From assembly GCA_024695205.1 (NCBI GenBank), contig JAILIQ010000181.1:1-34717 (forward strand): a stretch of DNA of 34,717 nt, in the 5' to 3' direction. Numbering within the stretch: the first letter of the stretch is position 1; each line of letters opens with the position of its first letter. The position numbers and the translations under genes were made by a program. This document shows positions 1 to 34,717 of this stretch, in pieces. Under the pieces are notes generated by a model, which worked only from the letters and a program-made list of their open reading frames with translations, ran no database searches and was not told the DNA's origin. This stretch comes from Lachnospiraceae bacterium (lineage in GTDB: Bacteria; Bacillota; Clostridia; Lachnospirales; Lachnospiraceae).

Positions 1-132
1 ATAATGTATAGGTATTTTTATAAATAACATATATAGTCTAATATATTTAAATAACAGGTTTTAATACCCTGTCGCACCGATCGCAGCCTGATTTTACGCG
101 AACCGGTCGATGACGTACATAATTTCGGAAAC

Positions 133-140
133 GGAGGTGG
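133..140 (+). promoter_or_regulatory. Strong Shine-Dalgarno without a properly spaced ATG
   Basis: GGAGGTGG is a near-perfect anti-16S match. The ATG that follows immediately at 141 runs into TAA after four codons, and the reading frame of the GGDEF protein has no ATG nearby. In that frame the first candidates are ATT at 151 (about 10 bases from the site) and TTG at 163 (22 bases away). The 1-132 stretch is AT-rich and I see no other gene or convincing promoter in it. Confidence 0.5.
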
Positions 141-162
141 ATGGTTCAAAATTAAAGATAAA

Positions 163-1857
163 TTGACCGATTCTGTTCACCTGTTTATTCCGAAGATAAT
201 CACTTTCTTTGTTATAGTTCTGGTCGCAACCTTCTTTATCTCGATCGATCCTGTGCAGGCCCCCGACGATTCGTATGTCATTGACGGACCGTATGATGTG
301 ACGATCAACGGCAAGTCTTATGAAGCAGTCGATCTAGAGACATTTTCATTTCCCCCGGTCGTCAGAGGGGATCATATGACGGTATCGTTTGAACTTCCCA
401 ATGTCAAGATACCGAATGCCATGCTGACATTTTATCAGGATCATTCAGCGGTACAGGTCTTCTATGACGGAAAGTTCATAATGAACAAAGGAACACCCGG
501 GAGTCTGATGGTCGGCTACGGGCATTACAATGTTCAGCTTCCGGACAATTATTCGGGAATGCATGTTGAGATCGTTTACGACATAATCGAAAATGAGGGA
601 GTAAAGACTATCGAGAAACCGGTAATCAATAACTCCGCAACTTATATCAGAAGATTTATCGCCGAAAAAAGCCTTTTTCTTGTGATAGATATTGCGATCA
701 TCATCCTGTGTATTGCAATAATGTTGATCTCATGCATGTTCTCACGTATTACCGAGTCATTTGAAAGACTGGTTTATTTAGGTGCTGCCTTTTTTATGAT
801 GGCGGTGTGGGAGCTGTGTAACTATGACATGATAAAGATATTCTCAGAAAATCTGATGCTAAAGGGATATCTGGAATATATATCGCTGTATGTCGGACCG
901 TTCTTCCTGTCACTGTATTTCTACATCGAGTTTTTCAGCACAGGCTCGGAAAAGGTCAGAAAAACCTATAAAGTTATAATGATAATACAGGGAATGTTCC
1001 CTCTGATCGGAATGGGACTGCATTTTGCGGATATCATCCATCTGCCCGCTTTGCTGCAGGAATTCCATATCATCCTGATCGTAAATATAGCCTTTATGTC
1101 GGCTGTACTGTTCAAACGTTTCCGAAAGAGCGTTCATACGCATCAGCCGATGATCATCGGCCTTATTGTCATTGTTGCAATGTTTGCCTTCGATATGATC
1201 AGGTTTATACTGTACAAGACCTTCTTCCCGAGGATGCTTGAAAACTTCATCAGTTTTCTTCTTATCGGATTCTTTGTGTTCTTTATGGCGATACTCATGG
1301 ACTTTTTCCTAAGCCAGAAGAACAGCATGTACATGGTGGCCCGTGCCGAAGCAATGGACAGGCTTGCTCATGTCGATATCATGACAGGGCTTGCCAACAG
1401 GACCCGCTGTGAGGAAATATTTGTCGATCTGACATTTAAGAAGGATATATTTTCTATAATCAGTATTGATATCAATTATCTGAAGCTGACCAACGACATG
1501 TACGGACATCAGGAAGGCGACAGGCTCTTGACGGATATTGCGAAGCTGATGAAGGACGCATGCGGAGACGAAGACGTCATACCGGGACGTATGGGCGGCG
1601 ATGAATTCATTATCATAATACCCGGAATCACCGGCGATACCGACCGTAAGATCGTAACTAAGATGGATGCGGACTGTGCCGAACTTAATAAAAACAGAAA
1701 GCCCGTACCGCTCAGCTTTTCTTACGGAATCTGCCGCAGCGATGAAGTCACTGCAAGCAATGCATCCGGACTTGTTGAAGAAGCATACAGGCTTGCGGAT
1801 GAACGTATGTATGAGATGAAGACCAAGATGAAAGCCAGAAGAGAGGATGTCCTATGA
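163..1857 (+). CDS. Membrane diguanylate cyclase, 7TM sensor plus GGDEF domain
   Basis: Predicted to make cyclic di-GMP from two GTP at the membrane. An N-terminal hydrophobic helix (about residues 9-28) is followed by an extracytoplasmic region to about 165. Seven hydrophobic helices span about 170-385, an arrangement like 7TMR-DISM sensors. The C-terminus is a GGDEF domain with DIMTGLANR at 405 and an intact GGDEF at 478-482. The RxxD product-inhibition site expected just before GGDEF is not present (the segment reads GDEDVIPGRMGGDEF), so feedback inhibition is probably absent. There is no EAL domain. The listed start is TTG; the real start is uncertain because the good ribosome site at 133-140 is 22 bases upstream, and an ATT at 151 in the same frame is better spaced. 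The stop overlaps the next gene as ATGA, so the two are translationally coupled. Cyclase identity is firm; the signal sensed is unknown. Confidence 0.88.
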   Translation: MTDSVHLFIPKIITFFVIVLVATFFISIDPVQAPDDSYVIDGPYDVTINGKSYEAVDLETFSFPPVVRGDHMTVSFELPNVKIPNAMLTFYQDHSAVQVFYDGKFIMNKGTPGSLMVGYGHYNVQLPDNYSGMHVEIVYDIIENEGVKTIEKPVINNSATYIRRFIAEKSLFLVIDIAIIILCIAIMLISCMFSRITESFERLVYLGAAFFMMAVWELCNYDMIKIFSENLMLKGYLEYISLYVGPFFLSLYFYIEFFSTGSEKVRKTYKVIMIIQGMFPLIGMGLHFADIIHLPALLQEFHIILIVNIAFMSAVLFKRFRKSVHTHQPMIIGLIVIVAMFAFDMIRFILYKTFFPRMLENFISFLLIGFFVFFMAILMDFFLSQKNSMYMVARAEAMDRLAHVDIMTGLANRTRCEEIFVDLTFKKDIFSIISIDINYLKLTNDMYGHQEGDRLLTDIAKLMKDACGDEDVIPGRMGGDEFIIIIPGITGDTDRKIVTKMDADCAELNKNRKPVPLSFSYGICRSDEVTASNASGLVEEAYRLADERMYEMKTKMKARREDVL

Positions 1858-3083
1858 GCCGGAAGAATGACCCGGATGACATTGAACAATGTTCATATGC
1901 CGGAAAATGCGGTGGGTGCAGTCATACAGGCATACCGTACGAGGAGCAGTTGAATGCTAAACAGGAAAGGATCGATAAACTTTTCCGTTCATCCGGCTGC
2001 CGGGTTGAAAGGATACTGGGCGCCGACTCGCCATTCCATTATCGAAATAAAGTCCACAGTGTATTTTCAAGAGATAAAAAAGGGAATATAATCCGCGGAA
2101 TGTATGCGCAGGATTCCCATGATGTGATCGGTATAAGCCGCTGTCTGCTTGAGGACAAAACGGCGGATACCATCATAGAAGAGATCAGAAAGATCGCGTC
2201 AAAATATAAGATGCGGATATATGACGAAGACAGCAGGACAGGCTTTTTACGGCATGTCCTTGTTCGTGTCGCACAGTATCACGGTGAGAAAAGGTATATG
2301 GTCGTGATCGTGACTTCGCAGGTTGATTTCGAAGGAAAGAATAATTTTGTAAAGCTCCTGAAAAAAGCTTTTCCAGCGATCGATACCATCATACAGAATA
2401 TAAACAACAAACGGACCAGCATGATCCTTGGCGAAAGAAATATCGTGATCTTAGGCAAGGGCTATATAATTGACGATTCACTCGGATTCGGGTTCAGGAT
2501 ATCGCCTTCGGCATTCTTTCAGATCAATCCCCAACAGACAAGAAAACTGTATAATGCCGCAATGGAGCTTGCTTCGCCTTCACCAGACGATACTATCCTC
2601 GACGCCTATTGCGGAACAGGGACAATAGGCACCTTCATGAGCAGAAAAGCCGCTCATGTGACCGGCGTGGAGCTTAATCCCGATGCCGTAAAGGATGCCT
2701 TAAGCAACGCAAAACGAAACAGGATAGAGAATATTTCATTTATATGTTCCGATGCTACGGAGTATCTGAAGGAACTGGCCATTAAAGCGGGCGAAACGGA
2801 TCATGAAAAGACCGGGCATGACCGGAACGACCGTAAAAAGGAGCTTTTGATCCCTGATATCCTCTGCATGGATCCTCCGAGAAGCGGTGCAACCCCGGAG
2901 TTTATCAATGCCGCGGCAGAACTAGGCATTAAGCGAATTGTTTATATATCGTGTAATCCGGATACGCTTATAAGGGATATCGATCTGTTTAAGAAAAAGG
3001 GGTATAAGGTTGAGCGGGCAGTACCTGTCGATATGTTTCCCCATACCGATCACATAGAGATGGCTGTGAAGCTTTCCAAGTGA
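1854..3083 (+). CDS. rlmD: 23S rRNA (uracil-5-)-methyltransferase, RlmD/RlmCD family
   Basis: S-adenosylmethionine-dependent methylation of uridine C5 in rRNA (TrmA/RumA family). The N-terminus carries the [4Fe-4S] cysteine pattern C13-x5-C19-x2-C22 (KCGGC), with the fourth cysteine likely C97 (SRCLLE). The SAM-binding loop is ILDAYCGTGTIG, followed by the DPPRSG motif. The catalytic cysteine lies in YISCNPDTL (C367). The 409-residue length fits a family member without the N-terminal TRAM domain found in many homologs; the cluster begins almost at the start. The gene starts on the ATGA overlap with the GGDEF gene. Whether it modifies U747, U1939 or both (as Bacillus RlmCD does) cannot be told from sequence. 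No terminator is visible before the convergent deacetylase gene, only 27 bases away. Confidence 0.9.
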   Translation: MSRKNDPDDIEQCSYAGKCGGCSHTGIPYEEQLNAKQERIDKLFRSSGCRVERILGADSPFHYRNKVHSVFSRDKKGNIIRGMYAQDSHDVIGISRCLLEDKTADTIIEEIRKIASKYKMRIYDEDSRTGFLRHVLVRVAQYHGEKRYMVVIVTSQVDFEGKNNFVKLLKKAFPAIDTIIQNINNKRTSMILGERNIVILGKGYIIDDSLGFGFRISPSAFFQINPQQTRKLYNAAMELASPSPDDTILDAYCGTGTIGTFMSRKAAHVTGVELNPDAVKDALSNAKRNRIENISFICSDATEYLKELAIKAGETDHEKTGHDRNDRKKELLIPDILCMDPPRSGATPEFINAAAELGIKRIVYISCNPDTLIRDIDLFKKKGYKVERAVPVDMFPHTDHIEMAVKLSK

Positions 3084-3110
3084 AACGGTAAAGAAGGCTT
3101 CTGCCGCAGA

Positions 3111-4202
3111 TCACAGTTCGTTTAGCAGACCGAATCTGTAACCTTCATTCTCAAGCATGGTAAGGACCGCATCAAGTTCATTCGCATTCGAAGTGGAGTC
3201 ATTGTGCATAAGCGCGATGGCTCCGTTGTGATGATAGGTTGTAAAATGATCAAGGACATAACCGGGCGCAGGCTGGTTATTGTTATCATAATCACCGTAG
3301 GCGATACTCCAGAATACGGTCTTGTAGCCGGCATCCTTGATGATCGAGAGCAGACGTTTGGTATATGCGCCGGTGGGAGTTCTGAAATATGGATCGAACT
3401 CATAGCCGGTGATCTCATAAAAATATTCCGCTGCATCAATGATCTCAGCAGCGATCTTTTCAACACTTTTACCGCGAAGGTCCTGGTGATGAACAGTGTG
3501 GTTACATACCGCATGGCCTTCTTCTTTCATTCTTCTGGCATAATCGCCGCATTTTTCAAGATACATCTTTGTTACGAAAAAATTGGCCTTGGCATTATGT
3601 TTGGCAAGTGTATCAAGGATTTTGACGGTAAGATCCGAAGGATAACCGCAGTCAAATGTAAGATAGATGACCTTATCACTGTCAGAAACACCGGTAGCTG
3701 CATAAAAACTGTCATAATCGGTGATCCTGAAGGTTTCATAGCTTCCGGAAACGGTGTGGTCCTTCATGCGCTTGAAACACCAGGTCTGCTCATTATCGTC
3801 ACTCAGGCTGTTATAGTGATCGGCATTATTGATAAGCTGAGTACGTATATATTCGAGCCGTTCCACAGGGTCTGAAAGTGTTTCGGGAATATCGAACGAT
3901 CCGTTATAAAAACGGGGGACCGGTGTGGGCTCAGGAGTAGGCGTCGGTTCGGGAGTAGCTGTTAAAGCTTCGGTGACGGGTTCTTCCGTGGGCTGCGTAC
4001 TGAGAGGATCTTCTGCGGGAACTAAAGTCGGGTCGGGAGTGATATTTCCGATCCCTGTCGGGATAAGTTCTGAGACGCCGGTTGTGGGCGTATGACCGGT
4101 CTGGTCCGGTGCGGGAATATTTATTTCCTCTTTTTTACATCCCAAAATGAGTCCGGCAGTCAATGCGACAAGCAAAGTAATCGATATGATTCTTTTGAAC
4201 AT
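3111..4202 (-). CDS. Polysaccharide deacetylase lipoprotein, PdaA/NodB type
   Basis: Predicted surface lipoprotein that removes acetyl groups from a cell-wall or exopolysaccharide sugar. The start chosen is the ATG at 4202, giving 363 residues. It has AAAGGA upstream and begins a lipoprotein signal ending at ILGC (Cys22), whereas the longer ORF start at 4307 lies upstream of the predicted promoter -10 box. A Pro/Thr/Glu-rich linker (PTPEPTPTPEPTPV) tethers the catalytic domain. NodB motifs are TFDCGYP (catalytic base Asp184, with Cys instead of the usual second Asp, recalling the TFD-x-GY form of PdaA), the zinc motif NHTVHH (His235, His239) and YFRTPTGAY. The segment VFWSIAYGDYD also resembles PdaA, which acts on muramic acid during delta-lactam formation. 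Substrate is inferred only. It lies 252 bases downstream of the ABC exporter on the same strand. Confidence 0.85.
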   Translation of the reverse strand: MFKRIISITLLVALTAGLILGCKKEEINIPAPDQTGHTPTTGVSELIPTGIGNITPDPTLVPAEDPLSTQPTEEPVTEALTATPEPTPTPEPTPVPRFYNGSFDIPETLSDPVERLEYIRTQLINNADHYNSLSDDNEQTWCFKRMKDHTVSGSYETFRITDYDSFYAATGVSDSDKVIYLTFDCGYPSDLTVKILDTLAKHNAKANFFVTKMYLEKCGDYARRMKEEGHAVCNHTVHHQDLRGKSVEKIAAEIIDAAEYFYEITGYEFDPYFRTPTGAYTKRLLSIIKDAGYKTVFWSIAYGDYDNNNQPAPGYVLDHFTTYHHNGAIALMHNDSTSNANELDAVLTMLENEGYRFGLLNEL

Positions 4203-4297
4203 GATTATTCCTTTCGGGTCTGCCACAGTACAACAGATCGATGCGGCAGGTCTTATTTTTATTAGGAAAAGCAGATTTTTTATCATTTTCCTTATGG

Positions 4298-4326
4298 ATG
4301 ATAGCATTTTACGAACCTGATGTCAA
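4298..4326 (-). promoter_or_regulatory. Sigma-A-type promoter of the deacetylase gene
   Basis: On the minus strand, TTGACA (4326-4321) is followed after exactly 17 bases by TATCAT (4303-4298). Transcription would begin near 4291, leaving an untranslated leader of about 90 bases before the ATG at 4202. This position rules out the longer ORF start at 4307. Confidence 0.65.
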
Positions 4327-4346
4327 ACCTGCATGCATGCCCCGTC

Positions 4347-4408
4347 AGACTGTCCGAAAACCATTTAACCGAAGACAGCCTCCTGTGTGGCTGATCTTTG
4401 TACAGTCT
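4347..4408 (-). repeat. Short inverted-repeat element A (AGACTGT ends)
   Basis: A 62-base element bounded by perfect inverted ends AGACTGT and ACAGTCT, with an inner hairpin CAGCC/GGCTG. On the minus strand its first part (GAGACTGTacaaagatcaGCCACAC, then TTCGGT) matches the element at 17028-17160 read on the same strand. It sits between the ABC exporter stop and the deacetylase promoter. No T-run follows, so it is not a typical intrinsic terminator. Confidence 0.5.
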
Positions 4409-4454
4409 CCCATATATGCATGATTATCCAATACACTTGAAAATCCGCATGCGT

Positions 4455-6179
4455 TTAATGCCCGGCAAGCTGCATATTGTAATAGTAGCCCTTCATATCC
4501 ATAAGCTCGGCATGTGTCCCGTGTTCAACGATCTCACCCTCATGGATCACGAGGATCAGATCGGCGTTCATTATGGTGGAAAGACGATGCGCTATGGCAA
4601 TGATCGTGCGTTTTCCTGTCAGTTCACCGATGGCGGCCTGGATCTGTCGTTCGGTCTGTACATCAACGGAAGCGGTTGCCTCATCCAGGATGATTATCGG
4701 ACTGTTACGCAAAATGGCACGCGCGATCGCCACACGCTGTTTCTGGCCGCCCGAAAGACGAAGACCGCGTTCGCCGACCTGAGTTTCATAGCCATCGGGC
4801 ATATGAAGGATGTCTTCGTGGATATTTGCCGCTTTAGCGGCCTTTTCAATTTCGTCCCTTGTCGCATCGGGGCGTGCGTAACCGATGTTTTCCGCGATCG
4901 TACCGTTAAAAAGAAATGTATCCTGTAACACGGGTGAAATGTTGTGTCTGAGGCTTTCAAGCGTTACGTGCCTTATATCATGTCCGTCTATGAGGATACG
5001 GCCTTCAACAGGATCGTAGAAACGGGATATCAGCTGGGTAGCGGTTGTTTTTCCGACACCGGTCGGACCGACAAGCGCAACCATCATTCCGGGTTCGCAG
5101 CTAAAAGAGATCTTTTTGAGAACCGGGATCTTATTTTCATAGTAGAAAGAAACGTTTTCGAAGCTGACCGCGCCTTTAACATTTTCAAGCGGTTTGGCAT
5201 CGGGTGCGTTTTCTATCGCAGACGGGGTATCGAGTATCAGGGTAACACGCTCTGCGCCGGCAAGGGACTGCTGGAGATTTTCAAGAAGATTGGCAAGTCC
5301 GGATACAGGCGCGTAGAAGAGTGAAAGATACAGCACGAAAGCAACGATATCCGCAACGGAAAGCTGTTTCTGATATGCAAGGTATCCTCCGAAGAAAACG
5401 ACCAGAACGGTACCGGCGGATGAGAGCAGTTCAACACAGGGATGGAAGATGGCGCTTGCCTTAAGCGCGCGAAGCATTGCCACGACCTGCTCAAAGCTCT
5501 TTATGCGGACACGTTCCCCTTCGTATTCCTCCTGTCCGAAGGCCTGGATCTCATGAAGACCGGAGAGTGAATCCTGCAGCTGGGCGTTCAGCTCGCCCAT
5601 TACCTTCTGAGATGCTTTAAAGAAAGGTCTCACTATTTTCGAAAATATAACGCCGGATACAAGGATGAGCGGGATCGGAGCGCAGGTGATAAGGGCAAGC
5701 TTCCAGTTGATCGTAAGAAGGATCACAAGAACACCAAGAAATGTAACAAGATTGGTGATTATATCGGGGATCATGTGCGCGTACAGGAGCTCAAAATCTC
5801 TTGTATCATTTACGATACGGCTCATAAGATCGCCGGTCTGCTTGTCATGGAAGAATCCGAGATCAAGGCTCTGAAGCTTGTTATACAGGCGGCTTCTCAA
5901 ATCTCCGACAAGATACCATGCAGCACGGTGTGCAAGATAATTGCTCAGAAATCTGAACAGTACACGGAGAAGATAGAGTACCAGCAGGATAAGGGCAAGT
6001 TTTTTAATGTCTGCTAAGGCGCTGCTGTCGACACCTTTTTCGACGATACCCGTCATGGACGACAGGACTTTCGGAGCTGACAGATTGACTACGGTCAGCC
6101 CGAAGGTGGAAAGTATCGCGATTATGTAGAGCCCTTTGTAGCGGGCGGCCTCTTTTGTCAGTTTCCAGAGTGTTTTCAT
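4455..6179 (-). CDS. ABC transporter half-exporter, fused permease and ATPase
   Basis: Membrane exporter half-transporter that works as a dimer, driven by ATP. Residues 1 to about 310 form the six-helix type-1 exporter domain; hydrophobic helices begin at YIIAILSTFGLTVVNL. The ATPase domain follows, with Walker A GPTGVGKTT, Q-loop SPVLQDTFLFNG, signature LSGGQKQR, Walker B IIILDEATASVD and the switch histidine in IAIAHRLST, so all catalytic motifs are intact. The length of 574 residues is normal for a MsbA/LmrA-like half-transporter. No second half-transporter gene lies next to it, which suggests a homodimer. The substrate cannot be predicted; lipids, drugs or peptides are all possible. The ribosome site before the ATG at 6179 is weak. 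It has its own promoter and a leader hairpin at 6190-6224. Confidence 0.9.
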   Translation of the reverse strand: MKTLWKLTKEAARYKGLYIIAILSTFGLTVVNLSAPKVLSSMTGIVEKGVDSSALADIKKLALILLVLYLLRVLFRFLSNYLAHRAAWYLVGDLRSRLYNKLQSLDLGFFHDKQTGDLMSRIVNDTRDFELLYAHMIPDIITNLVTFLGVLVILLTINWKLALITCAPIPLILVSGVIFSKIVRPFFKASQKVMGELNAQLQDSLSGLHEIQAFGQEEYEGERVRIKSFEQVVAMLRALKASAIFHPCVELLSSAGTVLVVFFGGYLAYQKQLSVADIVAFVLYLSLFYAPVSGLANLLENLQQSLAGAERVTLILDTPSAIENAPDAKPLENVKGAVSFENVSFYYENKIPVLKKISFSCEPGMMVALVGPTGVGKTTATQLISRFYDPVEGRILIDGHDIRHVTLESLRHNISPVLQDTFLFNGTIAENIGYARPDATRDEIEKAAKAANIHEDILHMPDGYETQVGERGLRLSGGQKQRVAIARAILRNSPIIILDEATASVDVQTERQIQAAIGELTGKRTIIAIAHRLSTIMNADLILVIHEGEIVEHGTHAELMDMKGYYYNMQLAGH

Positions 6180-6189
6180 GTTAAATACC

Positions 6190-6224
6190 GTTTGAAAGAT
6201 ATGCCTTATGCACGGCTTTCAAAC
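6190..6224 (-). other. Leader hairpin of the ABC exporter mRNA
   Basis: A perfect 9-base inverted repeat, GTTTGAAAG/CTTTCAAAC, with a 17-base loop. It lies between the predicted promoter and the start codon of the ABC exporter and ends about 10 bases before the ATG. It could affect translation; this is inference. The same arm sequence recurs at 8245-8272. Confidence 0.45.
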
Positions 6225-6245
6225 CGCTCCCCTCATCTTTTTTAT

Positions 6246-6274
6246 ATATTATATATATCCGGATTGTATCTCAA
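6246..6274 (-). promoter_or_regulatory. Promoter of the ABC exporter gene
   Basis: On the minus strand, TTGAGA (6274-6269), a 17-base spacer and TAATAT (6251-6246). The leader to the ATG at 6179 would be about 60 bases and would include the hairpin at 6190-6224. Confidence 0.5.
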
Positions 6275-6350
6275 AATGGATTATATTGTATAGTACTTCG
6301 CCCGATCGATACAGAGATGAATATTTTAAGCAACTTGTTTGAGTTTTTTG

Positions 6351-6379
6351 TTGGCAGTCTTGACATGATGTGTTATAAT
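6351..6379 (+). promoter_or_regulatory. Extended -10 promoter of pfp
   Basis: TTGGCA at 6351-6356, a 17-base spacer, then TATAAT at 6374-6379 preceded by TGT (an extended -10 TGnTATAAT). A TTGACA at 6360 is only 8 bases from the -10, so it is not the -35 box. The predicted start near 6386 gives a leader of about 79 bases to the ATG at 6465. Confidence 0.75.
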
Positions 6380-6464
6380 TTACCGCGAGCGTAAAAACAA
6401 GTGAACTTTATTTGCATTGTTTATCGCAAAAAAGAGATTATTTACAAGAAAAAGGAGAATCAAG

Positions 6465-8129
6465 ATGAACGTAACACCTCTTCAGAAGGCAAGGTACGAG
6501 TACAGTCCGAAGCTTCCCGGAATGCTCAGAGGCGGTATCTCGCAGATCAGTGTCAAGGTTGGAGACGCTACAGAGAGCGTAGCGGATCAGGAGAAGATCA
6601 AGGCATTATTCCCGAACACATACGGTAAAAATGAGATCACATTTGTAAAGGGCAGCAATACAGCAGCTCCCAAGAAGCAGGTTGTAGGCGTTATCCTTTC
6701 GGGCGGCCAGGCTCCCGGCGGACATAACGTTGTATGCGGTCTGTATGACGCGATCAAGGCAACAAGCAGGGATAATGTACTTTTAGGCTTTAAGGGAGGC
6801 CCTTCGGGACTGATCGATGATAATTTCATCGAATTTGACGATGAGTATATCAATGCTTTCAGAAATACAGGCGGATTTGATATTATCGGTTCGGGCCGTA
6901 CCAAGCTTGAAACCGAAGAGCAGTTCAAGATCGTTACGGAAGTTGCCAAAAAGCACGGCCTTACCGCTATCGTTATCATCGGAGGCGATGATTCCAATAC
7001 CAACGCAGCCGTTCTTGCAGAGTATATGGCAGCACACAATACAGGTGTACAGGTTATCGGATGCCCCAAGACTATTGACGGAGACTTAAAGAATGAGGAT
7101 ATTGAGGCTTCATTCGGATTCGATACCGCAACCAAAACATATTCCGAGCTGATCGGCAATATAGAGCGTGACGCGAACTCGGCTAAAAAATACTGGCACT
7201 TTATCAAGGTTATGGGCCGTTCGGCTTCTCATGTTGCACTTGAATGTGCGCTTGAGACACAGCCCAATATCTGTCTGATCGGTGAGGAAGTAGCAGCCAG
7301 GAAGATGTCTATTTCTTCGATCGCAGATTATATTGCAGATGCCGTTGAGAAGAGAGCTGCACAGGGCGACAATTTCGGTGTTGCTATCATTCCCGAGGGT
7401 ATTGTTGAATTCATTCCCGAATTCTCGAAGCTCATCGCAGAGATCAACGAACTCCTCGCAGGAAAGAAGACCGATGAGTTCAATGCTCTTCCCGACTGGG
7501 CTGCAAAATATGATTTCATCAAGAACGGTCTTTCTGCGGAAGCTTTTGCGGTATTTGATATTCTTCCCCAGTTCGTTCAGCAGCAGCTCTTCCTTGAGAG
7601 AGATCCTCACGGAAACGTACAGGTATCACTGATCGAATCTGAGAAGCTGTTCTCCGCACTTGTTGCCGATAAGCTTGCAGCAAGAAAAGCAGCCGGAACA
7701 TTTAAGGGCAAGTTCGGAACCCAGCATCACTTCTTCGGATATGAAGGCAGATGCGCATTTCCTTCGAACTTTGATGCGGATTACTGCTATTCTCTCGGTT
7801 ACAACGCATTCATGCTCATCCAGTACGGCTATACAGGTTACCTTTCGAAGGTTTCCAACCTGTCCAAGCCCGCAGAAGAGTGGGTTGCAGGCGGAATGCC
7901 CATCACCAAGATGATGAACATGGAAAGACGTAACGGCGAGGATAAGCCCGTTATCAGAAAGGCTCTTGTAGAGCTTGATGGCGCTCCTTTCAAATATTTT
8001 GAGGCTCACAGGGAAGAGTGGGCTGTAAAGACCGCATTTACATACCCCGGAGCTATCCAGTATTTCGGACCCGCCGAGGTTTGTGATCTTACAACAAGAA
8101 CACTGGCGCTTGAGAAGGGCGAGATGTAA
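6465..8129 (+). CDS. pfp: Diphosphate-fructose-6-phosphate 1-phosphotransferase (PPi-PFK, long type)
   Basis: Reversible phosphorylation of fructose 6-phosphate using pyrophosphate instead of ATP, in cytoplasmic glycolysis or gluconeogenesis. The start is the ATG at 6465 behind AAAGGAG (554 residues); the upstream extension in the ORF track has no ribosome site. The glycine-rich loop is [14 protein letters not shown]. The phosphate-donor motif is GGDDS (173-177), with Asp176 in place of the Gly of ATP enzymes, the known hallmark of PPi use. The substrate motifs are PKTIDGD (201-207) and MGRSASH (from 250). The length and the motif ECALETQPN match the long clade related to the plant beta subunit. 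It has a strong promoter and its own terminator, so it is probably monocistronic. Identification is secure. Confidence 0.96.
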
Positions 8130-8177
8130 TTTTTATCGAATGAAGCTGTTTGGCCATTAAGAGCAGCTTTGGAATTT

Positions 8178-8225
8178 AAACGGTGCCGCAAACGGTTTTA
8201 AAAAGTGTTTACGGTACCGTTTTTG
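8178..8225 (+). terminator. Intrinsic terminator of pfp
   Basis: A 16-base stem, AAACGGTGCCGCAAAC paired with GTTTACGGTACCGTTT (two G-T wobbles), with a 13-base loop and a T-run ending near 8224. It lies 48 bases after the pfp stop. Confidence 0.8.
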
Positions 8226-8244
8226 TACGGTGAACAAATGGTTA

Positions 8245-8329
8245 GTTTGAAAGTTCTTGTGAACTTTCAAACGACTGCATAGGTGCAAAGAGCGCCACCG
8301 ATGCAACCATCTGCCGTTCGATGCGCTCT
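8245..8329 (+). promoter_or_regulatory. Two-hairpin leader before the cinA-like gene
   Basis: First comes a perfect 12-base inverted repeat, GTTTGAAAGTTC/GAACTTTCAAAC, with a TTGT loop (8245-8272). Then AGAGCGC (8289-8295) can pair with GCGCTCT (8323-8329) around a 27-base loop; its 3' arm ends only four bases before the AGGAGG ribosome site at 8334-8339. The first hairpin has no T-run, so this is not a second terminator. I do not recognise a known riboswitch class. No clear promoter is seen between the pfp terminator and this leader. Confidence 0.45.
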
Positions 8330-8346
8330 CGACAGGAGGTTCAAGT

Positions 8347-8916
8347 TTGAGTGAACTAACAGATATTTCTATCAAAGCGGCTTTACGGACATATGAGATC
8401 ACCGATGCCCCTCTGAATGTTGAGGAACAGGATGTAAGGCATAAATATGCAAAACTGACAACGAACCTTATCGGGTGCGGAAGGACGATCACTACGATGG
8501 AGAGCTGTACTTCGGGACAGGTGGCTTCTCTCATCACAGATACAGAGGGCGCTTCCGCAATACTTAAGGGCGCATATGTCACATACAGCAACGAAGCGAA
8601 GATCGCTGCGGGAGTTCCGGTCGTTATCCTGGAAAGGTACGGCGTTTATTCCGCCCAGACTGCCGCCGCTATGGCTCTTTCATGCAGAAATGCGATGAAG
8701 GCTGATATCGGAGTCGGCATCACAGGCAGTTTTGGAAATGCGGATCCCAATAATGCCGACAGCGTGCCAGGGCAGGTGTATTTTGCGATAGCATCCGAAG
8801 AAGGGGTTGAATGCTTTCATTGTACCGTTCCCGCGCAGAAATCCCGTTTTACCTATAAAATGTATATGGCGGATGCGATAGTAAACAGGCTGGATGATCG
8901 GTATTTCAGTAAATGA
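8347..8916 (+). CDS. CinA C-terminal domain protein, nicotinamide-nucleotide amidohydrolase-like
   Basis: Stand-alone CinA_C domain of 189 residues, the family of PncC, which deamidates NMN to nicotinate mononucleotide in pyridine-nucleotide salvage. Family features are MESCTSGQVASLI near the start of the domain, GAYVTYSNEAK in the middle and VGITGSFG near the end. The N-terminal MoeA-like domain of full-length CinA is absent, as is usual for PncC. About 40 extra N-terminal residues precede the conserved core. The start is a TTG placed 7 bases after a perfect AGGAGG, which decides it. It sits between pfp and the feoAB fusion, with only 50 bases and no promoter before feoAB, so the two may be co-transcribed. 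The activity is inferred from family. Confidence 0.85.
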   Translation: MSELTDISIKAALRTYEITDAPLNVEEQDVRHKYAKLTTNLIGCGRTITTMESCTSGQVASLITDTEGASAILKGAYVTYSNEAKIAAGVPVVILERYGVYSAQTAAAMALSCRNAMKADIGVGITGSFGNADPNNADSVPGQVYFAIASEEGVECFHCTVPAQKSRFTYKMYMADAIVNRLDDRYFSK

Positions 8917-8966
8917 TGATCTGATCAGAAGCTTTCAAAATAATCGAAAGGTATATTTATACAGTC

Positions 8967-11297
8967 ATGCGTCTTAATGAACTTGCAATCGGAAAAAGTG
9001 CGGTTATAAAATCCGTCGGCGGAGAAGGGGCATTGCGTCAGCATCTGCTCGATATGGGAATGATACCGGGCATCAATGTCAAGATCGTGAAATACGCTCC
9101 GATGGGCGATCCGGTCGAGATAAAGATACACGGCTACGAGCTGACTATCAGAGTTGCGGATGCGGAAAATATTGAGATAGAAGCTGTCGATGATATAGTT
9201 GAAAAGGATACCCGCCCGCATAAGAAGATCGAACATCCGGGACTCGGTGAGGGCGGACGTTTTCATACGAAGGGAAGCGGGGATCCGCTGCCGGATGACG
9301 CGATCCTGACATTTGCCCTTGTCGGCAATCAGAACAGCGGTAAGACTACTTTGTTCAACCAGCTGACCGGCGCCAACCAGCATGTCGGCAACTTCCCCGG
9401 AGTTACCGTGGACCGTAAGGACGGTCCGATCAAGGAACATCCCCTGACTTTGGTCACGGATCTTCCCGGTATTTACTCGATGTCTCCTTATTCCACCGAA
9501 GAGATCGTTTCGCGTAATTTTGTACTGAACGATAAGCCTGCGGGTATAATCAATATTCTTGACGCGACCAACATAGAGCGAAATTTGTACCTGACCATGC
9601 AGCTGCTCGAAATGAACATTCCGATGGTAGTGGCACTCAATATGATGGATGAAGTCAGGGAAAACGGCGGAACCATAATAATAAACGGGCTGGAGAGCCT
9701 TCTTGGCGTACCTGTCGTACCTATCTCGGCGGCCAAGAACGAAGGTGTGAACGAGCTTATTTCACATGCGATACATGTAGCCCATTATCAGGAAAAACCG
9801 CTTGTTCAGGATTACTGTGACGAGAACGACAACGGCGGAGCTGTTCACCGCTGTCTGCATGCGGTAGCCCATCTGATCGAGGATCACGCAAACCGCGCCG
9901 GAATACCACTCAAATTTGCCGCAAGCAAGGTGATAGAAGGCGATGAGATGGTCATTTCCACACTGCAGCTTGATGATAACGAGCTTGAAATGCTCGAACA
10001 TATTGTAGTCCAGATGGAAAATGAACGCGGACTTGACCGCAGGGCCGCGATCGCGGATATGAGATTTTCATTTATACGCAAGGTCTGTGATGCGACAGTC
10101 AAAAAACCCAAGCACAGTAAGGAACGCGAGCGCAGCGAACGCATTGACAGGATCCTCACGGGCAAATATACCGCAATCCCTGCATTTATTGCCATAATGG
10201 CCCTTGTATTCTGGCTGACCTTCAGTGTGATCGGCGCCGGTCTTCAGACACTTCTTGAGATCGGAGTAGGAAAACTTTCCGAACTGACTGATGCCGCACT
10301 TACAAATGCCGGTGTAAATGAAGTACTTCACGGGCTTATTATCAAGGGTATCTTTGAGGGAGTCGGAAGCGTCATATCATTCCTACCGATCATAGTGACT
10401 CTGTTTTTTTTCCTGTCTCTGCTTGAAGACAGCGGATATATCGCAAGAGTGGCGTTTGTAATGGACAAACTGCTCAGAAAGATAGGTCTGTCAGGCAGAA
10501 GTATCGTGCCGATGCTGATCGGTTTCGGATGTACAGTACCGGCTGTCATGTCTACAAGAACGCTTCCGAGCGAGCGGGACAGAAAGATGACGATACTGCT
10601 GACGCCGTTCATGAGCTGTACTGCGAAGCTGCCCATATATGCATTCTTCGTAAATGCGTTTTTCGAAGACCATAAAGGTCTGATAATGGTCGGGCTCTAC
10701 CTTCTCGGAATAATCGTCGGGATAATCGTTGCATTGTTATACAGGGGCACTGTATTTAAGGGAGACGCGGTACCGTTTGTAATGGAGCTTCCGAATTACA
10801 GAATGCCCGGCGCAAAAAATGTGGTACAGCTGCTCTGGGAAAAAGCCAAGGACTTTATTCAGAGAGCATTTACGGTCATTCTGATAGCAACCATAGTAGT
10901 ATGGCTGCTACAGAGCTTTGATATTCATTTTAATCTTATTTCGGATTCCAAAGACAGTATCCTTGCTTCGATTTCGGGTCTGCTCGTTCCTCTGATGAGG
11001 CCTGCGGGACTTGGCGACTGGAGAATATGTACATCCCTCATAAGCGGCTTCATGGCCAAGGAAAGTGTTGTTGCAACCCTTAAGGTGCTTTTTGAGTCGA
11101 ATGTTCAGGGAACACTGTCTGCCGCAACCGCGGCGTCATTACTTGTATTCTCATTGCTCTATACACCCTGCGTGGCTTCAATAGCGGCCATACGTCGTGA
11201 AATGGGCAGAAGATGGGCAGTAGGCGTCGTTCTGTGGCAATGCTTCATTGCATGGATCGCAGCCGTGATCGTAAGACTGATCTGCGGCATTATATGA
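8967..11297 (+). CDS. feoB: Fused FeoA-FeoB ferrous iron transporter
   Basis: Ferrous iron uptake across the cytoplasmic membrane. Residues 1 to about 75 are a FeoA (SH3-like) domain, MRLNELAIGKSAVIKSV to IEIEAV. A short charged linker leads to the FeoB G domain: G1 GNQNSGKTTLFN from residue 120, switch motif GNFPGVTVDRK, G3 DLPG, G4 NMMD and G5-like SAAKNEG. A helical regulatory region extends to about 390. The membrane channel domain follows, with GFGCTVPAVMSTR and the second Gate repeat YTPCVASIAAIRRE. The 776 residues equal one FeoA plus one FeoB, so this is a true in-frame fusion. A possible but poorly spaced ribosome site (GAAAGG) precedes the ATG, and no Fur-like operator was recognised. 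A 42-base repeat array and a long hairpin follow the stop. Confidence 0.94.
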   Translation: MRLNELAIGKSAVIKSVGGEGALRQHLLDMGMIPGINVKIVKYAPMGDPVEIKIHGYELTIRVADAENIEIEAVDDIVEKDTRPHKKIEHPGLGEGGRFHTKGSGDPLPDDAILTFALVGNQNSGKTTLFNQLTGANQHVGNFPGVTVDRKDGPIKEHPLTLVTDLPGIYSMSPYSTEEIVSRNFVLNDKPAGIINILDATNIERNLYLTMQLLEMNIPMVVALNMMDEVRENGGTIIINGLESLLGVPVVPISAAKNEGVNELISHAIHVAHYQEKPLVQDYCDENDNGGAVHRCLHAVAHLIEDHANRAGIPLKFAASKVIEGDEMVISTLQLDDNELEMLEHIVVQMENERGLDRRAAIADMRFSFIRKVCDATVKKPKHSKERERSERIDRILTGKYTAIPAFIAIMALVFWLTFSVIGAGLQTLLEIGVGKLSELTDAALTNAGVNEVLHGLIIKGIFEGVGSVISFLPIIVTLFFFLSLLEDSGYIARVAFVMDKLLRKIGLSGRSIVPMLIGFGCTVPAVMSTRTLPSERDRKMTILLTPFMSCTAKLPIYAFFVNAFFEDHKGLIMVGLYLLGIIVGIIVALLYRGTVFKGDAVPFVMELPNYRMPGAKNVVQLLWEKAKDFIQRAFTVILIATIVVWLLQSFDIHFNLISDSKDSILASISGLLVPLMRPAGLGDWRICTSLISGFMAKESVVATLKVLFESNVQGTLSAATAASLLVFSLLYTPCVASIAAIRREMGRRWAVGVVLWQCFIAWIAAVIVRLICGII

Positions 11298-11303
11298 TAT
11301 ACC

Positions 11304-11482
11304 GGTCAGGAACCTGAAAAAAGGTGCAATACTTGGGAAATGCCGATCCGGAACCAGTAAAAAAGGACTGCCGTTCTTGAAAAATGCCGGTCCGGAACCT
11401 GTAAAAGTACTGTAGCACTTGGAAAATTCCAATCAGGAACTTGAAAAAAGGTTGCAGCACTCGGGAAATGCCGGTCCGGAAC
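11304..11482 (+). repeat. Tandem ~42-bp repeats in the 3' region of feoAB
   Basis: Four contiguous degenerate units at 11304-11344 (41), 11345-11388 (44), 11389-11430 (42) and 11431-11472 (42), plus a partial fifth to 11482. The approximate unit is GGTCCGGAACCTGAAAAAAG followed by GTGCAGCACTTGGGAAATGCC. The array starts seven bases after the feoB stop and ends just before the terminator hairpin. The unit length is a multiple of three, so several minus-strand ORFs in the track show a 14-residue periodic peptide; these are shadows. The units touch each other with no spacers, so this is not a CRISPR. A related two-unit array lies at 16413-16492. Confidence 0.8.
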
Positions 11483-11487
11483 AAAGA

Positions 11488-11610
11488 ATGAACCTGCAAA
11501 CAATCTGCACAAGCGGTAGAAATTCTTATCCGGTTTGCAAACGGGTGTGCTTTTGAAAAGCGGATTATAGAATTTCACTGCGCGGAAGCCGTTTGCAGGT
11601 TCATTTTTTT
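11488..11610 (+). terminator. Long branched terminator hairpin after feoAB
   Basis: The outer stem is a perfect 14-base pair, ATGAACCTGCAAAC (11488-11501) with GTTTGCAGGTTCAT (11591-11604), followed by seven Ts. Inside, GAAATTCTTATCCG (11519-11532) pairs with CGGATTATAGAATTTC (11561-11576) with a two-base bulge. At the centre GTTTGCAAAC (11533-11542) is itself palindromic and could instead pair with either outer arm. Intrinsic termination on the plus strand is likely, although the loop is unusually long. It separates feoAB from the convergent symporter gene. Confidence 0.65.
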
Positions 11611-11661
11611 ATTTCGGACCGGCAGCTTATGATTGCCACAGTCCTTTATGGATGTTCCGGA

Positions 11662-13209
11662 TCAGTTTTTGAAGAAATCCCAGTTGCGGTCGTCCTCTTT
11701 AAAGCCTTTCTTTTTAAGGCGGAAGACGATCAGTTTTACGATCAGGCCGGAGAAGATGCTTAAGGCTATGATGAGCCAGCCGCCTATAATGTTCGAAGCA
11801 AGCGAATAGCCGTCATTGGCTCCGTAGATGCCGCCGTTTTTAAACAGGGAAACGATATTCCAGATGAACAGGATCGATAATACTACGGGCGTGATGACCT
11901 TTATCGAGGGATAAAACCAGACTGTGGGCATCTTGAAGTTACTGGTATTCTTGTTGATCTCATCAAGTACCTTGCTTGTTTTAAAGAACCATCCGACTGC
12001 AATAGCCTCAAGAATACCTGTAAGGACCAGGGTATAACTGTTGATGAAATTATCCACGATATCAAGCCAGGCAAGACCGGCACCGGTGCAGAAGAAGATA
12101 CCGATAAAGAATTCGATGATGCACATGATGATCGTGGTCTTTTTTTTCGGAAGCTTGAATTTGTCCGAAATAGCTGTTGTGGTTCCTTCCACGATAGAGA
12201 AGAGAGAGTCTATCGCAAGGGTGATCAGACAGAAATAAAATACCAGTGCAAATATAGCATTGACTACAGGGATCTTAGTCAGGTTGACTATGGCCTGCGG
12301 ATATACGATAAATGCGGTTGAAATACCTGAAGCGGTCATATTGTCAAGCATTCCGGTACCGGCCATCGTAGAGAACATTACTATTGCGGCAAGCACGCTT
12401 ATGAGCATATCGCTGACTGCGATTATGATCGTATCCACAGCTACATTTGATCTGCTGTCAAGATATGAACCGTATGCGAACATGATAGCCATGGCAACCG
12501 AAAGCGAATAGAATACCTGACCGATGGCGTCAACCCAGAGAGTAGAGTCAGAGAGGGCGGACCAGTCGGGGATAAAAAGCTTGGCAAGACCTTCGCCCGC
12601 ACCGGGCATAGTGAATCCGCGTATTGCAAGGATCAGAAGACATAGTACAGGAAGAGAGACGGTATACCGAACTACCTTGCCTACGCTTGCCGAACCGTTA
12701 CGGATACAGTAGTAGCAGCTTCCCCAGGCAAGTATCAGGCAGCCGAGTACCGGAAGTGAGATCGTACCGTAACCGGAGGTTGTTCCGGTTGTTTTTATGG
12801 TCGTAAGCCATAATGAACTTGCCTGCGCGATCCCGTCTTCAGCTTCGGTGAATCCTGCAAATTTATAGCTCAGGAAGAACATGAGTATTACCCATGCGAA
12901 TACAACGGCATAATAAACAGAGATGAAAAGTCCGTTGGAAACAGCGATCCATCCGATGTGTTCGGCTTTCTTATTGATGGTTCTTAATGTGCCGGGTACA
13001 CCCTGATGAATGCGGCGTCCCATTGAGATCTCCATCGCAAGGAGCGGGATACCGAGCAGAAACAGGGCGATCAGATAAACAAGCAGAAAAGCTCCGCCGC
13101 CATGTTTTGCGGCAAGTCCGGGGAAACGCCATGCATTACCGAGACCGACGGCAGATCCTACCGCGGCAAGAATGAAAGTGGATCTGGATGACCAATTATC
13201 ACGTTCCAT
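11662..13209 (-). CDS. Sodium-dependent NSS/SNF family transporter
   Basis: Secondary transporter in the cytoplasmic membrane that takes up an amino acid or similar solute with sodium. The first helix carries the family signature, AAVGSAVGLGNAWRFPGL, with the unwound GLGNAWRFP segment that binds sodium and substrate in LeuT-like proteins. It continues with GGGAFLLVYLIALFLLGIP and the conserved loop MEISMGRR. About 11-12 hydrophobic helices fill its 515 residues, a usual length for bacterial members. The start is fixed by an in-frame TAA two codons upstream. GGAGG lies 14 bases before the ATG, a long but usable spacing. It stands alone on the minus strand, convergent with feoAB and divergent from plsY, so context gives no hint of substrate. 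Confidence 0.92.
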   Translation of the reverse strand: MERDNWSSRSTFILAAVGSAVGLGNAWRFPGLAAKHGGGAFLLVYLIALFLLGIPLLAMEISMGRRIHQGVPGTLRTINKKAEHIGWIAVSNGLFISVYYAVVFAWVILMFFLSYKFAGFTEAEDGIAQASSLWLTTIKTTGTTSGYGTISLPVLGCLILAWGSCYYCIRNGSASVGKVVRYTVSLPVLCLLILAIRGFTMPGAGEGLAKLFIPDWSALSDSTLWVDAIGQVFYSLSVAMAIMFAYGSYLDSRSNVAVDTIIIAVSDMLISVLAAIVMFSTMAGTGMLDNMTASGISTAFIVYPQAIVNLTKIPVVNAIFALVFYFCLITLAIDSLFSIVEGTTTAISDKFKLPKKKTTIIMCIIEFFIGIFFCTGAGLAWLDIVDNFINSYTLVLTGILEAIAVGWFFKTSKVLDEINKNTSNFKMPTVWFYPSIKVITPVVLSILFIWNIVSLFKNGGIYGANDGYSLASNIIGGWLIIALSIFSGLIVKLIVFRLKKKGFKEDDRNWDFFKN

Positions 13210-13575
13210 GATTTAATCTAAAACCTCCTTTTTCCATAACACTTTAATAAATTAAATCATTAAATCACTCTTCTAAAATAACATATTTTACGTGATTATG
13301 CAAAGATTTATTTATACTTTCTAAACTTTTTTTTGATCATTTTTTTATAATGGGCATCAAATCGGGATAAAGTGCCCAAAAGAGGCAGTCATTAAGATGA
13401 GAGGAGTATTTGAACTGACACAAATTTATTTGCACGTTAGCGATGGTTGTGATAAAGTAATAAAGGTGGATTTTTACAGGCGGAATGTCATGTACGGCAT
13501 GTTTTGTTACTTTATTATCAGGTGCTCATGTTTTGATATACGCATGTACGGTAATTATTCTTTCGGAGGCAGAAT
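13210..13575. other. 366-bp divergent intergenic region, NSS symporter and plsY
   Basis: AT-rich near the symporter. A possible minus-strand promoter is TTGCAT (13303-13298), 17 bases, TATTTT (13280-13275). On the plus strand there is a TATAAT at 13346-13351 without a convincing -35, a small GGGCA/TGCCC hairpin (13352-13377), and TAATAAAG (13458-13465) that could pair with CTTTATTA (13510-13517) in the plsY leader. GGAGG at 13565-13569 is the plsY ribosome site. No RNA gene was recognised, and the 63-codon ORF here lacks a ribosome site. Confidence 0.35.
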
Positions 13576-14280
13576 ATGGCTTATATGATCTGTGCGTTGG
13601 GAAGTTACCTGGTCGGTACGATAAACCCTTCGTATATAATAGCGAGAATAAAAGGATTTGATATCAGAAAATCAGGCTCCGGTAATGCGGGCGGTTCCAA
13701 TGCGGTTATCACGATGGGAGGCAAGATAGGGGCTCTCTGTGCACTGCTCGATATCCTGAAGGCTTATCTGGTCGTGACTCTTACAGTGAAGTATTTTCCG
13801 GAATATATATATGTAAGATCGATATCGTCGGTTTCGGTGATCCTCGGACATATGTATCCGTTTTATATGGGCTTTAAAGGCGGAAAAGGGCTGGCGTGTC
13901 TTGGAGGTTCGATACTTGCATATGATCCGATGCTGTTTGTGGTAATGCTTGCACTAGCTCTTATAATAGCATTTGTCACCGATTACATCGTATTCGTGCC
14001 GCTGACGGTTTCGGTAATATATCCTCTGATATATTGTTATATGGATCATAAGGTCTTAGGGACCAGAGAAGCTATAATAAGTACGCTGATCCTGTTTATC
14101 TCTACTGTGTTCATGTACCACCGTCATTTTGTAAATATCAAGAGGATCAAAAACGGAACGGAAGCACATTTAAGCTATCTTTGGAAGAAGGATAAGGAGC
14201 TCGAAAGGATCAAAGGAGCAGTAGATGCCAAGGGTGCATCGGATGATCTGAGTGATCCTGAAAAATTAAATTACAAATAA
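13576..14280 (+). CDS. plsY: PlsY-like acyl-phosphate glycerol-3-phosphate acyltransferase (divergent)
   Basis: Predicted integral membrane enzyme that moves an acyl group from acyl phosphate to glycerol 3-phosphate, the first step of phospholipid synthesis. Motif 1 reads SGSGNAGGSNAV (usual form GSGNPGATN), so it departs at two positions. Motif 2 is GHMYPFYMGFKGGKG, very close to the family norm. The third region, HRHFVNIKRIKNGTE, also matches. Several hydrophobic helices are present. The 234 residues include a charged C-terminal tail of about 30 residues not typical of the core family. The start at ATG 13576 has GGAGG six bases upstream. It is not in an operon with other lipid genes. It may be the main enzyme or a second copy; the motif 1 changes favour a divergent paralog. 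Confidence 0.8.
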   Translation: MAYMICALGSYLVGTINPSYIIARIKGFDIRKSGSGNAGGSNAVITMGGKIGALCALLDILKAYLVVTLTVKYFPEYIYVRSISSVSVILGHMYPFYMGFKGGKGLACLGGSILAYDPMLFVVMLALALIIAFVTDYIVFVPLTVSVIYPLIYCYMDHKVLGTREAIISTLILFISTVFMYHRHFVNIKRIKNGTEAHLSYLWKKDKELERIKGAVDAKGASDDLSDPEKLNYK

Positions 14281-14491
14281 ATTGTTTGAGAATTTACTAA
14301 TTAGTTCTAAATGAGCTTGTAATATGATCAAATAAAAAAACAATAAAACAAGAGACTTTTTCAGGATGTTTATTTATCTGTAAAATACTAAAAAATATAC
14401 ACTTCTACAAATGTAGTAAGAAATTTCGACCCCTAAAATGTATCCGGGCAGAAACGAGACTACGTGAGTAGAAAAGACAAACGATAATAAA

Positions 14492-14692
14492 ATGAATAAT
14501 AAGAAACAGAAAAGATCCTCTAACTGTGAGGATTGCATGTATTTTGAATATGATGATGAATATGAGGAATATTATTGTTCCCAGAGCTGTCTCGATGAGG
14601 ACGATCTTGCCCGGATGGCAGAGGATCCGAGATTTGTTTGTCCTTTCTATAGAACAGGAAATGAATATACAATTGTGAAAAAACAGATCTGA
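14492..14692 (+). CDS. Small Cys-rich acidic protein (DUF6472-like)
   Basis: A 66-residue protein with CEDC at 12-15, a run of Asp/Glu/Tyr (YDDEYEEYYC), CSQSC and a later FVCPFY. The five or so cysteines suggest a metal site, perhaps zinc. The C-terminal GNEYTIVKKQ matches my memory of a small uncharacterised family common in Lachnospiraceae (DUF6472); this assignment is from memory and not verified. The ribosome site is weak (GAAAAGACAAACGATAATAAA before the ATG). Codon use and composition look protein-coding, and an AT-rich spacer separates it from both neighbours. The function is unknown. Confidence 0.7.
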   Translation: MNNKKQKRSSNCEDCMYFEYDDEYEEYYCSQSCLDEDDLARMAEDPRFVCPFYRTGNEYTIVKKQI

Positions 14693-14753
14693 AGCTCAAC
14701 AATATTTATTAAATCTAAAAAAAATTAGGCAAGCCCGCCATAATTTATTGTTT

Positions 14754-14781
14754 TTAACATTTATATCTTAACTTTTATATT
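14754..14781 (+). promoter_or_regulatory. Possible promoter of the GH26-like gene
   Basis: TTAACA (14754-14759), a 16-base spacer, TATATT (14776-14781) in a very AT-rich stretch, with a leader of about 40 bases to the ATG at 14830. AT-richness makes chance matches likely. Confidence 0.35.
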
Positions 14782-14829
14782 AAGTATATAGAGTATATAA
14801 CGTAATATAACGGAGAAGGGGGATATCAT

Positions 14830-16317
14830 ATGAAACTAAAAAAGGTTCATCTTGCACCGGCAGGCTGTGCTGTTGATCTGGGGGACGGAAGCGAACGCGG
14901 ACCGTATGTCGGTCAGGAATATATCCTGAACAAGCTTCACAGACCTCACAGAGCGATCAGTCTGATGTACTGCTATTATCCGCTTGATGAGACATGGCCG
15001 AGACGTGCGCAGGACGCATATCCAGACAGGGAAGTAACCTTTGCATGGGATTATCCTTATGATAATTATTTCCCTTATCTTGGCGGGCATAACGGAAGAA
15101 CCGATGATGAGCCTTTCACCTGTATGCGTGACATCAGGCAGCACGGACAGGATGTAATCCTTACGCTTACAGTTGACCCGAATATACCGGATGAACATAT
15201 CATTGCAATTGCCAATGATCTGCGTCCTTTCGGACGGATCATGCTCAGGATGAACCATGAGTGTACCGGAAGCTGGTTTTCATTTAACAAGCGGGCGAGC
15301 TATCAGCAGATCGCGGATTTTTTTGTAAGATTCAAAAAGATCATGGCCGAGTACGCTCCGAATGTCAGGATGATACTGTGTGCCGGAGCGGTGATATCAG
15401 AAGATAAATTCGAGCTGGAGATGGAGAAGGAGTTCCACGAGGCCGGAAATGTCGCAGATATCTGGTCAACCGACAGATATATAGCCCTTAACTGGGGATG
15501 GCCGTTCGAAGTCGCAGAGAAGGACAATAACCAGCATAAACTTGAAGATACAGGATACAATTATGAAATGACCAAGCTCACCTATAAACGTTACTGTGAG
15601 CTTTACGGAATAAAGAAGCCGTTTGTGATGTCCGAGCTGAATGCCGACGGGGATGTTACCGGTCCTTTTAAGCAGGCTGATATCATGAAGGATTTTTATA
15701 TGATGCTTAAAAATGATCCCGAACGCTGGGCAAGCGCCGTTACGCTGTACCAGTTCAGGGATGACGGGAGGCTCGGACTCGAATTTACAGATCCTTCCGA
15801 TCCCGGAGTGGGCATCGAATGGCCTCTTATGGATACTTACAGGGAGATAATCAACGATCCTTTCTTTTCGCCGGTGATCGAAGAAGGCGAGAGTATAGGT
15901 TCCGTGGAGGCTTCAACGGGCAACGGTTCAAAAGATAACAGTTCTTTACCGATCGCTCCCGTAAAGCTTCGCTGGGGCGGTTCGGAGGATTCCGACGGGA
16001 TCGCGATAGAACTGGAAATGGAGAAAAATCCTGTATTTGCCGAGATTAATTTCCCCGATGCCCTCACCGGCGCCAACCTGATGCTGGAGATCAACGGATA
16101 CTGGTTCCATAAGGCACCGGGTGCAAAATTCGTCGATCTGATGCCCGCATTTTACAAAAAACGCCTGACAGGGGCATGCAGGACTGATCTTAATATTTTT
16201 GCCCCTCCCGCCGATGGTGTCAATGATCCCGCACAGGGCGATGACTGGGCTGAAAATTACTATTTTGAGCTTAAAGATATACCCGAAATAAGACTCAGAT
16301 TCGAACCGGTGATATAA
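14830..16317 (+). CDS. Cytoplasmic GH26-like glycoside hydrolase with C-terminal beta domain
   Basis: A 495-residue protein that appears to be a clan GH-A TIM-barrel glycosidase. RMNHECTGSWFSF (Glu144) resembles the acid/base motif of family GH26 (HE..G.WF). VMSELNADGD (Glu269) is in the right place for the nucleophile at the end of a barrel strand. The barrel covers about residues 20-345. A Ser/Gly/Asn-rich linker (EASTGNGSKDNSS) leads to a C-terminal beta-rich domain (about 375-495, KLRWGGSEDSDGIAIELEME) that may bind sugar. There is no signal peptide or membrane helix, so it should act inside the cell, unlike most GH26 mannanases. GGAGAAGGGGG precedes the ATG. It is flanked by a clear terminator and has no sugar transporter beside it. 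Family and substrate are tentative. Confidence 0.6.
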   Translation: MKLKKVHLAPAGCAVDLGDGSERGPYVGQEYILNKLHRPHRAISLMYCYYPLDETWPRRAQDAYPDREVTFAWDYPYDNYFPYLGGHNGRTDDEPFTCMRDIRQHGQDVILTLTVDPNIPDEHIIAIANDLRPFGRIMLRMNHECTGSWFSFNKRASYQQIADFFVRFKKIMAEYAPNVRMILCAGAVISEDKFELEMEKEFHEAGNVADIWSTDRYIALNWGWPFEVAEKDNNQHKLEDTGYNYEMTKLTYKRYCELYGIKKPFVMSELNADGDVTGPFKQADIMKDFYMMLKNDPERWASAVTLYQFRDDGRLGLEFTDPSDPGVGIEWPLMDTYREIINDPFFSPVIEEGESIGSVEASTGNGSKDNSSLPIAPVKLRWGGSEDSDGIAIELEMEKNPVFAEINFPDALTGANLMLEINGYWFHKAPGAKFVDLMPAFYKKRLTGACRTDLNIFAPPADGVNDPAQGDDWAENYYFELKDIPEIRLRFEPVI

Positions 16318-16351
16318 TTATCGGACGATCTGCCGTGGATTGCAAAATAAT

Positions 16352-16401
16352 ACCGGTACCTGTCAGTATACCTTAAAGTATGCTGCCGGGTACCGGTTTT
16401 T
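16352..16401 (+). terminator. Intrinsic terminator of the GH26-like gene
   Basis: ACCGGTACC (16352-16360) pairs with GGTACCGGT (16389-16397), with an inner stem CAGTATAC/GTATGCTG around CTTAAA. Five Ts follow (16397-16401). On the minus strand the same hairpin ends in TATTATTTT, so it may also stop transcription coming from the Xre gene. Confidence 0.8.
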
Positions 16402-16412
16402 GCGTCCTTTTA

Positions 16413-16492
16413 TATGGAAATACAGATCAGACTTTCCGAGTGTATCGGTTTTTATGGGAACTTACATCGGGCTTTCCGGGTGTATCACTCTT
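16413..16492 (-). repeat. Two ~40-bp tandem repeats after the Xre gene
   Basis: Two degenerate units with a 40-base period (starting at 16413 and 16453): TATGGaAATACAGATCAGAC then TTTCCGAGTGTATC, and its copy. Read on the minus strand, CACTCGGAAAGTCTGATCTG followed by AAAAGGACGCA lines up with the feoAB repeat CACTTGGAAAATTCCAATCA followed by AAAAAAGGTTGCA. The array starts at the stop of the Xre gene (sense orientation) and ends before the shared terminator. Confidence 0.55.
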
Positions 16493-17003
16493 TTAACTGA
16501 GACAGAGCTTCATTGATCGTCTTACGGTCTATTTTGCCGTTTGCGATGGTCTGATCGAGCCACAGCTCGAGATTTTTGACCGAAACAGCTACCGCATCCA
16601 GCTCGGTCTTGATCTTGGCAAACTGTTCATATTCGTCTTCGGTGATCTCGCCGTCAACCGTTATGTCGACCAGATCCATTTTTTCATGCTCGAAAGCATT
16701 AAGCGAGCTTAAGATCTCGAGTACGATCTGGGAAAGATCCTTTAATTCCAGCTTGTCCGCGTGGATCTGTCCGATCGGACATTCATGAGTGCAGTAATAA
16801 TTACGCAGAAGCGGGTTTTTGTAGCATTCTGCCATTGTTATGATCTCATCTGGATGGGGCAGTGATTTGCCGCTCTCTATCTTTTCGATACGGTCTGCCG
16901 ACACGTATTCCATGAGCTCGCCGGCCTTCTCCCTTGTGTATTCGAGAGCCTCGCGGCTTGTCTGGTAAATATTCTTATTCTCACGTATGGATTTCTTCCC
17001 CAT
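16485..17003 (-). CDS. Xre-family HTH regulator with Cys motif
   Basis: A 172-residue putative DNA-binding regulator. Residues about 15-60 (SREALEYTREKAGELM through RIEKIESGKSLPHPDEII) fit a helix-turn-helix of the Xre/Cro type, ending in the usual EKIESG turn. It is followed by AECYKNPLLRNYYCTHECPIG, whose CTHEC may bind a metal. The C-terminal half (about 85-172) is predicted helical, with acidic segments such as DGEITEDEYEQF, and may mediate dimerisation or bind a partner. AAGGGAG lies just before the ATG. It is transcribed divergently from the SPFH/zinc-ribbon module and could regulate it; that is inference. Its mRNA leader of about 185 bases contains the long inverted repeat at 17028-17160. 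Confidence 0.75.
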   Translation of the reverse strand: MGKKSIRENKNIYQTSREALEYTREKAGELMEYVSADRIEKIESGKSLPHPDEIITMAECYKNPLLRNYYCTHECPIGQIHADKLELKDLSQIVLEILSSLNAFEHEKMDLVDITVDGEITEDEYEQFAKIKTELDAVAVSVKNLELWLDQTIANGKIDRKTINEALSQLKE

Positions 17004-17027
17004 TTTGTTTTACTCCCTTCCGCCGGA

Positions 17028-17160
17028 ATGTCCGAAAAGCTTTCCGGGCCGGACCACTGCCGTGATTCGGTGAATTTTTTCCTCAAAAACATGAGCTATG
17101 CCCGGTTTTTGAGGAGTTTACCGAATAAAGTCTACAGTGTGGCCGGTTTGCGGACAGTCT
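17028..17160 (-). repeat. Long imperfect inverted repeat B in the Xre gene leader
   Basis: On the plus strand the core is a perfect 10-base pair, CCTCAAAAAC (17081-17090) with GTTTTTGAGG (17105-17114). It is flanked by ATTCGGT/ACCGAAT, then by GGACCACTG/CAGTGTGGCC, then by outer arms TGTCCG/CGGACA. The minus-strand half GAGACTGTCCGCAAACCGGC followed by CACAC and TTCGGT matches element A at 4347-4408. The element lies between the predicted Xre promoter and the ATG. No T-run follows on either strand. Confidence 0.65.
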
Positions 17161-17194
17161 CACGTACAGCTTAAATATGATTAATGACCTATAT

Positions 17195-17223
17195 AATATA
17201 TCATTAATCAAAAAGAATGACAA
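17195..17223 (-). promoter_or_regulatory. Promoter of the Xre gene
   Basis: On the minus strand, TTGTCA (17223-17218), a 17-base spacer and TATATT (17200-17195). It predicts a leader of roughly 185 bases that contains inverted repeat B. Confidence 0.5.
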
Positions 17224-17343
17224 GTCGTATGGATTTCATTCTTTTAGGGGATATCCGGATGCTATGTTGTATTGTATAGTATTCATGTAAACGGGAGTGC
17301 GGATAACCTGATGAATTTTATACCAATAATCGCACATTTATAT

Positions 17344-17372
17344 TTGCAAATTTGTGCAAGTTGGTATACAAT
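17344..17372 (+). promoter_or_regulatory. Promoter of the SPFH/zinc-ribbon module
   Basis: TTGCAA (17344-17349), a 17-base spacer, TACAAT (17367-17372). The leader to the ATG at 17431 is about 50 bases. The longer ORF start at 17272 would lie upstream of this promoter. Confidence 0.55.
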
Positions 17373-17430
17373 GGTTTGTCAGAGGGGGTCATTCTCCCGA
17401 TTAACTCAGATTTTGAAAGGAGAAACAAAA

Positions 17431-18708
17431 ATGGGACTTATTCAGGCAGCTTTAGGATCTGTAGGCAGTGTACTTGCGGATCAGTGGAAAGAATTCTTTG
17501 TTTGTGATGCGATTGACAAGGATGTTCTGGTAGTAAAGGGTGTGAAAAAAACTTCAAAGGGTTCTTCAAACACCAAGGGCAGCGACAATGTTATAACAAG
17601 CGGCAGCGGTGTCGTAGTTAATGACGGTCAGTGTATGATCATCGTTGATCAGGGCAAGGTTGTTGAGATCTGTGCTGAACCCGGTCAGTTCACCTATGAT
17701 GCTTCTACATCACCCAGTATCTTTTCAGGCAAGCTTGGTGAGAGCATTTTAGCTACTTTCAAGGAGATCGGTTCACGTATTTCCTATGGCGGAGATGTAG
17801 CAAGAGACCAGAGAGTTTACTATTTCAACACCAAGGAGATCATCGACAACAAGATCGGTACTCCCGCACCCATTCCTTTCCGTGTTACCGATGCGAACGC
17901 CAACATGGATCTGGATGTCGGAATGCGCATGAATGCGATCTATACATACAAGATCACCAACCCGATCCTTTTCTACACCAATGTTTGCGGTAATGTTTCG
18001 AATACCTATGACCGTTCAGAGATCGATTCCACCCTGAAAGCAGAGCTTCTTGCAGCTCTTCAGCCCGCATTTGCGAAGATCTCCGAGCAGGGTATCCGCT
18101 ACAGCGCCATCGCAGGACATACTCTTGAACTTGAGGATGCCCTTAAGGAAGTACTTAAAGACAGATGGGCCAATACAAGAGGACTTCAGCTTGCATCCTT
18201 CAGCATCAATTCGATCACGGCTGATCCCGAGGATGAGAAGAGGATCAAACAGCTCCAGTTCAATGCATCCTTCAAGGATCCCGGAATGGCAGGCGCTCAT
18301 CTCGTTGGCCAGACAGGTCAGGCTATGGTTGATGCAGCCAACAATTCTGCAGGCGCAGCTGTTGGTCTGATGGGTGTTAACATGGTTAACAACATGGGTA
18401 CCGTTCAGGCAGCTCAGGGCTTCTTCAATCAGGCAGCTCAGAACCAGGCTACCCAGGCAGCCGCTGATCAGTGGAAATGCCCTAAGTGCGGCCAGATTAA
18501 CAACGGTGGCAAGTTCTGCCCTAACTGTTCGGAAGCAAGACCCATGGCTGCAGGCGTATGGAAATGCCCTAAGTGCGGAGCCGAGAATACCGGCAACTTC
18601 TGCAGCAACTGCTCAGAGCCCAAGCCCGGCGGAACATGGAAATGCCCGAGCTGCGGAACCGAGAATACCGGTAACTTCTGCAGCAACTGCCGTACCGCAA
18701 GACCTTAA
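17431..18708 (+). CDS. SPFH-domain protein with three C-terminal zinc ribbons (YdjI-like)
   Basis: A 425-residue protein starting MGLIQAALGSVGSVLADQWKE behind GAAAGGAG; the longer track ORF is rejected because it spans the promoter. Residues about 20-320 resemble the SPFH (stomatin/flotillin-like) proteins of the YdjI or virion-core type. An Ala/Gln/Asn-rich linker follows. Then come three near-identical zinc ribbons beginning at Trp348, Trp377 and Trp403, each WKCPxCG...FC.NC. The last two are nearly the same sequence, suggesting recent duplication. In Bacillus subtilis ydjI lies in the pspA-ydjGHI operon, where the SPFH protein helps tie PspA to the membrane (established knowledge). Here the order is ydjI, ydjG, ydjH and no pspA is in the window. 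A hairpin separates it from the next gene. Confidence 0.85.
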   Translation: MGLIQAALGSVGSVLADQWKEFFVCDAIDKDVLVVKGVKKTSKGSSNTKGSDNVITSGSGVVVNDGQCMIIVDQGKVVEICAEPGQFTYDASTSPSIFSGKLGESILATFKEIGSRISYGGDVARDQRVYYFNTKEIIDNKIGTPAPIPFRVTDANANMDLDVGMRMNAIYTYKITNPILFYTNVCGNVSNTYDRSEIDSTLKAELLAALQPAFAKISEQGIRYSAIAGHTLELEDALKEVLKDRWANTRGLQLASFSINSITADPEDEKRIKQLQFNASFKDPGMAGAHLVGQTGQAMVDAANNSAGAAVGLMGVNMVNNMGTVQAAQGFFNQAAQNQATQAAADQWKCPKCGQINNGGKFCPNCSEARPMAAGVWKCPKCGAENTGNFCSNCSEPKPGGTWKCPSCGTENTGNFCSNCRTARP

Positions 18709-18727
18709 GATAATTTAAAACTTACAC

Positions 18728-18755
18728 AAAAGCGGATACTGAGCTATCCGCTTTT
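18728..18755 (+). terminator. Hairpin between the ydjI-like and ydjG-like genes, likely attenuator
   Basis: A perfect 11-base stem, AAAAGCGGATA/TATCCGCTTTT, with loop CTGAGC, followed by GTTG. The Ts lie in the 3' arm, so termination is probably partial. This would give more of the first gene product than of the next two. Confidence 0.6.
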
Positions 18756-18805
18756 GTTGAATATGGATTTTCCCGTGATTAATCAGAAAGTGAGGAAGAA
18801 TACAG

Positions 18806-19885
18806 ATGGCATTATTAGAGTATAAATGCCCCTGCTGCGCCGGCAAACTTGAGTTTGACAGCTCTCTTCAGAAGGTAAAATGCCCCTTCTGTGACAGTGA
18901 ATTTGAGATGTCCATGTTTGAACAGCTCGATGAAGCTCTTGATTCCCAGGTTGAAGAAAATCTGGACTGGCAGACATCAACGGTCGATACATGGGGCGTT
19001 GATGAAGGAATGAAATCATACAGCTGCAAGTCCTGCGGCGCACAGATCGTTATGGATGAAACAACGGCTGCCGGAAAATGCCCTTATTGCGACAACCCTA
19101 TCGTTATGACGGGTAACTTAAGCGGTGACCTCAAGCCTGAAATGATAATCCCGTTCAAGCTGGACAAAAAAGCCGCCAAGGAAGCATTTACAAGACATCT
19201 TACCGGGAAGAAGCTCCTTCCGAAGGTATTCTCTGATCAGAATCATATCGATGAGATCAAGGGAGTATATGTTCCTTACTGGATCTTTGATTCCAAGGCC
19301 GAAGCCAGTATAAAATATAACTGTACAACAGTGAAGAGCTTTAACCAGGGTGATACAAGGATCACCGAGACCCAGCATTATGTTGCCGTAAGAAGCGGTT
19401 CACTGGAATTTCAGAATATTCCCGTTGACGCATCCAGGAAGATGGATGATAAACTGACCGAATCGCTGGAGCCTTTTGATCTTTCGCAGGCCGTTCCTTT
19501 TAAAACCGCTTATATGGCAGGTTATATGGCCGATAAATACGACGTGACGGCCGAGGATGATACGGAACGTGTCAACAACCGTGTAAAGAACAGTACCATA
19601 CGCAGCTTCAAGGATACTGTTACCGGATACAGCTCGGTTGATATAGAAAACAGCAATGTCAGCTTAAAGAACGGTACCGCAAGATATGCCCTGCTTCCCG
19701 TATGGGTGCTCAATACCAGCTGGAACGGCAATAACTACATATTTGCAATGAACGGTCAGACCGGCAAGTTTGTGGGAGACCTTCCGTGCGATGAGAGCCT
19801 TAAGAAGAAGATCTCGTGGGGAACCGGAGTGGCGGTTGCCGTAGCAACCTTCGCAGTCGGATTGCTGCTTCATTTTTTAGGATGA
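18806..19885 (+). CDS. Zinc-ribbon membrane protein (YdjG-like)
   Basis: A 359-residue protein with two N-terminal zinc ribbons: CPCC (8-11) with CPFC (26-29), and CKSC with CPYC about 20 residues later. The central region (about 105-330), with IIPFKLDKKAAKEAF and GVYVPYWIFD, is typical of TFIIB-type zinc-finger domain proteins of the YdjG kind. One hydrophobic C-terminal helix (ISWGTGVAVAVATFAVGLLLHFLG) anchors it with the bulk in the cytoplasm. Length and order next to SPFH and TPM genes match Bacillus YdjG (about 340 residues), which takes part in membrane tethering of PspA. GAGGAAG precedes the ATG. It is 19 bases from the next gene and probably co-translated. Direct biochemical function is unknown. 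Confidence 0.8.
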   Translation: MALLEYKCPCCAGKLEFDSSLQKVKCPFCDSEFEMSMFEQLDEALDSQVEENLDWQTSTVDTWGVDEGMKSYSCKSCGAQIVMDETTAAGKCPYCDNPIVMTGNLSGDLKPEMIIPFKLDKKAAKEAFTRHLTGKKLLPKVFSDQNHIDEIKGVYVPYWIFDSKAEASIKYNCTTVKSFNQGDTRITETQHYVAVRSGSLEFQNIPVDASRKMDDKLTESLEPFDLSQAVPFKTAYMAGYMADKYDVTAEDDTERVNNRVKNSTIRSFKDTVTGYSSVDIENSNVSLKNGTARYALLPVWVLNTSWNGNNYIFAMNGQTGKFVGDLPCDESLKKKISWGTGVAVAVATFAVGLLLHFLG

Positions 19886-19904
19886 TATAAAGGAGAAAAA
19901 GAGA

Positions 19905-20660
19905 ATGAAAAAACGTGCATTTATAATAATATGTATGCTGCTTTTGATCGCTTTTTCTTCCGTAAGCGTACTGGCAGCAACCTCGAATGCGGGCCGTGTA
20001 AGAGATGACGCGGGCCTCTTAAGCTCATCACAGTTATCCGAGCTTGAGAGCAAGCTTCAGAAGGCAAGCTCCAAGGGCAATATGGATGTGATCGTGATCA
20101 CGAAAAATTCTGTTCCCGATACCTATGATGCTTTTGGCTCGTCGGCTGCCGAAAAGTATGCCGACGATCTCTATGACAACGGCGGATATTCGGCAGACGG
20201 TATTATGCTTCTTGTCTGCAAGGATTCAAGAGATTATGCGATCTCTACTGCGGGCAGAGCGATAGAAGTGTTCAATGACAGTGAACTGGGTGACATTGCC
20301 GATAAGGTAACATCATATTTACGCAATGATGACTGGAGTGGAGCATTTATGAAATTTGCCGACGCAGTCGCTTCTGCGAAGGATTTTAAGTTTGGAATGT
20401 GGGCAGCCATCGCGGCAGGCGTGGGCGCTCTGGTAGGCGCCATCCGCTCGGGAAGCCTGAAATCACAGCTGAAGAGTGTTTATAAGCAGGATGAGGCCAG
20501 GGATTATATTAAGCAGGGAAGCTTTGTCCTGAATAAAAAATATGATATTCCGACCTATGTAACGATCGAGAGGACCAGGATAGAGAGGTCGAGTAACGAA
20601 ACGACGACCCATACCAGTTCCGCAGGCGTTGAACATGGCGGGACAAGCGGTAAATTCTGA
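19905..20660 (+). CDS. TPM-domain membrane protein (YdjH-like)
   Basis: A 251-residue protein with an N-terminal signal sequence, MKKRAFIIICMLLLIAFSSV, likely cleaved after VLA or kept as an anchor. A TPM domain (about 32-150) follows, with VRDDAGLLSSSQLSELE, the DVIVITKNS strand and GIMLLVCKDSRDYAIST, placing it outside the cell or in the wall zone. A hydrophobic segment, FGMWAAIAAGVGALVGAIRSG, spans the membrane. A cytoplasmic tail ends in the Ser/Gly-rich VEHGGTSGKF typical of TPM proteins. GGAG precedes the ATG, and a strong terminator follows the stop, so it closes the operon. In Bacillus the YdjH homolog (about 250 residues) works with YdjG in the PspA membrane system. Confidence 0.82.
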   Translation: MKKRAFIIICMLLLIAFSSVSVLAATSNAGRVRDDAGLLSSSQLSELESKLQKASSKGNMDVIVITKNSVPDTYDAFGSSAAEKYADDLYDNGGYSADGIMLLVCKDSRDYAISTAGRAIEVFNDSELGDIADKVTSYLRNDDWSGAFMKFADAVASAKDFKFGMWAAIAAGVGALVGAIRSGSLKSQLKSVYKQDEARDYIKQGSFVLNKKYDIPTYVTIERTRIERSSNETTTHTSSAGVEHGGTSGKF

Positions 20661-20696
20661 TAATCCTTTCATCATTTTATTACGAATTCCGTTTCT

Positions 20697-20747
20697 GACC
20701 GGTGCGAATGCTTTTGTATAAAAAGCCACACCGGTCTTGTTGTTTTT
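20697..20747 (+). terminator. Intrinsic terminator of the YdjI-G-H-like operon
   Basis: GACCGGTG (20697-20704) pairs with CACCGGTC (20729-20736), with an inner stem GCTTTT/AAAAGC around GTAT. TTGTTGTTTTT follows. Confidence 0.82.
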
Positions 20748-20845
20748 CTGACAGAAATGCCCCATTAGCCAATCGCTCAAGATCAGCTTCACTGATCTAT
20801 CGCTTGGCATGGAGGTTAAAAATGTTAAAAATTTAAAATATCCCC

Positions 20846-20903
20846 TTGACAAAGAAACAGAGAATGTATATTATGAACATATGAACAAATGCACATATGA
20901 ATA
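20846..20903 (+). promoter_or_regulatory. Promoter and putative metal-repressor operator
   Basis: TTGACA (20846-20851), 17 bases, TATTAT (20869-20874). Just downstream are two CATATG palindromes (20878-20883 and 20894-20899), with centres 16 bases apart, inside ATGAACATATGAACAAATGC and CATATGAATAT. AT-rich dyads of this kind at the transcription start are usual operators for SmtB/ArsR repressors. The predicted repressor is encoded 30 bases further on, so autoregulation is likely. Confidence 0.7.
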
Positions 20904-20929
20904 TATTTAAAACTGAAAGGACTTAAAAG

Positions 20930-21232
20930 ATGGGAATTCAGATCAGACTTCCGGTTGAAGATGAAATGTATGATCTTGCCGAATTATTCAAGTGTTTCGG
21001 AGATTCGACGAGGATCAGGATACTGTGTGTTTTGCTTGAAGGAGAGTTCTGCGTGAACGATATTGCCGAGGCACTTAATATGACACAATCGGCTGTTTCG
21101 CATCAGCTTAAGCTTTTGAAACAGGCCAAGCTGATAGAAGGAAAAAGAGACGGAAAGCAGATCCTTTATTCGCTCGCGGATGAGCATGTAAGATCGATAA
21201 TAAATATCGGACTTGAACACATTGAAGAGTAA
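20930..21232 (+). CDS. ArsR/SmtB-family zinc-type metal sensor repressor
   Basis: A 100-residue winged-helix repressor. The recognition helix region is NDIAEALNMTQSAVSHQLKLLKQ. The C-terminal helix carries D84-x-H86-x10-H97-x2-E100, the alpha-5 zinc site of SmtB; Staphylococcus CzrA uses the same positions with His at 100. The alpha-3 region reads EFCVND with a single Cys rather than the CxC of CadC/ArsR, so arsenic or lead sensing is unlikely. The predicted role is to release DNA when zinc (perhaps cobalt or cadmium) is high, turning on the chaperone and ATPase genes that follow. A ribosome site, GAAAGG, is upstream. It is the first gene of the operon. The repressor assignment is firm; the metal is inferred from ligands and neighbours. 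Confidence 0.9.
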   Translation: MGIQIRLPVEDEMYDLAELFKCFGDSTRIRILCVLLEGEFCVNDIAEALNMTQSAVSHQLKLLKQAKLIEGKRDGKQILYSLADEHVRSIINIGLEHIEE

Positions 21233-21283
21233 AAGCCCAAATGGATCAAAAAAATTAAAATAATAAAAACGGAGGATGTTATC

Positions 21284-21502
21284 ATGAAAAAGAAATTTAA
21301 CCTTGAAGACCTGGATTGTGCCAACTGCGCAGCAAAAATGGAAGAAGCGATCAAGAAGATCGACGGAGTGAACAATGCAAGCGTAAACTTCATTACCCAG
21401 AAGATGATGGTGGATGCCGATGACGAAAGGTTTGAAGCGATCATGGATGAAGTGGTAAAGATCTGCAGCAAAGTTGAACCCGACTGCAGGATATTAAGAT
21501 AA
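21284..21502 (+). CDS. Stand-alone HMA heavy-metal-binding protein
   Basis: A 72-residue single HMA domain with the metal loop LDCANCAAKME (CxxC), followed by AIKKIDGVNNASVNFITQKM, the usual beta-alpha-beta pattern. LDCANCA is the form found at the N-terminus of zinc/cadmium ATPases such as ZntA and CadA, more than in copper chaperones (GMTCxxC). The P-type ATPase that follows has no HMA domain, so this protein probably supplies the metal-binding domain in trans. GGAGG lies 8 bases before the ATG. It is separated from the ATPase gene by a strong hairpin (21508-21552), which could let it be made in excess. Confidence 0.88.
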   Translation: MKKKFNLEDLDCANCAAKMEEAIKKIDGVNNASVNFITQKMMVDADDERFEAIMDEVVKICSKVEPDCRILR

Positions 21503-21507
21503 TTGAA

Positions 21508-21552
21508 TTTTCGCGCGGAGAAGCACTTAATGAGTGCTTCTCCGCGCGAAAA
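21508..21552 (+). other. Perfect 20-bp stem-loop inside the metal operon
   Basis: TTTTCGCGCGGAGAAGCACT pairs fully with AGTGCTTCTCCGCGCGAAAA around the loop TAATG. The 3' arm is followed by CGATGAG, with no T-run on either strand, so it is not a usual terminator. It may protect the 3' end of the repressor/chaperone mRNA or mark a cleavage site. Confidence 0.75.
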
Positions 21553-21606
21553 CGATGAGTATCAATTAAAGGAGTATCGGACCCGGGTGTCCGACAGGTG
21601 ACCGAA

Positions 21607-23604
21607 ATGACATCGAAACAGAAAAAAAATCTCATCAGGATCATTGTCTCATTTGTGCTGTTTATCATACTGGCAGTGATATTTCATGATTTTTCCGGCG
21701 ATTCCGGCGATGGATCTTTGTTCATCGGATGGATAAAAGGAATCGGGATTTCCGGCAATATGCCGGCCACCGCCTGGATCGAGCCGGTTTTGTATCTTGC
21801 GGTTTATCTTATCGCGGGTTATGACGTGCTGATACGCGCAGGCAAGAATATTGCAAGAGGACAGGTGTTTGACGAGAATTTCCTGATGATCGTTGCCGGA
21901 ATAGGAGCATTTGTGATAGGTGAATACTCCGAAGGCGTAGCGGTAATGATCTTTTATCAGACGGGCGAACTTTTCCAGAGTTATGCCGTCGGCAGGTCAA
22001 GACAGTCGATCACCGCAATGATGGAGATAGTTCCCGAATTTGCGAGTGTTGTTGACGATGACGGCGGGATAAGTGAGGAAGATCCCGAAGATGTTGAGCC
22101 GGGAACGACTATCCTCATCAAACCGGGTGAAAAAGTCCCTATCGACTGCAGAGTCATCGAAGGTGACAGTTATCTCGACACTTCCGCGCTTACAGGTGAA
22201 TCCGTCCCGAGACACGCCGGCGTCGGAAGTGAGATCCTAAGCGGCTGCATAAACGGAGAAGGCACGTTAAAATGTGTGACTACCAAAGAATACAAGGACT
22301 CTGCGGTATCCGTTATCCTTGAACTGGTTGAAAATGCAGGGTCGAGAAAGAGCAAAACCGAGAAATTCATTACCAGATTTGCAAAATATTATACACCGGT
22401 CGTAACAGTCGGCGCTCTGCTGCTTGCCGTTATTCCTTCACTCATAACCGGTAACTGGATGGAATGGCTCAGACGTGCGTGCACGTTCCTTGTAATATCC
22501 TGTCCCTGCGCACTTGTGGTTTCGGTGCCTCTTGGTTTCTTCGGCGGGATAGGTGCTGCAGCCAAGCTCGGTATCATGATCAAGGGGAGCAATTATCTTG
22601 AGGCGGTATCGGAAGCTGCGGTCATCGCCTTTGATAAGACAGGAACACTGACACACGGTGATTTCTCCGTCACAAATGTATTTTCTACAGACGGAAACGA
22701 AAGAAGGGTTCTTGAACTTGCCGCAGCGGCGGAACAGTTTTCAAACCACCCTATTGCAGGATCGATACTCAAAGCCTGCAGGGAAGCATCCGGAGCCGCA
22801 CCCGGCAGTGCGGAAGATGCCCGCAATATAACAGGTAAGGGTGTAAGTGCCGTATATGACGGAAAAACGGTACTTGTCGGCAATACAGATCTTATGAAAG
22901 AATCAGGGATCAATGATCTTTCGGCAATATCACGGGATCTTGCAGGTAAAGGATCATTCAGCGACATGGGAGGAACGGTCTGCCACGTCGCATATGACGG
23001 CAAATACTGCGGCTGCATCGTTATTTCCGATACGGTAAAGGAAAGCGCGGCAGAGGATATCGCGGCGATCAGGCTTGAAGGAGTCGAAAAGACCGTCATG
23101 CTGACGGGAGACAACAATAAGACTGCTGCGGCTGTTGCGGCACGGACCGGTGTTGATGCATATTTTTCACAGCTGCTTCCCGCCGACAAGGTCAGCAGGA
23201 TCGAGGAACTGATGGGTGGACTTTCGCAAAAGCAGAAGCTCATGTTTGTCGGTGACGGTATCAATGATGCACCTGTCCTGATCCGTTCGGATATAGGAAT
23301 TGCAATGGGCAAGCTCGGTTCTGACGCGGCGATCGAAGCTGCGGATATAGTCATAATGGATGACGATCTCGGCAAGATACCTGCTCTGCTCCGTATTTCC
23401 GGGAAGACACTGAAGATCGTAAGAGAGAATATCGTATTTGCGCTCGTTGTAAAGTTCCTGATACTTATACTCGGAGCGCTCGGGATCGCGGGAATGTGGC
23501 TGGCGGTATTTGCGGATGTCGGTGTTGCCGTCCTTGCGATACTTAATTCGATGAGAACATTGAAAGTAAAAGATAAAAGCCTTAAAACCGCCGAAGCGGT
23601 CTGA
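21607..23604 (+). CDS. zntA: P1B-type zinc/cadmium-exporting ATPase
   Basis: An ATP-driven pump that exports Zn2+, Cd2+ or Pb2+ across the membrane. Motifs: actuator loop TGES (from 196), transmembrane metal site CPC (299-301) in VISCPCALVVS, phosphorylation site DKTGT (Asp343), a nucleotide-domain region with SNHPIAGSI, and the hinge GDGINDAPVL. The last helices read VVKFLILILGALGIAGMWLA and FADVGVAVLAILNSMR, with the Lys and Asp characteristic of the Zn/Cd/Pb subgroup, not copper. The N-terminus begins directly with membrane helices and lacks HMA domains. The start is placed at ATG 21607, five bases after AGGTGA (665 residues); a GTG at 21598 is the alternative. It is the third gene of the SmtB-type operon. 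The symbol follows function; cadA would be equally apt. Confidence 0.93.
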   Translation: MTSKQKKNLIRIIVSFVLFIILAVIFHDFSGDSGDGSLFIGWIKGIGISGNMPATAWIEPVLYLAVYLIAGYDVLIRAGKNIARGQVFDENFLMIVAGIGAFVIGEYSEGVAVMIFYQTGELFQSYAVGRSRQSITAMMEIVPEFASVVDDDGGISEEDPEDVEPGTTILIKPGEKVPIDCRVIEGDSYLDTSALTGESVPRHAGVGSEILSGCINGEGTLKCVTTKEYKDSAVSVILELVENAGSRKSKTEKFITRFAKYYTPVVTVGALLLAVIPSLITGNWMEWLRRACTFLVISCPCALVVSVPLGFFGGIGAAAKLGIMIKGSNYLEAVSEAAVIAFDKTGTLTHGDFSVTNVFSTDGNERRVLELAAAAEQFSNHPIAGSILKACREASGAAPGSAEDARNITGKGVSAVYDGKTVLVGNTDLMKESGINDLSAISRDLAGKGSFSDMGGTVCHVAYDGKYCGCIVISDTVKESAAEDIAAIRLEGVEKTVMLTGDNNKTAAAVAARTGVDAYFSQLLPADKVSRIEELMGGLSQKQKLMFVGDGINDAPVLIRSDIGIAMGKLGSDAAIEAADIVIMDDDLGKIPALLRISGKTLKIVRENIVFALVVKFLILILGALGIAGMWLAVFADVGVAVLAILNSMRTLKVKDKSLKTAEAV

Positions 23605-23626
23605 AGCCGGATAGGAGGATATGGAT

Positions 23627-24082
23627 TTGAAAGCAACTTGTTATGTTGACGGAAGCTTTAATCCAAAGCTGGAAAAATATGCATTCGGATGTGTCTGCTT
23701 TCATCCCGACGGTACCACCGAAGAATTCTGCGGAAGCGGAAACAGCGAAGACGCACTGAAACAGAGAAATGTCGCCGGAGAGATGATAGCCTCGATGCTG
23801 GCTTTAAAATGGGCGCTTGTAAATGAATATAATGAGCTTGAGATATGCTATGACTATGCCGGGATCGAAGCATGGGTGACCGGCGCCTGGAAGGCGAAAA
23901 ACGACCTTACCTGCAAATATCGGGATTTTATGAGGGAAAAAAGCCGGACGGTCAAACTGACATTTACAAAGATAGCCGCACATACCAACGACAGGTATAA
24001 CGAAGTGGCGGATAAGCTTGCAAAAGAAGGCCTTACAAAGGAACCCGGGCTGCCTGAGATCGTGAAAAGAAAATTAATATAA
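23627..24082 (+). CDS. rnhA: Ribonuclease H (RNase HI type)
   Basis: Cleaves the RNA strand of RNA-DNA hybrids (R-loops, primer removal). The four acidic active-site positions can be seen: Asp in CYVDGSFN, Glu in VAGEM, Asp in CYDYAGIEAW and Asp in NEVADKLAKEG. IAAHTNDRYNE gives the conserved His/Asn before the last Asp. GIEAWVTGAWKAKND is typical of clostridial members. The AGGAGG at 23613-23618 is only two bases from ATG 23621 but eight from TTG 23627, so TTG is chosen (151 residues, MKATCYVDG); the ATG would add two residues. The length of about 150 means there is no extra N-terminal hybrid-binding domain. It is close behind zntA (22 bases) and may be read through from it. A promoter for the next gene follows. 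Confidence 0.88.
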   Translation: MKATCYVDGSFNPKLEKYAFGCVCFHPDGTTEEFCGSGNSEDALKQRNVAGEMIASMLALKWALVNEYNELEICYDYAGIEAWVTGAWKAKNDLTCKYRDFMREKSRTVKLTFTKIAAHTNDRYNEVADKLAKEGLTKEPGLPEIVKRKLI

Positions 24083-24108
24083 TTTAGAATTATTTTTTGC
24101 TTTTTTTA

Positions 24109-24137
24109 GTGACATTCCAACGTTTGTATATTATAAT
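24109..24137 (+). promoter_or_regulatory. Promoter of the bactofilin gene
   Basis: GTGACA (24109-24114), a 17-base spacer and a perfect TATAAT (24132-24137), with a leader of about 32 bases to the ATG at 24175. It may also drive pyrH and frr. Confidence 0.65.
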
Positions 24138-24174
24138 TCTAATAACGACTTTTTGTTACAACAGGAGGAGCAAA

Positions 24175-24957
24175 ATGGGTTTCTTTAAGGATCTGGCAGA
24201 TGATGCCGTAGAAGTGGGAAACGACGCCGCAGAGAAGGGCGGCAGTGTTCTTGACGAGATATTTGACATGTCGGCGATGGACAAGAAAGCCGATGAGAAC
24301 GAAGCGACAGAGGCCGATACGGGCGTTGATTCGCTTTTCAATGACGTATCCGAACCTCAGGATGCTGTTGACGAGGCTCTTATCGAGAATCTTCTCGATC
24401 CCTCGGCTGCCGATGCGGGAGCAGAGATTGCCGATGAGCCTGAGGAAGAGATCGTGGTTGACGATACCCCTGCCGTTCCGATACGTTCCGCAGAAGACCT
24501 GAGTGAGAACGATTCGGATCAGGTTACTGTCATCACCAAGGGAACGACTATTAACGGAAGTATCGTTTCAGACTGTTCACTCAACGTTATGGGAACGATC
24601 AACGGTGATATCGAGTGTATCGGCAAGCTGACTATCTCGGGAAGCGTTGTCGGTAATTCCGTAGCTTCGGATGTTTATGTCAATGCAAAACGTCTTGACG
24701 GCAACATCGACAGTGAAGGAACCGTAAAGATCGGTCTCGGAACAGTAGTTGTCGGAGATATCAAGGCCGGATCCGGTGTTATCGCCGGTGCCGTTAAGGG
24801 TGAGCTTGATATCAAGGGACCTGTTATCATTGATTCTACCGCCATTATCAAAGGCAATGTGAAGGCCAAGTCTGTTCAGATGAACAACGGTGCCGTGCTT
24901 GAAGGTTTCTGTTCACTTGCATACGCCGATGTAGATATTGACGATATCTTTGAATGA
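24175..24957 (+). CDS. Bactofilin-family cytoskeletal protein
   Basis: A 260-residue polymer-forming protein. The start is ATG 24175 behind AGGAGGAG; the longer track ORF spans the promoter. Residues 1 to about 115 are an acidic, Ala/Asp/Glu-rich tail (MGFFKDLADDAVEVGNDAAE), probably disordered. The bactofilin core (about 118-235) is a run of beta-helix turns: TTINGSIVSDCSLNVMGTIN, GDIECIGKLTISG, VVVGDIKAGSGVIAGAVKG, GPVIIDSTAIIKGNVKAK. Bactofilins form nucleotide-free filaments on the inner membrane and guide cell shape or wall enzymes (established for the family). No M23 peptidase gene, the frequent partner, lies beside it. The gene sits where rpsB-tsf usually precede pyrH. Confidence 0.85.
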   Translation: MGFFKDLADDAVEVGNDAAEKGGSVLDEIFDMSAMDKKADENEATEADTGVDSLFNDVSEPQDAVDEALIENLLDPSAADAGAEIADEPEEEIVVDDTPAVPIRSAEDLSENDSDQVTVITKGTTINGSIVSDCSLNVMGTINGDIECIGKLTISGSVVGNSVASDVYVNAKRLDGNIDSEGTVKIGLGTVVVGDIKAGSGVIAGAVKGELDIKGPVIIDSTAIIKGNVKAKSVQMNNGAVLEGFCSLAYADVDIDDIFE

Positions 24958-25002
24958 TCCTGGAATATCTGTTAAGTACTGACACGGGAGATATTTGATA
25001 AA

Positions 25003-25710
25003 ATGGCAGGATATAAAAGAGTATTGATAAAACTTTCCGGCGAAGCGCTTGCCGGTGAGAAGAAGACCGGATTTGACGAAGCAACATGCATAGAGGTTGC
25101 TCAGCAGATCAAAAAGATCGTTGATAACGGAACTGAGGTTGCCATCGTAATAGGCGGAGGCAATTTCTGGAGAGGACGTACAAGTGAGACCATTGACCGT
25201 TACAAGGCCGATCAGATCGGTATTCTCGCTACGGTCATGAACTGCATTTACGTATCCGAGATATTCAGATACGTCGGAATGCATACTTCCATCTATACTC
25301 CGTTCGAAATGAGCGATATGACAGAGGTATTTTCAAAGGATAAGGCCGTACATGACCTGAGTGTCGGAAGAGTGGTCTTCCTTGCAGGCGGAACAGGACA
25401 TCCTTATTTTTCGACAGATACCGCAACAGCACTCAGAGCCATCGAGCTTGAATGCGATATCATCATGATGGCCAAAGCGATCGACGGTGTTTATTCGGCC
25501 GATCCGAAACTGGATCCGACTGCAGTAAAGTACACCGATATTACTATGCAGGAGGTTGTTGAGAAGGGCCTCAAGGTTATCGATACAACCGCTTCGGCAC
25601 TTTGTCTTGAAAATAAGATGCCGCTTCTGATCTTCTCTTTGAATGAAGAGAATTCGATCGTAAACAATGCAGGCGGTGAATATACCGGTACGGTCGTTAC
25701 CGTACAATAA
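25003..25710 (+). CDS. pyrH: UMP kinase
   Basis: Phosphorylates UMP to UDP with ATP in cytoplasmic pyrimidine synthesis; a hexameric amino-acid-kinase-fold enzyme. KLSGEALAG near the start, VIGGGNFWRG for phosphate binding, the UMP-site segment ADQIGILATVMNC and VVFLAGGTGHPYFSTDTATALRA are all typical. The length of 235 residues is normal. GGGAG precedes the ATG by 12 bases. It is followed 19 bases later by frr, the standard order. It is preceded here by a bactofilin gene rather than tsf. Confidence 0.97.
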   Translation: MAGYKRVLIKLSGEALAGEKKTGFDEATCIEVAQQIKKIVDNGTEVAIVIGGGNFWRGRTSETIDRYKADQIGILATVMNCIYVSEIFRYVGMHTSIYTPFEMSDMTEVFSKDKAVHDLSVGRVVFLAGGTGHPYFSTDTATALRAIELECDIIMMAKAIDGVYSADPKLDPTAVKYTDITMQEVVEKGLKVIDTTASALCLENKMPLLIFSLNEENSIVNNAGGEYTGTVVTVQ

Positions 25711-25729
25711 CAGAATATTGGAGGTATTT

Positions 25730-26284
25730 ATGGACGACAGGATCAAACCCTACGAAGAAAAGATGAAAAAGACTATAGATGTTCTTATCGAAGAATATGC
25801 GTCAATACGTGCCGGACGTGCGAATCCGCATCTTATCGACAAGATCAAGGTTGATTATTACGGAACACCTACTCCGATCAGCCAGGTAGCGAATATCAGC
25901 GTTCCCGAAGCCCGTATCATCCAGATACAGCCCTGGGAATCCAAGATGATCAAGGAGATCAACAAAGCGATCAATATGTCAGATATCGGCATCAATCCTA
26001 CCGATGACGGCAAGACCATCAGACTTGTGTTCCCCGAACTGACCGAGGACAGACGTAAGGAACTTGCCAAGGATGTCAAGAAGAAGGCAGAGGATGCGAA
26101 GGTGGCACTCCGCAACATAAGGCGTGATGCCAACGATACCTTCAAGAAGCAGGGCAAGGCAAGCGAGATTTCGGAAGATGTTCAGAAACAGCTTGAGACC
26201 GAGATCGATAAGACTACTGAGAAGAATGTCGCTGAGATCGACAAGCTCATGGAATCAAAGTCGAAAGAGATCATGACGGTTTAA
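25730..26284 (+). CDS. frr: Ribosome recycling factor
   Basis: Releases post-termination ribosomes from mRNA together with EF-G. It is 184 residues from ATG 25730 behind TTGGAGG; the 21 extra codons in the ORF track belong to the pyrH end region. Family features are MKKTIDVLIEEYASIRAGRANP, VDYYGTPTPISQVANI and NIRRDANDTFKKQGKASEIS. The length matches the family. A strong terminator follows within eight bases of the stop. Confidence 0.97.
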   Translation: MDDRIKPYEEKMKKTIDVLIEEYASIRAGRANPHLIDKIKVDYYGTPTPISQVANISVPEARIIQIQPWESKMIKEINKAINMSDIGINPTDDGKTIRLVFPELTEDRRKELAKDVKKKAEDAKVALRNIRRDANDTFKKQGKASEISEDVQKQLETEIDKTTEKNVAEIDKLMESKSKEIMTV

Positions 26285-26291
26285 ATGTAAG

Positions 26292-26322
26292 ACGGGTCGG
26301 GGGAAGCCCCGATCCGTTTTTT
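26292..26322 (+). terminator. Intrinsic terminator between frr and uppS
   Basis: ACGGGTCGGGG pairs with CCCCGATCCGT (one G-T wobble) around the GAAG tetraloop, followed by six Ts. It is a textbook terminator inside an otherwise compact gene run, so genes from uppS onward are either expressed by read-through or from a promoter I could not identify. Confidence 0.85.
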
Positions 26323-26347
26323 CGGGGTAAGTTGGGAGGTCGTTTAC

Positions 26348-27070
26348 ATGCCAAAAAAGAAAGAAGAAGAAATAAGGATCGTTCCGCAGCATGTTGCGAT
26401 CATCCTTGACGGTAACGGCAGATGGGCGAAAAAACGCCTTCTTCCGAGAAGTGCAGGGCATTCCGCAGGGGCGAGGACTGTAGAGGACTGCTGCGAATGG
26501 GCCTGGGATCTGGGAATAAAATATCTTACCGTATATGCATTTTCGACAGAGAACTGGACCCGTTCGGAAGAAGAAGTGGGATATCTGATGAATCTGCTCC
26601 GCGAGTATATGAAGAACTGTCTGGCACGAAGCAGAAAGAACAATATGCGCGTCAGGGTGATCGGGGATAAATCAAGGCTCGACGAAGATCTTCGGGAGAG
26701 TATTTCGGAGCTTGAAAGAGAAAGCGCATCATTTACGGGACTGAATTTCCAGGTCGCGATCAATTACGGCGGAAGAGATGAGATAGTAAGGGCTGTAAGA
26801 AGGATCGTGGAGGATTCTGTAACCCTGATAGATGAGAAGACCATATCTTCATACATCGATACGGCTGACATTCCGGATCCGGATCTGCTGATCCGTACCA
26901 GCGGAGAACAACGCATCTCCAATTTCATGCTCTGGCAGATGGCTTATACGGAGTTCTATTTTACGGATGTTTTATGGCCTGATTTTTCCAAGAAGGAGCT
27001 TGAGAAGGCCATCGAATATTACGGAACGCGTGACAGAAGATTCGGTGGAAGGAAAGCAGGAGGCAATTAA
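26348..27070 (+). CDS. uppS: Undecaprenyl diphosphate synthase (cis-prenyltransferase)
   Basis: Makes the C55 lipid carrier for peptidoglycan and other wall polymers from farnesyl diphosphate and IPP. The catalytic Asp21 is in AIILDGNGRWAKKR. Other signatures are GHSAGARTVEDCCEWAWDLG, LTVYAFSTENWTRS, INYGGRDEIVRA and DPDLLIRTSGEQRISNFMLW, all of the cis-prenyltransferase family. The length of 240 residues is standard. TGGGAGG lies before the ATG. Its stop overlaps the cdsA start by one base (TAATG), so the two are translationally coupled. Confidence 0.96.
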   Translation: MPKKKEEEIRIVPQHVAIILDGNGRWAKKRLLPRSAGHSAGARTVEDCCEWAWDLGIKYLTVYAFSTENWTRSEEEVGYLMNLLREYMKNCLARSRKNNMRVRVIGDKSRLDEDLRESISELERESASFTGLNFQVAINYGGRDEIVRAVRRIVEDSVTLIDEKTISSYIDTADIPDPDLLIRTSGEQRISNFMLWQMAYTEFYFTDVLWPDFSKKELEKAIEYYGTRDRRFGGRKAGGN

Positions 27071-27933
27071 TGGCAGGAGATATAAACAAGGACAATTCAT
27101 TTCTGATAAGGTTCAGAAGCTCGGTAATTCTGATGATCATTACCGTAGCGTCGATAGTTCTCGGCGGTTATGTGCTGTGGGGAGTGACACTTATCGTAAC
27201 CCTGATAGGCATGATGGAACTGTACCGGGCAGTCAGGGCGAACAGGGCGCCGGCAGCTTTTGTAGGTTATCTGGCGGCTATAGGATGGTATGTTCTTTTA
27301 TTGCTCGGATTCATCAATAATAATAAAGGTCTGGAGGATGAAAAGGGACTTGCCCTGCTTGTTGCGGTATTTCTGATCATTCTGCTGGCATTCTATGTTT
27401 TCGGATTTCCGAAATACAATTCCGAGCAGATAACGATGATATTTTTCGGTCTGTTCTATGTTGCCTTTACGCTGTCATGCATTTTCAGGCTCAGGATCTC
27501 TGCGGGCGGAGCCTATACCGTCTGGCTGATCTTCATCGGGTCGTGGGGTGCCGATACTTCGGCATATCTTGTGGGACGAAAGATCGGCCGGCATAAGATA
27601 GTTCCGGTACTTAGCCCCAAGAAATCACTGGAAGGCTTTATCGGAGGCGTTGTCGGTGCCGTACTTATCGGGATCATCTATGCTCTGATCTTTAAAAAGC
27701 AGCTCAGTGCATATTTTGCCTCTCCGGTTATCGCATTTGCGGTGATCAGTGCTGTGGCTTCGGTCGTTTCTATGATCGGGGATCTTGCGGCAAGTGCAAT
27801 AAAGCGCAATAAGGAGATAAAGGATTACGGCAGGCTTATACCCGGGCACGGCGGAATTCTTGACCGTTTCGACAGTGTGATATTCATAGCGCCGATCGTA
27901 TATTATCTTGTGATATTTACAGGGACTGCTTAA
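27070..27933 (+). CDS. cdsA: Phosphatidate cytidylyltransferase
   Basis: An integral membrane enzyme that makes CDP-diacylglycerol from phosphatidate and CTP for phospholipid synthesis. It has multiple hydrophobic helices. The C-terminal signature is strong: SPKKSLEGFIGGVVGA, then GDLAASAIKRNKEIKDYGRL and IPGHGGILDRFDS. The 287-residue length is normal. It begins on the last base of the uppS stop codon. It is followed by a 65-base gap before dxr in which I see no terminator. Confidence 0.95.
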   Translation: MAGDINKDNSFLIRFRSSVILMIITVASIVLGGYVLWGVTLIVTLIGMMELYRAVRANRAPAAFVGYLAAIGWYVLLLLGFINNNKGLEDEKGLALLVAVFLIILLAFYVFGFPKYNSEQITMIFFGLFYVAFTLSCIFRLRISAGGAYTVWLIFIGSWGADTSAYLVGRKIGRHKIVPVLSPKKSLEGFIGGVVGAVLIGIIYALIFKKQLSAYFASPVIAFAVISAVASVVSMIGDLAASAIKRNKEIKDYGRLIPGHGGILDRFDSVIFIAPIVYYLVIFTGTA

Positions 27934-27998
27934 GAAAACGCTTAATGCAGTGTTTCCATTTCTGCAGATGAATTGTCAAAATGAGGTAAAATACAGTC

Positions 27999-29183
27999 AT
28001 GAAGAATGACAGGAATATATGCATTCTCGGCTCTACCGGATCGATAGGGAAACAGACCCTTGAAACGATCTTAACATACGGCGGTTTTAAGGTCCGGTCA
28101 CTTGCCGCAAAGAGCAGTATAGATCTGCTTGAAGAACAGATAAGGGCATTTAAACCCGAGAGTGTATGTGTATATGATGAAGATAAGGCTTCTGAGCTTA
28201 AAAGCAGAGTTGCCGATACCGATGTGCGCATCCTGTCGGGGATGGAAGGCCTGATCCGGCTGGCATCGGATCCCGACAATGATCTTGTTGTAACGGCTCT
28301 TGTGGGAATGATCGGTATAAGACCTACGATCGCTGCGATAGAGGCAGGCTGTGACGTGGCGCTTGCCAATAAGGAAACTCTTGTGACGGCCGGACATCTG
28401 ATAATGCCGATGCTCGCTGAAAAAGGAGTCAGGCTCTTTCCGATAGACAGTGAGCATTCCGCTATCTTTCAGTGTCTTCAGGGATATATGGGACCTGACG
28501 GATCATATCCATACAACGCCGATATCGACAGTATACTGCTCACTGCTTCGGGCGGACCGTTCAGAGGCATGTCATATGATGAACTGAAGACAAAAACAGC
28601 CACGGACGCACTGAAGCATCCGAACTGGTCAATGGGCAGCAAGATAACGATAGATTCCGCGAGCATGGTCAATAAAGCGCTTGAGGTCATGGAGGCCCGG
28701 TGGCTGTTCGGAGTCGAACCCGACAGGATCAGGATACTGATCCAGCCGAAGAGCATAATTCATTCGGCAGTGCAGTTCAAGGACGGTTCGATAATAGCGC
28801 AGATGGGACTTCCCGATATGAAGCTTCCGATCAGATATGCGCTGTATTACCCCTTAAGACAGCCCGAACACGGCAGGATGCTGGATCTGCTCGAGCTTAC
28901 CGGACTTGAATTTGACAAACCGGATTATGAAACCTTCAGGGGACTGAAGCTGGGACTCGATGCTATCAGGCAGGGTGGCAGCATCTGTACGGTATTTAAT
29001 GCCGCCAACGAATATGCGGTTGCCAGATTCCTTGAAGGAAAGATCGGATTTACCGATATTTACGATATTATCGGCGAATGTATGAAAAGGCATGTCAACA
29101 TTGCTTCACCGTCACTTGAGGACATCTTAAGGACCGAAGAAGAAGCATATGCCAATGCCAAAGAGTACTGTAAACAGCTCTGA
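27999..29183 (+). CDS. dxr: 1-deoxy-D-xylulose-5-phosphate reductoisomerase
   Basis: Second enzyme of the MEP isoprenoid pathway; converts DXP to MEP using NADPH and a divalent metal. The NADPH loop is ILGSTGSIGKQTLETI. The metal and substrate region includes ALANKETLVTAGHLI, FPIDSEHSAIFQCL and LTASGGPFRGM. The flexible loop region HPNWSMGSKITIDSASMVNK and VMEARWLFG follow. The length of 394 residues is normal. GAGG is about 10 bases before the ATG. It precedes rseP and ispG; with ispG, two steps of the same pathway sit in this run, alongside uppS, which uses the product. Confidence 0.97.
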   Translation: MKNDRNICILGSTGSIGKQTLETILTYGGFKVRSLAAKSSIDLLEEQIRAFKPESVCVYDEDKASELKSRVADTDVRILSGMEGLIRLASDPDNDLVVTALVGMIGIRPTIAAIEAGCDVALANKETLVTAGHLIMPMLAEKGVRLFPIDSEHSAIFQCLQGYMGPDGSYPYNADIDSILLTASGGPFRGMSYDELKTKTATDALKHPNWSMGSKITIDSASMVNKALEVMEARWLFGVEPDRIRILIQPKSIIHSAVQFKDGSIIAQMGLPDMKLPIRYALYYPLRQPEHGRMLDLLELTGLEFDKPDYETFRGLKLGLDAIRQGGSICTVFNAANEYAVARFLEGKIGFTDIYDIIGECMKRHVNIASPSLEDILRTEEEAYANAKEYCKQL

Positions 29184-29260
29184 CCGGAAAATCGACCGGA
29201 GTAAGGCAGAAACTGTGGTTCTGCGGTAACAAAAAGAACATTCGGAGGAAAGTAAAGAAA

Positions 29261-30571
29261 ATGAGCACTTTAGTCAGTATTCTGATCGGAATATTGATAT
29301 TCTGTATTATCATCGTATTTCATGAATTCGGGCATCTGATAGTCGCCAAGAGAAACGGGATCAGTGTTCCCGAGTTTCAGGTGGGCTTCGGACCCAAACT
29401 TTGTAAATTCAAGATAGGCGAGACCGAGTACAGTATCAGGCTGATCCTGTTCGGCGGTGCGTGCAAGATGCTGGGCGAGGACGGCGACGCTATCGGTGAT
29501 GAGAGAGCGTTTACCTCAAAAGGTCCCTGGGCAAGGCTGGCTACCGTATTTGCCGGTCCTTTCTTCAATTTTATCCTGGCATTTGTCATTGCAATGATCG
29601 TGATCGGGATCGTCGGTTATGATCCGGCCTATGTAATATCCGTTTCGGAAAACAGCCCGGCATACGAGGCAGGACTTGAAAAAGGCGACATAATCACCCG
29701 TTTCGGCAAGAGCAATATCGCTATAGGCAGGGAGCTTGCGGCTTATTTTACATTCAAGGAGCTGAACGGGGAAACTCTTTCGGTAAATTATTTAAGAAAC
29801 GGTGAGGAATTCTCAACTACACTCACTCCAAAGCTTACAAGGTCATATAAGCTCGGTTTCTATTACAATGCTTCGGATGATCCCTGCAGGATCAGCTCGC
29901 TCGTTAAGGACGGTGTGCTCGAAAAAGCGGGTGTAAGACCTGACGACTGCATCGTTTCCATCAACGGATTCGAAGTTACGAGCGGAAAAGCCTTCAGCGA
30001 ATATATCGGCGAACATCCGATGGACGGGTCGGAGCTTGAGCTGACATTTGACAGGAATGGTGATATATATACGCTTTCCCTGATCCCCGAATATGTCGAG
30101 GACTATGTCACAGGCTTTACCTATAATGCCAACGGACGTGAAAAGACGACACCCCTAAATGTCGTTAAATACTCGTTTTATGAGGTCAGATACTGGATCG
30201 TAAATACAGTGAAGAGCCTTGGAATGCTCTTCAGGGGCAAATTAAGTTCGGATGATCTGGGTGGACCTGTCAGGATCGTATCGGAGCTTGAAAATACGGT
30301 TGAAGAGTCGAAAAGCGACGGTCTTCTGTATGTGGTCCTTAACCTTATGAACTGGGCGATCCTGCTCAGCGCCAACCTGGGTGTTATGAACCTTCTTCCA
30401 ATCCCGGCGCTTGACGGCGGAAGACTTATTTTCATACTGATCGAACTGATAAGGGGAAAGGCTGTGCCTGCCGAAAAAGAGGGCATGGTTCACGCGATAG
30501 GTATCATGGTCCTTATGGCACTTATGGTATTTGTATTCTTTAACGATATCCGGAACGTATTTTTCAGATAA
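29261..30571 (+). CDS. rseP: Site-2 zinc metalloprotease, RseP/RasP family
   Basis: An intramembrane protease that cuts membrane-spanning segments, for example of anti-sigma factors and leftover signal peptides. The zinc site HEFGH (21-25) lies in the first membrane helix. The third ligand Asp lies in NLLPIPALDGGRL near the C-terminus. Between them are two tandem PDZ-like domains (VSENSPAYEAGLEKGDIITR and LVKDGVLEKAGVRPDDCIVS). Its 436 residues are slightly longer than single-PDZ Gram-positive RasP, in line with the double PDZ as in E. coli RseP. GGAGGAAAG precedes the ATG. It sits between dxr and ispG, the conserved order. The native substrate is unknown. Confidence 0.94.
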   Translation: MSTLVSILIGILIFCIIIVFHEFGHLIVAKRNGISVPEFQVGFGPKLCKFKIGETEYSIRLILFGGACKMLGEDGDAIGDERAFTSKGPWARLATVFAGPFFNFILAFVIAMIVIGIVGYDPAYVISVSENSPAYEAGLEKGDIITRFGKSNIAIGRELAAYFTFKELNGETLSVNYLRNGEEFSTTLTPKLTRSYKLGFYYNASDDPCRISSLVKDGVLEKAGVRPDDCIVSINGFEVTSGKAFSEYIGEHPMDGSELELTFDRNGDIYTLSLIPEYVEDYVTGFTYNANGREKTTPLNVVKYSFYEVRYWIVNTVKSLGMLFRGKLSSDDLGGPVRIVSELENTVEESKSDGLLYVVLNLMNWAILLSANLGVMNLLPIPALDGGRLIFILIELIRGKAVPAEKEGMVHAIGIMVLMALMVFVFFNDIRNVFFR

Positions 30572-30605
30572 AACCGAAAACAGGATTAAACCGAGGTAGA
30601 CCAAT

Positions 30606-31670
30606 ATGGAGCGGCGTTTTTCACATGAAGTAAATATCGGGGGCGTTTTGATCGGGGGGAACAATCCTATCGCGATCCAGTCGATGACCAATACCAGAAC
30701 CGGAGATGTTGCTTCTACAGTCAGGCAGATCGAGGAACTGACACGGGAAGGCTGCGATATAATAAGATGCGCTGTCCCCGATATGGAAGCTGCCGCAGCG
30801 ATCCGTCAGATCAGGCAACAGATAAGGATCCCGCTTGTAGCGGATATTCATTTTGATCACAGGCTTGCGCTTGCCGCTATAGAAAACGGCGCGGACAAGA
30901 TAAGGATCAACCCGGGCAATATCGGCGGCGAGGATAAGGTACGCGAAGTCGTTGCGGCCGCAAAAGAACGGGGAATACCGATAAGGGTCGGAGTCAATTC
31001 GGGTTCGCTTGAGAAGAAATATATTGAAAAATACGGACATGTGACCGCTGAGGGGCTTGTGGAAAGCGCTCTCGGCCAAGTCGAAATGCTTGAAAGATTC
31101 GATTTCCACGACATTGTGATCAGCATCAAGGCATCCGATGTCATGACTTCCGTAAAAGCCCATGAGCTTATCGCTTCACGTACAGACCATCCGCTTCATG
31201 TCGGTATTACCGAAACCGGGTCAGTTATCGCTGGCAATATAAAATCCGCCGTGGGTATCGGCATCATTCTTCATGAAGGCATCGGAGATACCATCAGGGT
31301 GTCCCTTACCGCCGATCCGGTGGAGGAGATCCGTTCCGCCAAAAACATTTTAAGAGCACTCGGAATGAAAAAAGGCGGCATAGAGGTGGTTTCATGTCCG
31401 ACCTGCGGCCGGACAAGGATCGATCTGATCAGTCTTGCAGGTCAGGTTGAAAAGATGACTGCGGATTATGATCTTAATATCAAGGTAGCAGTAATGGGCT
31501 GTGCAGTCAACGGACCTGGAGAAGCCCGTGAGGCTGATATCGGGATCGCCGGCGGGAACGGGGAAGGTCTGATCTTCAAGAAGGGCGAGATAATAAAAAA
31601 AGTGCCCGAACAGGATCTGCTCGCGGAACTTAAGGCAATGCTTGACGAAATAAGCGCGGAAAAACGCTGA
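30606..31670 (+). CDS. ispG: 4-hydroxy-3-methylbut-2-en-1-yl diphosphate synthase
   Basis: An iron-sulfur enzyme of the MEP pathway that turns ME-cPP into HMBPP. The N-terminal barrel begins GGVLIGGNNPIAIQSMTNTR. KIRINPGNIGG is the conserved phosphate-binding segment. The [4Fe-4S] ligands are C264 and C267 in SCPTCGRT, C299 in MGCAVNGPGE and probably E306. The length of 354 residues is typical of the bacterial two-domain form. GAGG lies about 10 bases before the ATG. It starts 34 bases after rseP and 30 bases before polC, consistent with one transcript. Confidence 0.97.
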   Translation: MERRFSHEVNIGGVLIGGNNPIAIQSMTNTRTGDVASTVRQIEELTREGCDIIRCAVPDMEAAAAIRQIRQQIRIPLVADIHFDHRLALAAIENGADKIRINPGNIGGEDKVREVVAAAKERGIPIRVGVNSGSLEKKYIEKYGHVTAEGLVESALGQVEMLERFDFHDIVISIKASDVMTSVKAHELIASRTDHPLHVGITETGSVIAGNIKSAVGIGIILHEGIGDTIRVSLTADPVEEIRSAKNILRALGMKKGGIEVVSCPTCGRTRIDLISLAGQVEKMTADYDLNIKVAVMGCAVNGPGEAREADIGIAGGNGEGLIFKKGEIIKKVPEQDLLAELKAMLDEISAEKR

Positions 31671-31700
31671 CTTAAGTCTAAGTAAAAGCAGGGGGTTACT

Positions 31701-34700
31701 ATGTTATTTTTTGAGATTTTCGATAATCTCAGCCTGGATCTGAAACTGAAGAAACTTTTCGAACGGGTAAAGGTTCTAAGCTATAAGAGACTGAATGACT
31801 CAGGCTGTGTTGACATATATCTTGAATCCGACAGCTTTATTCCGAGAAAATGCACAAACAGGGTGGAAGAGGCTATATTAAGGAGTTATACGGATTCAAG
31901 CATAGAAAGAGTAAAACTGAAAATTGCATACAGCTTTGCAAAGGGACGTTCTTTTGAAGATCTGTGGAGGGAATACCATTCATATCTTGATTCGGAAATA
32001 TATGCGATAAGTCCTGTTTTCGGAGATACTTACCGCAATTCGAACGTCAGCGCGGAGAACGGCATCATAACACTCAGCCTGTATGATACTCCAATAATCA
32101 GAAACCGCATCCAGACACTGTGCGGGCTTATAGAAGAGATGTGGGAAGAAATGTTTGGTTCGCGCATCGCCTGCATTTATAAGCTAAAAAAAGAAGAAGT
32201 ACAGGAAGATTCCCAGACATATCTTTCGCGTTACAGTGCCAGCCTTGAAAGATATAAAGCTTCAGAAGGCCGAAGCGAAACCGTATCGGTGGTAGCAACC
32301 GAAGAAGTTGAACAAGATGACGGTTCCGTAAAGACCGGTCAGGAAAATGCAAGTGTTGAAATAAAGAAGCAAAGTACTCCCAAAGCCTCTTCAAATACGA
32401 CAGCAGGCCGGGAGCAGACAAAACAGGCCAATACCGAGAAACCCAAGAACGATACTCCGTACAGGAACAATAATTCCGGTTATAAGAGAAAGCCCATGCC
32501 CAAAGAGGATCCCGACGTTATTTACGGACGAAACGTTGAGGGCGATCTTGTAAATATTTCCGATCTGTATGAGGGAATAGGTATCTGTGTTATCCGCGGA
32601 ATGGTACTGCTTGACGGCGAAGAGCGTGAGCTGAGCAACGGCAAGGTGATACTGACCTTCGATATCACCGATTTTACATATTCGATCAGATGTAAGGCTT
32701 TTATAGACAAGGAAGAATACAGTCAGATAAAGGACAATTTCAAACAGGGAAAGTTCCTGAGGGTCAAGGGCGTTCCCGAATACGATTCATACGCCAAGGA
32801 CATTCTTTTCCAGCATCTTGACGGAATAAAACCCGACAGCGATTTCCGTAAAAAACGCATGGATGATGCTGAAGTAAAACGTATCGAGCTTCACTGCCAT
32901 TCGAAGATGAGTGACATGGACGGTGTTGCCAGTGTCGAGGATCTTATCAAGACAGCCATGAGCTGGGGACACCGCGGAATAGCGCTTACGGACCACGGTG
33001 TGGTGCAGGGATTTACCGATGCGCTGCATACTCTTGACAAGATCATCAGTAAGAGTGAAGGCGAAAAGAAGAAAAAAGCCGAGGAATTCAAGATGATCTA
33101 CGGCTGTGAGGGTTATATCGTCGATGATGAACCCGACAGCGTAACCGACTCAAAGGGAAAGGTTTTCCACAAGCAGGAGGACGGTACCTACAGCCGTGAG
33201 GATCTGTTAAAGATGCCGGTATATCACATCATACTGCTGTGTAAAAACGATATCGGAAGGATCAATCTTTACAGGCTTGTTTCGGAGTCGCACCTTAACT
33301 ATTTTTCAAGACGTCCGAGGATCCCGAAGTCTCTGCTTGCCAAATACCGTGAAGGCATCATAGTCGGTTCGGCATGCGAGGCCGGAGAACTGTTCAGAGC
33401 CGTAATACACAACAAGCCCGACGAAGAGATAGAAAGGATCGCAAGATTTTACGATTATTACGAGATCCAGCAGATCGGCAACAACCGCTACATGATCGAG
33501 GATGACCACTTCCCCGAAGTCAATTCCGATGAGGACTTGAAAAGAGCCAATAAGAGGATATCGGAACTTGCCGATGCCGACGGAAAGCTCTGTATCGCAA
33601 CCTGTGATGTGCATTTTATAAATCCCGAGGATGAAGTGTTCAGAAGGATACTCATGTATTCCAAGGGTTTTGAGGATGCAGACAATCAGGCACCGCTGTA
33701 TCTGCATACGACGGAAGAGATGATCGACGAATGCCGGTATCTTGGGGATAAAAAAGCATATGAGGTCGTTGTGACCAACCCGAACCTGATATTTGACATG
33801 TGTGACAGGATCGTTCCGGTAAGGCCCGATAAATGTCCGCCTGTCATTGAGGATTCGGATAAGACCTTAAGAGAGATCTGTGAGAGAAAGGTTACCGAGA
33901 CCTATGGTGAAAATCTTCATCCTATAATCCGCGAAAGGCTTGACAGAGAGCTGAATTCCATTATAAAAAACGGTTTTGCGGTTATGTATATCATAGCGCA
34001 GAAGCTGGTATGGAAATCAAATGAGGACGGGTATCTGGTTGGATCGCGTGGTTCGGTAGGTTCCTCATTTGTCGCGACAATGGCGGGTATTACCGAGGTT
34101 AATCCGCTTCCGGGCCATTATTACTGCAAGAAATGCCATTATATTGATTTTGATTCGGAAACTGTCAGGGAATACGGCCAGTTCTCCGGATTTGATATGC
34201 CGGACATGAATTGTCCGGTCTGCGGCGAGCCGCTGATCAAACAGGGGCAGAATATCCCGTTTGAAACGTTCCTTGGTTTTAACGGGGATAAGGAGCCTGA
34301 TATCGATCTGAACTTTTCGGGAGAATATCAGTCCAAAGCCCATGATTATACCGAAGTTATCTTTGGTGCTGGACAGACCTTCAAAGCCGGTACGGTCGGT
34401 ACGGTAGCCGATAAGACTGCGGTCGCCTACGCCAAGAAATACTGTGCGGAGCATTCGCAGGCTGTCAATGACGCCGAACTGTTCAGGATGGCTTCGGGCT
34501 GTATTGATGTCAAGAAAACGACCGGACAGCATCCCGGCGGTATAGTCGTGCTACCGATAGGCGAGGATATCAATACATTTACTCCGGTCCAGCATCCGGC
34601 CAATAAAGACGTTCCGATAGTAACAACTCATTTTGATTATCATTCGATCGATCATAACCTGCTGAAGCTTGATATCCTCGGTCATGATGATCCTACAATG

Positions 34701-34717
34701 ATCAGGATGCTTGAGGA
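31701..34717 (+). CDS. polC: DNA polymerase III PolC alpha subunit, 5' part, lacking the inserted exonuclease domain
   Basis: Replicative polymerase of Gram-positive bacteria; the gene runs off the window after about 1005 codons. AGGGGG precedes the ATG. PolC N-terminal domain is about 1-170, then a Gln/Lys/Thr-rich linker, an OB domain (about 270-385, GICVIRGMVLLDGE) and PHP from 394. PHP ligands look intact: H398 and H400 (HCHSKMSD), D431 and H432 (TDHG), E470 (GCEGY), H509, C559 (GSACEAGELF), D636 and H638. The usual insert between the PHP halves, a DnaQ-type exonuclease of about 180 residues starting with DxETTGL, is missing: YIVDD (472-476) is joined to VYHIILL (507) by about 31 residues. 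After PHP come the zinc module (CKKC...CPVCG), GEYQSKAHDYTEVIFG, TGQHPGG and LDILGHDDPTM, all classic PolC. The frame is open throughout, so this is a domain loss and not a frameshift. Confidence 0.95.
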   Translation, partial: MLFFEIFDNLSLDLKLKKLFERVKVLSYKRLNDSGCVDIYLESDSFIPRKCTNRVEEAILRSYTDSSIERVKLKIAYSFAKGRSFEDLWREYHSYLDSEIYAISPVFGDTYRNSNVSAENGIITLSLYDTPIIRNRIQTLCGLIEEMWEEMFGSRIACIYKLKKEEVQEDSQTYLSRYSASLERYKASEGRSETVSVVATEEVEQDDGSVKTGQENASVEIKKQSTPKASSNTTAGREQTKQANTEKPKNDTPYRNNNSGYKRKPMPKEDPDVIYGRNVEGDLVNISDLYEGIGICVIRGMVLLDGEERELSNGKVILTFDITDFTYSIRCKAFIDKEEYSQIKDNFKQGKFLRVKGVPEYDSYAKDILFQHLDGIKPDSDFRKKRMDDAEVKRIELHCHSKMSDMDGVASVEDLIKTAMSWGHRGIALTDHGVVQGFTDALHTLDKIISKSEGEKKKKAEEFKMIYGCEGYIVDDEPDSVTDSKGKVFHKQEDGTYSREDLLKMPVYHIILLCKNDIGRINLYRLVSESHLNYFSRRPRIPKSLLAKYREGIIVGSACEAGELFRAVIHNKPDEEIERIARFYDYYEIQQIGNNRYMIEDDHFPEVNSDEDLKRANKRISELADADGKLCIATCDVHFINPEDEVFRRILMYSKGFEDADNQAPLYLHTTEEMIDECRYLGDKKAYEVVVTNPNLIFDMCDRIVPVRPDKCPPVIEDSDKTLREICERKVTETYGENLHPIIRERLDRELNSIIKNGFAVMYIIAQKLVWKSNEDGYLVGSRGSVGSSFVATMAGITEVNPLPGHYYCKKCHYIDFDSETVREYGQFSGFDMPDMNCPVCGEPLIKQGQNIPFETFLGFNGDKEPDIDLNFSGEYQSKAHDYTEVIFGAGQTFKAGTVGTVADKTAVAYAKKYCAEHSQAVNDAELFRMASGCIDVKKTTGQHPGGIVVLPIGEDINTFTPVQHPANKDVPIVTTHFDYHSIDHNLLKLDILGHDDPTMIRMLE

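Follow-up and report, generated by a model that had tools for sequence, protein, structure and literature searches.

An Exo-less PolC at the contig end

The analyzed window, a stretch of 34,717 nucleotides from the genome of a gut/rumen Lachnospiraceae bacterium, ends in a polC gene whose product carries no DnaQ-type exonuclease (Exo) domain, which raises the question of what proofreads for this polymerase. The polC open reading frame (31701..34715, plus strand) comprises 1005 codons and is open at the contig end. It was assigned by the NCBIfam model NF001688 (PolC type) and by its Pfam domains. The deduced protein reached 880.9 bits against NF001688, above the cut-off of 873 despite the absent C terminus; against TIGR01405 the contig-cut protein reached 804 of 1043. 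Domain analysis revealed the PolC N-terminal domain I at residues 2 to 60 (31704..31880, plus strand; PF14480, 28.3 bits, cut-off 22) and an OB-fold at residues 311 to 360 (32631..32780, plus strand; PF01336, 5.1e-6). The OB-fold score of 26.8 bits is slightly below the cut-off of 27, and the same domain scored 31.3 bits, above the cut-off, in the close relative L008. PF02811 and ligand alignment placed the first half of the PHP domain at residues 396 to 476 (32886..33128, plus strand), with ligands H398, H400, D431, H432, and E470, and the second half at residues 507 to 638 (33219..33614, plus strand), with ligands H509, C559, D636, and H638. The polymerase core follows as a DNA_pol3_alpha match at residues 722 to 914 (33864..34442, plus strand; PF07733, 2.3e-57). 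In the genus, the PolC palm motif PDIDLNF is intact, and a clamp-like motif is found at the C terminus.

With an N-terminal domain and an OB fold before the PHP domain and a PHP/Pol core scoring above the PolC model, the protein is a PolC-type DNA polymerase III. The usual PolC hallmark, a DnaQ-type Exo inside the PHP domain, is absent from the window protein and from its relatives L008 and L195. The window PolC corresponds to the Exo-less variant of Clostridia and Negativicutes with a DnaE1 partner (Timinskas et al. 2013), and a DnaE1-like gene was found on contig C154 of the window genome. Directly 5' of polC lies ispG (30606..31670, plus strand; TIGR00612, 422 bits), the two genes closing a run from 25003 to 34715 that consists of pyrH, uppS, a CDP-diglyceride synthase-like gene, dxr, rseP, ispG, and polC. 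An ispG-like reading frame is also present 5' of polC in L189, from a relative with a dead Exo (G039).

The Exo domain is absent throughout the genus

In the window PolC, the first PHP half ends with YIVDD at residue 476 (base 33128) and the second begins with VYHIILL at residue 507 (33219). Alignment with an Exo-bearing PolC revealed a linker of exactly 30 residues (residues 477 to 506; 33129..33218, plus strand) at the Exo position of other PolCs; the preliminary description had correctly located this junction and estimated it at about 31 residues. At the same point, Exo-bearing Lachnospiraceae have approximately 180 to 210 residues with DxETTG, HNxxFD, and HRAxxDA motifs. The PHP domain was recognized by Pfam as a single contiguous PF02811 match (residues 396 to 584, 5.8e-30), and PF00929 (RNase_T) gave no match in the 1005 codons even at an E value of 0.1, which bears out the earlier reading that no Exo motif exists in the available sequence.

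That reading could have failed through an Exo in the missing C-terminal part or through a segment lost from the assembly at 33.12 to 33.23 kb. In the full-length relatives L008 (1425 amino acids [aa]) and L195 (1329 aa), no RNase_T match was obtained at E values of up to 1, C terminus included, while the Exo-bearing L014, used as positive control in the same run, gave 3.1e-38. Across 580 core PHP-Pol columns, L008 (counted as L122, on the same contig) shares 91% identity with the window. The PHP junction was unbroken in all 24 sampled genomes of the window genus, with linkers of 30 to 35 residues (25 to 35 in the window clade as aligned). Because of these 24 concordant junctions and the complete relatives without RNase_T, both a lost segment and a C-terminal Exo were ruled out. 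An assembly gap, chimera, or pseudogene, to which a metagenome-assembled genome (MAG) of 86% completeness, 6.8% contamination, and 371 contigs might be prone, can be dismissed, as the same junction occurs in the 24 genomes and in L008 to L013 from separate isolates or bins, and Exo-less PolC frames stay open over 1,329 to 1,425 aa. The domain missing from the window clade amounts to about 160 residues and is present in its neighbors, so that chance is no issue. The genus carries a genuine PolC without a DnaQ-type Exo, and its loss is virtually certain.

History and distribution of Exo loss

For phylogenetic trees, the Exo columns were removed from the alignment and only those of PHP and the polymerase were used. 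The window genus, G189, and G044 formed an Exo-less clade (support 96/86) nested inside Exo-bearing Lachnospiraceae (support 100/98). A constrained tree with all Exo-less PolCs in a single clade was rejected (p-AU 0.0007); one common origin is therefore refuted, and Exo was lost more than once. On these trees, the loss in the window clade is secondary and independent of the other losses.

The sister of the clade (support 92/97) consists of two species, G039 and G607. Their PolC (L189:1456-5847 and L210) contains an in-frame insert that is still recognizable as Exo, with its catalytic motifs destroyed: FDxETTG is changed to SLxTDGTD, the HN of HNxxFD and the H of HRAxxDA are lost, and approximately 30 residues are deleted. 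Pfam RNase_T did not recognize this decayed insert in either species, and no other RNase_T was found in the G039 genome. The sister lineage with its dead Exo hints at how the loss proceeded: in the simplest history, Exo was first inactivated and later deleted. Since the joining branch has a support of 92/97, decay in G039/G607 and deletion in the window clade may also have been two separate events.

The view that this lineage lost a built-in proofreader is thus supported by the Exo-bearing PolCs surrounding the clade and by the decayed Exo of its sister. The reverse history, in which Exo-less PolC is ancestral here and the neighbors acquired Exo, is very improbable: Exo-less PolCs are widespread across other clostridial families, and the Exo-less G169 is placed close to the base of the family tree as sampled, but the nested position of the window clade, the decayed Exo of its sister, and the rejection of a single Exo-less clade all speak against it.

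Of the 200 Lachnospiraceae genomes surveyed, which span 199 genera, 6 genomes from 5 genera showed an unbroken junction, one of these junctions (G080) representing a paralogue. G080 encodes an Exo-less PolC of 1059 aa (L194, contig C9) with all PHP ligands kept. Because an Exo-bearing PolC of 1524 aa is also present, the Exo-less copy is a paralogue; G080 was rejected as an Exo-less genome and omitted from the counts and the final tree. Across the class Clostridia, the junction was unbroken in at least 49 of 391 genomes, which belong to about 12 families among the matches listed. This survey is consistent with Timinskas et al. (PMC3919608), according to whom 6% of PolCs lack Exo, a single one of them falling outside Clostridia and Negativicutes; within PolC-plus-DnaE1 systems, the Exo-less share is 16%.

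The PHP domain of Exo-less PolC

The preliminary description had noted that the PHP metal ligands appear kept, and all nine are indeed present in the window. In 62/62 Exo-less PolCs, among them that of the window, alignment revealed the complete set (HHDHEHCDH). In the PHP domain of Mycobacterium tuberculosis DnaE1, which proofreads, these nine residues coordinate three zinc ions (PMC5636811), and a 2026 survey scores PHP as active by the nine-ligand motif. The ligands are likewise intact in 96/96 Exo-bearing clostridial PolCs; their conservation therefore predates the loss of Exo and is not by itself evidence of proofreading. The ratio of PHP to Pol divergence was 1.60 in Exo-less PolCs versus 1.71 in Exo-bearing relatives, which indicates that PHP evolves no faster and is not under relaxation. 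Within the genus, the PHP region of PolC is 68 to 87% identical to that of the window.

An AlphaFold2 model of the PHP region had an overall pLDDT of 93.8 and placed short strands within the linker (block pLDDT approximately 95 to 97). The best Foldseek matches of this model were the PolC structures of Geobacillus kaustophilus (TMq 0.75), in which the chain is without Exo. In M. tuberculosis DnaE1, access to the PHP site runs along a loop of 29 residues, which corresponds to the DnaQ insertion point in PolC (PMC5636811). The window linker is similar in size and lies at the same position. In G. kaustophilus PolC, one PHP ligand is mutated and PHP exonuclease activity is absent (PMC5636811).

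Free RNase_T proteins in the genus and the class

An inventory of RNase_T proteins addressed the alternative of a trans-acting proofreader for PolC, namely a free DnaQ-like exonuclease comparable to epsilon of E. coli. Matches over the cut-off were obtained in 9 of the 24 genus genomes and in none of the other 15, including G206 (100% complete) and G204 (99%); the window genome (86% complete) also had no match over the cut-off. One match, in G202, was a fragment of an Exo-bearing PolC on another contig and is probably contamination. Rv2179c-like exonucleases (PF16473) were not found over the cut-off in the genus. Seven genomes (G134, G202, G207, G208, G215, G216, and G218) encode a free DEDDh exonuclease of about 230 to 270 aa. 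It combines an RNase_T domain with DEDDh-type motifs and, unless contig-cut, carries a topoisomerase-type zinc ribbon. The ribbon was confirmed by Pfam in L149, the G134 protein being the one scanned. Stand-alone DEDDh exonucleases with this C-terminal C4 zinc ribbon (L148 to L153 and L156) are patchy in the genus and possibly play a role in repair.

At the level of the class, free RNase_T proteins (besides PolC) were found in 5/34 Exo-less versus 27/36 Exo-bearing genomes, both sets being drawn from the leading entries of the class match list rather than at random. The contrast gave a Fisher P value of 3e-7 by genome and of 0.005 to 0.03 by genus, with kinship not otherwise corrected. Free RNase_T proteins are rarer in Exo-less genomes; another DnaQ therefore does not, as a rule, make up for the lost Exo, and compensation in trans was rejected as a general rule. 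The earlier suggestion of a separate DnaQ is thus an unlikely overall solution, given genomes such as the window genome, G206, and G204, and may apply to the part of the genus that encodes a free DEDDh exonuclease. We consider it improbable on the whole. The domain architecture of the free exonucleases is unlike that of epsilon.

PHP as the putative remaining proofreader

We propose that the DnaQ-type Exo was lost by active-site decay followed by deletion; the PHP domain is now uninterrupted and has the complete ligand set for a trinuclear metal site. PolC would now proofread through its PHP exonuclease, as M. tuberculosis DnaE1 does, with the intact PHP domain of the cell's own DnaE1 and MutS mismatch repair as backup. 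The PHP ligands of DnaE1 are intact in the window genome (G000) and in G206. MutS-family matches were obtained in 24/24 genus genomes, 21 of them above the mutS1 cut-off. From the conserved metal site and the analogy with DnaE1, PHP is rather probably the remaining proofreader of PolC in the genus; we infer here that it is catalytically active and that it receives the primer end. PHP could instead have been retained to serve as a phosphoesterase in some other process or to stabilize the protein, and the free DEDDh exonuclease of the seven genomes could act in trans, which counts against proofreading by PHP.

The main rival explanation is that PolC is minor in bulk synthesis. DnaE1 with its own PHP would then be the main replicase, the PolC proofreader would be dispensable, and the PolC PHP would be mainly structural. 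DnaE1 with an intact PHP is present, Exo-less PolCs are clostridial, and a minor PolC in bacteria with both PolC and DnaE1 is raised as a possibility by Timinskas et al. (PMC3919608). Against this stand the presence of PolC in 24/24 genus genomes, the identity of its PHP region among them, its intact palm and clamp-like motifs, and PHP ligands without decay. We consider a minor PolC unlikely, though a serious contender, and retain PHP proofreading as the preferred explanation. The broader proposal is more tentative, at somewhat less than an even chance: in the genus and in many other clostridial lineages, the PHP exonucleases of PolC and DnaE1 may be the sole proofreaders of the replisome, the genome encoding none of the DnaQ family, and this state may have arisen via a PolC that still carried a catalytically dead DnaQ domain.

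The PHP domain of G. kaustophilus PolC shows no activity, and in Exo-bearing PolCs any proofreading by PHP is masked by Exo. Species with neither a PolC Exo nor a detectable RNase_T protein remove both confounders, and the genus is thus a good test ground for proofreading by a metal-binding PHP. The role of PolC in bacteria with both polymerases was left open by the 2013 paper (PMC3919608). Pipelines that define PolC via an RNase_T insertion, such as that of a 2025 PolC-inhibitor study (PMC11963600), would miss Exo-less PolCs. The 2026 survey states that in Pol III alpha subunits it is PHP, not DnaQ, that gets inactivated; a PolC with a dead DnaQ would, if true, be an exception.

Comparison with known polymerases

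Exo-less PolC is, as a kind, known since 2013, when it was reported for Clostridia and Negativicutes (PMC3919608). Those proteins resemble the window PolC in having NTD, OB, PHP, and Pol3 domains and no Exo, in co-occurring with DnaE1, and in keeping the PHP ligands. The genus is not named in its main text, and the nested loss, the dead-Exo sister, and the genome-wide DnaQ inventory are added here. The G. kaustophilus crystal construct (3F2B/C/D) likewise combines PHP and polymerase without Exo and is the best fold match, with a contiguous sequence match, but it is a laboratory construct from an Exo-bearing enzyme with 1/9 PHP ligands mutated and no exonuclease activity. M. tuberculosis DnaE1 (5LEW, 7PU7) shares the nine-ligand PHP, the lack of DnaQ in the chain, and, in the corresponding position, a loop about 30 residues long. 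It is of the DnaE1 type and not a PolC, and its PHP activity is demonstrated, whereas that of the window PolC is predicted. Exo-bearing PolCs (9QPC, 9QRL, 9QRN) are orthologous polymerases with Exo inserted in PHP, and the window sequence match breaks at Exo. In the open literature, no paper naming an Exo-less PolC in Lachnospiraceae was found. As far as searched, and survey supplements aside, the new details are the sister lineage with a decayed Exo, a nested loss that occurred independently of others, and the absence of RNase_T from near-complete genomes.

Accessory PolC-like proteins

The window MAG encodes a second, short PolC-like protein of 739 aa (L144:3652-5868; contig C9:16651-18867). 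It has no NTD, OB, or Exo domain and keeps the palm motif as PDIDINF. Its PHP ligands are broken: TDHG is changed to TDCG, and the YH histidine, the SAC cysteine, and the last histidine are lost. A similar protein of 861 aa is encoded in G216 (L146) and is only 37% identical to the L144 protein. Both look like accessory PolC paralogues. They may represent a PolC counterpart of DnaE2, although they may also derive from contamination.
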